DNA of 64,000 nt from Candidatus Schekmanbacteria bacterium (GCA_016219965.1 JACRJM010000004.1:310001-374000); one strand, 5' to 3'; numbered from the stretch's first letter, positions 1-64,000 are shown. Made by a program: numbers and translations. The notes: generated by a model from the sequence alone, not told the origin.

Positions 1-1
1 A

Positions 2-1126
2 AAGGGATTTTATGGTGAAGTCATAGAGCTTATTAATAGAACTTCCGCAAAGGTTGTATCAATTGATGTTCCTTCAGGGCTGTCATCCGATTCAGGTGAG
101 GTTTTCGAACCGGCTGTACATGCTTTTATGACAGTGACCTTAGGTTTGCCCAAAGTATCTTCCATTGTTTATCCGGCGGCCTCACTTTACGGACATCTTG
201 AGATTGCAGATATAGGTATACCTGATGAAGTTGTAAAGGGTACTAGCTTTAATATAAATCTTATTGAAAAGGAAGATGTGGCATCACTCATTCCCGTAAG
301 ACAAAGAGATGCACATAAGGGGGATTTTGGCCATCTGCTAATAGTGGGCGGCTCACCGGGAAAGAGCGGTGCAGTGATCATGGCGGCCAATGCAGCACTT
401 CGGAGCGGTGCCGGGCTGGTAACGGTTGTTGTACCACAGAGTCTTGACATGGTAATGGAATGCGGACTTCTTGAAGCTATGTCACTTTCGCTTCCTGAAA
501 CCGAAGATGGAACCTTATCTCCCAAAGGTGTTAAACAGTTTCTGCAATTTGCAAAAAACAAAAGCGTTATAGCGATAGGCCCTGGGATAGGAACTAATAA
601 TGAGACGCTGGAATTTCTATCCTCTATACTTTCATCAGTAGATATTCCGGTTGTGTTAGATGCAGATGCGATTAACCTTGTTGCAAAAAATCCTGAAATA
701 TTAAAAAACACAAAGGCAGAGATTGTCATTACGCCACATCCCGGAGAGATGGCTCGTCTGGCCGGTATCCAGTCATCAGAGGTTCAGGCAAGAAGATTAG
801 AAATCTGCAATGAAGTAGCTTCCAAATATAATGTTACTGTGGTGCTAAAGGGGAAAAATTCCATTATCTCAAAATGCGGAAGGTTTGCTTATATTAATCC
901 AACCGGAAATCCCGGCATGGCTTCAGGAGGGAGCGGAGATGTGCTTACTGGTGTTATAGCCGGTCTCATTTCACAGAAGATAGAGCCTGGAGATGCAGCA
1001 TATGCCGGTACATATATCCACGGACTTGCGGGTGATATGGCTGCTTCTGCAACAGGGGAGATTTCTTTGATTGCACGGGATATAATAGAGTATATACCGG
1101 AAGCTATTAAGGAATGCCTTAAATGA
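2..1126 (+). CDS. nnrD: Bifunctional NAD(P)H-hydrate epimerase/dehydratase, 5' end outside window
   Basis: This enzyme repairs hydrated NAD(P)H: the N-terminal YjeF_N domain epimerises NAD(P)HX and the C-terminal YjeF_C domain dehydrates it using ADP or ATP. The reading frame is open from the first bases of the window. Codons before the first ATG at 128 encode the YjeF_N motif VVSIDVPSGL followed by TVTLGLPK, so ATG 128 is internal and the gene is truncated by the window edge. The C-terminal domain shows GHLLIVGGSPGKSGA, VITPHPGEMARL and the signature NPTGNPGMASGGSGDVLTG. The family is usually about 500 residues, so roughly 130 residues are missing here. It is read convergently with the histidine kinase gene. 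Confidence 0.93.
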   Translation, partial: KGFYGEVIELINRTSAKVVSIDVPSGLSSDSGEVFEPAVHAFMTVTLGLPKVSSIVYPAASLYGHLEIADIGIPDEVVKGTSFNINLIEKEDVASLIPVRQRDAHKGDFGHLLIVGGSPGKSGAVIMAANAALRSGAGLVTVVVPQSLDMVMECGLLEAMSLSLPETEDGTLSPKGVKQFLQFAKNKSVIAIGPGIGTNNETLEFLSSILSSVDIPVVLDADAINLVAKNPEILKNTKAEIVITPHPGEMARLAGIQSSEVQARRLEICNEVASKYNVTVVLKGKNSIISKCGRFAYINPTGNPGMASGGSGDVLTGVIAGLISQKIEPGDAAYAGTYIHGLAGDMAASATGEISLIARDIIEYIPEAIKECLK

Positions 1127-1203
1127 TTTTCTTTGAATAAAAATTAACCACAGAGAACTCAGAGAAAAGCGCTGTGTCCCGTGTTGTTTTATTCCGCTGT
1201 AAG

Positions 1204-2619
1204 TTATATCAATGGTATGGTAAAAATAATTGATGTTCCATTAACGAGAGAACTTTCTGCCCATATTCTGCCTTTATGAAATTCTATTATTTTTTTTGAG
1301 ATTGCAAGGCCCAGTCCGCTTCCTCCGGAGTCTCTGCTTCTTGACTTGTCAACTCTGTAGAAACGTTCAAATATTCTCGGCAGGTCTTCAGCAGGAATTC
1401 CATGCCCTGTATCTTTTACTGTAACTTTTGCATTAGCTCCATCTGTTTCAACACTGATGAAAATATTCCCGTTCTGTTCGGTGTGACGTATGGCATTTGA
1501 AATAATGTTCGACAATACCTGTCTGATTTTTGGTTCATCCGCTTTTATATAGAGTGATGTTGATGGTTTTTGGCTGAATCCAATCCTGATGTCCTTCTGC
1601 TTTGCTATAGTTTCGAATTTATCAGTTGATGCCTCTATTACAGATGCAAGGTCGATTGTCTGGAAATCGAATTCACACTGTCCCAGGTCCATTTTTGAAA
1701 AATCAAGCAGATCACGAATAAGATTATCCATGCTTTTCACTTCTTCAGAGATGTCGTTTAAGTATTTTTCGGTCTTTTCGCGGTCAAGTTTTTTATCGAT
1801 CAGGATCTCTGCTTCAGTCTGTATCCTGGTAAGAGGGGAACGGAGTTCATGAGAGATATCTGCGACAAGCTCTCGTCTGTGCTGGTAGAGTTTTGCAAGT
1901 TTTTCCGACATTACATTGAAATTACTGGCAAGCACTCCTATTTCATCTCCCGATTTAACATTGACAGTATAACCGAATTCGCCGTCTGCAATTTTTTGCG
2001 ATGCCCCTATTATTTCTTTTATTGGATTGGTTATATTCCTGGATATGGGAAATGCCATGAGGGTCAATACCAATATGGATGTTATCAGCATTGCCCAGAC
2101 AAAATATTTTCTTTCCTCAGGATAATAGGCCTGATGTTTTCCCTGGAGTAAAATTATATTTTCATTCTGCGATGTTAAAATAGTAGAAAAGAGTATTTCT
2201 CCTTTTGGTTTCATTAAATATCTGCGTGCAGAGCCTGAGCTGTTTATCTCATCAATGAGTGTGGTGATGTTTTCTTCAGAGAAAGGTATGGAGTGCGATT
2301 TGTCGGCAAATACTGTGAGAAGAACATTCCCATTCGATAAAAGGATCCTGAAATCGGAACTTGTTCTTGTTGCTATATTTTCAAGAAATGATTCTATCTC
2401 ATCCCTGTTTGTTATGGATCCGTTTTCAACTCTGATTTTTTTCTGAAGAAGATGGCCAATAAGTTGAATCTCACGGCTTGTCTCTTTTTTATAAAAAGAA
2501 GGGTCATCGGTAGCTTTCCTCAGCAATGCGGTGAAAGATAAAATTATGGTTGAAATGATTATAATATATATAAAAATAGCGAGGACAATTTTACTGTAAA
2601 TAGTATTGAGCTTAATCAT
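1204..2619 (-). CDS. Membrane sensor histidine kinase (HAMP, HisKA, HATPase)
   Basis: A 471-residue two-component sensor of the CpxA/BaeS type. A first membrane helix lies near residues 10-30, then a periplasmic region of about 140 residues, a second helix near 172-195 and a HAMP linker. The HisKA domain carries the H-box SHELRSPLTR and the ATPase shows the N-box SNIISNAIRHT, DTGHGIP and GSGLGLAISK. It overlaps the upstream response regulator by 8 bp, so the two are almost certainly partners. The signal is unknown. The radical SAM gene is first in the same operon, which suggests the system may report on that enzyme's product or on envelope stress. Confidence 0.92.
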   Translation of the reverse strand: MIKLNTIYSKIVLAIFIYIIIISTIILSFTALLRKATDDPSFYKKETSREIQLIGHLLQKKIRVENGSITNRDEIESFLENIATRTSSDFRILLSNGNVLLTVFADKSHSIPFSEENITTLIDEINSSGSARRYLMKPKGEILFSTILTSQNENIILLQGKHQAYYPEERKYFVWAMLITSILVLTLMAFPISRNITNPIKEIIGASQKIADGEFGYTVNVKSGDEIGVLASNFNVMSEKLAKLYQHRRELVADISHELRSPLTRIQTEAEILIDKKLDREKTEKYLNDISEEVKSMDNLIRDLLDFSKMDLGQCEFDFQTIDLASVIEASTDKFETIAKQKDIRIGFSQKPSTSLYIKADEPKIRQVLSNIISNAIRHTEQNGNIFISVETDGANAKVTVKDTGHGIPAEDLPRIFERFYRVDKSRSRDSGGSGLGLAISKKIIEFHKGRIWAESSLVNGTSIIFTIPLI

Positions 2620-3310
2620 TTTCAGATTCGAACTTGTAACCGATTCCCCATATGGTTTTTATGTAAGAGGGATGTCTGTGGTCATTCTCTATTTTTTGTC
2701 TTAGATGACTTATGTGGGAATCGATGGCCCGATCAAATGGTGTAAGCTCTTTTCCTCGGACTATGTCAAGAAGCTGGTCTCTAGTGAAAACTTTCCCCGG
2801 GTTCGAGCAGAAAAGCCTAAGCAGGTTAAATTCTGTAAGGGTCAAGACTATTGGTTTCCCGTCTTTAATTACTTCACACTTTGGGATGTTAATGGAGAAA
2901 GATGAGAACCTGATAATTTCAGGTTTGCTGTCAGCGTTGTTCATCCGGTTTGCACGGCGCAGGGCAGCCTTGATCCTTGCAAGAAGTTCTCTCATGCTGA
3001 ATGGTTTTGTAAGGTAATCGTCGGCACCGACTTCAAGCCCGACAACAATGTCGGTCTCGTCTCCTTTTGCAGTGAGTATGATTATTGGGACAGAGCTTGT
3101 CTTTCTTATTTCACGGCAGACATCAAGCCCTCCCATTTTTGGCATCATAAGGTCAAGTATGATGAGTTCAGGAGATATTTGCCTGAAAAGTTCTATCCCT
3201 TTTTCACCGTTTGGTGCTGAAGATATGTCGAATTCCTCGTCTGCAAGGTATTCTTTGATATTCCTTACAAGTTTTTCATCGTCTTCAATTATAAGTATTT
3301 TGTTTTTCAT
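2612..3310 (-). CDS. OmpR/PhoB-family response regulator
   Basis: A 232-residue DNA-binding response regulator. The receiver domain has acidic residues D10 and D11, phospho-acceptor D53 (ILDLMMPKMGG) and the conserved Lys in YLTKPF. The C-terminal winged helix ends with IKTIWGIGYKFE, typical of the OmpR family. Its ATG overlaps the stop of the radical SAM gene by 4 bp (ATGA) and its end overlaps the sensor kinase start. The three genes are therefore translationally coupled. Targets cannot be read from this window. Confidence 0.94.
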   Translation of the reverse strand: MKNKILIIEDDEKLVRNIKEYLADEEFDISSAPNGEKGIELFRQISPELIILDLMMPKMGGLDVCREIRKTSSVPIIILTAKGDETDIVVGLEVGADDYLTKPFSMRELLARIKAALRRANRMNNADSKPEIIRFSSFSINIPKCEVIKDGKPIVLTLTEFNLLRLFCSNPGKVFTRDQLLDIVRGKELTPFDRAIDSHISHLRQKIENDHRHPSYIKTIWGIGYKFESEND

Positions 3311-4422
3311 GACAATGTTTCCTCATACTCTTTCATTGCTGAGCAGGCAGAACATCTAACGCAGCCCGCTTTTGAACGCTCAGAAGAAAGGCCGTATTTT
3401 TTTGTAATAGCAGATACTTTTCTATAAACCTTATCCTGATAATCTGGATCAGGCGTTCCCAATTCAAAAGCTTCTGTCCCCGGGATTGGATGAAGTGGCA
3501 AAACAAAAGGATATACCCCAATTTCAGCAAGCATCTCGCTTCCATCAATGACTGACTGAAAGGATTCACCAATACCGGTTATTATAAAAGAGCTTACCTG
3601 ATTTTTCCCAAAAAGTGAAACCGATTCTTTCCATGCATCTTTAAATGTTGCAACTGATATTAAACTTTTTGCAGGAGTCATTTTCTCTCTCACTCTGTCA
3701 TCGAAGCTTTCTATATGTATGCCAATGGTGTCTGCACCGGCTTGTTTAAGCTTTTGAAGAGATGAGCTTAAGTCATTGTTAGGAATTATCTGAACATGTA
3801 CAGGTAAATATGATGAATCTTTAATCATACGGATAGATTCTGCAAGATAATTAATATGCGAAGAATGATCATTTAAGGAACCTGATGTAAGAGTTATATG
3901 GCTGACTTCGTCATGCAGTTTGGCATATGCAGCGACTTCTGCGATGTCCTGAGGAGTTTTCTCAGCTATTGTAGTTCCGCATGCAAGTGAAAATTCTATG
4001 GCACAGAACCTGCACTTTTCCCCCTGTGCCCAGAAATCACATTTCTGGATTAATGTTGTAGCAAGACAATCCATTCCATGAAGCAGGGCGATTTTTTTGT
4101 ATGAAGTTCCTGATTCAGTTTTCATTCCGTAGAAAAGGGGAGGGGAGATAAGATTAACTTCTGAGACAATTGAATCTCCATTTTTAAGAAAAGCACCATT
4201 TCCATCTTTTTCTAATTTATAGGAACTCTGTCTTCCGGTGTGCTCGGCAAAAGGAGCATTTATCTGGGTGCGGCCAATTAGAAAAGTCATGCTCCCTGCA
4301 GGGCCTGCGCCACTGGCTCTTCCTCCTGATGTTCCTTCACCGCAGTGCACTCCATACGATTGAAGATCAATTTTTAATTTTCTGATATCCATTTCAGGAT
4401 ATTTATCAATATTGCTGTTCAT
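3307..4422 (-). CDS. Radical SAM protein, MSMEG_0568-like family
   Basis: A 371-residue radical SAM enzyme. The N-terminus LQSYGVHCGEGTSGGRASG followed by GAGPAG resembles the MSMEG_0568 family, known from nitrilase-linked (Nit1C) clusters; this assignment rests on recalled motifs. The cluster-binding cysteines are C128, C137 and C140 (CX8CX2C, not the usual CX3CX2C), in KCDFWAQGEKCRFCAIEFS. A C-terminal GCVRCSACSAMK has C354, C357 and C360, which could hold a second iron-sulfur cluster. No nitrilase or other Nit1C partner is nearby. The gene is first in an operon with a response regulator and sensor kinase. Substrate unknown; a biotin-synthase or lipoyl-synthase-like role is possible but not shown. 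Confidence 0.8.
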   Translation of the reverse strand: MNSNIDKYPEMDIRKLKIDLQSYGVHCGEGTSGGRASGAGPAGSMTFLIGRTQINAPFAEHTGRQSSYKLEKDGNGAFLKNGDSIVSEVNLISPPLFYGMKTESGTSYKKIALLHGMDCLATTLIQKCDFWAQGEKCRFCAIEFSLACGTTIAEKTPQDIAEVAAYAKLHDEVSHITLTSGSLNDHSSHINYLAESIRMIKDSSYLPVHVQIIPNNDLSSSLQKLKQAGADTIGIHIESFDDRVREKMTPAKSLISVATFKDAWKESVSLFGKNQVSSFIITGIGESFQSVIDGSEMLAEIGVYPFVLPLHPIPGTEAFELGTPDPDYQDKVYRKVSAITKKYGLSSERSKAGCVRCSACSAMKEYEETLS

Positions 4423-4506
4423 GGTCTTTAAAAATCTGAATTACAGAGGGTTTGTCAAGGAATAAATGAGAAGTGTTGTTTTAGATATTTACGGTGATAA
4501 TAATAA

Positions 4507-4552
4507 ACAAAAAAATCCGGCAATAACTTATAAACACCGTATATTGCCGGAT
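4507..4552 (-). terminator. Rho-independent terminator after the 4562-5053 gene
   Basis: On the minus strand an 11-bp perfect stem (ATCCGGCAATA paired with TATTGCCGGAT, arms at 4542-4552 and 4515-4525) is followed directly by a run of seven T. It lies about 10 bp past the stop codon of the secreted protein gene and should end the 5984-to-4562 transcript before the radical SAM operon. Confidence 0.85.
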
Positions 4553-4561
4553 CCGGATAAA

Positions 4562-5053
4562 CTATTTCAATTGAAAATACTTCTCTGCTCCGTCACATTT
4601 GATTGTTTCTATGTGGAAGCCCTTGATGCCTGCATAACCGGGATAGGTTTCTCCCGTTACTTCGACTTCATGACCCACTACATGGACAAGAGTAAGCCAC
4701 TTAAAAAGTCCTTTAGTATTGACAGTTGCTCCAAAAACTCTCGTTATTCTCGGTGCATTTGGAGTCTGTGCAGGCATTACACCCTGTTTTGGCGTAGGGT
4801 AGTATAGCTGGCCTTCTTTTGTAAGAATTAACAGCTTGCTTCCGCGCTCAGCACTGAATTTTACCTTCTTCAGTTCTTCATCCGTGTAGGGCTGATTATA
4901 TGGTTTTGTCTGCGGTGACGTAGTCCCGTTAAACATGCTGTCTCCTTCAATAACTACACCGGTTAAAACCTCAGCCCTGATATTCGAAGCTGACAGGCAT
5001 ATTGTTATTAACAGCATTAAACCAAATACGGTTGTTATATTTTTCGCTTTCAC
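4562..5053 (-). CDS. Secreted protein of unknown function
   Basis: A 163-residue protein with a clear signal peptide (hydrophobic stretch TTVFGLMLLITICLSAS, likely cleavage after SNIRA). The mature part begins with EVLTGVVIEGDSMF. It ends with a beta-rich segment GHEVEVTGETYPGYAGIKG that could be an OB-like fold; this is a guess from the pattern. There are no heme motifs and only one cysteine in the mature part. It lies 30 bp downstream of an 8-helix membrane protein on the same strand and is followed by a strong terminator, so the two form a two-gene operon. I do not recognise the family. Confidence 0.75.
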   Translation of the reverse strand: MKAKNITTVFGLMLLITICLSASNIRAEVLTGVVIEGDSMFNGTTSPQTKPYNQPYTDEELKKVKFSAERGSKLLILTKEGQLYYPTPKQGVMPAQTPNAPRITRVFGATVNTKGLFKWLTLVHVVGHEVEVTGETYPGYAGIKGFHIETIKCDGAEKYFQLK

Positions 5054-5083
5054 TTTTTTCCTCCCGCTTCAATATCAATGAGA

Positions 5084-5983
5084 TTATATTGTTGTCATAT
5101 CTTCCTGAACAATAACCTCTGCCGCCGCTCTGCGCGCCTTAAGGTCCTTGTAAATAAGATATGTTGAAATACAAAAACCAGAGAAGATAGCGAACATTAT
5201 AGGCCAGTTTATATGGACCCAGGGTTCCTTAAGCATTCCCCATTTTGCCAGTATCTCAATGTCATTCCAGAATATCATAACTGTTGGGATTGCATAGCGG
5301 ATGTTTGGCCCGAATTTGTCGTAGTTTAAGATTTTGTATACAAGATAAAACGCAACTGCAAAGGAGCAGTAAAAGCACATATACGTGAATTTACCATGTG
5401 CTCCGAATATCTGCTCGTCATAGGCAAGCATCAGAAGAACATAGAAGAACCATGTTGTGCATATATATTCGAATGCAGTACGGGGACCGTAGTTATCTAT
5501 TTTGCCGGTTGCAAGTACTCCTCTCATAAGATGTAGTTTCTTTCTGAGATAACAAAATAAATTGCACCTTACGCTTTCCTGATACATGAGGTACATACAG
5601 ACCATTACAAGCAGACCTACTGTCCACTCCATGAGTCTGTATTCAGGGTAACTTCCGTTGTAGGCATAGGATACACCGAGCCTTTCGGAGCCGTAGATAA
5701 GGCCGTATTCAAATGCTGTCCACATGAATGTGCCGCCTATTACTCCAAAAAAACTTTGCCATCCGTCTTGCTTCATCCATTTTGTCGCTGCTATGCAGAG
5801 AAAGCCGGTCACAGCCATTATCTGTCCGAAAGTCCACTTGAAATCCGGATAGTCCTTATTGATTATGACCATTATTATGTGTCCTAAAGCTATCGTTCCG
5901 AATATCCAGACAAGAGATACTGCTGTTACGAAAATAGCCTTTAATTTAATTGGCCTTTCACGCATCTGTTTGATAGTAGCCAT
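5084..5983 (-). CDS. Polytopic membrane protein of unknown function (about 8 helices)
   Basis: A 299-residue integral membrane protein. Hydrophobic segments lie near residues 15-40, 49-67, 75-98, 118-138, 172-190, 200-220, 232-252 and 262-284. Polar residues sit within or beside helices, such as the motifs TAFEYGLIYGSE, RLMEWTVG and FWNDIEILAKWG, and could bind a cofactor or metal. No transporter, oxidase or NrfD signature is seen. Its partner is the secreted 163-residue protein 30 bp downstream. About 190 bp of AT-rich DNA separates it from the divergent epimerase gene. I do not recognise it. Confidence 0.75.
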   Translation of the reverse strand: MATIKQMRERPIKLKAIFVTAVSLVWIFGTIALGHIIMVIINKDYPDFKWTFGQIMAVTGFLCIAATKWMKQDGWQSFFGVIGGTFMWTAFEYGLIYGSERLGVSYAYNGSYPEYRLMEWTVGLLVMVCMYLMYQESVRCNLFCYLRKKLHLMRGVLATGKIDNYGPRTAFEYICTTWFFYVLLMLAYDEQIFGAHGKFTYMCFYCSFAVAFYLVYKILNYDKFGPNIRYAIPTVMIFWNDIEILAKWGMLKEPWVHINWPIMFAIFSGFCISTYLIYKDLKARRAAAEVIVQEDMTTI

Positions 5984-6173
5984 TAGCCTATAACCTCCAT
6001 CATTAAAGTAATTGTATAGGGTGCTTTGAGGGTATATATAGAAATGAAATGTATATTAAATATTTATATTTTGTAAATTTAGTAATTCATTGGTAAAATT
6101 AAGAAACTTTACAAAAAGAATTAAGTCGCAAATCAGCCTTTGCCGTTAAAAGAAAGAAAAAAAGGAGCTTATT

Positions 6174-7217
6174 ATGGGTGGATATACATTGGTGACAGGA
6201 GGTGCCGGATTCATTGGCAGCCATGCGGCTGAGTATTTTGCAGGAAAAGGTCAAGATGTTGTGGTTCTCGACAATTTATCCAGAGCTGAGTTATTGGGAA
6301 AAAGCGATAAAAATGCTTCATATAACTGGAACTATCTTAAAAAAATAAAAGGAGTTAAGTTAATAAAGGGAGATGCCCGTGACTCATCTCTTGTTGAAAA
6401 ACTTGCAAAAGATGCGTCTGTAATCCTCCATGCTGCTGCTCAAACTGCTGTTACGACATCTGTTGTTAATCCTGCTCCGGATTTTTCTGTAAATGCTACG
6501 GGGACTTTTACTGTGCTGGAAGCGGCCAGAAAGAGCCGCAGAAAGCCGACAGTTGTATACTGCTCGACAAATAAGGTTTACGGTCATAATGTGAATGAAA
6601 TAAATGTTAAGGAACTAAAGACAAGATATGCCTTTAATGAAAAGAAGATAAGGGGAATAACTGAAACCTTTTCGATAGATCTTTGCGAACACACGCCCTA
6701 TGGCTGTTCAAAACTTACCGGCGATCTCTACGTACAGGATTATGCCTATCAGTATGGAATCCGTACCGGAGTATTCAGGATGTCCTGTATTTACGGGACA
6801 AGGCAGTTTGGAGTTGAAGACCAGGGATGGGTTGCATGGTTTAGTATTGCCACACTTAAGGGTGCTCCGATTACTATCTATGGCGACGGGAAGCAGGTGA
6901 GAGATGTTCTTTTTGTTACCGATGTTGTTAAGGCATATGATGCGTTTATTGAAAGCAGTATTCCTCATGCGGTTTTTAATACCGGCGGTGGACCGGAAAA
7001 TACCATGTCTCTTATTGAACTTCTTGGAATTCTGGAAAAAGAAACCGGGATGAGAAGTAAAATCTCTTACAGCGACTGGCGTCCAAGTGACCAGAAAGTG
7101 TATATCTCTGATATAACCAAGATCAAAAAGACTCTTAAATGGAAGCCTGCAATTTCACCTGAAGAAGGCGTGAAAAGAATAATCAGTTGGGTGAAAGGAA
7201 ATATATCTGTTTTTTGA
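6174..7217 (+). CDS. NAD-dependent sugar-nucleotide epimerase, CDP-paratose 2-epimerase-like
   Basis: A 347-residue extended short-chain dehydrogenase. It has the nucleotide-binding motif TGGAGFIGSH, the catalytic YGCSK near residue 180, and the stretch SCIYGTRQFGVEDQGWVAWF. That stretch closely matches what I recall of CDP-paratose/tyvelose 2-epimerases, which make 3,6-dideoxyhexoses for O-antigens. A UDP-glucose 4-epimerase-like role cannot be excluded because the other dideoxysugar genes are not in the window. The start is supported by AAGGAG 7 nt upstream of the ATG. It stands alone between two minus-strand operons, with convergent genes 10 bp away at its 3' end. Confidence 0.85.
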   Translation: MGGYTLVTGGAGFIGSHAAEYFAGKGQDVVVLDNLSRAELLGKSDKNASYNWNYLKKIKGVKLIKGDARDSSLVEKLAKDASVILHAAAQTAVTTSVVNPAPDFSVNATGTFTVLEAARKSRRKPTVVYCSTNKVYGHNVNEINVKELKTRYAFNEKKIRGITETFSIDLCEHTPYGCSKLTGDLYVQDYAYQYGIRTGVFRMSCIYGTRQFGVEDQGWVAWFSIATLKGAPITIYGDGKQVRDVLFVTDVVKAYDAFIESSIPHAVFNTGGGPENTMSLIELLGILEKETGMRSKISYSDWRPSDQKVYISDITKIKKTLKWKPAISPEEGVKRIISWVKGNISVF

Positions 7218-7227
7218 AAAAGTTCTT

Positions 7228-9381
7228 TTATACGGATTTAGATATTTCTTTCAGTAATCCTTCTATTTCCGCTATTTCTGTTTTTGAAATTTGCACCTGT
7301 CCATATTTTAACTTATAGAACCAATTGATGATGATCCTTGCTTTCTCTTTGACATGAGGGTTTATTCCTTCAAGTGATTCAAAAAAATCGTATCCGGTCA
7401 TATATGGTTTTTTCTTGTAACCCTGCTTCTCAAAAATAGAGACCAGTTTGTTGTAAAAAGAGACGTCTGATACGGTTGTTTTATTTTTCCTTACTGACGC
7501 AGCGATGAAATAAAGGAATAATATGATGATTAAAAGTGACACAATAAATATGAGAAGTTTAAATGGTGTAGCGTATGATGTATCAAGAATATAAAACAAA
7601 CTTTTTATCGTACTAACTGCCTGTCCAAGAAAGTCGTTCAGATAGGACCTTATGTTTTTATATGATTCATTCATTTTGATACTCATTCCTGTAGCAGCAT
7701 TAATTTGCATCTTAAGGTCATAATCAACGACATAATTACTCCATGCCATTTTAATACTGTCGAGAAACATTAATAAGGATGATAGAAAGTAAGATGATGG
7801 GTTTGAATCCGGCAAGGATGGTGTTGCATCAAAAACTGCCCATCCCTGATTTTCAATATAAGCTTCAACCCATGAATGGGCATCTTCCTGTCTTACAATG
7901 TAATATTCACCATAGTCATTCCATTCTCCTCCGTAAAATCCATTTACGTAACGCGCAGGAATGCCAACAGATCTCAACATGAGAGTAAGGGCTGTTGCGA
8001 AATATTCACAATGTCCTTCCTTGCTTAAAAAGATGAATTCATAAAGCGGGTCAGTTGAATTTGAAATTCTATGAAGATCACGCGTATATCTCATTTTTTT
8101 TCTTAAGTAGTCTTCTATGCTCTTTACCTTTGAATAATCATCATTGATCCCGGAAGTAATATTTATTGCCAGTTCCTTGATGCGGCTGTCAATATGCTTT
8201 GTGTCTGTATATGCCGCGCGTTCCTGCTTTGAAAGAGTGACATGCATTACCCCGTCAGATGAGCTTTCAGCCTTATAACTAAGAAAATAATAGTGGGGCC
8301 ATGGAGTGAACAATGATAAAGAGCTGTCGTTAAAAATGCCTTTTATGTTTCCGGATAAGTTTGATAATGAAATCACAGGATACAATGCGAATATTACTTC
8401 TGAGTCTATTGCTTCAAGAGAAATGGTTTGTTGTATTATTTCTCCTTTATTCGAAGTTAGATTGGGCTTGAAAACAGTATTGTTGTAAACAATAGGCCTG
8501 TAACTTCTGTTTAAAATACTGCTTCTGTGCCATCTGTTATCCTTATATAGATCATATGCAAGACCTCTCCATCGCAATTGGGAAGCAGGAATCCGCGGGC
8601 TTATTATGGCTCTTAAGACTATCTTAGGGTTTTCAAGTATTTTACCTATGTCTCCAATCTGAGTTTGTTCTGAAAAGCCTGATATTTTTTCGGCTGTTCC
8701 GAATTTACTCATCATGAAACCTAAACCAATCCTGGGGAAAATGAGAAAGAATGAGATTGTGAATATGAATGTAAAAGTGAGAACAAAAAGTGTGCTCGCC
8801 AGAAAAAATCGGTCTATGATCCTGAGCCTCCGTGGATTGGTTTTAACCAGGATCTCCGGAGTCAAATCATATAGATTAAATCTGGATTTAATGGAGGACG
8901 GGATAAACTTAAAGTTTATCCTTATATCAGATAGTATTTTGAATTGTATAAGTGTGAATACAGCTGCGAGAAGATAAAGTATGAAACAGATGGAAAAATA
9001 AAAATTGTCTGAAACTGATGCAGCTACAAGAAGATTCATGAAACTTATAAGGCATATGCTCCAATATTGTCTTCCGATTTCCGGCTTAAATAAAAGCAAA
9101 AGCAGGTATAGAAGCAAAAAATGTGATAATGAAAGAAGAATCGATCCTGAAATAACTGCGTAATCTGTTGATGCCATAATCAGGCATACAATTATTAAAA
9201 CAATAGGGTTAGCATTGTGTATGGATGCCGTTGCTTTGTTAACGGGTCTAAACAATGAAAGAATTAAAATCCCAACTGATACGATAAAAAGCAACCATGA
9301 TTTTTCAGCAATGGCAAGTGCGGATAATGAACATAATACCATTAAATAAGTTGTAATATTCAGGCTTTTGTTAAGTCCCAT
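7228..9381 (-). CDS. TgpA-like membrane transglutaminase-fold protein
   Basis: A 717-residue protein of the DUF3488/transglutaminase family. Residues 1-150 and about 192-216 form several membrane helices. The periplasmic transglutaminase core holds a Cys-His-Asp triad visible as C458 (KEGHCEYFATAL), H502 (EDAHSWVEAY) and D518 (AVFDATPS). A last helix lies near 605-632, and the cytoplasmic tail resembles DUF4129. Family members of the Pseudomonas TgpA type are periplasmic enzymes of unclear substrate, probably acting on envelope proteins or peptides. It sits 2 bp after the DUF58 gene in the conserved MoxR-DUF58-TgpA cassette. Confidence 0.9.
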   Translation of the reverse strand: MGLNKSLNITTYLMVLCSLSALAIAEKSWLLFIVSVGILILSLFRPVNKATASIHNANPIVLIIVCLIMASTDYAVISGSILLSLSHFLLLYLLLLLFKPEIGRQYWSICLISFMNLLVAASVSDNFYFSICFILYLLAAVFTLIQFKILSDIRINFKFIPSSIKSRFNLYDLTPEILVKTNPRRLRIIDRFFLASTLFVLTFTFIFTISFFLIFPRIGLGFMMSKFGTAEKISGFSEQTQIGDIGKILENPKIVLRAIISPRIPASQLRWRGLAYDLYKDNRWHRSSILNRSYRPIVYNNTVFKPNLTSNKGEIIQQTISLEAIDSEVIFALYPVISLSNLSGNIKGIFNDSSLSLFTPWPHYYFLSYKAESSSDGVMHVTLSKQERAAYTDTKHIDSRIKELAINITSGINDDYSKVKSIEDYLRKKMRYTRDLHRISNSTDPLYEFIFLSKEGHCEYFATALTLMLRSVGIPARYVNGFYGGEWNDYGEYYIVRQEDAHSWVEAYIENQGWAVFDATPSLPDSNPSSYFLSSLLMFLDSIKMAWSNYVVDYDLKMQINAATGMSIKMNESYKNIRSYLNDFLGQAVSTIKSLFYILDTSYATPFKLLIFIVSLLIIILFLYFIAASVRKNKTTVSDVSFYNKLVSIFEKQGYKKKPYMTGYDFFESLEGINPHVKEKARIIINWFYKLKYGQVQISKTEIAEIEGLLKEISKSV

Positions 9382-9383
9382 AT

Positions 9384-10526
9384 TTAATACGGGTAAAAAT
9401 GAGTACGGAGGTCAGTGTTTCCCATATTGAAAAAAAGGGCAGAGACATTTCGTCCGGTGAGCTTTTTCCTAAGTATATTTTCTGAATGCGAAGTAAGGCA
9501 GATGATATATAAACTTGAAAAGTTAGATATAGAGTTTTCGAAAGAATAGTTTGAGCCTTGCGGATCTGTATCGTAATAATCAGGCTCTGCAAGCGCAAGA
9601 TCTTCAAGGATACCTGAAATGGTTTTATCTAAGCTTGAGTTAACATTAAAAGCAGTTTCAGAACGTTTTAATAAACTAAGTGACACATCTATTTTCCTTT
9701 GAAACAAATCTGCTACTAATGATGCGCAAAGACAGACAGCAGATTCAAAGGCTATCCCGCTTTCTTCAGTTTCTTTCATTCCTGACGGCAACAGGGTGTC
9801 GAGTATGACAATTACTCTTGAAGAAGGAAGAGATTCGTATTCCTTTAACATGGGTACCTGATATTTTGCTGCGCTTTTCCAGTGTATCAACTTAGGGTTT
9901 TCGCCTGTTCTGTATTCTCTGAGCCCCCTAAATAGTTCAGCCTCATTTCTTAAATTATTAATTCTAGGTGATGAGAAAGAACCATACTCTGCAATATTGA
10001 GGTTTTTGCTGGAAACTTTTTTTATAACCGGCAATACTATTGCAGCAGATTCTTGAATTGCTTTTTTTTCTTTTTCAAAAAAACCAAAAGGGTAGGATGT
10101 CCCAATGGTAAAGGAAGTTATGTTTATCCGTCCTCTTCTTGGGAATGAAACTTCGCTTATCGCAGATATTCTTTCTCCAGGACCTATCTTGGGAATAAAC
10201 ATTTCTGGTTTTCCGGGTACAGAGTCTCTTAGGAAAATGCAGAATGAAGGGAACAACTTTTTCCCATTTCTTATTTCATATCTTAGAGGTATTGTTTCCA
10301 TGCATTTGATGTGATTCGGAAGATTTCGTCTTATGGAGATTTGCCTGAACCCTGTTTCTGACATAATCCCGGAAGTAACTATGATGCTCAGCATCATTCC
10401 GAGCACAAGGAACAATAAGTTTGACCCGGTATTTATTGCAGCTATTCCTACAGCAATACAAAGTGAAGAATATATTTTACCTTCCTTTGTGAATGTGAGC
10501 CTTCTTGATTGAACAGATAAATGCAT
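9384..10526 (-). CDS. DUF58 protein (vWA-like partner of MoxR)
   Basis: A 380-residue protein with two N-terminal membrane helices (about 18-55) and the DUF58 signature EYRTGENPKLIHWKSAAK followed by VPMLKEYE. DUF58 proteins have a von Willebrand A-like fold and work with MoxR ATPases, probably in assembly or metal loading of envelope complexes. It lies 5 bp downstream of moxR and 2 bp upstream of the transglutaminase gene, so the three genes form one operon. Confidence 0.9.
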   Translation of the reverse strand: MHLSVQSRRLTFTKEGKIYSSLCIAVGIAAINTGSNLLFLVLGMMLSIIVTSGIMSETGFRQISIRRNLPNHIKCMETIPLRYEIRNGKKLFPSFCIFLRDSVPGKPEMFIPKIGPGERISAISEVSFPRRGRINITSFTIGTSYPFGFFEKEKKAIQESAAIVLPVIKKVSSKNLNIAEYGSFSSPRINNLRNEAELFRGLREYRTGENPKLIHWKSAAKYQVPMLKEYESLPSSRVIVILDTLLPSGMKETEESGIAFESAVCLCASLVADLFQRKIDVSLSLLKRSETAFNVNSSLDKTISGILEDLALAEPDYYDTDPQGSNYSFENSISNFSSLYIICLTSHSENILRKKLTGRNVSALFFNMGNTDLRTHFYPY

Positions 10527-10531
10527 TTTCT

Positions 10532-11467
10532 CTATTCGGGTATTGGCAGCTCTTCAAGTATGTCCAGTAGTATCTCCTGAGCATCCTGCGTAACACCGAG
10601 GTTTCTGCCGTTTTTTGTTATGAGGCGGTGCAGGAGAACCGGCAAAGTGAGTTTTTTAATATCGTCCGGGATACAGAAGTTGCGCTTCTCAACAAGTGCA
10701 AGAGCTTTTGAGGCCCTGAAAAGGTTCAAACAGCCCCTGGGGCTTATCCCAAGTTCGAGGAACTTAGATTCCCTTGTTTTTGCAGCAATCTTAAGAATGT
10801 ATTCCATAAGGCTTTTGTCAATATGCACTTTTTCAGCAGCCTTCTGAAGACCGAGAATATCCTCAGCATCAAGAACAGGAGTTAAATCATCAAGCGGGGA
10901 GGATGAACTGTGGGATGAAAGTATCTTCATCTCCTGTTCTAAATCAGGATATCCTATTTTTACCCGCATAAGAAAACGGTCAAGCTGTGATTCAGGAAGA
11001 GGGTAGGTTCCTTCAAATTCTGTTGGGTTCTGTGTGGCAAGAACTATGAAAGGATTGGGGAGATTGTGAGTCGTTCCATCCACTGACACCTGGAAGTCGT
11101 TCATTGCTTCAAGTAGACTGCTTTGAGTCCTTGGAGTTGCTCTGTTTATTTCGTCGGCAAGAATGACGCTGGCAAATATTGGTCCAGGTTTAAAGAGTAA
11201 CTGTCCACTTTGCTGTTGGAATATAGAGATACCAATAATATCCCCGGGGAGGAGGTCGGGCGTAAACTGTATTCTCTGGAAACTGCAGTCTATGGATTTT
11301 GCAAGTGCCCTTGCAAGCGTTGTTTTCCCTACACCGGGAACATCTTCAATTAACACATGTCCCCGTGCAATAAGCCCGACAATTACGAGCTTAACGCATT
11401 CACGCTTTCCGATGAGGACTCTCTCAATGTTGTCAATGAGAGCTTCAATTTTTATATTACTATCCAT
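10532..11467 (-). CDS. MoxR-family AAA+ ATPase
   Basis: A 311-residue AAA+ ATPase. Walker A is PGVGKTT (residues 44-50) and Walker B ends in ADEINRA (D105, E106). The region TPRTQSSLLEAM and sensor region LATQNPTEFEGTYPLPESQ are typical of the MoxR (RavA/APE2220) group. MoxR ATPases act as chaperones for maturation of protein complexes. It is first in the operon with DUF58 and TgpA genes and is read divergently from thioredoxin across about 100 bp. Confidence 0.93.
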   Translation of the reverse strand: MDSNIKIEALIDNIERVLIGKRECVKLVIVGLIARGHVLIEDVPGVGKTTLARALAKSIDCSFQRIQFTPDLLPGDIIGISIFQQQSGQLLFKPGPIFASVILADEINRATPRTQSSLLEAMNDFQVSVDGTTHNLPNPFIVLATQNPTEFEGTYPLPESQLDRFLMRVKIGYPDLEQEMKILSSHSSSSPLDDLTPVLDAEDILGLQKAAEKVHIDKSLMEYILKIAAKTRESKFLELGISPRGCLNLFRASKALALVEKRNFCIPDDIKKLTLPVLLHRLITKNGRNLGVTQDAQEILLDILEELPIPE

Positions 11468-11476
11468 TGCTTGAAT

Positions 11477-11496
11477 ATTAATAATGGGTTATTAAT
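11477..11496. repeat. Palindrome between moxR and thioredoxin genes
   Basis: A perfect inverted repeat, ATTAATAA-TGGG-TTATTAAT, lies 10 bp upstream of the moxR start codon in the divergent promoter region. It may be an operator or a 5' hairpin of the moxR mRNA. No regulator is identified, and AT-rich palindromes can occur by chance. Confidence 0.4.
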
Positions 11497-11568
11497 TATA
11501 TAAATTAAACTATTAAAGCAAGTTTTCAAAAAAATGATATGTCTTATTTAAGAAAAAGGAGATAGGTG

Positions 11569-11892
11569 ATGGGGAAAGAGATAGAAGCAAACGAAGGCAA
11601 TTTTGAAGTTGAGGTTTTAAAATCTGCTGTTCCTGTGCTGGTGGATTTCTGGGCAACATGGTGTGGACCCTGCAAGATGGTTGCTCCCATAGTATCTGAA
11701 ATCGCAAACGAATATGACGGAAAGATAAAAGTTGCGAAAGTTAATGTTGATGATAACCAGTCATTAGCAATGAAGTACGGTATCAGAAGCATCCCTTCAT
11801 TACTCCTCTTCAAGGGTGGACAGGTTGTAGACCAGATTATAGGAGCGCAACCTAAGACAGCGCTTTCAGTTATGATAGATAAGCATCTGTAA
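11569..11892 (+). CDS. trxA: Thioredoxin
   Basis: A 107-residue thioredoxin with the active site WCGPC (C32, C35) in [13 protein letters not shown] and the cis-Pro region [11 protein letters not shown]. It reduces disulfides in the cytoplasm; there is no signal peptide. The open frame begins at a GTG at 11566, but AAGGAG at 11556-11561 is 7 nt from the ATG at 11569, so the ATG is preferred. It is a single-gene unit, read divergently from moxR and ending at a strong hairpin shared with ahcY. Confidence 0.95.
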
Positions 11893-11897
11893 TAAAA

Positions 11898-11930
11898 AGA
11901 AAGGGGCACATTTTTAATGTGCCCCTTTCT
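11898..11930. terminator. Bidirectional terminator between trxA and ahcY
   Basis: A perfect 13-bp stem (AGAAAGGGGCACA at 11898-11910 and its complement at 11918-11930) encloses a 7-nt loop. On the plus strand it is followed by CTTGTATT. On the minus strand it follows the ahcY stop by about 20 bp and ends in TTTTTATT. It serves both convergent transcripts. Confidence 0.88.
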
Positions 11931-11950
11931 TGTATTCTTATTTTCTTATA

Positions 11951-13225
<1,275 letters not shown>

Positions 13226-13262
13226 TTAGAAACTCAGAACTCTATTTAGTTATGTCTTATGT

Positions 13263-14417
13263 CTATGGTTTTAATTTCGAAGCTGCATCAGTCCGTTCCC
13301 AGGTGAACTCCGGATCTAACCTACCGAAATGCCCGTATGCCGCAGTCTTTTTGTATATTGGACGTTTCAGGTCGAGATATTTTATTATACCAGACGGGGT
13401 AAGGTCGAAATGTTTCCTTACGAGTTCGATCAGCTTATCCTGAGAAATCTTTCCTGTTCCGAATGTTTCCACCATTATTGAAACCGGTTCGGCAACGCCG
13501 ATCGCATAAGCGACCTGGACTTCACAATGTGAAGCAAGACCGGAAGCAACAATGTTTTTTGCAATATGTCTTGCCATGTATGCTGCTGAACGGTCAACCT
13601 TCGATGGGTCTTTTCCTGAAAATGCACCACCGCCATGATGACCTTTCCCGCCGTAGGTATCTACGATTATTTTCCTTCCCGTAAGTCCGCAATCCCCCAT
13701 TGGTCCGCCTGTTACAAACCTCCCTGTCGGATTAACATGAATAGTGCAGTCATTCAGGTTAATGAGGTTTGCCGGTATAATAGGCTTTATCACCTTTTCT
13801 ATGATGTATGGACGCATTTCTTTGGGGGAAATATCAGCACTGTGCTGGGATGAGATAACGATTGTATCTATCCTCTTGGGAATGCCATTTTCATATTCGA
13901 CTGTGACCTGAGTTTTCCCGTCCGGTCTCAAGAAATTAAGTTCACCGGTTTTTCTTACTTTTGAAAGCTGCATTGCAAGTTTCTGTGCCATTAATATAGG
14001 CATTGGCATAAGTTCAGGGGTTTCATTGCATGCATACCCGAACATCATTCCCTGGTCTCCTGCGCCCTGAAGATGCCCCGGCTTTTCATCCACACCCATC
14101 GCAATATCTGGAGACTGTTTGTCTATCGACGTTATTACAGAGCATGTGTCGCAATCAAACCCGTATTTCGCTCTGTCATAACCTATTTCCCTCACTGTTT
14201 CCCTTACAACAGCAGGTACGTCCACGATGGAATTTGAAGTGATTTCTCCTGCCACAAAGACTATGCCTGTTGTTACTAAAGTTTCACAGGCAACCCTTGA
14301 ATTAGGGTCGTTTTTCAAGTAGCTGTCAAGAACAGCGTCTGATATCTGGTCTGCTATCTTGTCTGGATGTCCCTCTGTTACTGACTCTGAGGTAAAAAGA
14401 TAATTATTCTTGCTCAC
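13263..14417 (-). CDS. metK: S-adenosylmethionine synthetase
   Basis: A 384-residue enzyme making SAM from methionine and ATP. Signatures are [19 protein letters not shown] at the N-terminus, [12 protein letters not shown] and [16 protein letters not shown]. It stands between ptsI (56 bp upstream) and ahcY (52 bp downstream) on the same strand, at the distal end of the envelope/PTS operon. The upstream gap is too short for a SAM riboswitch and has no terminator hairpin, so read-through from ptsI is likely. Confidence 0.97.
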
Positions 14418-14473
14418 GTTTATTCTCCTGCTTTCTGGTTAAAGGTTTTAGCTCATAGTATAAGTTAAAGTTG

Positions 14474-16228
14474 TTAGTCAATTAGAAAAAAATCTTCGGG
14501 AAATTTTTCACATAGAAAAGTATTAATATGACTTCTGATTTCTTCTGCATTGCTCATAGTAAGGATTCTGGAAACTACATTTTTTGCATCTTCAAGCTTG
14601 GAATTGCGCAGTATTCTTTTTATATTTGGTATTGAGATAGGGTTTGTGCTCAGTTCATCAATCTCTAACCCGAGCAGCAGAAAAGCATATATCGGTTCGG
14701 CAGCCATTTCACCGCAGAGACAGACAGGTATGTTCATCCTGTGGGCTGATGATACTATGTTGCTTATGAGGCGAAGAATTGCAGGATGAAGCGGTTCATA
14801 GAGGTAGGCGACCTTCTCATTTACTCTGTCTATGGCAAGGCAATACTGTATAAGGTCATTTGTTCCAATGCTGAAAAAATTTACTTCTCTGGCAAGAATG
14901 TCTGCAATAATTGCGGCCGTGGGAACTTCTATCATTATTCCAACTTCAATGTTGTCATTGAATTGTTTTCCCTCACTTTGCAGTTCTTTTCTGCATTCAT
15001 TAAGGATACTTTTTGCGCTTCTAAGTTCTCCAATTCCTGATATCATCGGGAATAGAATTCTTAGATTGCCAAAATGGCTTGCCCTCAGAATAGCACGGAG
15101 CTGGGTTTTAAAAAGTTCCGGTTGCTCAAGACAGAAGCGTATAGCACGAAGCCCCATTGCAGGGTTAAGTTCCTCCGCCATCTGCATTTGGGATAAATAC
15201 TTGTCTCCGCCAAGATCAAATGTCCTGATGGTGACAGGCTTTGGATACATCGTTTCAGCCAGTTTTCTGTAGTTGTTGAACTGTTCCTCTTCATCAGGGG
15301 TTGTCAATCTGTTGAGATATAGGAATTCGGTCCGGTAAAGGCCGATTCCGTCAGCTCCGTAACTATCAACGGCTATAGCTTCTTCAGGGAGTTCAATATT
15401 GGCAAATATCTTAAGTTTAAACCCGTCAGCGGTTTCTGCAGGAAGATCATGAAGCGATAAAAAAGTCTTTTGGAGTTCATCAAATTTTCTTTTCTTTTCT
15501 TCATATTTCTGAAGTGTGAGTTCATCCGGATTGATTATTACATCCCCTGAATTTGCATCAATAATGAGACGATCGCCGCTCTGGATTTTAGTTGTTGCAT
15601 TTTTTAACCCAACAACAGCAGGTATCTCAAGGCTTCTTGCCATTATGGCTGTATGACTGGTTTTCCCTCCTACATCGGTTGCAAAACCAAGTATGGTTTC
15701 TTTGTGCATTAACGCAGTATCCGCAGGCGCCAGATCATGAGCGATTACTATGACAGGCTTTTTTATATCGCTAATACCTATATGTGAAACACCGGCAAGG
15801 TTGGAAAGTATCCTGCTCCTGATATTTCCTATGTCGGTTTTTCTTTCCTTCAGGTATTCATCATCAAAACCGGAGAATATCTCTATCAATTCGCTTATTG
15901 CCTCATCAAGAGCCCATTCGCAGTTGATTTTCTGTCCTTTTATTCTTTTTATAGTTTTATCTCGAACAGTTTCATCTTTAAGCATCAGGATCTTAGCTTC
16001 GAAGATAAGTGCATGCTGATATCCAAGTTTTTCCTCAACGCGGGATTTGATCTCTTCAAGCTGATGTACGGAAACTTCCACAGCTGTATCAAGGCGCGCA
16101 ATTTCCTTCTCTATATCATTTCCACTGATATTATGTTTGGGTACATGATTAATCGTCTGGTCGAGGATAAATGCCTCGCCAATTACGATCCCAGATGTAA
16201 CAGCAATCCCTTTTATAAAGTCATCCAT
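14474..16228 (-). CDS. ptsI: PTS enzyme I (phosphoenolpyruvate-protein phosphotransferase)
   Basis: A 584-residue enzyme that transfers phosphate from PEP to HPr. The phospho-histidine is H192 in GGKTSHTAIMARS. The PEP-binding barrel has YRTEFLYLNR, FPMISG and IGTNDLIQYCLAIDR. Its length is normal for the family (about 570-590). HPr lies 78 bp upstream and four mannose-type EII genes precede that, so the whole phosphorelay is encoded in order on one strand. Confidence 0.97.
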   Translation of the reverse strand: MDDFIKGIAVTSGIVIGEAFILDQTINHVPKHNISGNDIEKEIARLDTAVEVSVHQLEEIKSRVEEKLGYQHALIFEAKILMLKDETVRDKTIKRIKGQKINCEWALDEAISELIEIFSGFDDEYLKERKTDIGNIRSRILSNLAGVSHIGISDIKKPVIVIAHDLAPADTALMHKETILGFATDVGGKTSHTAIMARSLEIPAVVGLKNATTKIQSGDRLIIDANSGDVIINPDELTLQKYEEKKRKFDELQKTFLSLHDLPAETADGFKLKIFANIELPEEAIAVDSYGADGIGLYRTEFLYLNRLTTPDEEEQFNNYRKLAETMYPKPVTIRTFDLGGDKYLSQMQMAEELNPAMGLRAIRFCLEQPELFKTQLRAILRASHFGNLRILFPMISGIGELRSAKSILNECRKELQSEGKQFNDNIEVGIMIEVPTAAIIADILAREVNFFSIGTNDLIQYCLAIDRVNEKVAYLYEPLHPAILRLISNIVSSAHRMNIPVCLCGEMAAEPIYAFLLLGLEIDELSTNPISIPNIKRILRNSKLEDAKNVVSRILTMSNAEEIRSHINTFLCEKFPEDFFLID

Positions 16229-16306
16229 GTTTTCTGATGGTTAAATACTGTATTGACCCAAAAAAATATATTTCTCATACGTTTTAGAGAAAATTGCAAG
16301 GGCAAT

Positions 16307-16579
16307 CTATTCTTCTCCGAATTTATTATGCACAAGCTCCTGTATGGCACTAATTGCTGATTCACTGTCCGTACCGGTTGCTGTTACTGTTACCGAATTC
16401 CCTTTGGCTGCTGCAAGCATCATCACTCCCATAATACTCTTACCATTAATTGATTGGCCATCCTTTTCAATCTCTATTTTTGATGAAAACTTGTTGGTAA
16501 GTTTCACCAAGGTAGCTGCGGCTCTTGCATGCAAACCAAGTTTGTTCCTGATAATAAGCTTAACCACTTTTTTTTCCAA
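16307..16579 (-). CDS. ptsH: HPr phosphocarrier protein
   Basis: A 90-residue HPr. H17 in GLHARAAA is the site phosphorylated by enzyme I. S48 in NGKSIMGVMML is the regulatory serine recognised by HPr kinase, whose gene (hprK) lies upstream in the same run. Having both sites suggests it serves both sugar transport and HprK-based regulation. It is 10 bp downstream of the EIID gene. Confidence 0.96.
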   Translation of the reverse strand: MEKKVVKLIIRNKLGLHARAAATLVKLTNKFSSKIEIEKDGQSINGKSIMGVMMLAAAKGNSVTVTATGTDSESAISAIQELVHNKFGEE

Positions 16580-16589
16580 GTTCCCCCCC

Positions 16590-17363
16590 TTATAATAAAG
16601 GAAAAATATATTCCCAGATTAAACACAAGAGTAAGATTATATATATTACTGCTTTGGCTGAGATGTTTTTTGAGAGTAAAAAATAAATAAGATGAAACGC
16701 TGAAAGCACTATTAACATGTTAAATAGAAATCCTGAATCAATAAATTTAAACGTTGTACTCCTGCATATCAACGGAATACAGACTCCAAGAAGGATTGCC
16801 ATAAGCATTTTTGCCTCATTGAGCACATGATATAAATTCATTCTTCTAACATCAAAAATAATGTCCTTCCCTGATTTATAACCTGCAAATGCGCCATAGA
16901 ATCTAAATCCCAGGCTGAAGATGTTGTATAGTATCAGGAATAAGAATGCTGAGAGGATTGATTCGCGAAGTGCAACTATAAGGGCTATAACCGAGACAAG
17001 AGGTCTGAGAGTTGCCCAAAAAACCGAATCACCTATAGCGCCAAACGGCCCCATGAGGGAAGCTTTGATAGAATCAGGGTCGTCTTTAGATACATTATTA
17101 AGGGAAAGATCTTCTTCGCATTTAACGACTGCTCCTGCAATAGCAGAAGAAAAATATGGGTTTGTATTGAAAAAATCTATATGTTTTAAAAACATTTTGT
17201 TCAATGTGCTTGGGCTTGAAGCTATTTTTTTCAGGGCTCCTGAAATGGTATAGAGAAAACCAAGAGACTGCATTTTATTGAAATTCCAGCTTGCCTGAAT
17301 GAAAAGGGACCGCAAAGCAATTAATGAAATATCAAAAAATGTTATATTTCTTTTATTATCCAT
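16590..17363 (-). CDS. Mannose-family PTS component EIID
   Basis: A 257-residue membrane subunit of the mannose/sorbose PTS permease. The soluble N-terminal half has QASWNFNKMQSLGFLY and NTNPYFSSAIAGA, with MGPFGAIGDSVFWATLRP, all typical of EIID. Hydrophobic segments lie in the C-terminal third. It overlaps the EIIC gene by 8 bp. Together EIIC and EIID form the sugar channel; sugar specificity cannot be read from the sequence. Confidence 0.9.
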   Translation of the reverse strand: MDNKRNITFFDISLIALRSLFIQASWNFNKMQSLGFLYTISGALKKIASSPSTLNKMFLKHIDFFNTNPYFSSAIAGAVVKCEEDLSLNNVSKDDPDSIKASLMGPFGAIGDSVFWATLRPLVSVIALIVALRESILSAFLFLILYNIFSLGFRFYGAFAGYKSGKDIIFDVRRMNLYHVLNEAKMLMAILLGVCIPLICRSTTFKFIDSGFLFNMLIVLSAFHLIYFLLSKNISAKAVIYIILLLCLIWEYIFPLL

Positions 17364-18066
17364 ATCTGAGCATCAATAAAATTATTATTATCTGAACACA
17401 GGCACCGGCTATAAAATAATAATAAAACTTCTTTATCAGAAGGTTTTTCAGTATGACTGCTACTCCTATTACCGGGAGGAGCCTGAATAGGTGCGAAAAA
17501 GAGGAAATGATTTCCTTTGGAAGATGAGTTAAAATATTTGGCAACAATAAGATCAGAAATGACAATGAGACTGCCAAGAACACCATGTTTTTTAAAAAGA
17601 AGAAAAGTATTCCGCCAAGGTTGTATACCCCTATTAAAGACAGGTCGTCTCTTTTGATAGCTTTGATTGCTGCTTCAACCCAGATGTAGTTATTCTTCCT
17701 TACGAGCATATCAGCTTTTTCTTCGATGGAAAGCAAAGGGATTACGCATAAAAAAACAGCTCCGCATATAGACATGCTTGTAATGCCGCTCATTTCAGGG
17801 AATTGCATAATTATTATTGATGCAGAAGTGATAAGTATTGCAGCTACAGAGGCATTGGGGACTATGGCTGCACCTATCTGCAGTGATGGCAACCATATGA
17901 GCTGAGTTGCAGCTCCAACATGCAGACCGAGAATGGGATTACCGAGAAAATAGCCGATTATTGGTGACGCAACTATTGGCTGTGAAATCATCAGCTGGAG
18001 AACGGCTGTGCGGTCAAGAGCTATTATGCTTCCCAATATAACAGCAACAATTATTTCATTTATCAT
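17356..18066 (-). CDS. Mannose-family PTS component EIIC
   Basis: A 236-residue polytopic membrane protein. N-terminal helices contain the EIIC (sorbose/mannose type) signature SQPIVASPIIGYFLGNP followed by GLHVGAATQLIWLP and IGAAIVPNASVAA. It forms the membrane channel with EIID, whose gene overlaps its 3' end. It lies 39 bp downstream of EIIB. Confidence 0.9.
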   Translation of the reverse strand: MINEIIVAVILGSIIALDRTAVLQLMISQPIVASPIIGYFLGNPILGLHVGAATQLIWLPSLQIGAAIVPNASVAAILITSASIIIMQFPEMSGITSMSICGAVFLCVIPLLSIEEKADMLVRKNNYIWVEAAIKAIKRDDLSLIGVYNLGGILFFFLKNMVFLAVSLSFLILLLPNILTHLPKEIISSFSHLFRLLPVIGVAVILKNLLIKKFYYYFIAGACVQIIIILLMLRYG

Positions 18067-18105
18067 AGTCTACTAATGGTTATAAAAACTATTTCATGCA
18101 GAAAA

Positions 18106-18600
18106 CTATTCCAGAAGGTGCTTCTTGGCAAAAAGTTCTTTAAGGTTTTTTTGTTTCTCTCCAGGAACTGACTGTATGTTTATGTCTATTCCCATTTTGA
18201 GAAGCATATTAAGTGTTTTAATTTCTGTAGCGCTTACAAAAACCGTTTGAGAAAGCTTCATTTTATTTTCAACAGATCTCATCCCTCCCAGGTTTAGCTT
18301 GTCAAGTTTAAAGCCATTATCCACAAGTCTGTATACGTCATCTATAGTGGAGAAAAGAATTATAGTTCGAGAGTTCTCATTTTCGATCAGTGGCAACTCA
18401 TTAACCATGTTGTCAATGGTTGAAAAAATTGTTTTTATTTCTGGAGGAACTGCAAATTCAAATATTAGCTTTTGAGACGCATCACTAGCTATACGGTCAT
18501 TTACTACAATTATCGTAGTAACCGAAAGAGGCCTTGCCCAGCCTTCCACTACCTGACCGTGAATGAGACGGTCATCAACTCTGAATAAAGAGAAATGCAT
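18106..18600 (-). CDS. Mannose-family PTS component EIIB
   Basis: A 164-residue cytoplasmic EIIB protein. The phospho-acceptor is H14 in RVDDRLIHGQVVEGW, the hallmark of the mannose/sorbose EIIB family. LNLGGMRS in the middle is also conserved. It passes phosphate from EIIA to the incoming sugar. It is encoded separately from EIIA, as in sorbose-type systems, and lies 15 bp after the EIIA gene. Confidence 0.92.
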   Translation of the reverse strand: MHFSLFRVDDRLIHGQVVEGWARPLSVTTIIVVNDRIASDASQKLIFEFAVPPEIKTIFSTIDNMVNELPLIENENSRTIILFSTIDDVYRLVDNGFKLDKLNLGGMRSVENKMKLSQTVFVSATEIKTLNMLLKMGIDINIQSVPGEKQKNLKELFAKKHLLE

Positions 18601-18615
18601 TTTGAAAGAATCAGA

Positions 18616-19035
18616 TCAGTTGTTATGTTCTTCTTTTTGCTGACCAAGTATTTCAGAGGCAACCATGATATGTTTTTTCCCGTATTGTTTACAGAAAGAA
18701 ACGAGCTTCTGAAGCGGGTTATGTTCCCTCTCGGTCAGGAATTTAATAAGCATTGGGAGATTGACGCCAGTAACCACTTCAATTTTCCCTTCATCCATGA
18801 AAGAAAGACTCAGATTAGTAGGTGTACCGCCAAACATATCAGTAAATATGAGAATACCTTCTTCTGATTTAACATCAGAGATAGCTTTTTTGATGGCGTG
18901 TACTATATCTTCTTCCCCGTTGTTTAGCTTGATACAAACAGACAGCAAGTGTTTTTGCCTTCCAAGTATCATTTCAGCGGATTTAATAAGCTCAGCAGCT
19001 AGGTTTCCGTGTGTAACTATTATTGCTCCAACCAA
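18616..19035 (-). CDS. Mannose-family PTS component EIIA
   Basis: A 139-residue EIIA protein with active H9 in AIIVTHGNLAAELIKSAE, followed by ILIFTDMFGGTPTN and VTGVNLPMLIKFL, all family signatures. It accepts phosphate from HPr. The gene starts 1 bp after the end of hprK, so the two are translationally linked. Confidence 0.94.
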   Translation of the reverse strand: MVGAIIVTHGNLAAELIKSAEMILGRQKHLLSVCIKLNNGEEDIVHAIKKAISDVKSEEGILIFTDMFGGTPTNLSLSFMDEGKIEVVTGVNLPMLIKFLTEREHNPLQKLVSFCKQYGKKHIMVASEILGQQKEEHNN

Positions 19036-19036
19036 G

Positions 19037-20029
19037 TTAATTCTCCTTATTTTGCTTACTGTTTCTGCGCTTTGAATCAGCTGTAAGACTCTTTTCTTCT
19101 TCGATGATTTTGTTTAGCAGCTTTCTGTTCAATTCTTCAGCCGGATTATAACCCATTTTCTTCAAAAGATAGTTTCTTGCAGCAATTTCAATTATCATTG
19201 ACATGTTTCTTCCTGGAGCAACAGGCATAAGAATTTTTGGTATTTTTATCCCGAGTATGTCAGCATAAAGCGTATCAAGCCCGAGTCTTTCGTACTGACT
19301 TTCCAACTCCCATTCTTCAAGTTCAATTACGATCTCTATTCTCTTGCTGTCACGTATAGATGTAACTCCGAAAAGGTCTTTTATGTTTATTATACCAAGT
19401 CCTCTTATCTCCATGTGGTGACGGATGCTTTCCGGACTGGAACCGAGAAGCGTCATTTCTCCTGTTTTCTTGATTACAACTACGTCATCAGATACAAGAC
19501 GGTGGCCTTTTTCCACCAGGTCGAGAACGATCTCACTTTTGCCGACGCCGCTTTTCCCGAGTAAAAGAACTCCAACTCCAAAAACATCTACAAGCACTCC
19601 ATGCAGGGTAATTGATTCTGCCAGTTTTTCCTCGAGAAAATTGAGAAGCCTGGAGATAAGAATTGTGGAGTTGATAGTTGAACACATAACAGGGGTGTTG
19701 GTTTTTGAAGCTATGCCCAGAAGATCGCAGGGAGGAGGATTGCTGTTAGATATTATTATGCAGGCAAGGCGAAGTTTAAGAAGCTTTCTTAGAGAATCAT
19801 TGCATTTACCTGCCGGCAGCGTCTTTAAGTAAGATGTTTCTGTGTTGCCTAAAATGCTTACTGTCTCACTTTTTATATTTTCAAGATATCCTGCAAGAGC
19901 AAGTCCAGGCTTTTGAATGTGGTAATTGCTGATCTTATTTCTTAGACTGTTTTTTGCACATAGGATACTGAGATTAAGATCTTCTTTTGTTTCATTAAAA
20001 AACTGTTTTACTGTAATAAATTTCTTCAT
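19037..20029 (-). CDS. hprK: HPr kinase/phosphorylase
   Basis: A 330-residue bifunctional enzyme that phosphorylates and dephosphorylates the regulatory Ser of HPr. Walker A is GKSGVGKS (158-165), preceded by the catalytic H143 in LHGVLVDVFGVGVLL and followed by LVSDDVVVI. The family signature GLGIINIKDLFG is present. It follows ptsN by 6 bp and precedes EIIA by 1 bp. In Gram-negative bacteria such a cluster usually serves regulation; here a full sugar permease is also encoded. Confidence 0.95.
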   Translation of the reverse strand: MKKFITVKQFFNETKEDLNLSILCAKNSLRNKISNYHIQKPGLALAGYLENIKSETVSILGNTETSYLKTLPAGKCNDSLRKLLKLRLACIIISNSNPPPCDLLGIASKTNTPVMCSTINSTILISRLLNFLEEKLAESITLHGVLVDVFGVGVLLLGKSGVGKSEIVLDLVEKGHRLVSDDVVVIKKTGEMTLLGSSPESIRHHMEIRGLGIINIKDLFGVTSIRDSKRIEIVIELEEWELESQYERLGLDTLYADILGIKIPKILMPVAPGRNMSMIIEIAARNYLLKKMGYNPAEELNRKLLNKIIEEEKSLTADSKRRNSKQNKEN

Positions 20030-20035
20030 GAATGG

Positions 20036-20503
20036 TCAGCTATATTTTGAATCTTCGTCGGCAAGAAGAGTGAACATTTCATTTTTGCTTTCTGCATTCA
20101 ACAGTTTGTTTCTTAGTGTAGGGTTACTGAGAATCCTTGAAAGTTTAGCTAAAGCCTTAAGGTGCATGCTCGCTGCATTTTCAGGTCCAACAAGTAAGAA
20201 AAAGAGATGTACAGGTTTACTGTCCATCGCATTAAAATCTATACCATCCTTTGACCTTCCAACTATAAGAAGTTCTTCGTCGATACTCGGGACTTTCCCA
20301 TGCGGGATAGCAATCCCATCTCCAATACCGGTACTGCCAAGTTCTTCTCTGGACTCAAGAATCTTAAAAAGAGTATCTGTTGTTTCCTTTATCTTGAAAA
20401 TTGAGACGAGATGAGAAGAAAGCTCTTTGAGAATTTCTGCTTTGTTCCTGGAAGCCATTGTTGGCAAGATTGCTTCCTCTTTCAGCACATTAGAAATTTT
20501 CAT
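20036..20503 (-). CDS. ptsN: PTS EIIA of the nitrogen/fructose type
   Basis: A 155-residue EIIA-Ntr-like regulator with active H68 in GIGDGIAIPHGKV. The N-terminal segment ILPTMASRNKAEILKELSSH is typical. PtsN proteins are phosphorylated through HPr and modulate processes such as potassium uptake and sigma-54 output. It lies 12 bp after hpf in the conserved rpoN-hpf-ptsN-hprK order. Confidence 0.94.
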   Translation of the reverse strand: MKISNVLKEEAILPTMASRNKAEILKELSSHLVSIFKIKETTDTLFKILESREELGSTGIGDGIAIPHGKVPSIDEELLIVGRSKDGIDFNAMDSKPVHLFFLLVGPENAASMHLKALAKLSRILSNPTLRNKLLNAESKNEMFTLLADEDSKYS

Positions 20504-20515
20504 AATGTCTCTTTT

Positions 20516-20857
20516 TTATTCAGTGTCAGCTGTTTCCTCACCTTCAGCTTCATCGGAGCGTTCTTTCTTTCTTGATGATGAGTAACGTGCCTTACGCTTA
20601 TTCAACTGTGTGTCTAATTTCTCAATACACTGGTCTACAGAAGCATAAAGGTCATCAGTCTCTGCTTTGCTGACAAAAAGCTGATCATCTACATGTATGT
20701 TTATTTCCGATATGTGCCGGTATTTCTCTACACTTAAAATTACTGATACTGTTAGAATATTATCAGTGTATTTTTTTAGTTTTTCTACCCTTTTTGTGAC
20801 ATGATTTTTTAAGGCCGGGGTCAATTCTATATGTCTTCCCTTGATTGTTATTTGCAT
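20516..20857 (-). CDS. hpf: Ribosome hibernation promoting factor, short form
   Basis: A 113-residue HPF/YfiA-family protein beginning MQITIKGRHIELTPALKNHV, with DDLYASVDQCIEKLDTQL in the middle and a charged C-terminal tail. It binds the 30S decoding region in stationary phase. The long-form C-terminal dimerisation domain is absent, as in gamma-proteobacterial HPF. It follows rpoN by 18 bp, the classic neighbourhood. Confidence 0.94.
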   Translation of the reverse strand: MQITIKGRHIELTPALKNHVTKRVEKLKKYTDNILTVSVILSVEKYRHISEINIHVDDQLFVSKAETDDLYASVDQCIEKLDTQLNKRKARYSSSRKKERSDEAEGEETADTE

Positions 20858-20875
20858 AAATCCTCCATGTCGTTG

Positions 20876-22321
20876 TCAGATAATTTTCTTTCTCTTGCTC
20901 GAAGGCAAAAAGTTAAGTTCTTCTCTGTATTTTGCTATTGTTCTCCTTGCTATATATAATTTTTGACTGGCAAGAATCTGCGCTATTTTTTCATCGCTCA
21001 GAGGTTTTGATTTATCTTCATTCTGGATTATATCTTTAATCATGTTTTTTATGGATTTTGAAGAAACACTATCTCCGTCTCCAGCTGTAATGCCGCTTGT
21101 AAAGAAAAATTTAAGTTCAAATATACCATGAGGAGTGTGCATATATTTATTGTTTGTAACACGGCTTACAGTGCATTCATGGAGAGAAATATCCTCTGCT
21201 ACTTCCCTTAATACCATAGGTTTAAGATATGAAATTCCCTGTTCGAAAAAATCTCTTTGTTTCCTTACTATGCTTTTTGCAACTTTATAAATAGTCCTTT
21301 GTCTCTGTTGTATTGTCTTTAAAAGCCATACCGCAGAGCGCATTTTTTGTTCAAGATAATCTTTTGCCTCCTTGTTATGAGAGTTAAGTTTATGAATCAT
21401 TTCTTTATATGATTGGCTTATTTTAAGGTTGTTAAATCCATCATCATTCAAATGGACAACATATTCGTTGTCAACTTTTACAACAAATACATCAGGCTGT
21501 ATGTAACGGGTTTCTTCCCCTCCAAAATTCCTGGCAGGTCTTGGATCAAGGCTTTTAATGACATAAAGAGCGGTTCGTATATCTTCTTCCGTTGCTCCGC
21601 AGATATCGGCCAATTTCTTGAGATTAAGGGACTTTAGATCTTCCATGTGATTCGTCAATATTTCCATGGCAAGGGGGTTGTAATCTTCCCTGTTTTCTAA
21701 TTGTATTATGAGACATTGCTGGATATTTTCAGCCGCAATACCGTCAGGATCGAAGTTTCTGAACAAGGAATGGACATGTTGAAGCTTATCCCTGTCCAGG
21801 GTATAGCGCTGAGCCATTTCATCGAGAGTCATTGAAAGAAATCCGTTTTCATCTAAATTCCCGATTATTAAGCTTCCTATTTTGCTTTCTTCATCATCAG
21901 ATACTACAAGGGCGAGTTGCTTATGTAAATGTTCGCTTAATGTTTCCTTGGAAGCAATTATATTTTCTAGATTGGGACTGTCTTCAGAAAAATCACAGCT
22001 CAGATTTGTTCCATAATTTTCATGATATGACTGAAGAAAATATTCCCAGTCTACCTCGTTAAGAGGTTTGTCAGATGTGGGATCATCCTTGTGAACTTTA
22101 TCAGCCGGAAGAAAAATCTCTTCTTCACTGATTGGAAGAGCTTCCTCTTCAGATACAGGTTCAGTCGTTTCCTCGAGAACAGGATTCTCAAGAAGTTTTT
22201 CCTTTATAATCTGCTGCAGTTCAAGCCTCGAGAGTGTCAGAAGCTCGATGGCCTGTCTCAGCTCTGTTGTCATCACAAGCTTCTGAGTTTGCTTTAGCTG
22301 AAGCTTTACTTCAAGAGCCAT
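20876..22321 (-). CDS. rpoN: RNA polymerase sigma-54 factor
   Basis: A 481-residue sigma-54. The N-terminal activator-interacting region is Gln/Leu rich (LKQTQKLVMTTELRQAIELL). The core-binding region is in the middle, HTH motif EDISLHECTVSRVTNNKYM follows, and the C-terminal RpoN box is ARRTIAKYREELNFLPSSKR. Its activator in this window is the NtrC-type regulator at 51028-52386. It lies 8 bp after lptB. Confidence 0.97.
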   Translation of the reverse strand: MALEVKLQLKQTQKLVMTTELRQAIELLTLSRLELQQIIKEKLLENPVLEETTEPVSEEEALPISEEEIFLPADKVHKDDPTSDKPLNEVDWEYFLQSYHENYGTNLSCDFSEDSPNLENIIASKETLSEHLHKQLALVVSDDEESKIGSLIIGNLDENGFLSMTLDEMAQRYTLDRDKLQHVHSLFRNFDPDGIAAENIQQCLIIQLENREDYNPLAMEILTNHMEDLKSLNLKKLADICGATEEDIRTALYVIKSLDPRPARNFGGEETRYIQPDVFVVKVDNEYVVHLNDDGFNNLKISQSYKEMIHKLNSHNKEAKDYLEQKMRSAVWLLKTIQQRQRTIYKVAKSIVRKQRDFFEQGISYLKPMVLREVAEDISLHECTVSRVTNNKYMHTPHGIFELKFFFTSGITAGDGDSVSSKSIKNMIKDIIQNEDKSKPLSDEKIAQILASQKLYIARRTIAKYREELNFLPSSKRKKII

Positions 22322-22329
22322 TGTTTTTA

Positions 22330-23067
22330 TCAGTTAAAAAGTTCAAAATTATTTCCAAGATAAATTCTTTTAACATTCTCGCTTTTTGCTATTGCATCCG
22401 GGATACCATGCTCTATTACTTTACCGTCACTGATTATGTAAGCCCTATCAGTTATTTTTAGTGTTTCTCTTACATTGTGATCGGTTATTATTATGCCAAT
22501 GCCTTTATTTTTTAGGTTGCAGATTATCTGTTGTATTTCATCCACTGCTTTGGGTTCTATTCCTGCAAATGGCTCATCTAGGAGAATGAAATGTGGATTT
22601 GTTATAAGACTTCTTGTTATCTCAACTCTTCTTCTTTCGCCCCCAGACAATGTGTATGCCTTACTTTTTGCCAGATGAGAAAGGCTTAATTCCTCTAGCA
22701 GCATTTTTAATCGTTCTTCCTTCTCGTCTTCGGGTATCAGAAGCATCTCCAGTATAGCAGAGAAATTCTCTTCTACAGTAAGCTTTTTAAATATTGAAGA
22801 CTCCTGCGGCAGATAACCTATGCCGCGTCTTGCTCTCATATACATCGGAAGTGATGCGATATCATCGCCATTTAGGAGTATCTCTCCGCCATCAGGCTTT
22901 ATAAGGCCTACCACCATGTAAAATGTCGTAGTCTTTCCCGCTCCATTTGGCCCCAAAAGTCCCACTACTTCACCGTTTCTTATTTCCATCGAAACATCGT
23001 CAACTACTCTCCTGTTGCCGTATGTTTTATTTAAAGATTTTATATTAAGCGTTTTAACCTGGCTCAC
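22330..23067 (-). CDS. lptB: LPS export ABC transporter ATPase LptB
   Basis: A 245-residue ABC ATPase with Walker [10 protein letters not shown] (39-47), signature [16 protein letters not shown] and Walker [12 protein letters not shown]. It powers LPS extraction from the inner membrane with LptF and LptG, which are not in the window. It overlaps the lptA end by 4 bp and precedes rpoN, an arrangement seen in many proteobacteria. Confidence 0.95.
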
Positions 23068-23654
23068 AATGCACCTTCCTCTGAGTCTGATTCTTTATTC
23101 CCTGTCTCTTTCTTGGATTTCCCCATGCCAGGCGCATTCTTCATGCTTTTAGGCTTAATTTGAACATCTGCGGAGTTCACTATTATTCTATCTTCATTGA
23201 GATGCATGCTTATGCTGTTGCCTTTAAGCACATTACCTTTCTGCCATACTTGGGGGCTTCCCTCTAAAAGAATTTCCTGCGTGTTATCAAAATATGTCGC
23301 CTTTTCAGCTGTTGCATTCTTATCTTCCTGATTAATTCTTACATTTCCGAGCGCAACGATTTTTTCGATTTTTTTATCTTTTTGATTTAAATAAATGTCC
23401 ATTCTGTCTGCAAGAAGGGTCGTGTCACTTCTAATTGCCTTAACATTGTCGTAGAATATTATAAGGTCTTTTTTGTTATATGCTTCCATTCTATCTGATG
23501 TTATTTTTATTGGGATATCTTTGTCTGAACCTTTCCCCAGCATATCCATTATGGAGTTTTTTTCTTCTGTTCTTCCGGTTAATGTAAAAAGCATGATTAG
23601 AACCGTAAAGCCCGCGATAGAAATTCTTTTTAAATTTGTCATGTCCTCATCCAT
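23064..23654 (-). CDS. lptA: LptA/OstA-like periplasmic LPS transport protein
   Basis: A 196-residue exported protein with an N-terminal hydrophobic signal ([18 protein letters not shown]). An OstA-type beta-jellyroll follows: [39 protein letters not shown] and [15 protein letters not shown]. It forms the periplasmic bridge carrying LPS. The tail after about residue 165 is Lys/Glu-rich and low complexity. The next gene, lptB, overlaps its stop. Confidence 0.9.
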
Positions 23655-23690
23655 TTTATATTTGTGATACTATTATAATACAAAAAAAAT

Positions 23691-24329
23691 TTAAATTAAA
23701 CCATTCTTGCTGAATTTCTTAACTGCACTCGGAGAGACAGTCAGTTCGACATCCGATAAAAGTTCTATTTTTTCATCCTTCAAAACTGCCTTCATTCCTT
23801 TCCCGTCAATTCTGAAATTTTCTCCATAAAGAGATACTCGTCCGTCTGTTGTCACAATCCCTTCACCACCGCTCCATTTCAGATTTTCAGTTGTAAAATT
23901 CAAACCGCTTGTTGACACAGCAGTAATTGGTGCATCGCAGTATATGTCGGAATTGCCAAGCCCCATTGTCATGTCATCATTGATTTTAGCATTTATTCTT
24001 GCCTTTAACCCTGAAATGGTAATCTTTTTCCCCTTTTCATATGTGTAAACAATCTTGAAATTATTAAGAACCCCGTTGTTTTTGTCCTGATAGAAATCAG
24101 CTTTTTCAGCTGATAAGGAAAATCTTGGATATTCTGTCGTTGCCTGGGAAAATTTGAGCGGTTTTATGCTTATAGAAGGAACTTCAGTTTGTGGAAGTGT
24201 GGCAGGAACAGTTACCTTCTTTTCACTAACTCTTCCCGGTATGAACACACTGAATAGTGTGGCAATTAACAGTAAAGTGAAAACAGTGAGAAAATGGTAC
24301 TTAAATTTTTTTATATAAGATCCCTGCAT
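23691..24329 (-). CDS. lptC: LptC-like LPS transport protein
   Basis: A 212-residue protein with an N-terminal membrane anchor (residues 12-30). Its periplasmic domain resembles LptC/YrbK (EYPRFSLSAEKADFYQDKN; FTTENLKWSGGEGIVTTD; NFRIDGKGMKAVL). It passes LPS from the LptBFG complex to LptA. The position between kdsC and lptA supports the call, since sequence identity in this family is low. Confidence 0.88.
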   Translation of the reverse strand: MQGSYIKKFKYHFLTVFTLLLIATLFSVFIPGRVSEKKVTVPATLPQTEVPSISIKPLKFSQATTEYPRFSLSAEKADFYQDKNNGVLNNFKIVYTYEKGKKITISGLKARINAKINDDMTMGLGNSDIYCDAPITAVSTSGLNFTTENLKWSGGEGIVTTDGRVSLYGENFRIDGKGMKAVLKDEKIELLSDVELTVSPSAVKKFSKNGLI

Positions 24330-24343
24330 GTTTCACCTGGATA

Positions 24344-24880
24344 TTACGCATAATACCTTTCCATCAAAGTATCCCATTTCCCCTGAGCTTTAAGAATAAA
24401 ATCTATTACTTCCCGCACAGCTCCGCTTCCGCCATAGCGTTTAGTCACCATGTCAGCTGATTCTAAAACCTCCTGTACTGCATCAGAAACAGCTACTGAT
24501 AAACCGACTCTGCGCAATACCGGCAGGTCTGGCAGATCGTCTCCAATGTATGCTATTTCTTCTGTGCTTAATTTAGTTGATTCAAGGATTTTGTTAAAAG
24601 CCGACTTCTTATCGAGAGCTTTCTGTATTACTGTCTTAATTCCAAGTTCAGAAGCACGCTGGTCAACAATAGAAGAACTTCTGCCGGTTATTATAGCTAC
24701 TTCCAATCCAAATCGATGTGCAGCTTTTATTCCATGTCCGTCTTTTACGTCAAATGCTTTTATCTCTCGCTGGGTGCTGTCAAATATTATTTTCCCGTCT
24801 GTTAAAACGCCGTCAACATCAACAATCAACAGTTTGATTTTTTTAGCCTTTTTTTTCAGTTCAGGAAGTTTAATGGCCAA
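24344..24880 (-). CDS. kdsC: 3-deoxy-manno-octulosonate-8-phosphate phosphatase
   Basis: A 178-residue HAD-superfamily phosphatase without a cap domain. The DxD motif is D21/D23 in LLIVDVDGVLTDG, followed by IITGRSS and the metal-binding YIGDDLPDLPVL. It releases phosphate from KDO-8-phosphate in KDO synthesis for lipid A. It lies 2 bp after kdsD and 14 bp before lptC. Confidence 0.94.
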   Translation of the reverse strand: MAIKLPELKKKAKKIKLLIVDVDGVLTDGKIIFDSTQREIKAFDVKDGHGIKAAHRFGLEVAIITGRSSSIVDQRASELGIKTVIQKALDKKSAFNKILESTKLSTEEIAYIGDDLPDLPVLRRVGLSVAVSDAVQEVLESADMVTKRYGGSGAVREVIDFILKAQGKWDTLMERYYA

Positions 24881-24882
24881 TT

Positions 24883-25842
24883 TCAGACAACTCCTGACTT
24901 TAATATATCATGCAGATGAATTATTCCTTCAGCTTGTTTACCATTGAGGGATACTATGAGTGAGGTGATAGAGTATTTTTCCATGACTTGCAGGGCTTCA
25001 ACAGCAAGAGCGTCAGGTTTGATGGTTTTTGGGTTCATCGTCATAATTTCACACGCTTTTTTTCTCATTATATCTGGATGCTTTTCCATGGCGCGACGAA
25101 GGTCGCCGTCTGTGATCAGGCCCTTAATTTTTTTCTTGCCGTCTGTTACAATTGTCAGACCAAGTTTTTTCGATGTTATTTCATAAATTGCATTCTTAAC
25201 AGAAGAATCAGCTAGTACAAATGGTATTTCTCCGTCAGAATGCATGATGTCATTCACTTTTAAAATGAGTTTCTTTCCCAATGTGCCGCCAGGATGGAGA
25301 AAAGCAAAGTTGTCTTTCTTGAATCCTCTTCTTTCAAGGAGGGCTACTGCAAGTGCATCACCCATTGCCAGCGCGGCAGTTGTACTTGCTGTTGGAGCAA
25401 GACCGAGAGGGCATGCTTCTTTATTTACATGGATATTCAGAACAATATCGCTCTGTTTTCCTAAAGCAGATAATGGATTGCTTGTAAGGGAAATAAGCTT
25501 TATCCCAAGTCTTTTTATTACAGGGATTATCTCATTAATTTCCCGGGTTTCACCGCTGTTAGATAAGGCGAGCATTACATCATTTTTAACTACCATTCCA
25601 ATATCGCCATGAGAACCGTCGGCAGGATGCAAAAAGAATGCCGGAGTTCCGGTACTTGCAAAGGTTGCCGCAATTTTGCCGCCTATCAAACCGGATTTTC
25701 CCATGCCTGTAACTACAACACGCCCTTTACAGTTATATAACGCTTCGACAGCCTTATTGAATGACTCATCAAGTTTATCAATAAGATTGAGAATTGCTTC
25801 AGCTTCAATTTTTAAAACTTCTTTTGCTTTTCCTATACTCAT
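24883..25842 (-). CDS. kdsD: Arabinose-5-phosphate isomerase
   Basis: A 319-residue isomerase that starts KDO synthesis by converting ribulose-5-phosphate to arabinose-5-phosphate. An SIS domain (VVVTGMGKSGLIGGKIAATF; LHPADGSHGDIGM; LALSNSGETREI) is followed by two CBS domains after about residue 200. It is first in the long envelope/PTS operon, about 40-70 bp downstream of a candidate promoter. Confidence 0.95.
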   Translation of the reverse strand: MSIGKAKEVLKIEAEAILNLIDKLDESFNKAVEALYNCKGRVVVTGMGKSGLIGGKIAATFASTGTPAFFLHPADGSHGDIGMVVKNDVMLALSNSGETREINEIIPVIKRLGIKLISLTSNPLSALGKQSDIVLNIHVNKEACPLGLAPTASTTAALAMGDALAVALLERRGFKKDNFAFLHPGGTLGKKLILKVNDIMHSDGEIPFVLADSSVKNAIYEITSKKLGLTIVTDGKKKIKGLITDGDLRRAMEKHPDIMRKKACEIMTMNPKTIKPDALAVEALQVMEKYSITSLIVSLNGKQAEGIIHLHDILKSGVV

Positions 25843-25882
25843 GATTTAACTAGATATTGGTAAGGTGGTTAAATTCGTTGAA

Positions 25883-25911
25883 ATTTAATAATATTTTTTT
25901 GTTTATGTCAA
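25883..25911 (-). promoter_or_regulatory. Candidate sigma-70 promoter of the kdsD operon
   Basis: On the minus strand TTGACA (25906-25911) is followed after 17 nt by TTAAAT; TATTAA is available at 15 nt spacing. It lies about 40 bp upstream of the kdsD start and is the only strong -35 box in this gap. It would drive the whole 14-kb gene run. Confidence 0.45.
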
Positions 25912-25972
25912 GCTATTTAGGGGAGTGCAAAACGAGCTTTTACAAGGTTTGAGGGATAATTTATGGTTTTAT

Positions 25973-26752
25973 TTAATCCAGAATAAACAGATCACCAGTG
26001 GAAAATTTCAGTATGTTCTCATCCTGGCACTTTACAAGAAGATATCCTTGTTCATCGATATCGACTGCTTTCCCTTCGATAATTTTTTCTCCGTCAATTA
26101 ACCTGACTTTTTTGCCCAGGCAGAGCGAATAAGTTCTATAGATGGATCTGACCTCATCTTCTCCGTTCTTTGAAAGGAGCAATTTATAATGATTGTAGAA
26201 TGAATTAATAAATGATGCGATAAGGGCTTCAATGGCTGTTTTCTCTTTTGTTTCAAGGAAAAGAGAAGTTGGTGGATGCAGAAATTGCCCCTCAAAGTGT
26301 TCAATGTTAACATTTATGCCTATCCCGCAGATTATAAAATCTATTTTATCATATTTTAAAGATGCTTCAGTCAGTATCCCGCCTGTTTTTTTGCCGGCTA
26401 TAAATATGTCATTTGGCCACTTCACTCCGCATTTTAACCCTGTGCATTCTGAGATTGCCTCTACAGCGCTGATACATGGGAGCATTGTGAAGAAATAATA
26501 TTTGGAAGAGGGAAGGGAAGGTCTTAGAATTAATGATATATATATACCTTCACCTTTAGGTGAATACCATTGCCTTTTCATCCTTCCACGCCCGGAAGTC
26601 TGTGAATCTGCAATGACTACAGTACAGTCCGGAAAACCTGACTCGGCCAGCTCTTTTGCCTTATTATTTGTAGAATCTATTGAAGCAAAATGATGGAAGC
26701 TGCTTGCAAAGGGATTTAATGCTATTCGTTCTTTAATGTATTGTATGTCCAT
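25973..26752 (-). CDS. birA: Biotin-[acetyl-CoA-carboxylase] ligase without DNA-binding domain
   Basis: A 259-residue biotin protein ligase. Signatures are the biotinyl-AMP loop TSGRGRMKRQWYSPKGEGIY and the stretch GLKCGVKWPNDIFIAGKKTGGIL, then ICGIGINVNIEHF and a C-terminal SH3-like domain. The N-terminal helix-turn-helix of E. coli BirA is absent, so it cannot repress biotin genes itself. Its substrates, such as acetyl-CoA or propionyl-CoA carboxylase, lie outside the window. The 130-bp gap to kdsD holds the kdsD promoter. Confidence 0.93.
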   Translation of the reverse strand: MDIQYIKERIALNPFASSFHHFASIDSTNNKAKELAESGFPDCTVVIADSQTSGRGRMKRQWYSPKGEGIYISLILRPSLPSSKYYFFTMLPCISAVEAISECTGLKCGVKWPNDIFIAGKKTGGILTEASLKYDKIDFIICGIGINVNIEHFEGQFLHPPTSLFLETKEKTAIEALIASFINSFYNHYKLLLSKNGEDEVRSIYRTYSLCLGKKVRLIDGEKIIEGKAVDIDEQGYLLVKCQDENILKFSTGDLFILD

Positions 26753-26857
26753 CGAGTATTGTTTATCATTTAAAGTATATGTATATTATAAGTAATAAAT
26801 AACTTTTTCAACCACGATACATACCGAAATTACTTCGCGTTCATTAATATCAAGGAT

Positions 26858-26886
26858 TTGACTTTGCATAATTCATAATTTAAAAG
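26858..26886 (+). promoter_or_regulatory. Weak candidate promoter of the MglA-like GTPase gene
   Basis: TTGACT (26858-26863) is followed after 17 nt by TAAAAG. It is about 50 bp upstream of the ATG at 26933 in an AT-rich intergenic region of 180 bp. The -10 box is poor, so the call is tentative. Confidence 0.35.
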
Positions 26887-26932
26887 AAAATAGCATTTAA
26901 AAAATATAACAGGAATTCTATTGTGAGATTTT

Positions 26933-27742
26933 ATGGCAATCTATAATTATTCTTCTGATGAGGTTATACTGAAGATTGTTTATTATGGAACAGCAAGAGG
27001 AGGAAAGACAACTAATCTTGAATATATATATAACCACAGCGATCCCTCAACAAGGGGAAAACTAATTTCTCTGATGACAGAAAGCGACAGGACATTGTTT
27101 TTTGACTTGTTGCCGATGGATTTGGGGCAGATAAGAGGCCTTAACGTAAAAATACAGCTTTATACTACTCCGGGTCAGGTGCAGCTAAATTCTACAAGAA
27201 AGCTTGTCTTAAAGGGAGTAGATGCACTGGTCTTTGTAGGAGATTCACAAAAGAATCAGATAGAGTCTAACCTTGAAAGCCTTGAAAATTTAAAATTAAA
27301 TTTAAGTGACATAGGCCTTGATTATAATAGCATTCCGATTGTATTCCAATTCAACAAGAGGGATATTGAAAATGTAACTTCAATTGAGGAAATGAATGCT
27401 ATTCTTAATCCTATGGGATTCCCTTTTATACAGGCATCGGCCATAAATGGGGAAGGTGTTTTTGATACATTGAAGTCAATATCTAAATCTGCTATTGATA
27501 AAGCCCAAACATTGAGACCAACTCCGGTACAGCAGCCTCCGATGATAATTGAAAATATATCTGATAAAAAAGAACCAGAGATACCAAAGCTTAATACTGA
27601 AGCAGCAAAAACCCCGGGTATCGATTTGCAAAAGGACATAATAGATCTTGAAGAAAAGATCTTTGATGCCCGCCGTACTTTAAATCAGCTTGTCAAGGTC
27701 CTGATCGATATTGAATGGAAGATAATGAAATCAGGCCAGTAA
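26933..27742 (+). CDS. MglA-like small Ras-family GTPase
   Basis: A 269-residue GTPase of the bacterial MglA type. G1 is GTARGGKTT (residues 19-27), the G3 position has the MglA form TTPGQVQLNSTRK, and G4 is NKRD. Residues 1-190 are the GTPase domain. After a Pro-rich linker the last 50 residues form a predicted helical segment. In Myxococcus MglA sets cell polarity with its GAP MglB (roadblock fold), but no roadblock gene is next to it here. It converges with rny, with 7 bp between the stops. Confidence 0.88.
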   Translation: MAIYNYSSDEVILKIVYYGTARGGKTTNLEYIYNHSDPSTRGKLISLMTESDRTLFFDLLPMDLGQIRGLNVKIQLYTTPGQVQLNSTRKLVLKGVDALVFVGDSQKNQIESNLESLENLKLNLSDIGLDYNSIPIVFQFNKRDIENVTSIEEMNAILNPMGFPFIQASAINGEGVFDTLKSISKSAIDKAQTLRPTPVQQPPMIIENISDKKEPEIPKLNTEAAKTPGIDLQKDIIDLEEKIFDARRTLNQLVKVLIDIEWKIMKSGQ

Positions 27743-27749
27743 ACTGATT

Positions 27750-29321
27750 TTATCTTGCATACTCAATTGCCCTTGTTTCTCTTATAGCAGTAACCTTAAT
27801 CTGTCCGGGATAAGAAAGCTCCTTTTCTATCTTCTTAGCTATATTCCTGGCCAGCATGTAAGTTTCATCATCGGAGAGGTCAGAATTATTAACTATTATC
27901 CTGATCTCACGTCCTGCCTGTATAGCGAATGATTTTTCAACACCTTTAAAGGAGTAGGCTATTTCTTCCAGCTTCTCCAGGCGTTTGATATAAGATTCCA
28001 GCATCTCTCTCCTTGCTCCGGGTCTTGCAGCAGAAAGTGCATCTCCTGCCTGTACAAGGATAGCTTCAAGGCTTTGAGGTGAGGCTTCTTCATGATGGGC
28101 CTGAATGGCATTAACGACGATTGATGACTCACCAAACTTCTGAGCCATTTCTGCTCCAATAATAGCGTGCGAACCCTCTATCTCATGGTCAATAGCCTTG
28201 CCTATATCATGAAGAAGACCAACCCTCTTTGCGAGTGTTGAGTCCAGTCCCAGCTCTGACGCCATCATACTGCAAAGTGAAGCAACTTCCTTAGAATGTT
28301 CGAGAACATTCTGTGCGTAGCTTGTCCTATATTTCAGCCTGCCGAGCTGCTTTACAAGCTCATTGTTTAGTCCGTGTATCCCAAGGAGAAAACATGCCTG
28401 TTCTCCTTCCTTTTTTATATCTTCATTTACTTCATCCTGTACCTTCTTGATGATTTCTTCGATTTTTCCCGGATGAATCCTTCCGTCACTTATAAGTTTC
28501 TCAAGAGTCCTCTTTGCAACCTCTCTTTTTACCGGATCATGGGCAGAAAGGATTACTGCTTCAGGAGTGTCGTCGATTATAAGATCAACCCCTGTTGCTA
28601 TTTCGAAGGCCCTAATATTGCGTCCCTCTCTTCCTATTATTCTTCCCTTCATTTCATCAGATGGCAGGTCAACTACCGACACTGTTGTTTCGGCAACATA
28701 CTCTGACGCTGTTCTCTGGATAACCGTCGCTATTATTTCCCTTGCTTTTCTTGCCGCATTTTCCTTTGCGTCGTCGTCAATTTTCCTTACGAATTTCATT
28801 GCTTCATGCTCAGCCTCTTCCTTTATGCTGTCTATAAGCATCTTTTTTGCATCTGAGGCGCTTAACCCGGAGATCTTTTCAAGCCTTCTTTTACATTCGA
28901 AAGTCACTGTATTAAGATTTTCCTCAGCTTTTTTCAGTTCGTCTTTCTTTGACAGGATCTCTTTTTCCTTGGATTGAATATCAAGATCTTTCTTCGCGAG
29001 GAAATCTATCTTCCTGTCAATATTCTCTTCTTTCTGTATCAATCTTTTTTCAAGTATCTGGAGCTCTTTCTTCTGCTCCCTTGTTTCTTTCTCAAAGTCA
29101 CTCCTTGCCTTTATGGCTATCTCTTTTGCTTCAATCTTGCTTTCTTTGACGACTGATTCTGCTTCTCTCTTTGCTTCCTTTATTATTTTTTCAGTTTCTT
29201 GTTTTGATGCTTCGAGACTGCTTTCCAATTTTTTCCTGTTTGTAAAATAAAACAGGCAGGAAACTGCAATCCCGGCGATTACTCCGATTGCAAGAAATAT
29301 ATACTGAATATACTGGTCCAC
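27750..29321 (-). CDS. rny: Ribonuclease Y
   Basis: A 523-residue endoribonuclease that starts mRNA decay at the membrane. It has an N-terminal membrane helix (about 5-25) and a long Lys/Glu-rich coiled coil (about 28-170). A KH domain follows ([20 protein letters not shown]) and then an HD domain with the metal motif [15 protein letters not shown] and [11 protein letters not shown]. Length and domain order are standard. It is the last gene of the division block, 19 bp after the cyclo-ligase gene. Confidence 0.96.
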
Positions 29322-29340
29322 TAATTTCCTCCTATCAGCT

Positions 29341-29955
29341 TTAATTGATTGATTTGTGTTTGAGACTGCAATTAATAGTCCTTTTTTCAGTTACTATCAG
29401 ATCCACATTGATGTCGTGAGGATCTGACGGGAGTGTGTCCAATATCTGAAAATCGAAGGCTATGCCGCATATTGTAGTTCTCTCCGGGGCGGGAGAAAAA
29501 AAACGATCAAAATACCCGCCACCGAACCCTATCCTTGTTCCTGTTATATCAAGGGCCAGGGATGGTACTATGGCAAAATCTATATGACTCTTTACCCCGA
29601 GTTTTTTCAGCAAAGTTTTTGGTTCCATTATTCCATGATATCCCTTCTCCAATTCGCTATGAAAGGATTTTAAATAATAGAACTCAATCCCTTTGTTTCC
29701 CGGATTGACTTTAGGAATTACCACTTTTTTCCCCATATCCAAAAGCTTTAATATAAGTTTTTCAGTTTGAACTTCTTCCGGTTTTGCAATGTAACAAGCT
29801 ATAATATCAGCTTTCTTCAGTATGCTGAGTTTGAGGACTTTATTACATATTTCATCTGAAAGCTTTACTCGTTCCCCATAGTCTAAGTCTAATCTCAGCT
29901 GCTTCATTGCAGTCCGTATGTTTTTTTTGCCAGATTGCAAATTAAATATTCCCAA
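29341..29955 (-). CDS. 5-formyltetrahydrofolate cyclo-ligase
   Basis: A 204-residue enzyme (MTHFS/YgfA family) that converts 5-formyl-THF to methenyl-THF using ATP. The signature [13 protein letters not shown] is clear, with [13 protein letters not shown] before it and KVVIPKVNP in the middle. In many bacteria this gene lies just after the 6S RNA gene and zapA. The same order is seen here, with a 319-bp structured gap upstream. Confidence 0.93.
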
Positions 29956-30010
29956 TAAACTATTTTACTCTGGATGATAAGATGTAATAAACAGCAGGTA
30001 GAAAAAGTAG

Positions 30011-30180
30011 GAAGAAAATTAAGCAGACCAGTTTTGTGTTAAATCTGGTATGCAAATAAAGGTGAGAGAAATTAGTCCTTTGCGAAATTTCTTCAATTCT
30101 GTTCGCAAAGTCAAATCACTGTTTATATTGATTAAAATCTCCAACTTTTTTATCACCTTTTTTTAATAATAATTTTCTTC
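30011..30180 (-). ncRNA. ssrS: Structured RNA between zapA and cyclo-ligase gene, candidate 6S RNA
   Basis: The 319-bp gap 29956-30274 has no gene, but its minus strand folds well. An 11-bp terminal stem closes about 170 nt (GAAGAAAATTA at 30170-30180 with TAATTTTCTTC at 30011-30021). A second stem pairs AAAGGTGA (30153-30160) with TCACCTTT (30058-30065). A 9-bp hairpin CTTTGCGAA/TTCGCAAAG lies at 30078-30110 and a small ACCAG/CTGGT hairpin at 30027-30049, on the 3' side of the internal bubble. Size, terminal stem and the zapA-ssrS-ygfA neighbourhood fit 6S RNA. The strong left-right asymmetry of the interior does not fit the simplest 6S model. The structure is seen; the 6S identity is inferred. 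Confidence 0.5.
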
Positions 30181-30274
30181 AAATCTATTTCACGTCTTTC
30201 TTCACCTGCAGGGATTTTATCTTATCCTCTTCTTAAAAATTGTTTCTGTTTTTTTTGGATTATCCCTGTAATTG

Positions 30275-30583
30275 TCATTCAAATTCCTTAATATTCTTGT
30301 TAATCAAGTCCAGAAGAGCGGCAGTCCTTTCATCACCTGCTTGTGCTTTCTGGTTAAGTTCTTTTCTTGCATTGAAAAGTTCTTCGGCAATTTGAAGCGA
30401 TGCAAGTACAGCAACCTTGAAAGAGTCTATTATATTTGCTCCGCTTGAAATACCCTTCATTTTTTCATCAACATAGGATGCAACATCCATAAGATATTTA
30501 TGGTCTCCTTCATACATCAATGTGTATGTTTTGCCAAAAATATCTACCTGTATTTCTTTTTTGTTTAAAATACTGTTTTCCAT
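30275..30583 (-). CDS. zapA: Cell division protein ZapA
   Basis: A 102-residue FtsZ-ring stabiliser. It begins with VDIFGKTYTLMYEGDHKYL, then VASYVDEKMKGIS, and the helix DSFKVAVLASLQIAEELFNA leads into a C-terminal coiled coil. All are typical of ZapA. It is 9 bp downstream of a small coiled-coil gene and upstream of the candidate 6S RNA. Confidence 0.9.
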   Translation of the reverse strand: MENSILNKKEIQVDIFGKTYTLMYEGDHKYLMDVASYVDEKMKGISSGANIIDSFKVAVLASLQIAEELFNARKELNQKAQAGDERTAALLDLINKNIKEFE

Positions 30584-30592
30584 CTGCGCTAT

Positions 30593-30859
30593 TTAAATTA
30601 TGTTTTCAATATCCTGCAGTATTTTTTCTATATTTGATTTTACCATATTTTTTTCATTTAGCAAAATTTCTTTTTCTTTTTCAACGGCAAGCAGCTTTTC
30701 CTTAAATCCGTTATTGCTGGAGATATCGTTTTCATGTTTGGCTATTACTCTTTTAAGACTTTCTATCTCTTCCTTCAACCTCACTGTTTCCTCTTTGTAA
30801 TTATTTGCAACATCGATTAATTTTTTTACCTTTTCTTCTAAAAGTTCTATTTGTTGCAT
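30593..30859 (-). CDS. Small coiled-coil protein, ZapB-like
   Basis: An 88-residue protein that is almost wholly coiled coil (QQIELLEEKVKKLIDVANNY and onward in heptads). Its size and position directly before zapA suggest a ZapB-type Z-ring factor. Coiled coils give little sequence proof, so this rests on context. Confidence 0.7.
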   Translation of the reverse strand: MQQIELLEEKVKKLIDVANNYKEETVRLKEEIESLKRVIAKHENDISSNNGFKEKLLAVEKEKEILLNEKNMVKSNIEKILQDIENII

Positions 30860-30925
30860 TTTTCAGGAAACTCCTTCATGTAAGTGTTTGATTGTTTTAA
30901 TCATAAAAAAATAAATCTGACAAGC

Positions 30926-30957
30926 GAGAACAGAGATACAAAAATGTTTCTGTTCTC
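30926..30957 (-). terminator. Hairpin between pheT and the ZapB-like gene
   Basis: A perfect 9-bp inverted repeat (GAGAACAGA at 30926-30934, TCTGTTCTC at 30949-30957). On the minus strand a T-rich tract follows only after about 14 nt, so it is a weak terminator or processing hairpin. The gap 30860-31148 also holds a 7-bp repeat GAACATA/TATGTTC at 31031-31070. No gene is seen in it. Confidence 0.35.
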
Positions 30958-31148
30958 TTAACTTCAATAAGTTAACCTTAAATTATTGAGGCAATAATAT
31001 AGGAGGGGAATCAAAAGTCAAGATGCAGCTGAACATATGTACGACAACCATCTGGAAGCGTGCTATGTTCGTATATAGAAGAAATTTAAACAAATATGAA
31101 ATTGTTTGGTCTGAGATTTGTGTATTCTTGCGGAATGCCAGGCTAGGA

Positions 31149-33551
31149 TCAGCTTCTGATTTCAGCTTTTAAATCTTTCTCAAGGGAATTCAGTATTGAT
31201 TTCATGGTTTCTGATATTTCCTGATCAGTCAGAGTATTTTCTTTTCCTCGGAATGTAAGAGAAAAGGCCAGGCTTTTTTTACCATCTGCAACCGGTTTGC
31301 CTTTATAAAGGTCAAACAGAGTAACTGCCTCGAGAATTTTACCCCCTGCATCCGCTATACACTGCATAATCTTTTTGGATGAGATGTTATCTGGAACAAC
31401 AACTGCGATATCCCTGTAGGAGGGAGGAATTTTGGAAAGGGGAGAGAACTTTATTAAGCTCCTGTCGGGAAACTCAATAGAGTCAAGATCTATTTCAAAA
31501 ATATATGCGGGTGCTTTCAATTCAAACAACTCAATTAAATCTTTGCTTATTTTCCCTGCAAATCCGCATTTAGTCCCGTTAACGATTATGTCTGCAGATT
31601 CAGCAATGGAGAGAAACTGTATGTTGTGAGTGAATGGCTCAAATTTTATATGTATTCCTCTGGCATCTGCTAATGTTTCAATAGCCCCTTTAAGGTCAAA
31701 AAAATCTGCATCCCGTGGCTTTTCCAGCCAGCTTGCAGAAGATGCTTTACCGCTTATTAGAGCTGAAAGATAAAGACGCTCATTCGGAAGATCAGCTGCA
31801 CTGTCAGGGAGATAGACTTTTCCTGTTTCAAAAATCCTGAGGTCAGGATTATATCTTTTTGTATTTAATGAGGCGGTTAAAATTAATCCTGCTAAAAGTG
31901 ATGTACGCATGATGCTCTGCTCTTCAGAAAGCGGATTTTTTATTGAAACTGCTTTTTCACTATCAATCCCAAGTTTTGCGGCATCTGAAGGATTGATAAA
32001 GCTGAAGTTTATGACTTCATTAAATCCCATTCTAACGAGCTCTGATTTTAGTTTTCTGGCTGCTGTCCGCCGGTTATCTTCTTTTCCAATTAGTTCTGAT
32101 GTTATAACCGGGCTAAGGGATGGTATCTTTTCATAGCCGTTTATCCTTGCTACTTCTTCTATTATGTCAGTTTCATTTTCTATGTCATGTCTGTAGGAAG
32201 AAGGAGAGACACTCAATCCGCCTTCGTTTTGAGTTTTTACCTGCATTCCAAGATTTTGAAGAATGCTCATGATTTTTTCCCGCTGTATCTTAATACCGAG
32301 AATGCTGCTTAATCTTTCATCACGAAGGTGGATAAATTTGCTCTGATGTTTTTTTATAGTTTCCCCCACTATTCCTGAGCAGATTTTCCCCCCTGCAAGC
32401 ATAGCGGCCATTTGGGATACCCGGTCAGATGCGAATTCAAGAATTTCAGGATCTGCTCCTCTTTCAAACCGGTATGATGCTTCTGTTGAGAGTGAAAGAG
32501 CTTTTGATGTTCTTCGTATGCTGGAAGGGATGAAATATGCGCTTTCTATAAGTATGTCAGAGGTTCTATCCGTAACTTCAGTATCTTTTCCTCCCATTAC
32601 TCCTGCTATGGCAATACCCCCTTTTTCGTCGGCTATTAAAAGCATTCCTTCGCTGAGTTTTCTTTCAGTACCGTCAAGGGTAACAATCGTTTCGCCTTCT
32701 CTTGATCTTCGAACAATTATCTTTTTGCCTTTTATGGTATTACAGTCAAAGGCGTGCAAAGGATGGCCTGTTTCTATCAGCACGTAGTTTGTGGTATCAA
32801 CTATGTTGTTAATACTCCTTATCCCTGATGCTTTAAGCCGGCGCTGCATCCATGAAGGAGATTTTTCAACTTTAATATTTTTTATTACCCTGCCTGTATA
32901 CGAAGTGCAAAGATCCGGTGCTTCTATAGTGATAGATATGAATTCAGATGACCTTAACCCGATTTCGGGAAGCTTGATTTTGTTGAGTTTCAGACTGTTT
33001 CCTGTCAGGGCAGCTACTTCCCTTGCTATACCGATTATGCTGAGGCAGTCAGGCCTGTTTGGAGTAACTGCGACTTCCATTATGGCATCTTCAGTCTCAA
33101 TATGTTCCGATGCTTTTTCTCCTGGTTTAATGGAGTCAGAAAGAATAATTATCCCCGATGATTCATCTACTAGCCCAAGGTCTTCCTCAGAGCAGAACAT
33201 GCCGCAGGAATCTACTCCCAATATGGTTATCTTTTCGACTTTTTTCTTGCTGCCTAATTGCGTTCCCGGAGATACAAAGGCAACTTTTGCATGCATTGAT
33301 ATGTTAGGTGCCCCAGATACAACTGTAACGGTTTCGTTCCCTGTGTTTATTTTGCATATTTTAAGTTTTTCTGATGATGGATGCGGTTCTATTGAAACTA
33401 TCTCTGCTACGAGAATATTCCTGCTGATATTCTGCGCCTGCCATGCAATCTCTTCCACTTCAAGGCCGGCCATGGTTATCCGCTTTGCCAGTTCATTATT
33501 GTCAAAAGGAATATCAACAAACTCTCTTAACCACTTGCATGATACTTTCAT
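31149..33551 (-). CDS. pheT: Phenylalanyl-tRNA synthetase beta subunit
   Basis: An 800-residue subunit of normal length. It has an N-terminal tRNA-binding domain (VAEIVSIEPHPSSEKLKIC) and the B3/B4 editing region. The catalytic-like core follows (NRPDCLSIIGIAREVA; HDIENETDIIEEVARINGY). The C-terminal FDX-ACB domain is PPSYRDIAVVVPDNISSKK. Its ATG overlaps the pheS stop by 4 bp. Confidence 0.97.
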   Translation of the reverse strand: MKVSCKWLREFVDIPFDNNELAKRITMAGLEVEEIAWQAQNISRNILVAEIVSIEPHPSSEKLKICKINTGNETVTVVSGAPNISMHAKVAFVSPGTQLGSKKKVEKITILGVDSCGMFCSEEDLGLVDESSGIIILSDSIKPGEKASEHIETEDAIMEVAVTPNRPDCLSIIGIAREVAALTGNSLKLNKIKLPEIGLRSSEFISITIEAPDLCTSYTGRVIKNIKVEKSPSWMQRRLKASGIRSINNIVDTTNYVLIETGHPLHAFDCNTIKGKKIIVRRSREGETIVTLDGTERKLSEGMLLIADEKGGIAIAGVMGGKDTEVTDRTSDILIESAYFIPSSIRRTSKALSLSTEASYRFERGADPEILEFASDRVSQMAAMLAGGKICSGIVGETIKKHQSKFIHLRDERLSSILGIKIQREKIMSILQNLGMQVKTQNEGGLSVSPSSYRHDIENETDIIEEVARINGYEKIPSLSPVITSELIGKEDNRRTAARKLKSELVRMGFNEVINFSFINPSDAAKLGIDSEKAVSIKNPLSEEQSIMRTSLLAGLILTASLNTKRYNPDLRIFETGKVYLPDSAADLPNERLYLSALISGKASSASWLEKPRDADFFDLKGAIETLADARGIHIKFEPFTHNIQFLSIAESADIIVNGTKCGFAGKISKDLIELFELKAPAYIFEIDLDSIEFPDRSLIKFSPLSKIPPSYRDIAVVVPDNISSKKIMQCIADAGGKILEAVTLFDLYKGKPVADGKKSLAFSLTFRGKENTLTDQEISETMKSILNSLEKDLKAEIRS

Positions 33552-34579
33552 TTTATCCCAGCCTGAAACTGTTTTAAGAATCTTATATCGTTTTCATAGA
33601 ACAACCTTATGTCGTCGATTCCATATTTAAGCATCGTGATTCTCTCTACGCCCATACCAAATGCAAAACCGGTGTATTTGTTTTTATCGTAACCAACGAT
33701 ATCAAAAATATTTGGATGTACCATCCCGCAGCCTAAAATTTCAATCCACCCTGAATTCTTACATACCCTGCATCCGGAACCGCCGCATATTACGCATGAA
33801 ACATCAACTTCTGCACTGGGTTCAGTGAAAGGGAAAAAGCTTGGTCTGAACCTTATTTTAGTCCCTTTGCCGAAAATCCTGCGAAAAAAGAATTCAAGAG
33901 TTCCTTTTAGATCTGCAAATGAAACATTATTGTCTACATAGAATCCCTCTACCTGATGAAACATAGGCGTGTGCGATATATCGGCATCCCTTCTGAAAAC
34001 CTTTCCCGGCGCAAGAATCCTTATTGGAGGTTTCTTTTTCAAATAGGTCCTTATCTGGACAGGCGAAGTATGTGTTCTTAAAAGAACGTCATTTTTTATG
34101 TAAAAAGTATCCTGCATATCTCTGGCAGGATGATCTGCCGGCATGTTAAGAGCCTCGAAATTGTAGTAATCAAGCTCAACCTCGGGTCCTTCTTCTGTTA
34201 CAAATCCAATATCACCGAAAATATTCACGATCTCTTCCATTACAATAGATATGGGGTGAAGGCTTCCTGAAGGGAGTGTTCTGCCGGGGAGTGTAATATC
34301 TATTGCAGATTTCTTTTCAGATTCTTCTATCTGACGTTTTCTGATTTCGGAACTTAGTTTGTCGATTTGTTCTGATGCACTGTTTTTAAGCTGGTTGACA
34401 AGACTTCCTATAGTCCGCTTTTCGTCATCAGAAAGATTCTTAAGTGATTTTAAAAGCTCGGTTATTCTGCCTTTTCTTCCCAGGTACTTTACCCGAAGTT
34501 TTTCAATCTCTTCTTCAGAGCCTACCTGCTTTAATTCTTTGTCAAATTCCTCTGAAAGCTGCTTTACAAGTTTTTCCAT
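33548..34579 (-). CDS. pheS: Phenylalanyl-tRNA synthetase alpha subunit
   Basis: A 343-residue catalytic subunit. It has an N-terminal coiled coil and class II motifs: HPISIVMEEIVNIFGDIGF, DTFYIKNDVLLRTHTSPVQ, FRRDADISHTPMFHQVEG and the C-terminal GMGVERITMLKYGIDDIR. A CxxC-like Zn region (CVICGGSGCRVCKNSG) is inserted near residue 275, as in some bacterial PheS. It is translationally coupled to pheT. Confidence 0.97.
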   Translation of the reverse strand: MEKLVKQLSEEFDKELKQVGSEEEIEKLRVKYLGRKGRITELLKSLKNLSDDEKRTIGSLVNQLKNSASEQIDKLSSEIRKRQIEESEKKSAIDITLPGRTLPSGSLHPISIVMEEIVNIFGDIGFVTEEGPEVELDYYNFEALNMPADHPARDMQDTFYIKNDVLLRTHTSPVQIRTYLKKKPPIRILAPGKVFRRDADISHTPMFHQVEGFYVDNNVSFADLKGTLEFFFRRIFGKGTKIRFRPSFFPFTEPSAEVDVSCVICGGSGCRVCKNSGWIEILGCGMVHPNIFDIVGYDKNKYTGFAFGMGVERITMLKYGIDDIRLFYENDIRFLKQFQAGIK

Positions 34580-34606
34580 ATTTTAAAGTCCCGCGGAAGG
34601 TAAACA

Positions 34607-34627
34607 AAGGCTAAAACAATTAGCCTT
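34607..34627 (-). terminator. Short hairpin (possible attenuator) before pheS
   Basis: In the 115-bp gap between rplT and pheS the minus strand has AAGGCTA-(7 nt)-TAGCCTT followed by TGTTTA. The stem is only 7 bp and the T-run is weak. It may be a partial terminator that lowers pheST relative to ribosomal proteins. No leader peptide rich in Phe is evident. Confidence 0.35.
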
Positions 34628-34694
34628 CATCTTGAAATTGGGAAAATATTTTATCCGAAATGATGCTGAAAAGCCAAATAAAAAAAATGAAAAA

Positions 34695-35054
34695 TCAGTT
34701 TCCTGATGCTGTTTTGGCAGTTTCAACAATTTTTGTAAATGCTGACGGGTCTTTTATCGCTATCTCTGCAAGCATCTTCCGGTCTATTTCTACATTTGTT
34801 TTTTTAAGCCCGTTCATCAGTTTGCTGTAGCTTATCCCGTTTATTCTTGCGGCAGCATTAATTCTGGTTATCCAGAGTTGTCTGAAATCCCTTTTCCGCA
34901 CTTTTCTGTCGCGGTAAGAGTATGTTAAGCTTTTTAAAAGCTGTTCTGCTGCCTTTGCATAAGCACTGCTTTTAGTGTTCCAGTACCCCTTGGCAAGCTT
35001 TAACAGCTTGTTTCTTCTACGTCTTGTTTTAAAACCACCTTTTGCTCTCGGCAT
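34695..35054 (-). CDS. rplT: 50S ribosomal protein L20
   Basis: A 119-residue L20 starting [20 protein letters not shown] with the signature [20 protein letters not shown]. It assembles early on 23S rRNA and in many bacteria represses the infC-rpmI-rplT operon. It lies 21 bp after rpmI. Confidence 0.97.
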
Positions 35055-35075
35055 CTTATGCCCTCTCCAACTCTT

Positions 35076-35273
35076 TTAGTTGTAAGGTATCATCATCTTA
35101 ACATTTTTTGCTTCAGTTGATGACACTAAATTGTTTTTTCTCAAGCCTCTTTTTCTTTTCCTTGTTTTGCTTGTAAGTATATGACTTCCATAGGCAGTGT
35201 GTCTTTTCACCTTGCCTGATGCTGTCAATTTAAACCTTTTCGCCGCTGATTTTTTAGTTTTCAGTTTAGGCAT
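35076..35273 (-). CDS. rpmI: 50S ribosomal protein L35
   Basis: A 65-residue basic protein starting [20 protein letters not shown], typical of L35. It is in the classic infC-rpmI-rplT order. The 150-bp gap to infC shows no clear hairpin. Confidence 0.95.
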
Positions 35274-35425
35274 TATTATTTATCTCCTGAAAGACGGTCT
35301 ATATAGAAGAAAATACTCATAAAAGTCAAGCGGAAAAGTTTTTATTATATGCTTTTTGCCTGGAAAGATATTTATTTTCTTACTATGACTTTATTCTGAA
35401 AAGCTTCTATATTAAATGATGGATA

Positions 35426-35953
35426 TTATTTTTTCGGAGCGAGTACCATTATTATTTGTTTTCCTTCTACAACCGGAGGTTGTTCGACTGCCGCAATATC
35501 CTGCAGCTCTTCCGCTATTTTATTCAATATTTCAATACCCCTGTCCAGGAGTACCATTTCGCGTCCATAAAGCGACAACCTCACTTTTGCTTTATTCCCG
35601 TCGGCAAGAAACCTTTCGATATGTTTTTCCTTGAACTCGATGTCATGTTTTTCTGTTTTAAGCTTAAGCTTTATTTCCTTTACAAGGATTACCTTCTGCT
35701 TTTTCTTTGCTTCGTGCTGTTTCTTTTTCTGCCTGAATTTGTGTTTTCCATAATCAACTATCTTACATACGGGTGGAACTGCATCAGGCGATATCTCGAC
35801 AAGGTCCAATCCTTCGTCTTCAGCCATTTTGATTGCAACGCTGGGAGAAAAAATTCCCATTTGTTCTCCGCTTGAAGAAATCAACCTCACTTCCTTTGCA
35901 GTTATCATCTGGTTAATTCTTACTTTATCAACTTCTCTGGAATATTTTTTGAT
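35426..35953 (-). CDS. infC: Translation initiation factor IF-3, probable AUC start
   Basis: A 175-residue IF-3 with both domains (RINQMITAKEVRLISSSGEQ; EKHIERFLADGNKAKVRLSL). The first canonical start in frame is a GTG at 35962, but it directly abuts the Shine-Dalgarno sequence AAGGAGG and cannot be used well. An ATC codon at 35951-35953 lies 8 nt after AGGAGG and gives the usual short N-terminus (IKKYSREVDKV). IF-3 genes are known to use AUU, AUC or similar rare starts so that IF-3 can repress its own translation. It follows thrS by 17 bp. Confidence 0.9.
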   Translation of the reverse strand: MKKYSREVDKVRINQMITAKEVRLISSSGEQMGIFSPSVAIKMAEDEGLDLVEISPDAVPPVCKIVDYGKHKFRQKKKQHEAKKKQKVILVKEIKLKLKTEKHDIEFKEKHIERFLADGNKAKVRLSLYGREMVLLDRGIEILNKIAEELQDIAAVEQPPVVEGKQIIMVLAPKK

Positions 35954-35970
35954 GTTATACACCTCCTTAA

Positions 35971-37890
35971 TTAAGGGTTAATCATTTTCTTTTTAATATT
36001 ATCTTTAACTTTTTCTATAAAGTCATCAATTGACATTGTTCCCGGTGTTGCACCTCCTCTAAGTCTTAGAGAAACATTTCCCTCTTCCATCTCTTTTTTC
36101 CCGATTATAAGCATATAGGGGACTTTAGCTAACTGCGCCTCTCTTATCTTAAAGGAAATCTTTTCATTTCTGAGATCGAGCTGACAGCGTATTTCGTTGG
36201 TTTTAAGCATCTGCTCTATTTTTACAGCATATTCATCTACAGCATCGGTCACTGTCATGATTTTAACCTGCGTAGGGGAAAGCCATACTGGAAAAGCTCC
36301 GGCAAAATGCTCGATGAGAACCCCCATGAATCTTTCCATCGCACCTAGAATTACCCTGTGGAGCATTGCCGGCCTTTTGTAGGTGCCATCGCTCGCCACA
36401 TAGGTAAGGTCGAATCTCTCTGGTAATGTGAAGTCGCATTGTATTGTGGCGCACTGCCATGACCTGCCGAGTGCATCTTTGAGCTTAATATCTATTTTCG
36501 GACCATAGAAAGCACCTTCACCTTCACATATTTCATAGGAAAGATTCTTCGCCTTCAATGCCCCTTTGAGGGCAGAGGTAGCTTTCTCCCATGTTTCATC
36601 TGATCCTATGGATTTTCCCGGTCTTGTGCTTATTTCGAGATGGTACTCGAATCCGAATATTTTCATTACGTCGTCTACAAAATCAAGTATTGCAACTATT
36701 TCACTTTCAAGCTGTTCCGGCATGCAAAGTATATGTGCATCGTCCTGTGTGAATCCTCTCACTCTCATAAGGCCATGAAGTACGCCTGAACGTTCATGCC
36801 GATGGACAGTCCCTAGTTCGAAAAGTCTAAGAGGGAGGTCACGGTAGCTTCTTAGCTTAGACTTATAAACAAGCATGTGGGCAAGGCAGTTCATTGGCTT
36901 AATGCCATATTCCTGCTCGTCTATTTTTGTGAAATACATCATTTCCCGGTAGTTGTCGTAGTGGCCGGATTTCTTCCACATGTCGAGCTTTAATATCTGC
37001 GGGCCTATTACCAGCTGGTATCCACGCTTCAAATGTTCTCTCTTTTCGAAGTCTTCAAGGACGTGTCTCAGTAAAGCTCCATTGGGAAGGTAGATTACCA
37101 AGCCTGCCCCTACATCATCGCTTATTGTAAAAAGATCAAGCTCTTTTCCTAGTTTTCTGTGGTCCCGCTTTTTTGCTTCTTCAAGGAAGTTCAGATATTT
37201 TTCAAGGGCTTCTTTTGTGGGGAACACGGTTCCGTAAATACGCTGGAGCATCTTATTTTTTTCATCCCCGCGCCAGTACGCTCCGGCAGAACTCAGAAGT
37301 TTAAAGAATTTTACTGATGAAGTAGCCGGAATATGCGGACCACGGCAAAGGTCTATAAAGCTTCCCTGCTGATAGAGAGATACTGTGTCGTCTTCGATTT
37401 CATTAATGATTTCAACTTTGTAATTTTCTCCTTTGCCTCTGAAGTGCTGTAAGGCATCTTCTTTTTTACTGATATTTTTTGCAAAAGGAATGTTACTCTT
37501 TATAATTTCCGACATTTTTGACTCTATTTTTGCAATATCTTCGGGCGTAAAAGCTTCATCCTTCTCAAAGTCATAATAAAAACCGGTTTCTATTGCAGGG
37601 CCTATAGCAACCTTTGTGCCAGGAAACAACTCCGTTACAGCCTGTGCCATTACATGAGATGTACTGTGACGTAGAATCTCTATTCCTTCCTCAGAGTCTG
37701 CTGTAATAAGGGAAATTTCAGAATTTCCTTCGGGAATATATGAAAGATCATATAGGTTGCCCTCAATCCGACAGGCAACTACATTTTTTAAAAGCTTGGG
37801 ATTCTGTGTGGTAAGTATTTCCAGAATTGATTTTCCCTGAGGAGCCCTGACCTTTTTCCCGTCAAGCAAAGATATTTCGATTTCCATCAT
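35971..37890 (-). CDS. thrS: Threonyl-tRNA synthetase
   Basis: A 639-residue class II synthetase. Domains are TGS at the N-terminus ([16 protein letters not shown]), the editing SAD domain ([17 protein letters not shown]), a catalytic core with [12 protein letters not shown] and [20 protein letters not shown], and an anticodon-binding domain. The open frame reaches a GTG at 37941, but the TGS domain starts right after the ATGATG at 37890, giving normal family length. The leader contains tRNA-Val, not a T-box. Confidence 0.96.
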
Positions 37891-37978
37891 AAACTGCTTA
37901 TCTCTTCCATTTCCTCCATGGATCCCCTCTGATCTAATCACCTTATATGTAAAATTTCTGTTATGATCTGTTTGCTTT

Positions 37979-38050
37979 TAGGCACGAGGGGTTTCGAACC
38001 CCTGACCTCTGCCGTGTCAAGGCAGCGCTCTCCCGCTGAGCTACGCGCCT
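37979..38050 (-). tRNA. tRNA-Val (anticodon GAC)
   Basis: The minus strand folds into a cloverleaf. The acceptor AGGCGCG pairs with CGTGCCT, the anticodon arm CTGCC-TTGACAC-GGCAG gives anticodon GAC, and the T-arm is AGGGG-TTCGAAA-CCCCT. The 3' CCA is not encoded (discriminator A). It is 88 bp upstream of the thrS ATG, and a good promoter lies directly before it. Confidence 0.95.
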
Positions 38051-38063
38051 GAAAATCGACATT

Positions 38064-38092
38064 TTTATACTAAAGACGAGTGTAAATGTCTA
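38064..38092 (-). promoter_or_regulatory. Sigma-70 promoter of tRNA-Val
   Basis: On the minus strand TAGACA (38087-38092) and TATAAA (38064-38069) are 17 nt apart. The -10 box ends 13 nt before the mature tRNA 5' end. With no terminator between the tRNA and thrS it may also drive the thrS-infC operon. Confidence 0.7.
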
Positions 38093-38107
38093 TAAGATTT
38101 TTTGAAG

Positions 38108-39100
38108 TTATTTCCCGCAGCCAATTCCTATGTCAAAGATATCAATGTTTTTAAGAACCATTTTATAGTGGCTGCCATCAGGATTCATTACCTTTATCTC
38201 ATGGAAACTATAACCTCCATTCCTATCGACCCATAATGATGTTATTCTCCCATCGTTCAATACACATGGAGAGTTGTCGTTAGGAAAATCCACGCTGATA
38301 AGTACCGGTTCTTCAGATCCGGGAGAAAGTTTCCAGATTTGCTGTCCATTCCAGCTTGATTCAAATATAATACTTCCGTCTGATACATAGTCCGGATGGT
38401 GAAGGGCATTATCACCTGAGTCTACGTACCCTGCAGGGATATCGTCAGGTGTGATAACTACTTTGAAGTCAGAACCATCAGTTGAGACTTCGCATATTGA
38501 GGTTCCGGGTGCTCCGTAAGGCCCGTCGCCGCCGTCGAAGACTACTTTTTCCCCATCATTCGAAATAGCAGGCTGCGTATTGAAATCATATGGGGAATCT
38601 TCTGTGAGAAGGACAGGGGTTTTCCATCTGCTCTTACTGGATTTACGGGAAACCGCCCATAAATCACGCGTGTGTGGCCCGCTGTCACCAGAGTAGATTA
38701 TAAGATTGCCTGACGAGGCAACAACATTGAATCCGTCAGTGTGTATAACATCTCCATTGACCTTAACAGCATTTCCAGATTTCACTTTACTGTCAACAAT
38801 AGAAAGGCAAGCCCATCCAATACAGTCAGGCTCAAAGCGTTCAGAATTTAATACTAGCCACTTGCCATTGGGTGATACATTAAGTCTGTTATCATTGTTT
38901 CCTTCAGCTATACTGTCAAGTGCCTTGCTTATGTTTTTGGGTTTTGCACCTTTTTTTGCTTTAATCCTGTAAACTTGCCCATTGGAAAGAGAGTATGTAA
39001 TATAGCTGTCGGATTTGTTTCTGAGACTATTTTTATCTGCTGAGGCTTGATTTGAGAACAGTATGGCAGTAATCAAAATTGCCACACTAAGAAATTTCAT
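38108..39100 (-). CDS. Secreted TolB-like beta-propeller protein
   Basis: A 330-residue exported protein. The frame opens upstream at 39181, but the ATG at 39100 is preceded by AAGGA at 9 nt and begins a proper signal peptide (MKFLSVAILITAILFSNQ, cleavage near ASA). The body shows PD40/WD40-like blades: NVSPNGKWLVLNSERFEP, QPAISNDGEKVVFDGGDG and HHPDYVSDGSIIFESSWNG. Such proteins bind partners in the periplasm or on the surface. It has six or more cysteines. The partner is unknown and it stands alone. Confidence 0.8.
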   Translation of the reverse strand: MKFLSVAILITAILFSNQASADKNSLRNKSDSYITYSLSNGQVYRIKAKKGAKPKNISKALDSIAEGNNDNRLNVSPNGKWLVLNSERFEPDCIGWACLSIVDSKVKSGNAVKVNGDVIHTDGFNVVASSGNLIIYSGDSGPHTRDLWAVSRKSSKSRWKTPVLLTEDSPYDFNTQPAISNDGEKVVFDGGDGPYGAPGTSICEVSTDGSDFKVVITPDDIPAGYVDSGDNALHHPDYVSDGSIIFESSWNGQQIWKLSPGSEEPVLISVDFPNDNSPCVLNDGRITSLWVDRNGGYSFHEIKVMNPDGSHYKMVLKNIDIFDIGIGCGK

Positions 39101-39385
39101 GTCGCTCGTCCTTTTTTGAAGTATTGATTTGGTACCAATAAAATAGAACATTCTTAAAAATAAATCGAGGTAATATACCATTTTTGAGTGCTTTATCCTA
39201 ATATCGGTTTACCATAGTTCTTATATGGATAAAAATCTGTATCATTTGTCTCAATCGGTTCCTCATATATATTCAATTCAATATGTTCAGTATCAGTTCT
39301 TCTTGACATTGATTGTAAATTTGCTAAAGAAACCCACGCTATTCAGTAAACAGTGAACATATCTATGGAGTTTAGGAGGCTTTAA

Positions 39386-39943
39386 ATGATTTCAACTGCA
39401 GATTTCAGAAAAGGGATGAAGCTCAAGCTTGATGAAGGGCTATTTGAGATTGTCGATATTCAGCACACCAAGATGGCGCGAAGAGGTGCAACGATAAGAG
39501 CTAAACTGAAGAACATAAGAACCGGAGCCGTAATTGAAAGGGTTTACAACTCAGGCGAAAAATTTGATGTCCCGGATTTTGAACAGAAGCCTGTCCAATA
39601 TCTTTATACTGATTCTGGACAATACCATTTTATGGTTATTGAAAATTATGATCAGTTTCACCTTTCAGAAAATGAAGTAGGAGAGAACAAATGGTTTCTG
39701 AAGGAGGGTGACCAGTGCAGTGTTCTTTTCTTCGAAGGGAATCCTATAAGTCTCGATATTCCTCTTAATGTTGTAATGAAAGTAGTAGAAACAGAACCTG
39801 CCATAAAAGGCGATACTGTAAGTAATGTTACCAAAAGTGCAACACTTGAATCAGGTTTGGTAGTAAAGGTTCCCCTGTTTATAAAAGAGGGAGACAAACT
39901 GAAAATTGATACGAGGTCTAAAGAATATATTAGTAGAGAGTAG
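39386..39943 (+). CDS. efp: Elongation factor P with Arg32
   Basis: A 185-residue EF-P that rescues ribosomes stalled at polyproline. The start has AGGAGG 6 nt upstream. The loop that usually carries the modified Lys (PGKG) reads TKMARRGATIRAKLKN, so the tip residue is Arg (R32), as in EF-P proteins rhamnosylated by EarP, although the flanking sequence differs. The C-terminal OB domain (SATLESGLVVKVPLFIKEGD) is normal. A weak promoter TTGACA at 39303-39308 lies upstream. The gap 39182-39385 holds nothing else clear. Confidence 0.95.
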   Translation: MISTADFRKGMKLKLDEGLFEIVDIQHTKMARRGATIRAKLKNIRTGAVIERVYNSGEKFDVPDFEQKPVQYLYTDSGQYHFMVIENYDQFHLSENEVGENKWFLKEGDQCSVLFFEGNPISLDIPLNVVMKVVETEPAIKGDTVSNVTKSATLESGLVVKVPLFIKEGDKLKIDTRSKEYISRE

Positions 39944-39946
39944 TTA

Positions 39947-41401
39947 TTAAAATCTTTTAATCGTTGCACCGGTATACATTTTAATAAACCTCAGCCATTC
40001 TTGCAGCATAGCGTCTTGTCCTTTTTTAATGACTGAACTTACAGCGAACTGAAATGTTACTCCGCTTTTAAAGGATGCAGCTATCTGCCCAAGGGCTGCC
40101 GGAGTATAATTGGATTCGATGTAATCAACGAAGGAAAGGGCCAGCAGTCTGTAAATACGTTTCTTTTCTTTGTCCTGTGGAAGAGAGTAAAGAGATAATA
40201 CTTCCGAAAGTCTGGAGATTTCCGCTATTCGTTGCAGGGATACTCCTTCATTTGACAGATCTAATGAACCGGAAATTTTTAAAGCTGTTCCTTCATAGAG
40301 CAGATTCCCGGCAGGCAAATCAGAATAATTAGAAAAAATATTTTTAGCTACAAGGTATTTAAGCCTGGATTTTAGTACACTGTTATGAATATCTATCGAA
40401 TCTCCGGACAAGATGATCTGATTCGCATAACCCGGAGCATCATATATATTATCGCTGTTAAGGTTTATAGCATCTGGCGAGGAAGTTAAATAAAGCAAAA
40501 CCTTATTGTTTACTGTGAACTGATAGTAGAATTTAAGCTGATTAACGGTCTCCCCACATGTAGAGTAGATAAAGTCCTCTGTAAGCTTATTTGTCTCTTT
40601 ATCTGATTTTATAGAAGCTATCGTTTTTCCGTATTCAAGCATTGAACTGCCGATACCTGTGGCATTTTCAATTCTTTTTCTGAGGCTATCTAAATTAGGA
40701 TTAACAGGATTGAGCAAAAAAGCCTTTTCCATAAGATCGTAAGCTTTTTCGATATTTCCGTTCTCAAGAGCAGTGCTTCCGATGACAACGAGGAAATCAG
40801 GATCATTTTCAAAGACAGACATATAATTTTCAAGGAATGAAATGGCTTCTTCAGATTTTCCCTCGAGAAGATAGGTATTAGCCTTGGCCAGGATAATATC
40901 TTTTTTTGGAGCTATATTGATTGCAAGATCATAATACTTATGAGCTTCAATGAAGTTTCTGTTGTTGGTCATTTTAAGTCCCATGAGTATATATACCTGC
41001 TGAAGACTTTCTTCAGCTTCTTCTGTTTTTCTGATTTCAAGGGCTTTCTGTATAGAAGATACTGCGTCTTCAAGGTTCCCGTTCTGAAAAAGAAGAAGAC
41101 CCTTCCTGTATTCGAGTTCATAGCGCTCATCGAAAGCAAAGCTCCCATCTTTGTTTTCTGTTGCTGACCCTTCCGGAGATACTCCCGGCAACTGTTGGGT
41201 ATTTGTCTCCCTTTTGATTGATGGGACAGAAGGGAGATTTGGAGATGTGAGGGTAGGTGAGGATGGTGCGCCGGCATTGCGGGATTTTCTAATTGCAAAT
41301 GGATTATACCAGAAATAAACCATTATTATTATAACTATGATGCTTATGGTTATATTTCCTGCGAGATTTTTTATTTTAATAGGATGACGTTTCCTGTTCA
41401 T
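39947..41401 (-). CDS. Membrane-anchored TPR protein with degenerate peptidase-MA-like domain
   Basis: A 484-residue protein with an N-terminal helix (about 15-32), a Pro/Ser-rich linker and tetratricopeptide repeats between about residues 90 and 240 (LFQNGNLEDAVSSIQKALEI). Its C-terminal part resembles the peptidase MA-like domain: LPAGNLLYEGTALKISGS parallels the usual LPxWxxEGxA motif. The preceding helix reads LKSRLKYLVAKN where HExxH would be expected, so it is probably not an active protease. It converges with efp, with only 3 bp between the stops. Confidence 0.75.
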   Translation of the reverse strand: MNRKRHPIKIKNLAGNITISIIVIIIMVYFWYNPFAIRKSRNAGAPSSPTLTSPNLPSVPSIKRETNTQQLPGVSPEGSATENKDGSFAFDERYELEYRKGLLLFQNGNLEDAVSSIQKALEIRKTEEAEESLQQVYILMGLKMTNNRNFIEAHKYYDLAINIAPKKDIILAKANTYLLEGKSEEAISFLENYMSVFENDPDFLVVIGSTALENGNIEKAYDLMEKAFLLNPVNPNLDSLRKRIENATGIGSSMLEYGKTIASIKSDKETNKLTEDFIYSTCGETVNQLKFYYQFTVNNKVLLYLTSSPDAINLNSDNIYDAPGYANQIILSGDSIDIHNSVLKSRLKYLVAKNIFSNYSDLPAGNLLYEGTALKISGSLDLSNEGVSLQRIAEISRLSEVLSLYSLPQDKEKKRIYRLLALSFVDYIESNYTPAALGQIAASFKSGVTFQFAVSSVIKKGQDAMLQEWLRFIKMYTGATIKRF

Positions 41402-41428
41402 ATAGAGGTTTGGGTTTAGAGTTAGAGG

Positions 41429-41674
41429 TTATCTAACCTTGAATCCGAAGAACTCCAGTAAATATGCTACTATTGCAGTGGCGGAGATTAATATCAATAC
41501 CTGAAGAGGGTACCCAAGAAGAAATGTATATATTTGGCTCCAGTAATAGGTCAGGTAGTTCCCAACATCGTTTAAGGTTTCATCTTTAATATATAGATAA
41601 CCGGCACCTGCCATAAGGGATGAAATAAAATCAAGTGCAAGAAGTATAATAAGAAAACCTTTTGAACTTCTCAA
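41429..41674 (-). CDS. Small membrane protein, two helices
   Basis: An 81-residue protein with hydrophobic segments at about 5-27 and 56-76. The loop NDVGNYLTYYWSQIY lies between them. It lies between the manC-like gene and the TPR gene on the same strand with gaps of 27 bp. No family is recognised. Its position suggests a partner of the TPR protein. Confidence 0.6.
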   Translation of the reverse strand: MRSSKGFLIILLALDFISSLMAGAGYLYIKDETLNDVGNYLTYYWSQIYTFLLGYPLQVLILISATAIVAYLLEFFGFKVR

Positions 41675-41701
41675 AATTAATCCAGCCTTTATTTATTGGG
41701 C

Positions 41702-42781
41702 TTACAGTATTTCTTTCATTCCAGTTTTTTTTAGATGTTCTACAGCCTGTTTTGCATCCTGCGATTTGCCTCTGCCGCAGACAAACACCTTGTTTTCTGA
41801 TTTTACAACAATAAGGTCCTTTACGCCAAGCAGTACGATGGATCCTTCGGAACTGAATACAATACAGTTTTCAGAATTGATGAAATGATTTTTTCCGCGT
41901 GAAACATTGCGTGACTTGTCTTTAGGATAAATATTTTCAAGAGCATCCCAGCTTCCAATATCTGTCCAGTTCATCGCTGACGGGATAACCATTGTTTTTT
42001 GAGATTTCTCAAGTATGGCATAATCGATCGAAATGTTCTCGATTTTTTTGTATTCTCTTGAAATCACTTCATTGTACTTTACGGTTCCTATGGATTTCTT
42101 GATTTTCTCAAGAGAGATGAAAAGATCAGGGCAATGCTCGGCAAATTCCATCATTATTGTTGAGGCTCTCCATCCAAAGATACCGCTGTTCCAGAAATAA
42201 TTTCCGGATTTGATGAATTTACGTGCCTTTTGGACAGATGGTTTTTCGGTGAATTCCTTAACTTTATGTACGTCATAGCTTCGGACTTTTTTTATTACTG
42301 CTCCTGCCCTGATATAACCGTAACCTGTTTCCGGGTAAAGAGGTTTGAATCCGATTGTATATAACCCGTCAATTCTTTTCATCGTGCCTAGCATGGCTTT
42401 TAAGGTCGAGCGCAATATATGTGGTTCCCTGATAATATGGTCAGAAGGGATAATCGTACAATCTGCGTCGCCGGAACGTGACAGAATGTGGATTGCTGCA
42501 AGACCTATGCAGGGAGCAGTATTCTTCCCCTCAGGCTCGCAGATTATATTTTCTGCCGGAAGTTGCGGAAGCTGCTTTCTGGCAATAGCCTGATGATTTC
42601 TGTTGGTTATAACTAAGATATTTTTCCTGTCAAAAAGCGGTTCTACTCTTTTTACAGTTGTCTGGAGAAGGCTCTCTTCTCCAATCAGGGTTAAGAACTG
42701 CTTGGGTGTATCTCCGGTGCTTAACGGCCAGAAACGGGTTCCTTTGCCGCCTGCCATTATAACTGCATAAGCATCACTCAT
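41702..42781 (-). CDS. manC: Mannose-1-phosphate guanylyltransferase
   Basis: A 359-residue nucleotidyltransferase that makes GDP-mannose. The signature VIMAGGKGTRFWPLSTGDTP followed by KQFLTL is present, with IIPSDHIIRE and VKEFTEKPS. The C-terminal isomerase domain found in bifunctional ManC is absent, so this is the short form. GDP-mannose could feed the glycosyltransferases around 45 kb and 61 kb. Its start overlaps the stop of the methylmalonyl-CoA epimerase gene by 1 bp. Confidence 0.92.
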   Translation of the reverse strand: MSDAYAVIMAGGKGTRFWPLSTGDTPKQFLTLIGEESLLQTTVKRVEPLFDRKNILVITNRNHQAIARKQLPQLPAENIICEPEGKNTAPCIGLAAIHILSRSGDADCTIIPSDHIIREPHILRSTLKAMLGTMKRIDGLYTIGFKPLYPETGYGYIRAGAVIKKVRSYDVHKVKEFTEKPSVQKARKFIKSGNYFWNSGIFGWRASTIMMEFAEHCPDLFISLEKIKKSIGTVKYNEVISREYKKIENISIDYAILEKSQKTMVIPSAMNWTDIGSWDALENIYPKDKSRNVSRGKNHFINSENCIVFSSEGSIVLLGVKDLIVVKSENKVFVCGRGKSQDAKQAVEHLKKTGMKEIL

Positions 42782-43182
42782 TATCTCTCTACCAGTTCGG
42801 TAAGTATTCCAGCCGAGCTTTTAGGGTGTATGAATGCGATCTTAGTGCCGTGAAGCCCGTTTCGCGGTGTTTTATCTATAAGAGAAACACCCTGATTCTC
42901 AAGATCTGCAAGGGCAGCCCTGATATCATCAACCTCATAAGCTATGTGATGAATACCTTCCCCCTTTTTTTCAATGAACTTCTTAATAGGGCTTTCATCG
43001 CTGATTGCTTCTAATACTTCTATTTTTGATTCGCCTATCTGGAATGCCATGACTCTTACTTTTTGCGATTCTATTATTTCAACGTCGTAGGGTTTGAGGC
43101 TTAGTATTTCCGAAAAGAAATTCCCTGCGCTTTCGATACTGTTTACTGCTATACCAATGTGATCTATCCGGTTAAGTTTCAC
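42781..43182 (-). CDS. mce: Methylmalonyl-CoA epimerase
   Basis: A 133-residue protein of the vicinal oxygen chelate superfamily that interconverts the (R) and (S) forms of methylmalonyl-CoA. It has RIDHIGIAVNSIESAGNFF at the N-terminus, GEGIHHIAYEVDDI and a C-terminal PKSSAGILTELVER, with metal ligands His, His and Glu visible. It lies 43 bp after the mutase large subunit, consistent with propionate or succinate metabolism. Confidence 0.94.
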   Translation of the reverse strand: MKLNRIDHIGIAVNSIESAGNFFSEILSLKPYDVEIIESQKVRVMAFQIGESKIEVLEAISDESPIKKFIEKKGEGIHHIAYEVDDIRAALADLENQGVSLIDKTPRNGLHGTKIAFIHPKSSAGILTELVER

Positions 43183-43225
43183 GCCAAACTCCAGGTTAAG
43201 TCGCAGATTAAAGGCTGCCTTTGCT

Positions 43226-44890
43226 TCATATTGTTAAAACTTCTTTGTATTCTCCAAAAACCTTTTTCAGGCATCCGGAGATTTCCCCAAGAGTTGAGTA
43301 ATTTCTTACGGCATTTAATATTGCTGGCATAAGGTTGGAGCTTCCTTTAGCGCATCTTTCTATCTCTGTAAGTGCGGATTCAACTTTCTTGTTATCTCTC
43401 CTGCTTCTTAACGCTGAAAGACGGGCCCTCTGTTTTTCTTCTATCTGAGGGTTTACTTTGAGTATATTTACCTTAGGCTCTTCCTTTATGGTAAATTCGT
43501 TTACACCTACTATGATCTGCTTTTTATTTTCTATGCTTTTCTGATAATTATAGGCGCTGTCCTGAATCTCTTTCTGAATAAATCCTGCTTCAATGGCTCT
43601 CAACACACCGCCCATATCGTCTATTTTTTTGATGTAATCCATTGCCCTGGATTCAATTTCGCTCGTAATGGATTCAACTGCATATGACCCGCCGGCAGGA
43701 TCAACCGTGTTGGTGACACCTGATTCGTAGGCGATTATCTGCTGGGTGCGAAGGGCAATACGGACAGCTTCCTCGGTAGGAAGTGCAAGTGCTTCGTCCA
43801 TGGAATTAGTATGAAGGGATTGAGTCCCGCCCAGCACTGCTGCAAGCGCCTGGATTGTTACACGCACTATATTCGTGTATGGCTGCTGGGCAGTAAGGGT
43901 GCATCCGGCTGTCTGGGTATGGAACCTCAGCATGCAGGAGCGGGCATCTTTTGCCCCGAAACGCTCTTTCATTATTTTTGCCCAAAGCCTGCGGGCTGCG
44001 CGGAACTTGGCTATTTCTTCAATGAAATTGTTGTGCACGTTGAAAAAGAAGGATAGACGCGGTGCAAATATATCTACATCAAGACCTGCTTTAATCGCGG
44101 CATCAACATAAGCAATTCCGTCTGCAAGCGTGAATGCAACCTCCTGGACCGCAGACGAGCCTGCCTCCCTTATATGGTATCCGCTGATGCTGATGGTATT
44201 GAACTTTGGCAGGGTGTCCTTGCAAAAGGAAAAAATGTCGGTAATGATCCTCATCGATTGTGCTGGCGGGAATATATAAGTCCCGCGGGCAACGTATTCT
44301 TTCAATATGTCATTCTGGATGGTCCCTGAAATATTGCCTGCGCTTACTCCCTGTTTTTCAGCAACAGCCATGTACATGGCAAGAAGGATGCTTGCAGTGG
44401 CATTTATAGTCATTGATGTGCTTACTTTATCAAGAGGGATCTCATTGAAAAGTATTTCCATGTCTTCCAGCGAATCAATGGCAACCCCGACTTTCCCTAC
44501 CTCTCCTTTGGACATTTGGTGGTCGGAATCATAACCCATCTGGGTAGGCAGATCGAAAGCAATGCTAAGCCCTGTCTGCCCGTGGTCAAGCAGGTAGCGG
44601 TACCTTTTGTTGGATTCCTCCGCGTCACCGAACCCTGCATACTGCCTCATTGTCCAGAGACGCCCGCGGTACATTGTCTCCTGTATCCCTCTGGTGAATG
44701 GAAAGCTTCCGGGTTCTCCGATATTTTGGTCATAATCTATGGCTTCTGAATCAATGGGGGTATAAAGAAGTTTTATGGGTATATGGGACGTTGTATTGCG
44801 CGGCGTAAGAAGATCTTTCTGCTTGCTTTTATTTATTTTACCTTCCCATTTATCAAGTCGTTTTTTTATCTCATCTATATCATCAGGCAC
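43226..44890 (-). CDS. mcmA1: Methylmalonyl-CoA mutase large (catalytic) subunit
   Basis: A 554-residue subunit that carries the substrate-binding TIM barrel but no B12-binding domain, as in two-subunit mutases. Motifs include [50 protein letters not shown] and [17 protein letters not shown]. It uses a GTG start with AAGGAG 10 nt upstream. The B12-binding small subunit must be encoded elsewhere. A related acyl-CoA mutase (isobutyryl- or ethylmalonyl-CoA type) is possible, but the epimerase next door favours methylmalonyl-CoA. Confidence 0.92.
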
Positions 44891-44986
44891 TTTATTATTT
44901 CTCCTTTCTGCGTCTTTATGTTATTGCAAATCATTAAATTTTGTATATTAAAGAAAAAGCCCAGTCAAGGGATGAATATGATTTGC

Positions 44987-45052
44987 GGGTGCAAACCCAA
45001 TAGTCCTAAAAAACTTATATATGAAAAATCTCCCGGTTTATTCCGGGGGACT
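44987..45052 (+). other. Hairpin-rich leader upstream of the TPR/glycosyltransferase gene
   Basis: Nested pairing is seen on the plus strand: AGTCC (45002-45006) with GGACT (45048-45052), enclosing CCCGG/CCGGG (45032-45047). Just upstream, TTTGC/GCAAA (44982-44995) competes with GGG/CCC (44987-44998). The segment GGGTGCAAACCCAATAGTCC vaguely recalls the c-di-GMP-I riboswitch core (GCAAAGCC...CCTAA), but the 5' half of that motif is missing. It could be a leader element or chance. Confidence 0.3.
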
Positions 45053-45086
45053 TCATTGTAAAAATTTAAAAATAATTGCAGGTCTG

Positions 45087-46874
45087 ATGACTGATAAAAG
45101 GTTAAATGCTACAAGTACGATTGCTGCGGTTATACTTTTGTTTACTGCATGTTTTATCCTTTACAGGACGTCCCTTAAGGTTCCCTTTCTTTTCGATGAT
45201 CTGCTTTTCATTTCCTCTAATAGCAGCAGTAACTGGGGTATAAGTGTTTTTTTTCATAATATGGGGATATTTATTTCCAGGCCATTGCTTGGATTAAGCT
45301 TTGCCGCGAATTATGAGATATCCAGGAATTCACCGGCAGGCTTTCATATAGGCAATCTGATCATTCATTCTATAAACTGTTCGCTGATATTTTTTGTTCT
45401 GAAGAAACTGTTAAGAACAACATATGGTGAACTTACGATTCTTAATAAGAACATCGTGTCTTTTTCAGGGGCTTTGTTTTTTCTTGTACATCCACTCGCC
45501 ACGGAATCTGTAACCTATGTTTCCGGCAGGTCGTCACTCCTTTATACCATGTTTCTCCTTTTGTCAGTGCTGCTTTACATTTCATTTGAAGAAAACAAAG
45601 GTGAATGGAAATGGTTCTTCTATGGTTTCTCTTTGTTGGCATATGTTGCTTCTCTGGCAAGCAAGGAGATAGCGGCCATATGTCCTTTGATACTCATTGC
45701 GGTTATTTTCTTTTTTCTTTTGAGAGATAATAAGAAGTTAAATCTTATTCCAATACTTCCGTTCTTTTTTATTCCAATCGCGACTGTCCTTTTAAGGAAG
45801 GCTTCACTTTTAAGCGGGGCCAGCCCTGATGGAACTTCAAGAAATATAATAGTTCAGCTTATGACAGAAATATACGTATTGGCTGAATCTGTTTTCAAGG
45901 TGTTATTCCCTGTTAATCTTAATTTCGATCCTGATTATTCAGACATCACAACGCCCATTGATTCGGGATTTTTTATTGGACTCATTGTTTTAACTTTCAT
46001 GATTGCAGCAGTGTTTTATGTGAGAAAGAAAAATCCTTTTATTGTGTTTTCAATTTTATTTTTTTTGATCTCTTTTTCGCCGCATCTTTTTATACGTCTG
46101 CGTGACTACATGTCAGAACGCTGGCTTTATTTCCCTCTCATTTCTGTTTCATTTTTAATTGCCGGCATATTGGCAACAACGTCAGGAAAGAACCAGGCCA
46201 GAGGTTTTGTTAAATATTCCCCTGCGGCTATTATCTTTGTAGTTATTGTCATTTTCTCCGCTTTGACTTTAAGCCGTCTGGAAGTGTGGCAGAGCGCTGA
46301 TCTGATATGGACTGATACGGTAAAAAAATCCCCGGGAAAATTTCGTGTTCATGCAAATCTGGGGCATGTATTCTTAAGAGAAGAAAAGTTCCCTGAAGCT
46401 GAGAAAGAGCTTCTAAAGGCTATCAATATAAACAAGGAATATGCGGAAGTACATTATGATCTGGCCCAGGTATACAGCAATTTAGGCAAAGATGAATTAG
46501 CCTATGCGGAGTACGGGAATGCCTTAAAGTACATGACATATTACGATGACCCGGCTTATTCTGTTTATTATAACTCTATGATAAACATGGGTGTTATCTC
46601 TTTTAAGAATGGTGACAAGCAAAAAGCCATGGAATTATTTTCAAATGCAATTAAGCTGGACAACCGGTATCCGCAGGCATTCAATAATCTCGGGATAGTC
46701 TTTATGAACATGGGGGACATGGAAAAGGCTGAACTTAATTTCCTGATGGCTCTAAACAGAGACCCCAAATATGCAATGGCGTATTATAACCTTGCCGACG
46801 TGTATATAAAAGAAGGACGAAATGATGAAGCTGCAGAGATATTGAAAAAGGTAAAGTCCGTTAAACCTGATTAA
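45087..46874 (+). CDS. Polytopic glycosyltransferase-like protein with C-terminal TPRs
   Basis: A 595-residue protein (or 617 if started at the ATG at 45021). About ten membrane helices come first, then TPR units from about residue 425 (FRVHANLGHVFLREEKFPEA; AFNNLGIVFMNMGDMEKAEL). The motif LFDDLLFISSNS near the first periplasmic loop is the DD motif of TMTC/PMT-type O-mannosyltransferase-like proteins. It may glycosylate exported proteins with a lipid-linked sugar; this is inferred from the architecture. The second ATG is favoured since it directly precedes the first membrane helix, but neither has a strong Shine-Dalgarno. Its stop overlaps the convergent 46871-47398 gene by 4 bp. Confidence 0.82.
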   Translation: MTDKRLNATSTIAAVILLFTACFILYRTSLKVPFLFDDLLFISSNSSSNWGISVFFHNMGIFISRPLLGLSFAANYEISRNSPAGFHIGNLIIHSINCSLIFFVLKKLLRTTYGELTILNKNIVSFSGALFFLVHPLATESVTYVSGRSSLLYTMFLLLSVLLYISFEENKGEWKWFFYGFSLLAYVASLASKEIAAICPLILIAVIFFFLLRDNKKLNLIPILPFFFIPIATVLLRKASLLSGASPDGTSRNIIVQLMTEIYVLAESVFKVLFPVNLNFDPDYSDITTPIDSGFFIGLIVLTFMIAAVFYVRKKNPFIVFSILFFLISFSPHLFIRLRDYMSERWLYFPLISVSFLIAGILATTSGKNQARGFVKYSPAAIIFVVIVIFSALTLSRLEVWQSADLIWTDTVKKSPGKFRVHANLGHVFLREEKFPEAEKELLKAININKEYAEVHYDLAQVYSNLGKDELAYAEYGNALKYMTYYDDPAYSVYYNSMINMGVISFKNGDKQKAMELFSNAIKLDNRYPQAFNNLGIVFMNMGDMEKAELNFLMALNRDPKYAMAYYNLADVYIKEGRNDEAAEILKKVKSVKPD

Positions 46875-47398
46875 TCTTTACTCCATGTTATTCCCCGGTA
46901 ACCTGAACGGGTATTTCTGTAGCGAAGCGTTTCCGGCTCAATTTTAATTACCCTGTAATTAAAATCCGGGGAAAGTCTGGATTCATCTATTTTCATTATC
47001 TTCAGGCATTCACGGAATTTTGCAGGTGTTGACTTTCTGGAATAAACTGTTGCCTTTCCCCATATTTGCAGGCCCTTTGCTCCAAAAAAATCTTTCTTAG
47101 GGGCATACGGTGAGGCTATTGATGCTGCGACTTTTTTATTTTTGCTGAGGTTTACGAATTTTCCGCCTCCCTCTGAAAACATATAAATTATGAGACCGTC
47201 ATGCTTATACTCTATGGGAGTGACTCTAGGGACATCACGGTAAGTTGTACCAAGATGAAGAACGTTATTTTTATCCAGATAGCGGACAACCTCTTTCTCA
47301 AAATCTTCCGTAGTGATTTTTTCCTTTAATGTGATTCCATTTTTTTTGAGTATATCTCGGAGTTTTTCTGAGAATTTCGGGACATTTATCTTTGGCAT
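46871..47398 (-). CDS. FMN-binding split-barrel (pyridoxamine oxidase-like) protein, copy 1
   Basis: A 175-residue protein of the pyridoxamine 5'-phosphate oxidase-like fold. It has VLHLGTTYRDVPRVTPIEY, SEGGGKFVNLSKN, FFGAKGLQIWGKA and an RYRNTRSGYRGITW tail. Such proteins bind FMN, F420 or heme; which one cannot be told. A paralog at 59337-59882 shares the same blocks. AAGGATGAG precedes the ATG. It lies 28 bp downstream of tRNA-Gln and may share its promoter. Confidence 0.82.
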   Translation of the reverse strand: MPKINVPKFSEKLRDILKKNGITLKEKITTEDFEKEVVRYLDKNNVLHLGTTYRDVPRVTPIEYKHDGLIIYMFSEGGGKFVNLSKNKKVAASIASPYAPKKDFFGAKGLQIWGKATVYSRKSTPAKFRECLKIMKIDESRLSPDFNYRVIKIEPETLRYRNTRSGYRGITWSKD

Positions 47399-47426
47399 AA
47401 TCTCATCCTTTTGGAAAAGGTTAATA

Positions 47427-47497
47427 CTGGGGGACTAGGATTTGAACCTAGATAGACAGATTCAGAGTCTGCAGTCCTACCATTAGACGATCCCCCA
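47427..47497 (-). tRNA. tRNA-Gln (anticodon CTG)
   Basis: The minus strand has acceptor TGGGGGA paired with TCCCCCA, discriminator G, anticodon arm GCAGA-CTCTGAA-TCTGT (anticodon CTG) and T-arm TAGG-TTCAAAT-CCTA. CCA is not encoded. The weak first base pair (U-A) is typical of tRNA-Gln. Confidence 0.95.
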
Positions 47498-47520
47498 AAG
47501 GCATTAAAAATTGTGGGCAG

Positions 47521-47549
47521 TTTATAAGATAGCAAAGCCTTTTTGTCAA
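47521..47549 (-). promoter_or_regulatory. Sigma-70 promoter of tRNA-Gln
   Basis: On the minus strand TTGACA (47544-47549) and TATAAA (47521-47526) are exactly 17 nt apart. This is close to the consensus and lies about 23 bp before the mature tRNA end. Confidence 0.85.
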
Positions 47550-47569
47550 TCACTCTAATATATGTTCTA

Positions 47570-49183
47570 TTAAGTTGTTTCCGGTATCTTCCAGATGATT
47601 AATACGGTTTTCTCTCCAAAATGGTCATACTCAGGAGAACGGTAGATTTCATCTGACCGTTTAAATTTGATTGTCCCGCCCGGGACATTGTAAAGATGGC
47701 TGAAACTTGTAAATATGTAATTGTCATATTTGCCGCTTCTTATTTCCGGATTGTTCCAGAATGCATGGTGCACAAAATATTTTATTTTTTTATCATGTAT
47801 GTATTTTTGAAATTCCCTTCTTTTTAAATAGTCCTGCAACTCGAAATTATTTATAACACCATCGATATTAATAACCTTTCTCTCGGAAAAATAGGCAATT
47901 ATACCTGCATCTTCCAGCATGAAGATATCATCTTTACCCGTATTTTCCTTCATCCACAGGGCTTCCTTATAGCATTCATACTGTAATTGGTTATCGATTG
48001 ACCTTCTTATTGAGAAGACCTGAAATACTAAGGCTGACACTACGATCACGTATAATAATGATGTTTTGGCACTCTGTGGCAAGCTTATCTTAAAAGAATT
48101 CTTGAGAAAACTTTCGGCAATGCCTGTCAGCACAGGCAGGACAAGGATGAGAAATACTGTATATCCTGCAAAATGCCACCTGAATACAGCCCATTTCATG
48201 AAGAAAATCGTATCAAAGAAATGGATAACCACATAAAGGGCGAGTACTGTCAGGACAGCGCGGTAATCTTCGTCAGGGATAAACTTAGAAATACTGTTCT
48301 TATTGAAGAAAAGTGCTGCCAGAAAAGCAAATGCTATTATAACGATAATGAAAAATTCAGAGAACTGTATGACGTAATCCGGGTTAAATGTTGGAACAGG
48401 AAATGAATGTTTAAGGCTTCCGCTTATTGGGGTAAGATGTCCGAATGTAAAATAGTTCCATGCCAGATAAGGAAGCGGAATTAATGAAGCCGGGATGAAT
48501 ATGAGCAGAATTTTCTTAAACAGACCGGGTTTAATTAATTGAGAGTGGGTTCCCATGCTTCTTACAAATATGCCTGACAGAATATAAATGGCAGCAGATA
48601 ACAGATAAAAGACAGAATCAAGCCTTGCGAGAAAAACTAAGGCAAGAATGATTCCAAACCAAATAAATTTTCCATTATCCTGCTGAGAAGTGAATATCCT
48701 GTTATTCAGGGCATAAGATGAAGAGATAAGGAGGAACAATATCAGAAGACCAGCTTCTAGTCCGTATTCTGTCTGGCTTAGGAAACGTGGCCACAGGAGA
48801 ACAGAGAGACCTATAAGAGGGAAAGGCGAACCGAACCTGCTGTATAGGATTTTTCCAAAAAGAAAAAGAATTCCTCCGAGCAATATTACCTGCAATGTCA
48901 TGACAAGGTGAATTGAAAGTTCCGCGCTTCCCTTTGTGAAGAAGAAAACAGGGAGTATGCATAACATCCAGAGCGGATGATAGCCATTGGTCAGGTTTAT
49001 CCCGTCGAAAGTTGATATGCCTTCTGTTACTATGTAATGGGCAGTCTTAAAATAATAGAATGCATCATCAACAACCCTGCTGAGCAGGAAAGACATATCG
49101 AGCCATGAGAATAGCAGACGTACAGCCAGTGTGACTGATGCCAGTATTAAAAATGCCTTGTTATCTTTCAGGGGAATAGTCAT
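47570..49183 (-). CDS. Polytopic glycosyltransferase-like membrane protein
   Basis: A 537-residue protein with about 10-12 membrane helices. Its first loop has VVDDAFYYFKTAHYI and the motif TNGYHPLWML, a pattern of PMT/ArnT-like (GT-C) transferases whose DD residues bind the lipid-linked donor. The C-terminal 120 residues are soluble and probably periplasmic. Donor and acceptor are unknown. No close partner; the 192-bp gap to the divergent kinase gene is AT-rich with several TATAAT-like strings. Confidence 0.78.
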   Translation of the reverse strand: MTIPLKDNKAFLILASVTLAVRLLFSWLDMSFLLSRVVDDAFYYFKTAHYIVTEGISTFDGINLTNGYHPLWMLCILPVFFFTKGSAELSIHLVMTLQVILLGGILFLFGKILYSRFGSPFPLIGLSVLLWPRFLSQTEYGLEAGLLILFLLISSSYALNNRIFTSQQDNGKFIWFGIILALVFLARLDSVFYLLSAAIYILSGIFVRSMGTHSQLIKPGLFKKILLIFIPASLIPLPYLAWNYFTFGHLTPISGSLKHSFPVPTFNPDYVIQFSEFFIIVIIAFAFLAALFFNKNSISKFIPDEDYRAVLTVLALYVVIHFFDTIFFMKWAVFRWHFAGYTVFLILVLPVLTGIAESFLKNSFKISLPQSAKTSLLYVIVVSALVFQVFSIRRSIDNQLQYECYKEALWMKENTGKDDIFMLEDAGIIAYFSERKVINIDGVINNFELQDYLKRREFQKYIHDKKIKYFVHHAFWNNPEIRSGKYDNYIFTSFSHLYNVPGGTIKFKRSDEIYRSPEYDHFGEKTVLIIWKIPETT

Positions 49184-49375
49184 TAGTGTTTTGACAGCTC
49201 TTAAAAGTCAGGGAATTATATCCTTACTCTTTTCGATGGGGCAATAGAATTGTTTACACATTAAAAAAAATGACAGACTGCTTGCATTGGAAATTCATAG
49301 TGTTATCATATAAACTATAAGTTATAATATTTTGTAATTATGATGAAATTCTAACTATTGCTGAAGGTAGAGAAA

Positions 49376-51004
49376 ATGCTCTCTACAAGATTTACGAGAC
49401 TTTTAAGCTTCAAGCTGTTCTTCCTGCTTATGCTTCTCCTTGTCGTATTGTTTTCCTTGTACATGTACATCAACCTTAAACTTAACACCGATCATCTCAT
49501 GTCCGCAATAATCGCAAGTGCGAACAGATCAAGTGATCTTATAAAAAATTCCACAAGATACAGCATGCTTAAGAATCAGAAAGAGGATGTTGATCAGATA
49601 ATAACAACACTGAGCAGTCTTTCTGGAATGGATGGGATAAGGATATACAATAAAAAAGGGATTGTAATGTTTTCAGGCAATAAAGATGAGAACGGACGCG
49701 CTGTTGATATGAAGGCAGAGGCCTGCAACATCTGTCATAGCGAGAAAATACCTAAAGCAGCCCTTTCATCAACAAACCGTACCAGGATATTTAATTCTTC
49801 AAACGGACATAGGGTGTTAGGACTTATAAACCCGATTGAAAATGCTCCTGACTGTTCAAATGCCCCGTGCCATGCCCATCCCCCGGAAACAAAAATTCTC
49901 GGAGTCCTGGACATTAAAATGTCACTTGAACAGGTTGATAAAAATATCAGCGAAAGCCAGACCAAGATGATATATTTTGCGCTTCTTTTTATCCTGTCGG
50001 TAGCAATGGCATCCGGTGTGTTCATCTGGATAATGGTCCATAACCCCGTAAAGAAACTTACCATAGGTACACAGGAAATATCTAAAAGAAATTTTGATTA
50101 TAGGATTGATGTGAAGTCTGATGATGAAATAGGTGAACTGGCCAATTCCTTTAATTTTATGATGACGGAACTGAAGAAGGCTTATAACGAAATTACAAAC
50201 TGGTCAAAAAGCCTTGAATTAAGAGTGAAGGAAAAAACCGAAGAGCTTGAGAAAACTCAGTCACATATAGTCCAAATGGAGAAGATGGCGTCTCTTGGGA
50301 AGCTTTCAGCTACCGTTGCACATGAAATAAATAATCCGCTGGGCGGCATTTTAACGTATACAAAACTGCTTATGAGAAAGCTTGAAAAGGTCAATATTGG
50401 GTCACATGACCCCTCCATACTCGAATTTCTGAAAATAATTGAAAGCGAGTCCAAACGTTGCGGTAAAATAGTAAAAGATCTTCTGGTTTTCGCAAAGTCT
50501 TCTTCAGTCAACTTTTCCAGGGAAAATATAAAAAGCATAATAGAGAAAAGCATTGCTCTCGTAAATCATCATCTAGAGATAAAAAATATAAAAGTCGTGA
50601 AAAAATTACCTGATTCAGATTACTATTTGGCATGCGATTCAAACCAGATCCAGCAGGCATTTATAGCTTTGTTGATAAACTCTGTTGAAGCGATGCCTGT
50701 AGGAGGTACAATCACAATAGAAGTATTGCCTTTTAAAGAAGAAAATCAGGTCAGGATAAATATAACTGATACGGGAGTGGGAATTCCTGAAGAGATAATC
50801 CCAAATATTTTTGAGCCTTTTTTTACAACAAAAAAGGATGGTTCAGGCGTTGGACTTGGGCTGTCTGTGGTTTATGGAATAATTAAAAAACACAATGGAG
50901 ATATAAACGTTTATTCAAAAATCAATGAAGAGACAACTTTTACTATTGTTCTTCCGACAAATTTATCTGTCGGAGAACATGACATAATTGACCATGTTGT
51001 CTGA
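49376..51004 (+). CDS. Sensor histidine kinase with periplasmic heme-c motifs
   Basis: A 542-residue kinase. The frame opens with a TTG at 49358, but the ATG at 49376 is better placed. Membrane helices lie near 12-33 and 199-222. The periplasmic domain between them has CNICH (C117, C120, H121) and CSNAPCH (C160, C165, H166), a normal and a CX4CH heme-c motif. Then come HAMP, a coiled coil, the H-box SATVAHEINNPLGG and an ATPase ending GVGLGLSVVYGIIKKHNG. This resembles deltaproteobacterial diheme redox sensors. The NtrC regulator 23 bp downstream is the obvious partner. Confidence 0.9.
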   Translation: MLSTRFTRLLSFKLFFLLMLLLVVLFSLYMYINLKLNTDHLMSAIIASANRSSDLIKNSTRYSMLKNQKEDVDQIITTLSSLSGMDGIRIYNKKGIVMFSGNKDENGRAVDMKAEACNICHSEKIPKAALSSTNRTRIFNSSNGHRVLGLINPIENAPDCSNAPCHAHPPETKILGVLDIKMSLEQVDKNISESQTKMIYFALLFILSVAMASGVFIWIMVHNPVKKLTIGTQEISKRNFDYRIDVKSDDEIGELANSFNFMMTELKKAYNEITNWSKSLELRVKEKTEELEKTQSHIVQMEKMASLGKLSATVAHEINNPLGGILTYTKLLMRKLEKVNIGSHDPSILEFLKIIESESKRCGKIVKDLLVFAKSSSVNFSRENIKSIIEKSIALVNHHLEIKNIKVVKKLPDSDYYLACDSNQIQQAFIALLINSVEAMPVGGTITIEVLPFKEENQVRINITDTGVGIPEEIIPNIFEPFFTTKKDGSGVGLGLSVVYGIIKKHNGDINVYSKINEETTFTIVLPTNLSVGEHDIIDHVV

Positions 51005-51027
51005 AAAAAACAGGAGCTGAAAAATAT

Positions 51028-52386
51028 ATGACTAAAAATATTGGGATACTGATAGTTGATGATGAATTTTCCGTACGAAATTCCCTTTACAACTGGTTTA
51101 AGGAAGACGGCTACAGAGTTGAAGCTGCTGAAAATGGCGTAGAAGTACTGAAAAAACTCCAGGAAAACCCATGGGATATAATCCTTCTCGACATTAAAAT
51201 GCCGGGTATGGATGGAATGGAATTGCAAAAGCGCATAAACGAAATAGACAAGAGTATTACTATTATTTTTATGACCGCTTATGCGTCAATAGAAACGGCA
51301 GTGCAGGCTTTAAAATCAGGTGCATTTGACTATGTTACAAAGCCAATAGATCCTGATGATTTGAACCACATAATCCGCAATGCGATAAAACAAAAAGAGC
51401 TCATAGCTGAGAACATACAACTCCGGGAAAAAATCGAGGAGTTGTCCAATTATGATGAAATAATCGGCGAAAGTCCGGCGATGCAAAAAATATTCGGCCT
51501 TGTGGATATGGTTGTAAAAACTGATTCTACTGTAATGATCCGAGGGGAAAGCGGTACAGGAAAGGAGCTTGTGGCTAAGGCAATCCACAGCAAAAGCTCA
51601 AGACGTTATTTCCCTATTATTACTATAAATTGCGCTGCTTTTCCGGATACTCTGCTTGAGAGCGAACTATTCGGTCATGAAAAAGGGGCGTTTACAGGTG
51701 CGCAATACAGAAGAAAAGGGAAATTAGAGCTGGCACATGGAGGGACTATATTCTTTGATGAAATCGGGAATATCAGTTTAAAGACACAGGTAGACCTTCT
51801 CAGGGTCATAGAGACAAAACAGTTTGCGCGACTGGGGGGAAACGAAACAATAAATGTGGACTTCAGAATCATAGCAGCAACAAATAGTGATCTGGAGAAG
51901 GCAATAAAGGATGGTACTTTCAGAGAAGATCTCTATTACAGGCTTAACGTGTTTTCAATATTCCTTCCTCCATTGAGGGAAAGAATAAACGACATTCCTG
52001 TTCTCACCCAGCACTTCATTAAAAAGTTTGCTATATCAATGCATAAGAATATAACCGGAATTACGCCTGATGCAATGGATATCCTTGTACGTTATAACTG
52101 GCCGGGGAATGTCAGGGAGTTAGAAAATGCAGTAGAAAGAGCAATGGTCGTAGGTAAAGGCCCATTAATAAGAAGTGAAGATTTACCATTCCAAATCATT
52201 CCAGGTGCTTCTGCACTCTGTACAGACACGCTTGAGGACATTGAAAAAAACCACATATTGAAAATACTCAACCGTACAGACTGGAATATAACTCACGCGG
52301 CTGAAACATTACAAATCGACAGGGTGACACTTTACAATAAAATCAAAAAATACGAATTGACCAGAGAGAATGTTTCAGAACAGTAA
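51028..52386 (+). CDS. NtrC-family sigma-54 response regulator
   Basis: A 452-residue activator. The receiver has D11, D12 and phospho-site D55 (LLDIKMPGMDG). The AAA+ domain has GESGTGKELVAKAIH, the sigma-54 contact GAFTGA, and FREDLYYRLNVF. A Fis-type helix-turn-helix closes the protein (AETLQIDRVTLYNKIKKY). It must act with sigma-54, whose gene rpoN lies at 20.9-22.3 kb. It likely answers the heme kinase upstream. The downstream archaemetzincin start lies inside its last codons. Confidence 0.95.
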   Translation: MTKNIGILIVDDEFSVRNSLYNWFKEDGYRVEAAENGVEVLKKLQENPWDIILLDIKMPGMDGMELQKRINEIDKSITIIFMTAYASIETAVQALKSGAFDYVTKPIDPDDLNHIIRNAIKQKELIAENIQLREKIEELSNYDEIIGESPAMQKIFGLVDMVVKTDSTVMIRGESGTGKELVAKAIHSKSSRRYFPIITINCAAFPDTLLESELFGHEKGAFTGAQYRRKGKLELAHGGTIFFDEIGNISLKTQVDLLRVIETKQFARLGGNETINVDFRIIAATNSDLEKAIKDGTFREDLYYRLNVFSIFLPPLRERINDIPVLTQHFIKKFAISMHKNITGITPDAMDILVRYNWPGNVRELENAVERAMVVGKGPLIRSEDLPFQIIPGASALCTDTLEDIEKNHILKILNRTDWNITHAAETLQIDRVTLYNKIKKYELTRENVSEQ

Positions 52387-52954
52387 TAGGCAAATGTCCC
52401 TTATCAAGATTGTACCTATAAACCTTCCTGTTCATCTCGATATCGATTATGTTGCTGAGGTTGTTAATGACACGTTCAGAATTGACACTATCGTATCAGA
52501 TCTCAAAATTGATGTTTCGGATGCCTATGACGACAGGCGCAATCAGTATAGGTCTTCTGTAATGCTTGCAAAACTCGATGAAACGGCAGGAACAACAGGA
52601 ACAGGGACAAAGATTTTAGGAATAACAGAGCTTGATCTGTTTATGCCAATACTGACATTTGTTTTCGGAGAGGCACAATTAGACGGACCTGCTTCGGTTA
52701 TCTCAAGTTTTAGGCTGAGGAATGAGTTTTACGGATTGCCTGAGAACAATGTGTTGTTGAATGAAAGAATCTGCAAAGAGGCGATACATGAAATAGCTCA
52801 TAACTTCGGCCTTCTGCACTGCGATGACTATATGTGTGTAATGAAGTCATCCACCTATGTGGAAGATATCGATATTAAAAATATGGAATTGTGCAGTTCA
52901 TGCAAAGAACTGTTAGAAAACACGATGTCAGCCTGTGAAGCTCCACACATTTAA
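52370..52954 (+). CDS. Archaemetzincin-type zinc metalloprotease
   Basis: A 194-residue protein with the archaemetzincin motif HEIAHNFGLLH (140-150) followed by C151, C156 and the pair C175/C178 (LCSSCK), which form the second zinc site. Family members are cytosolic aminopeptidase-like proteases common in archaea and sporadic in bacteria. The ATG at 52370 overlaps the regulator gene by 17 bp; a second ATG at 52394 gives a more usual N-terminus (MSLIKIVPINLPV). No signal peptide. Its coupling to the kinase-regulator pair suggests a role in the same response, which is inference. Confidence 0.88.
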   Translation: MFQNSNRQMSLIKIVPINLPVHLDIDYVAEVVNDTFRIDTIVSDLKIDVSDAYDDRRNQYRSSVMLAKLDETAGTTGTGTKILGITELDLFMPILTFVFGEAQLDGPASVISSFRLRNEFYGLPENNVLLNERICKEAIHEIAHNFGLLHCDDYMCVMKSSTYVEDIDIKNMELCSSCKELLENTMSACEAPHI

Positions 52955-52981
52955 ACCTGACAACTGACATGGAACTTCAGT

Positions 52982-53857
52982 TCAGTTAACTTCCATCCTT
53001 AGACTGTTAAATACGTGCAGGAAACTTTTGAATATTTCCTCAGTCAATACGTTATTGTGCTGAGGTCCTCTGTTGTTAGTAGTCTTTCTGCTGAGGTTTC
53101 TAACTATTTGCTTTTTATGCCCGGCCAGTAAATGATCTATTATCTGCTTTCCATGGGAGACAAATAGTGGCGCAGCCTCTTTGCCCGGAAAAAGATTATT
53201 TATGTCTTTTTCTATTTCGAAAGGCTTTATTTTCATAATCCATCCGGAGCCGTAAGGATCGTTATGAATAGCAGAAAAATTATTGATGAGATTCTCATTT
53301 ACAATGTGTACTAACCCGCTGACCGGTGAAAGAGCAGTAATCGTTCCATACTCGTCGAATATCCAGCAGAATGGCTGTCCTTGAAGAACAACACTTCCTT
53401 TATGAGGCAAAATTACATCTTTTATATGGTATAGAAATTTACAGATGAAACTGTCCACTCCTGTTATGACTAGCTTATTGTCACTTAAGTCAGCCCAGGA
53501 GTGGATCTTATAGTAGTAGAAGTCATTCACAATCTTAAATCTGAAGAGTTCTCCAAAATATTTTTTTTCGTCGTCTGTGTAATAATGAGTCTTGCTGTTT
53601 TTTATATGTTCCAGAGTATCGACCTCGATGTATTTATTCTCAGATTCTGCAATAATATCCCCAAGCGTTGAGTATTCGGCTGCATCACTAAAAGCGATAT
53701 TGAATGGGCAGAACTTGCAATTGTAATCATAATCGCACAGTTTGTATGCTATCTGCCCCGCGGACATCCAGATACACTTCAATTCGCCGTCAGGAATTAT
53801 CTGTCCGCCATGTTGAGCTTTTATATCATCATATTCCTTGATGTTTTTCATAAACAT
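52982..53857 (-). CDS. Cys-rich GcvH-like protein lacking the lipoyl lysine
   Basis: A 291-residue soluble protein. The N-terminus has CIWMSAGQIAYKLCDYDYN then CKFCPFN, with C28, C41, C47 and C50 as a likely metal or iron-sulfur site. Residues about 130-215 match the glycine cleavage H fold: ALSPVSGLVHIVNENL and HNDPYGSGWIMKIKP. When aligned on LP...SPVSG, the position of the lipoyl Lys is Y170, so it cannot carry lipoate there. It is last in the operon with NrfD- and HybA-like genes and so probably works with that complex. It is read convergently with the archaemetzincin gene. Confidence 0.8.
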   Translation of the reverse strand: MFMKNIKEYDDIKAQHGGQIIPDGELKCIWMSAGQIAYKLCDYDYNCKFCPFNIAFSDAAEYSTLGDIIAESENKYIEVDTLEHIKNSKTHYYTDDEKKYFGELFRFKIVNDFYYYKIHSWADLSDNKLVITGVDSFICKFLYHIKDVILPHKGSVVLQGQPFCWIFDEYGTITALSPVSGLVHIVNENLINNFSAIHNDPYGSGWIMKIKPFEIEKDINNLFPGKEAAPLFVSHGKQIIDHLLAGHKKQIVRNLSRKTTNNRGPQHNNVLTEEIFKSFLHVFNSLRMEVN

Positions 53858-53886
53858 TACTCACGGTTCCTGAGACCAGATTAGCT

Positions 53887-55095
53887 TTATACTTTTGGAT
53901 AGGACGCGATTGTCCCCGCAGTTTCGTCCTGTAAAAATTCAGTCGTATATTCCTCAAACTTTTCCGTGGACTCTTCACTTTTTGCAGGTTGAAAGATCGT
54001 GAGATACTTAACTGCAAGTGCAAATACGACAAACCCTATTGCTACGATGAAAGCTGTTATTGATATCTCCATCCATGTAGGGAAGTAATCAACCCCTGAT
54101 GATGCAGCCATACCGGTGATACTGACATTCATTCTGTTCATGACAAAACCTATTACTACCATGAACGCTGATATAAACAGTCCTTTTTTGTTAATCCTGA
54201 CCTTTGGCATTGCAAACAGGATAAAAGGAATGATTACGCCTATAAATATTTCTGCAAGGAAAAGCGAGCGTTCCATTCCTGGGACGAGAAGAAGAGGTAG
54301 CACCCCTCTATGGGTGATATCCAGAATCTTTAATACGAAATAGCAGCCAAGGACTACCACTATTACCCTGCTTATTCCTTCAAGAAGGTCAATTTCAAGT
54401 TCCTTCCTGAAAAAACGGTTACTCAGGAACGATTCAAATATTACCATGGACAATCCTGCCGCAATTGCTGAAACAAAGAAAAAGAGCGGCAAAATCGGTG
54501 AATACCAGAGCCCGTTAAGCTTTTCCGGAACTATGAGGAACAATGTTCCAAGCGATGACTGGTGAAGAGTGGAAAGAAGAAACCCGGTAATTACGAGCGG
54601 TATGGAAATCTTCCTCAGTATACGCGATGGACGTTCCATGTTGAACTTCTCAAAAACTATGGGGAGAAACTCAAGAGCAAGCACAGTGGAATAAAGCATT
54701 ACGCACCATGCTACCTCAAACATTACGGAATGCGGATTCCACATAACCAGAGGATGCCAGATATTGTATGGTTTCCCCAGGTCATAAAGAAGGGCTGTGG
54801 ATACAAGGATGTAGCCAAGAAATGCAGTCAGAACAGTGGGCCTTATTATGGGTTTGTATTTTTTCATGTTAAATATGTAGACCGCAGCCGTTATTGTAAA
54901 TCCGCCTGCAGCCAGGCCTACACCGCAAAGCACATCAAACCCTATCCACAGGCCCCACGGGAACTGGTCACTCAGAGCTGTAGAAGCTCCAAGCCCTTTT
55001 ATGAACCTGTATCCCGTAGAGTAGATGCCAAGAAGCATGATGACAGCTATAACACCCCTCCAGAATGTAAGCTTGGGAAATTGTATTGTTTTCAT
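53887..55095 (-). CDS. NrfD/HybB-type membrane quinone-binding subunit
   Basis: A 402-residue integral membrane protein with about ten helices. The family motifs are DQFPWGLWIGFDVLCGVGLA, YDLGKPYNIWHPLVMWNPH and FEVAWCVMLYSTVLALEF. Such subunits exchange electrons with menaquinone and may be redox linked to ion movement. The frame opens at a TTG at 55104; an ATG at 55095, nine nt after GGAGG, is preferred (ATG 55101 also possible). It follows the 4Fe-4S subunit gene by 27 bp. No heme c or catalytic subunit is encoded nearby. Confidence 0.88.
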   Translation of the reverse strand: MKTIQFPKLTFWRGVIAVIMLLGIYSTGYRFIKGLGASTALSDQFPWGLWIGFDVLCGVGLAAGGFTITAAVYIFNMKKYKPIIRPTVLTAFLGYILVSTALLYDLGKPYNIWHPLVMWNPHSVMFEVAWCVMLYSTVLALEFLPIVFEKFNMERPSRILRKISIPLVITGFLLSTLHQSSLGTLFLIVPEKLNGLWYSPILPLFFFVSAIAAGLSMVIFESFLSNRFFRKELEIDLLEGISRVIVVVLGCYFVLKILDITHRGVLPLLLVPGMERSLFLAEIFIGVIIPFILFAMPKVRINKKGLFISAFMVVIGFVMNRMNVSITGMAASSGVDYFPTWMEISITAFIVAIGFVVFALAVKYLTIFQPAKSEESTEKFEEYTTEFLQDETAGTIASYPKV

Positions 55096-55122
55096 GGTCA
55101 TCAACCTCCAGATGGTTTATTG

Positions 55123-55890
55123 CTACTTGCTATCCTTTTTGTTCAGTGATTTTTCTTTATCTTTCTCCATCAATTCATGTAAGCTCACCTCGTTTTTCCT
55201 GTTTGTTAACCAGGCAATCCCGCCCATAATGACTCCTCCCATGATTACTATATCTGGAATCATGGATAATACTTTCCATGTAAGCATGGGCATAGGATCT
55301 TTTGCCAGGTCTGTCCTGAACCCGAGTTCGCTGAAAGAAACTCCGGCGAGAAACATCGTAGAAGTACCTCCTACTTCATTTTCTCCGTATATTTGATTGA
55401 TATATTTATCCGGCTCTGCTTCAATCCTTGATCTTCCTTCTTCAAGAAGCGCTTCCCTGTCACCGAATGTTGTCGCTCCATACTGGCAGGCTTCAGCACA
55501 TGCAGTCTGCAATCCCTTAGCAAGCCTTTCTGCACAGAATATGCATTTTCTTATTCTCGGAAGAGGATTACTCCACTCATATTTTGGAACACTAAAGGGG
55601 CAGGCCACCATGCAGTATCTGCAGCCTATACATTTATCCTCGTCATAAACAACAGGTCCAGCGCTTGTCTTATGCAAAGCTCCGACAGGACATACTGATG
55701 CACAGCTTGGATTGCTGCAATGCATACACAACTTTCTTACATAGATCCCCTTGAATTCCTTTACAACTGTATATGTCTTCCATGAAAGTTCTTCAGTGTC
55801 TCCTTCGGGGAGATTATTTGCCCTCTTGCATGCTCCAACGCACTCAAGGCATCCTACACACTTTGTGGTGTCAATCAACAGTGACTTCAT
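55123..55890 (-). CDS. HybA-like four-cluster ferredoxin subunit with C-terminal membrane anchor
   Basis: A 255-residue protein with four 4Fe-4S motifs: CVGCLECVGAC, CMHCSNPSCASVC, CIGCRYCMVACPF and CIFCAERLAKG...CAEAC. A C-terminal helix (IPDIVIMGGVIMGGIAWL) is followed by a Lys-rich tail. The ATG at 55890 has AAGGAGG 7 nt upstream, so the GTG at 55908 is not the start. Unlike HybA it has no Tat signal: the first cluster begins at residue 11. It should pass electrons between the NrfD-like subunit and an unknown partner. Confidence 0.88.
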   Translation of the reverse strand: MKSLLIDTTKCVGCLECVGACKRANNLPEGDTEELSWKTYTVVKEFKGIYVRKLCMHCSNPSCASVCPVGALHKTSAGPVVYDEDKCIGCRYCMVACPFSVPKYEWSNPLPRIRKCIFCAERLAKGLQTACAEACQYGATTFGDREALLEEGRSRIEAEPDKYINQIYGENEVGGTSTMFLAGVSFSELGFRTDLAKDPMPMLTWKVLSMIPDIVIMGGVIMGGIAWLTNRKNEVSLHELMEKDKEKSLNKKDSK

Positions 55891-55972
55891 CTTGCCACCT
55901 CCTTTCACCTATCAGCATATTCCTCAGTTTCCTAAAAGCCCGGTCATCAATTAACACTGTCTTTCATTCTGC

Positions 55973-56698
55973 TCAGCTCTTTAAAAAGTTTTTCTCGAAA
56001 ATAGCCCAGCTTTCGTCATCGAGATATTCAAGAAGCCCGTCAATAATCTCTCCGCCATCCTGAATCGTAGCAAAGTCAGGACAAAGTCCTAAGCTTCTTG
56101 CCATCATTGTTTCTTTGAATCTCTGAACTTCGCCCTTTAGCCAGAGAGCTGCTTCCTTAGCTACTTTCATGCTCCTGATATTTTCACTCAGGTTGCTGGG
56201 TTTTATGGCACAGAGCCAACCGTAAGTATAAGGATCCTTTTTAATTGCATCCGGCTGATCCAGCAACATATGGTTAACACTGCATACAACTCCGTCTATA
56301 GGTGACTGAAAAACCGCTTTTCTGTTTCCCTGTTTGATTGAAAAGACCTTTTCACCCTGTTTTACTTCTCTTCCAATAGGCGGAAGATCGACTTCATTAA
56401 TTCTCCCTAAACTGCGCTGAGCAAAGTCATCTATTCCAACCTTAACGTATCCGGAAATAAGAATATTTGCCCATGTATGTCCCTTGTGGAAAAAAACTCC
56501 CATCGGGATTCTGTAACTGTTCTCGCTGAATCCCCTTATTCCCCTTGTTGACCCTGTCAGTTGAATTTCTTCAGAGACAAATGCTTTTTTCTCACCTGCA
56601 TAAACAAGTTTTCCCTGTTTTTTTGCTTCATATGACTGAATTGCAAGATCGACCAGCACAAACATAATGATGGTTGCTACTACGAGTAATACTACCAT
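55973..56698 (-). CDS. Membrane-anchored GcvH-like protein lacking the lipoyl lysine
   Basis: A 241-residue protein. The frame opens at 56722, but the ATG at 56698 has AAGGAGG about 9 nt upstream. Residues 2-20 form a membrane helix directly at the N-terminus. The GcvH domain follows: KGHTWANILISGYVKVGIDD, VDLPPIGREVKQGEKVFSIK, SPIDGVVCSVNHML and DPYTYGWLCAIKP. Aligned without gaps to GcvH, the lipoyl Lys position is N125, with Arg-Lys next to it. It is first in the operon with the HybA-like and NrfD-like genes. The domain may be an assembly or docking module of the complex. Confidence 0.82.
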   Translation of the reverse strand: MVVLLVVATIIMFVLVDLAIQSYEAKKQGKLVYAGEKKAFVSEEIQLTGSTRGIRGFSENSYRIPMGVFFHKGHTWANILISGYVKVGIDDFAQRSLGRINEVDLPPIGREVKQGEKVFSIKQGNRKAVFQSPIDGVVCSVNHMLLDQPDAIKKDPYTYGWLCAIKPSNLSENIRSMKVAKEAALWLKGEVQRFKETMMARSLGLCPDFATIQDGGEIIDGLLEYLDDESWAIFEKNFLKS

Positions 56699-56897
56699 TG
56701 TAATCCCCTCCTTTCTCTCCATTTTAAGTTGTTATTTGTTTCTGCTTCTGCTTTTACATAGTGCAAATAACATGCCTAATCTGTTTGCTGAAAAGAAGTT
56801 GAATACAAAAGCATTTTTTTCCATGGATATTCAAAGTGTTAAGAAATTAAACGAATTGTCGTGTTGCTGAGAATGGATTTTTTCAATAGGAAGAAGT

Positions 56898-56912
56898 GTT
56901 GAGTAATTCTAC
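56898..56912. promoter_or_regulatory. Imperfect operator copy, distal
   Basis: GTTGAGTAATTCTAC differs at two positions from the perfect palindrome 101 bp to its right. It lies in the 505-bp divergent gap between the GcvH/HybA/NrfD operon and rubrerythrin. Half sites GTTGAAT also occur at about 56798 and 56977. This gap holds no convincing gene. Confidence 0.45.
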
Positions 56913-56998
56913 ATATGATTTTAGCAACAATTTAATAAGTACGTTAATGACTTGATATTTCAAATTGTTAGTTGCTGTTGAATTTGTATATAGTGATA

Positions 56999-57013
56999 GT
57001 TGAATAATTCAAC
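56999..57013. promoter_or_regulatory. Perfect palindromic operator candidate
   Basis: GTTGAATAATTCAAC is a perfect 7-1-7 palindrome, about 94 bp upstream of the rubrerythrin -35 box. Together with the imperfect copy at 56898 it may bind a dimeric regulator controlling one or both divergent units. It resembles no site I know with certainty; a Fur/PerR-like box is a loose comparison. Confidence 0.5.
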
Positions 57014-57106
57014 ACCATCGGCTTTGAAAATTTTAAACAGTGACAGAAGATATGATATGACGAAAATATTCTGGTATATTTTTTCAAATAACATCTAAAA
57101 TAAGAT

Positions 57107-57136
57107 TTGACAGTTTATCTTCAGTAACGCTATTAA
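57107..57136 (+). promoter_or_regulatory. Candidate promoter of rubrerythrin
   Basis: TTGACA (57107-57112) is followed after 18 nt by TATTAA (57131-57136). The start codon lies 68 bp further on. The strong -35 and acceptable -10 support a housekeeping promoter. Confidence 0.55.
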
Positions 57137-57203
57137 TTTAATGGCCACTGTATACGGGTTAATTACTTACTGTTAATAGAAAATGCGTAGGAGGATTTGA
57201 GAA

Positions 57204-57773
57204 ATGGGAATTAAGGGGTCATTGACTGAAAAAAATCTGATTGCAGCGTTTGCCGGAGAATCGCAGGCGCGAAACCGTTATACTTATTATGCGAGTCTTG
57301 CAAAGAAAGAAGGATATGAGCAGATATCAGCAATATTTTTGGAAACAGCTGATAATGAGAAGGAACATGCTAAGGTTTTCTTTAGACTACTTGAAGAAGG
57401 GGAGGCTGTTGTAAATGCTTCTTATCCTGTTTCACTTGGAAATACACTGGCAAATCTGAAAGCTGCTGCCGAAGGAGAGAAGATGGAGTGGTCTACGCTT
57501 TACCCTGAGTTTGCGAGAGTTGCCGGCGAGGAAGGGTTTCAGGAGGTTAAAAAGGCATTCTTGATGATAGCAAGGGTTGAGATAGAACACGAGAAACGCT
57601 ATAATAAACTTCTAGAGAATATTGCCTCTGACATGGTTTTTAGAAAGAATACCGAAACCTCATGGAAATGCAGAAACTGCGGTTACGTTCAATCTTCTGC
57701 AAGTGCACCTGATAAATGCCCGGCATGTTCACATCCGAAGGCTTATTTTGAGATTCATAGTGAGAATTATTGA
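57204..57773 (+). CDS. rbr: Rubrerythrin
   Basis: A 189-residue peroxide-scavenging protein. The four-helix diiron domain has FAGESQARNRYTYYASLA, ETADNEKEHAKVFFRLLEEG and ARVEIEHEKRYNKLL. The C-terminal rubredoxin-like domain has CRNCGYVQ and CPACSHP. It reduces hydrogen peroxide in anaerobes. AGGAGG lies about 9 nt before the ATG. It is transcribed away from the HybA/NrfD operon and followed by moeB on the same strand after 107 bp. Confidence 0.96.
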   Translation: MGIKGSLTEKNLIAAFAGESQARNRYTYYASLAKKEGYEQISAIFLETADNEKEHAKVFFRLLEEGEAVVNASYPVSLGNTLANLKAAAEGEKMEWSTLYPEFARVAGEEGFQEVKKAFLMIARVEIEHEKRYNKLLENIASDMVFRKNTETSWKCRNCGYVQSSASAPDKCPACSHPKAYFEIHSENY

Positions 57774-57880
57774 TTACTATAAGGTTATATGTTTTAGTGC
57801 CTCACTCTTGACAAAAATAAAAGATTGTGGTTTGTAGCCGTTTCCTTAAGTTATAACAAACTCTAATAACCGGGTTATCT

Positions 57881-58693
57881 ATGGCAGGTTTTTCAGAAAA
57901 ACAGATTGAACGTTACAGCAGGCATATAATATTGCCGGAAGTTGGCGGTAAAGGGCAAAAAAAACTTCTTGAATCGAAAGTTCTCGTTGTAGGTGCCGGA
58001 GGTCTTGGTTCGCCTTCCATATACTATCTTGCAGCAGCCGGCATTGGAACAATAGGTATTATAGATGCTGACATAGTGGAGTTAAGTAACCTTCAGAGAC
58101 AGATTATTCATTCTACCCATGACCTTGGTAAACTTAAGGTAGAATCCGCTAAGGAAACTGTTTTAGGGTTAAATGATGATGTAAATGTGATAACTTACAA
58201 AGAGCGCCTGGACTCATCTAATATAATGGGAATAATAAAAGATTATGATATTGTTCTCGATGGGACTGATAATTTCCCTACGAGATATCTTATAAATGAT
58301 GCCTGCTATCTTACACGAAAGACAAATATTCATGGGAGTATATTCCGTTTTGAAGGTCAGGCTACAGTTTTTAAGCCTGATGCCGGACCATGCTACAGAT
58401 GTCTTTATCCTGAGCCTCCTCCTCCAGGTGCTGTTCCAAGTTGTCAGGAAGCAGGAGTGCTTGGAGTGTTACCAGGGATAATTGGTGTTATTCAAGCTAT
58501 TGAAACAATAAAAGTTTTGCTTGATATTGGTTCACCTCTTATAGGCAGACTTTTAATGTATGACGCACTTACAATGGAGTTTCGTGAGGTCAGGATAAGA
58601 AAAGATCCGGATTGTCCTTTGTGCGGAGAAAAACCAACTATCAAAGCCTTAGTTGACTATGTCCAGTTTTGCGGCATAAGAAATGAATCGTGA
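57881..58693 (+). CDS. moeB: ThiF/MoeB-family adenylyltransferase
   Basis: A 270-residue E1-like enzyme that adenylates the C-terminus of a small sulfur-carrier protein. The ATP-binding motif is VVGAGGLGSPSIYYLAAAGI. The Asp of VLDGTDNFPTRYLINDACY and the Cys in VPSCQEAGVLGVLPG are conserved. Zinc cysteines are in CYRCLYP and CPLCGEKP. No rhodanese domain is attached. The carrier (MoaD- or ThiS-like) is not encoded here. A TusA-like gene follows 160 bp downstream, suggesting a sulfur-transfer role. Confidence 0.92.
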   Translation: MAGFSEKQIERYSRHIILPEVGGKGQKKLLESKVLVVGAGGLGSPSIYYLAAAGIGTIGIIDADIVELSNLQRQIIHSTHDLGKLKVESAKETVLGLNDDVNVITYKERLDSSNIMGIIKDYDIVLDGTDNFPTRYLINDACYLTRKTNIHGSIFRFEGQATVFKPDAGPCYRCLYPEPPPPGAVPSCQEAGVLGVLPGIIGVIQAIETIKVLLDIGSPLIGRLLMYDALTMEFREVRIRKDPDCPLCGEKPTIKALVDYVQFCGIRNES

Positions 58694-58812
58694 ACTCAAG
58701 GAGTTAGTGTCATATATGCATTTCATTAGCTAGCGGCAATACTTAAAGACACGAAGTAATGTAGTTTAACTCTTTGATATATAAAGTATAATAAAATAAA
58801 ATAAATTTATGG

Positions 58813-58839
58813 TTGACAGAGTCAATACCTCGGTATAAA
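58813..58839 (+). promoter_or_regulatory. Promoter with two overlapping palindromes before the TusA-like gene
   Basis: TTGACA (58813-58818) and TATAAA (58834-58839) are 15 nt apart. Two small palindromes overlap them: TTGAC-AGA-GTCAA over the -35 box and ATACC-TC-GGTAT (58825-58836) reaching into the -10 box. This layout fits an operator for a repressor or activator. The ATG at 58854 is so close that the leader would be very short. Confidence 0.5.
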
Positions 58840-58853
58840 TAATAAGCTACTGG

Positions 58854-59114
58854 ATGAATCCAAAAAGGAAAGGTAAAAAGGACTTGTTAATAACAGACAC
58901 AATAGATATTACAAAAGATACATGTCCGATTACTTTTGTGAAAACGAAGCTCAAACTGGAAAGCCTTAGCGAAGGCGATGTGTTAGAAGTCTTCCTCAAA
59001 GAAGGTGAGCCGGTAAAGAATGTACCACGGAGCGTTCAGGAAGAAGGGCATAAGGTTTTAACATTGGAACCTCATAATGGCGATATATACCGCCTTGTAA
59101 TACAAAAACAGTAA
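58854..59114 (+). CDS. TusA-like sulfurtransferase
   Basis: An 86-residue TusA/SirA-family protein. The core reads DITKDTCPITFVKTKLKLE, with the sulfur-carrying Cys before Pro, then LSEGDVLEVFLKEG and VPRSVQEEGHKV. The usual Gly-x-x-CP motif is KDTCP here, so the Gly is lost but the Cys-Pro is kept. Such proteins pass persulfide sulfur for tRNA thiolation, molybdenum cofactor or sulfur oxidation. It follows moeB and ends before a strong terminator. Confidence 0.85.
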   Translation: MNPKRKGKKDLLITDTIDITKDTCPITFVKTKLKLESLSEGDVLEVFLKEGEPVKNVPRSVQEEGHKVLTLEPHNGDIYRLVIQKQ

Positions 59115-59162
59115 TACGGCTTTACATAACAATGGCTATTCTCTCTCATTAGAGAGTGACTC

Positions 59163-59199
59163 AAGGGGCTTAAAGGAACTTCGCAGCTTTAAGCCCCTT
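59163..59199 (+). terminator. Terminator after the TusA-like gene
   Basis: A perfect 12-bp stem AAGGGGCTTAAA (59163-59174) pairs with TTTAAGCCCCTT (59188-59199), followed by CCTTATTTC. A smaller CTCTC/GAGAG hairpin precedes it. The T-run is short but the stem is strong. Confidence 0.7.
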
Positions 59200-59267
59200 C
59201 CTTATTTCTAAATTTCTGATATTTCAAAAATAATATATTTAGATGGTAAATTTTCTTTCATTTGCTA

Positions 59268-59295
59268 TTGAGAAAAAAGTTGTTTTGGCTATAAT
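59268..59295 (+). promoter_or_regulatory. Sigma-70 promoter of the second split-barrel gene
   Basis: TTGAGA (59268-59273) and a consensus TATAAT (59290-59295) are 16 nt apart. The ATG at 59337 lies about 40 bp downstream with AGGAGG before it. Confidence 0.7.
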
Positions 59296-59336
59296 CTAAA
59301 AGAAGTAGCTCTTTAATATCATAGGAGGAGTAGTTT

Positions 59337-59882
59337 ATGGCCCGTGTTACTGTTGCAAAAGCTACTGAATTTGAAATTGCGGCATTTCAAAAAAGCGGAA
59401 TTGAACTTAAAAATCCTACGGCTGAAGAGGTAGAAAAGGTAATTAAACATTATCTTGCAGCAAATAATGTACTTCATCTTGCAACCTGCAAGGATAATAT
59501 TCCACGTTCGACGCCTCTTGAATATCATAGCGAAGGGATGAATGTTTATATAATCTCTGAGGGAGGCGGGAAATTTGCAAATCTGAAGGATAATCCAAAG
59601 GTTTCATATTCCATTGCTTCAGTTTATAAACCTCTTGAAGATTTTTTTAGTGCAAGAGGACTTCAGGTATGGGGTACTGCGGAAGTTTGCACCAGAGATT
59701 CAAACCCTTCTGTATTCGAAGAGGGTTTAAGAGTTATAAAACCGGAAAATGTTTTAAAGCAGTTAGGTATTACGGAATTGCCCAAGAGTTTTAATTACAA
59801 ACTTATAAAAATCGTACCTGATAAAGCTACTTACCAGCATCTCAGAGCTGGTTACAGGTATGTCACATGGTATAGGGAGTAA
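59337..59882 (+). CDS. FMN-binding split-barrel (pyridoxamine oxidase-like) protein, copy 2
   Basis: A 181-residue paralog of the 46871-47398 protein. Matching blocks are NNVLHLATCKDNIPRSTPLE, SEGGGKFANLKDN, FFSARGLQVWGTA and HLRAGYRYVTWYRE. The N-terminus differs and there is a short insert near residue 140. Both copies keep the same order of motifs, so they probably share a cofactor. The exported Ig-like protein gene starts 5 bp downstream. Confidence 0.85.
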   Translation: MARVTVAKATEFEIAAFQKSGIELKNPTAEEVEKVIKHYLAANNVLHLATCKDNIPRSTPLEYHSEGMNVYIISEGGGKFANLKDNPKVSYSIASVYKPLEDFFSARGLQVWGTAEVCTRDSNPSVFEEGLRVIKPENVLKQLGITELPKSFNYKLIKIVPDKATYQHLRAGYRYVTWYRE

Positions 59883-59887
59883 AATAA

Positions 59888-60919
59888 ATGAATAAATCAT
59901 GGAAGATTATTTTTACTTTGGGTTTGCTCTTATGTGTAAATTCTCTTTTTGTTTATAATGCAGAATCAAAGGTTAAATCAGTTTCTATTAAAGCAGGACC
60001 TTCAAGCGTTCAAATTGGGAATACTTTGCAATTTAACGCTGTTGTAAAGAGAACAGGAAAAACTTCCAAAGACGTTACATGGTCAATAAGCGGCATTGAT
60101 GGCATAGATAATGGAACTATAGATGAAACAGGACTGTATACAGCTCCGTCAGCAATTACTTACACAAAAGTTATAGCTGAAGAGCTTGGTGTTACTTCTA
60201 CTGTTGAAGTACAAGCAATTGATGTTAAGATCAAGGCTACAAGTGTTGCTAACAACTCTAAGACTGCTTCAAAGAAGGTGACAGTATATAATTTTCCGGC
60301 TGTGCTTAATGTGTCTGTTAAGCCATCTAGTTTTAACATCTTGTTTAATAAGAAACAGACATTAACGGCTTCAGTTACTAAGAAAGGAAGTGCTAGCTCT
60401 GATGTTACGTGGCATCTCCTTTTAAATGGAGAAGAACCAGATGGTGATAAAGCAGGTAAGATAAAACCATCGTCTGGGAAAAAAGTAACTTATACAGCTC
60501 CTTCTTCAAAACCTAAAGGTGATATTACTATCGTTGCGAGAAGTGAGTTTGATAAAACCAGGGAAGGTGTTTCAACGGTTAAGGTAATTGATAAACTAAT
60601 ACTTTCTGGAATAGAACCTCTCGTTAATCTTGGAACTGTTACAATCGGTCAGGATTTAAATTATAACCGTCAGTTTTCTGTACTGTCTAGTTCAGGAGAT
60701 GGAATAGGATGGCAGGTTTCAAAGATTCCTTCATGGATAAACATTGATCCTATCAGCGATACGACACCATCATCCAATGTGACTCTTTCTATCATCGATA
60801 CGGGGACACTTCAACCAGGACAAAACATAGGGGAGATAGTTTTTAAGAGTACGAAGAAAGGAGTGAGGTCTGCAAAGTTGCAAGTCATTATAAATGCAGT
60901 TTTGCCGACGGAACCTTAG
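59888..60919 (+). CDS. Secreted protein with Ig-like and BACON-like domains
   Basis: A 343-residue exported protein with signal peptide (IIFTLGLLLCVNSLFVYNA, residues 8-26). Two bacterial Ig-like repeats follow: one with TSKDVTWSISG and GLYTAPSAITYTK (about 33-105), one with SSDVTWHLLLNGEEPDG and VTYTAPSS (about 136-225). A C-terminal beta domain has NYNRQFSVLSSSGDGIGWQV, similar to BACON or choice-of-anchor folds. No enzyme motif and no membrane anchor are visible. It may be a surface or matrix protein. Its link to the split-barrel gene 5 bp upstream is unexplained. Confidence 0.82.
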   Translation: MNKSWKIIFTLGLLLCVNSLFVYNAESKVKSVSIKAGPSSVQIGNTLQFNAVVKRTGKTSKDVTWSISGIDGIDNGTIDETGLYTAPSAITYTKVIAEELGVTSTVEVQAIDVKIKATSVANNSKTASKKVTVYNFPAVLNVSVKPSSFNILFNKKQTLTASVTKKGSASSDVTWHLLLNGEEPDGDKAGKIKPSSGKKVTYTAPSSKPKGDITIVARSEFDKTREGVSTVKVIDKLILSGIEPLVNLGTVTIGQDLNYNRQFSVLSSSGDGIGWQVSKIPSWINIDPISDTTPSSNVTLSIIDTGTLQPGQNIGEIVFKSTKKGVRSAKLQVIINAVLPTEP

Positions 60920-60984
60920 ATTTAAGATTAAGCAGAATATCTGCGAGAGGTTATAATGCGTTTTTACTTTTTTCAGATTATGCT

Positions 60985-62004
60985 TTATGTTCTTTTTTCT
61001 TTATTCATGAAATGGTAAGAAAACTCTGATATACTCCCAAGCATTCTATAGAAATATAGCTTGTAGAAAAATCTTTTTTCAGAGTTTCCGGAAAATATAA
61101 GTAAAAAAGCCGGCTTAACAAGTTTTCTAAAAGCCCAAAGCGGCGTTCCCCAAAGCCTTACATAGTTTTCCTTGTCATAGTAGTTGTGCTTTATCCGCGT
61201 TAATGAACCACCCAAACGGTAATACCAGTTCTTTATATATGTTTTGGATGAGCGCTCTGAAGGTACATAGTGATAAATAACTGCAGGAGGATAATAAAGG
61301 GCTTTTTCTCCTTTACCCAAGATCCTCCATACAAATTCAGTATCTTCACATAATCCGCAACTTTTATTCTGAGTGCCGTAAACGCCAAGATCTTCTCTGA
61401 AATATCCGTATTTTTCAAATACAAACTTCCTGAATATCATATTGGCACCTATTGGATTTTTCTGGGTTTTTATAGGGTATTCACATATCTCATCTCCGTA
61501 ATCATGGGAAGGAAAGACACTCTGGATTACCGGATATTTCCCTTCAAAGCTGACCCATTTTGGTTTCATATTTTCCCATAGAGGAACTATTTTGCCTCCG
61601 AAAGCAGCATATTGCATGTAGGAATCCGAAAGTTTTTTCACCATATTAAGCCACTTACTGTCAACCGATACATCATCATCTATAAAAGCCAATACATCAC
61701 CTGAGGCATTTTGTACCGCCAGGTTCCTTGCATAGGAGAGACCCTGCTTTGTTTCAAACAGGTATTTCACATTTATCTTCTTGTTCGTCTCGTATTCCTC
61801 ACAGACTTTTTTGGTCTCATCTCTTGAATTGTTATCAACTATAATAAGTTCGCAGTCAGGGAAATCCCCTTCCTGAGAGAAAAAAGATTCAAGGAAGTTT
61901 TTGAAAAGCTGTGCGCGGTTATATGTGCAGACAATGACGCTTACCAAGATTTTTTTATTCATTATATTAAAAGATTTTATGTTTGTTTCAGGTTTCAGAT
62001 TCAT
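60985..62004 (-). CDS. Family 2 glycosyltransferase
   Basis: A 339-residue GT-A fold enzyme. It has VSVIVCTYNRAQLFKNFLES, CELIIVDNNSRDETKKVCEE and the metal motif LAFIDDDVSVDSKW. The frame opens at 62004, overlapping the phosphatidyltransferase gene by 17 bp; an ATG at 61962 just before KKILVSVIVCTYN is equally possible. C-terminal helices are absent, so it is cytoplasmic or peripheral. It likely builds a surface glycan with its neighbours. The 65-bp gap to the Ig-like gene has no clear terminator. Confidence 0.88.
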   Translation of the reverse strand: MNLKPETNIKSFNIMNKKILVSVIVCTYNRAQLFKNFLESFFSQEGDFPDCELIIVDNNSRDETKKVCEEYETNKKINVKYLFETKQGLSYARNLAVQNASGDVLAFIDDDVSVDSKWLNMVKKLSDSYMQYAAFGGKIVPLWENMKPKWVSFEGKYPVIQSVFPSHDYGDEICEYPIKTQKNPIGANMIFRKFVFEKYGYFREDLGVYGTQNKSCGLCEDTEFVWRILGKGEKALYYPPAVIYHYVPSERSSKTYIKNWYYRLGGSLTRIKHNYYDKENYVRLWGTPLWAFRKLVKPAFLLIFSGNSEKRFFYKLYFYRMLGSISEFSYHFMNKEKRT

Positions 62005-62800
62005 CCATGAACTTAGGCGGTTTGTTTATGGTTAAGCTGAAATCCAGTACTTTGAAAATAGTTAAAGCAGTCCATAAAATTATGCCAATGATAAATCCTG
62101 TTTTTGGTTCAAGGAATATAGGTGCGAATATAAATACAATAGTGTCTATCTCTACAGAGCTATATCTTGAGAGGACTCTGTGCTTCAGAGCATAGAAGCC
62201 AATAATATTTCTTAATCCTTTTGGCTTGATATTTTTCATTATAAGCTTCTTTTTGAAAGACAATGTGGGATCTTCAGTATAACTGGGGTTATATTTTAGC
62301 AGCCGTATCTTGTTTGCTTTTGTATAAATATACCATAAAGACATCCAGAAGAAATGAAATATGATATATACAAGGCTCATTATTATTATAACATAATCCC
62401 CTGTAATCCTGAACTGTCCATATGCGATTCCTAAAACAATCAACAGCAGCCGGAACTGGTCAAAAAGAAGTTCGAAAAATGCTCCTCCTGCTGAGGAATT
62501 CCCGGTTAGTCTTGCTAATTTTCCATCTATGCAGTCGCTCCAGAATGCGAGTTCAAATAAAATAGCGCCTGCAATAAGATATGGTTTTGTTCCCTGTATA
62601 AAGCAGGATGATGATATTGCTGAAAGAAACAAACCCAGGAATGTGAAAAAAGTTGGAGAAAGCTTTGTAAAATTGGAAACAAGATATATTATTGGAGTTA
62701 CCAAAGGATCCACTGCAAAGACGGTCCACACAGCATCTGCGGTTTTATATGTCGCTTTAATATCTTTATATGTATATTTTTGCTTAGTGTTGCTTGTCAT
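61988..62800 (-). CDS. CDP-alcohol phosphatidyltransferase family protein
   Basis: A 270-residue membrane enzyme. The family motif D-x2-DG-x2-AR-x8-G-x3-D-x3-D appears as DCIDGKLARLTGNSSAGGAF with E where the third Asp should be and the fourth Asp kept (ELLFDQ). Six or so helices surround it. The family joins a CDP-linked alcohol to an acceptor; here the substrate may be a lipid or an inositol-like alcohol. Its ATG overlaps the sulfatase stop by 1 bp (TAATG), so the genes are coupled. Confidence 0.85.
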   Translation of the reverse strand: MTSNTKQKYTYKDIKATYKTADAVWTVFAVDPLVTPIIYLVSNFTKLSPTFFTFLGLFLSAISSSCFIQGTKPYLIAGAILFELAFWSDCIDGKLARLTGNSSAGGAFFELLFDQFRLLLIVLGIAYGQFRITGDYVIIIMSLVYIIFHFFWMSLWYIYTKANKIRLLKYNPSYTEDPTLSFKKKLIMKNIKPKGLRNIIGFYALKHRVLSRYSSVEIDTIVFIFAPIFLEPKTGFIIGIILWTALTIFKVLDFSLTINKPPKFMDESET

Positions 62801-63999
62801 TATTGAACATACCCAAGGCTCTTCAGAGCTTTTATATCGTTCTTCTCTATGGATTTAACAGTTTCTTTCTTTTCTTTTCCAAAACCAAATAAAAGAAGCA
62901 TTCTTTCTAACAGATTTTTTTTCTGTGAATCAATCATTTTGTCATATTCTTTTCTCATCGTAGTTTTTTCATTATTGTTTTTTTCAGCAATATTCTTAGT
63001 TTCATCAGGGTCATTTTTCAGATTAAATAATTCTTCGTTTACAATTTTACCTGACTTGTCTATCGAGACAGTAAATTTCCAATCTGGTGTCCTGATGGCT
63101 TTATAAAACGCGATGTTTTTTGGAACAGTAGGCGGCTTGTACTGGTTAAATGATTCCAGAAAAGCATATTCTCTAACCGGATTCTTTTCTCTAATAACCG
63201 GCAGCAGACTTTTCCCGTCAATGTCATCAGCTTTTCTGATATTAAGCATATCAAGGATGGTTGGGAAGATATCAATAATCTGCACCTCGCTATCAATTTT
63301 CCTTCCTTCAGGAATAATTGCCTGGAGATTGATAGCCAATGGAATTCTGACACATGATTCATAAACACGCCTGCCATGTTCGAAGTAATCATTATGCTCG
63401 CCGAGGCTTTCTCCATGGTCTGCAGTGAATATTATGATAGTCTTGTTCTTCAACCCAAGGTCATCAATAGTTTTCAACAACTGTCCCACGTTATAGTCCA
63501 TATATGCTATTTCACCATCGTAAAGATCAATATAACTATTTGCATCGTTGTTATTCCCAATTCTCTGATATGCAGGTATAAGATTCATATCAACCGGCTT
63601 TTTATCAGAAGCTTTAAAGAGCGTGTCATATGGCGCTGGTGGAGTATAGGGGCCATGGGGATCTATAAAATGTGCCCAGAGGAAAAATTTCTTGTCTTTG
63701 TTTTTTTTAAGCCAGGATGATGTGGTTGCAAACATATCATCAGCCTTTCTTTCAAAAAAATCTCTGTTCAGTTCCTTGGAAGTTAAAGTGTCATCATAAA
63801 GATCAAACCCTTTATTATATCCGCACAACTTCGCCCTGAGGACAACATTGCTTACAAATGCGGCTGTTGTGTATCCATAATCTTTTAATAATTGAGGAAG
63901 AGTATTAATGCTTTTACTCAGCTTGTCGCCGGCATTCTTTCTTACACCATGATGATAAGGATAAAGACCTGTCAGCATTGACGCCATGCTTGCTGCTGT
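62800..63999 (-). CDS. Sulfatase / alkaline-phosphatase superfamily enzyme, N-terminus outside window
   Basis: A partial protein of at least 399 residues. The frame is open to the right edge (codons TAAS precede the ATG at 63987), and the conserved start of sulfatases (DTLRADHL) is missing, so the gene is truncated by the window. Motifs seen are MASMLTGLYPYHHGVRK, WAHFIDPHGPYTPP, IIFTADHGESLGEHNDYFEH and a C-terminal LKNDPDETKNIAEK. The formylglycine Cys/Ser motif is not visible; the Ser-Met-Ala-Ser form suggests a phospho- or alkyl-transferring member rather than a true sulfatase. It heads a run with the phosphatidyltransferase and glycosyltransferase. Confidence 0.87.
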   Translation of the reverse strand, partial: TAASMASMLTGLYPYHHGVRKNAGDKLSKSINTLPQLLKDYGYTTAAFVSNVVLRAKLCGYNKGFDLYDDTLTSKELNRDFFERKADDMFATTSSWLKKNKDKKFFLWAHFIDPHGPYTPPAPYDTLFKASDKKPVDMNLIPAYQRIGNNNDANSYIDLYDGEIAYMDYNVGQLLKTIDDLGLKNKTIIIFTADHGESLGEHNDYFEHGRRVYESCVRIPLAINLQAIIPEGRKIDSEVQIIDIFPTILDMLNIRKADDIDGKSLLPVIREKNPVREYAFLESFNQYKPPTVPKNIAFYKAIRTPDWKFTVSIDKSGKIVNEELFNLKNDPDETKNIAEKNNNEKTTMRKEYDKMIDSQKKNLLERMLLLFGFGKEKKETVKSIEKNDIKALKSLGYVQ

Positions 64000-64000
64000 T

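Follow-up and report, generated by a model that had tools for sequence, protein, structure and literature searches.

What do proteins with the fold of the glycine cleavage protein GcvH do when the lysine that would carry lipoate is gone and their genes enclose a membrane redox pair? This question is raised by an operon in a stretch of 64,000 nucleotides from Candidatus Schekmanbacteria bacterium (GCA_016219965.1 JACRJM010000004.1:310001-374000), the whole of which is referred to here as the window. An earlier sequence-only reading took the unit to consist of four genes, with an NrfD/HybA pair as the defining partner of two GcvH-fold proteins, and proposed that the lipoyl fold has been reused as a docking or structural module. 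The four genes are real, but the unit is larger than was supposed, since it also takes in three genes that the reading left out, coding for a histidine kinase, an NtrC-type sigma-54 regulator and an archaemetzincin (Table 1).

Gene content of the locus

Table 1. Features of the locus, with positions counted from the first base of the window
Feature	Position	Strand	Basis
Histidine kinase, membrane; periplasmic sensor with CxxCH and Cx4CH, HAMP, HisKA, HATPase	49358..51004	+	ORF, Pfam
Response regulator, NtrC-type, sigma-54-activating; receiver, AAA+, Fis-type HTH	51028..52386	+	Pfam
Archaemetzincin-type zinc protease	52370..52954	+	NF033823 score, motif
Four-gene operon, GcvH-A / FeS / NrfD / GcvH-B	52982..56698	-	
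GcvH-B; soluble GcvH-fold protein, Cys-rich N-terminus, Tyr170 at lipoyl-Lys position	52982..53857	-	
NrfD-type membrane subunit, HybB/HmcC subgroup	53887..55095	-	PF03916
FeS; HybA/HmcB-like four-cluster ferredoxin, C-terminal TM helix, without Tat signal	55123..55890	-	
GcvH-A; N-terminal TM anchor, domain predicted inside, Asn125, C-terminal QDGG	55973..56698	-	
Sigma-54 -24/-12 promoter-like site of the four-gene operon, AGGCATGTTATTTGCA	56762..56777	-	
Palindrome, candidate upstream response-regulator binding site, GTTGAATAATTCAAC	56999..57013	.	

Open reading frames and Pfam matches agree on the four same-strand genes, with GCV_H found twice, at 55973-56722 (1.9e-23) and 52982-53857 (1.3e-14), NrfD (PF03916) at 53887-55104 (8.9e-25) and 4Fe-4S dicluster domains at 55123-55908 (7.7e-21). 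AAGGAGG Shine-Dalgarno-like sequences precede ATG 56698 and ATG 55890, and the first of these supports the start on which the numbering of Asn125 depends. The claim that the operon encodes no dehydrogenase, molybdopterin or heme-c electron-transfer subunit also held in the ORF and Pfam check. The kinase, regulator and archaemetzincin genes (49358-52954) lie directly downstream and convergent with the operon, the archaemetzincin gene starting within the regulator gene, whose last 17 bases the two share. The adjoining rubrerythrin and ThiF genes do not recur in relatives and were excluded from the unit.

The kinase is recognised by HATPase_c (8.5e-26) and weakly by Mcp40H-20_sensor (4.2e-4), and the regulator by Sigma54_activat (6.1e-71), Response_reg (2.1e-34) and HTH_8. 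Among 51 linked histidine kinases, 31 contain CxxCH and 29 of these 31 also Cx4CH. The pair thus resembles heme-c-sensor two-component systems with NtrC-type regulators in its periplasmic c-heme motifs and sigma-54 activator, but is linked to an archaemetzincin and to GcvH-fold target genes. The archaemetzincin scores 158.2 bits with NF033823, above the cut-off of 145, and its motif HExxHxxGxxHCx4CxM...CxxC is intact. While it therefore has the full active-site and Cys motif of peptidase family M54 (PLoS One 2012, PMC3427221), it is bacterial and fixed to a redox and regulatory locus, a genomic context for which no precedent was found in the literature searched.

The nearest NCBIfam models are HmcC/HybB for NrfD and HmcB/HybA for FeS, with both proteins below the equivalog cut-offs (HmcC 5e-103, 345 bits against 550; HmcB 8.8e-74, 248 bits against 420). 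The four-cluster FeS and NrfD pair is shared with HmcBC of Desulfovibrio and HybAB of hydrogenase 2, although the window operon has no HmcA-type cytochrome or hydrogenase and adds GcvH-fold partners. The FeS protein of the HmcBC/HybAB quinone unit is Tat-exported; a comparison of N-termini shows that the window FeS (MKSLLIDTTKC) has no Tat signal. Its relatives fall into two forms, Tat-bearing and signal-less, a split which the NrfD tree largely parallels. The window NrfD keeps the HybB-like charge orientation and the C-tail is positive, and since NrfD loops carry similar charges in the Tat-bearing and the signal-less group, the signal-less FeS poses a topology puzzle.

A close relative, locus L037 on a contig of Candidatus Schekmanbacteria GWA2_38_11, is instructive in this regard. 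Its GcvH-A and GcvH-B share 60% and 51% identity with those of the window, while its NrfD (40%) and FeS (45%) both belong to the other clade, the NrfD being 68% identical to that of locus L044. From these sequence relationships, the electron-transfer cassette has probably been exchanged in L037 with the GcvH-A and GcvH-B genes staying in place.

A GcvH-fold family and its lipoyl-lysine position

Alignment places Asn125 of GcvH-A and Tyr170 of GcvH-B in the lipoyl-Lys column, as had been read from the sequence, where the canonical GcvH of the same genome (ESVKA) and a second paralog (locus L002) have Lys. With TIGR00527 scores of 72.1 and 48.9 bits against an equivalog cut-off of 115.85 and the Lys absent, both were ruled out as canonical lipoylated GcvH. 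AlphaFold models of the two proteins align with solved H-proteins, the TM-scores on the target being for the most part 0.79-0.90, which indicates, at the level of prediction, that the GcvH fold is retained in each.

The loss extends well beyond the window. Lys-keeping homologues would have told against the sequence-only reading, and 139 of 150 aligned members of the GcvH-like family do not have the lipoyl Lys, the column being mostly Gly, Glu, Asp, Ser or Asn; in the remaining 11, which have Lys, the surrounding residues differ from ESVKA. The family has likewise lost the Glu of ExxK. In a tree of 81 sampled GcvH-like members and 20 ordinary GcvH or GcvH-related sequences, the family forms one clade with branch support of 0.999, so that a conserved, monophyletic family of GcvH-fold proteins without lipoyl Lys is supported by the sequence comparison. 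The reuse of the lipoyl fold is thereby borne out as regards the fold and the family, while docking or structure as its purpose is retained here as a conditional proposal.

Members also carry additions to the GcvH domain. The C-terminal extension has a DGG motif in 169 of 175 GcvH-like proteins, and an N-terminal TM helix is found in 59 of 146 members, the domain being predicted inside in 49 of these 59. A further 84 of the 146 have no TM helix but at least three Cys ahead of the domain. The pattern CxWM...C...CxxC, present in 64 of 185 GcvH-like proteins, takes the form CIWM...KLC...CKFC in the window, and the Cys-rich N-terminus was found in GcvH-B-type proteins alone, apart from one weak match on the strand opposite another gene. 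These two classes suggest that a typical NrfD-type locus has one anchored and one Cys-rich member. The family therefore shares fold and Pfam family (PF01597/TIGR00527) with GcvH, but differs in the lost Lys and ExxK context, in the sub-threshold score, in these N- and C-terminal additions and in its gene neighbours.

A GcvH-like protein outside glycine cleavage is known in LbpA of the sulfur-oxidising sHdr system, which binds and carries lipoate and is tied to redox, Hdr-type proteins (eLife 2018, PMC6067878). In the family described here, by contrast, the Lys is missing and the partners are a two-component system and an archaemetzincin; HdrA-like genes occur near 17 of 88 related loci, with none in the window operon.

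Recurring partners and regulation

A genome-collection scan with one peptide pattern recovered 79 loci, which belong to Ignavibacteria, Bacteroidetes, Desulfobacterota, Nitrospinae, Nitrospirae, KSB1, Neomarinimicrobiota, Acidobacteria, Rokubacteria, Gemmatimonadetes, Eisenbacteria, Abyssobacteria, Myxococcales and SAR324. Desulfobacula and some other lineages are over-represented, so that neither this count nor those that follow represent independent events. Six-frame profile searches covered 88 loci, of which 48 are well flanked (4 kb or more on each side). Near the GcvH-like genes of these 48 were found a kinase in 42, a regulator in 40, an archaemetzincin in 40, NrfD in 24, FeS in 24 (either of the two in 24), an HdrA-like flavoprotein in 11 and a cytochrome with at least four CxxCH in 9. 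The NrfD/HybA pair consequently loses its place as the defining partner, being present in about half of the loci, and the kinase, regulator and archaemetzincin are the steadier ones. In a sample of 60 genomes, 13 had the long GcvH-like protein and 11 of these also an archaemetzincin, as against 5 of the 47 others (Fisher p 8e-7).

The same gene set is seen in the order-mates L036 and, partly, L037, whose contig ends inside the locus, as well as in distant genomes. In Desulfobacterales, NrfD/FeS is missing from loci that retain the GcvH-like pair, kinase, regulator and protease, and HdrA-, HdrBC- and MTHFR-like genes are often close by. Among the recurrent families with at least four members, those identified (some small ones were left unnamed) include no molybdopterin or NiFe subunit; besides NrfD/FeS, the redox proteins that recur are HdrA-type flavoproteins and cytochromes with multiple hemes. 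A catalytic oxidoreductase subunit consistently encoded next to the genes, which would have contradicted the earlier reading, is thus not among the recurrent neighbours identified in relatives.

Upstream of the window operon, the -24/-12 site in Table 1 has counterparts in L036 (TGGCACGCTATTTGCA), L037 (TGGCATGGTATTTGCA) and L038 (TGGCACAGAGTATGCA), and is conserved with the same placement in L036, L037 and others. Sites that match 9 or more of the 10 defined bases occur in 41 of 77 upstream regions of GcvH-like operons against 0.4% of control stretches of the same size taken from the same loci, and at 8 of 10 the figures are 58 of 77 against 7.3%. The window's own site is a two-mismatch match, and a scan of the whole window at that level gave 25 matches against 28 by chance, no excess, so the case for the site is made by its placement and conservation. 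The palindrome GTTGA-N5-TCAAC has one copy in the window against 0.07 expected; it precedes the sigma-54 site by ca. 200 bp in the three loci from the window's order, among them L036 and L037, and by 75 bp in L044. Genome-wide, the palindrome has 7 sites and its reversed pattern 4, which marks it as non-specific outside the operon promoter. Judged from sequence, sigma-54/two-component regulation of GcvH-like operons is well supported, and genomic proximity together with motif conservation suggests that the window's regulator may act on the promoter of the window operon.

Proposed role and competing explanations

The favoured reading, given a probability of about 0.45, is that the locus is a quinone-linked electron-transfer module under sigma-54/two-component control, with the non-lipoylated GcvH-fold proteins as cytoplasmic docking or adaptor subunits. 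The kinase, with its periplasmic c-heme motifs, would sense a redox or ligand signal and phosphorylate the sigma-54 activator, which would bind the candidate GTTGA-N5-TCAAC site and turn on the opposite-strand operon from the -24/-12 promoter. NrfD and FeS would form an HmcBC/HybAB-like unit exchanging electrons with menaquinone. Both GcvH-fold proteins would work without lipoate. GcvH-A is predicted to be membrane-anchored with its domain on the inner side, and GcvH-B to be soluble, probably binding a metal or Fe-S centre through the Cys cluster at its N-terminus; the two may serve as docking or adaptor subunits between this unit and either a partner or signalling. The archaemetzincin probably processes or turns over one component of the locus.

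Sequence and comparison show the gene content and much of what counts for this reading, namely that kinase, regulator and archaemetzincin stay linked to the GcvH-like genes across phyla, that the sigma-54 sites are accompanied by a co-encoded activator and a conserved upstream palindrome, and that Lys and the ExxK Glu are lost in a single clade whose models have the GcvH fold. The apparent cassette swap in a close relative that kept GcvH-A and GcvH-B, and the Hmc/Hyb models as nearest matches alongside the inside prediction for most anchored members, count on the same side. Against it stand the roughly half of loci with no NrfD/FeS within reach, the lack of a Tat signal in FeS where NrfD has HybB-like charges and the C-tail is positive, and the two-mismatch sigma-54 site, unremarkable in frequency across the window.

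The foremost alternative is a mainly signalling complex, in which NrfD/FeS, or Hdr, would read the redox state of a quinone or carrier and the GcvH-fold proteins would relay or output that signal, with no respiratory role. It draws on the greater constancy of kinase, regulator and archaemetzincin, on the absence of a recurrent catalytic subunit and on locus L041, where receiver domains are fused to both GcvH-like proteins and neither a separate sigma-54 regulator in the searched stretch nor a sigma-54 site was found. These fusions make signalling a serious alternative to a docking or structural module, but they occur in only this one of 88 loci, NrfD/FeS and the multiheme cytochromes resemble full electron-transfer parts, and the sigma-54 sites make the operon a target of regulation, as fits an effector; the explanation is accordingly considered doubtful. 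A further and speculative reading is a cross-phylum signalling-respiratory unit, in which the lipoyl-less GcvH fold would be a phospho-signal output or adaptor between the two-component system (with c-heme motifs in NrfD-type loci) and interchangeable NrfD/FeS or Hdr modules, the archaemetzincin serving as dedicated processing protease.

It is unlikely that the locus encodes an ordinary Hmc/Cbc-like quinone:cytochrome oxidoreductase, with the cytochrome gene lying elsewhere and the GcvH-fold proteins acting as assembly or stability factors. Many FeS relatives do carry Tat signals, and a cytochrome with at least four CxxCH is found in 18 of all 88 loci, with its gene between or adjoining the NrfD and GcvH genes in L041, L065 and L071, but the window FeS has no export signal and the Desulfobacterales loci dispense with NrfD/FeS altogether. 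Lipoate or another group on a shifted Lys is very improbable, for although a basic residue directly follows the old Lys position in 51 of 73 NrfD-type members (31 of them Lys), it is Arg in GcvH-A and 20 members in all, while GcvH-B has Gly there, loci without NrfD have mostly Asn or His, and the ExxK Glu has been lost. The docking or adaptor role in an electron-transfer module is favoured over both the mainly sensory complex and the ordinary cytochrome-linked oxidoreductase.

In the open literature that was searched, outside which most subscription journals lie, no description of this combination was found, and the partner set with its unusual protease, which recurs in many unrelated bacterial phyla, seems to be undescribed. 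Genes in many phyla that are likely annotated as 'glycine cleavage system protein H' would then belong to an undescribed regulated redox locus, with consequences for metabolic predictions. The locus gives the bacterial archaemetzincin a fixed genomic context, and would be a case of a lipoyl carrier fold put to new use with the cofactor lost, beside exchangeable electron-transfer modules.

Related loci without NrfD or with multiheme cytochromes

In Desulfobacterales and relatives, seven related loci (L080, L083, L091, L096, L098, L101 and L107) combine the GcvH-like pair with the archaemetzincin, the regulator and the kinase and are devoid of NrfD, often with HdrA-like flavoproteins nearby. The CxxCH heme motifs present in kinases of NrfD-type loci are absent from the kinases of these seven. 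At L064 and L112, the GcvH-like operon is surrounded by several multiheme cytochromes (9–14 CxxCH) and two kinases.

Genes flanking the locus

The two small proteins bracketing the locus on opposite strands are clearly paralogs of each other and, judged by eye, look like pyridoxamine-phosphate-oxidase-type flavoproteins. The rubrerythrin and ThiF/MoeB-family genes lack conservation in relatives.

Positions of flanking genes and of the Lys-keeping paralog
Feature	Location	Strand	Remark
Small protein, 175 aa	window 46871-47398	-	one of bracketing pair
Small protein, 181 aa	window 59337-59882	+	one of bracketing pair
Rubrerythrin and ThiF/MoeB-family protein	window 57204-58693	+	adjoin operon, divergent
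Second GcvH-related paralog, L002	G000:C3:570265-570624		Lys kept
Second GcvH-related paralog, L049	G001:C166		Lys kept

Further GcvH-related proteins

The Lys of the second GcvH-related paralog sits in a non-canonical context, QTRKWIGKL; FeS proteins are encoded near its G001 copy. An additional GcvH-like class, directly downstream of NrfD (L044, L050/L037, L047, L062, L065), carries a conserved N-terminal TM segment (ATKG-EYL or similar). In L047 this protein is fused to NrfD, and the TM count would place its GcvH domain outside the cell.
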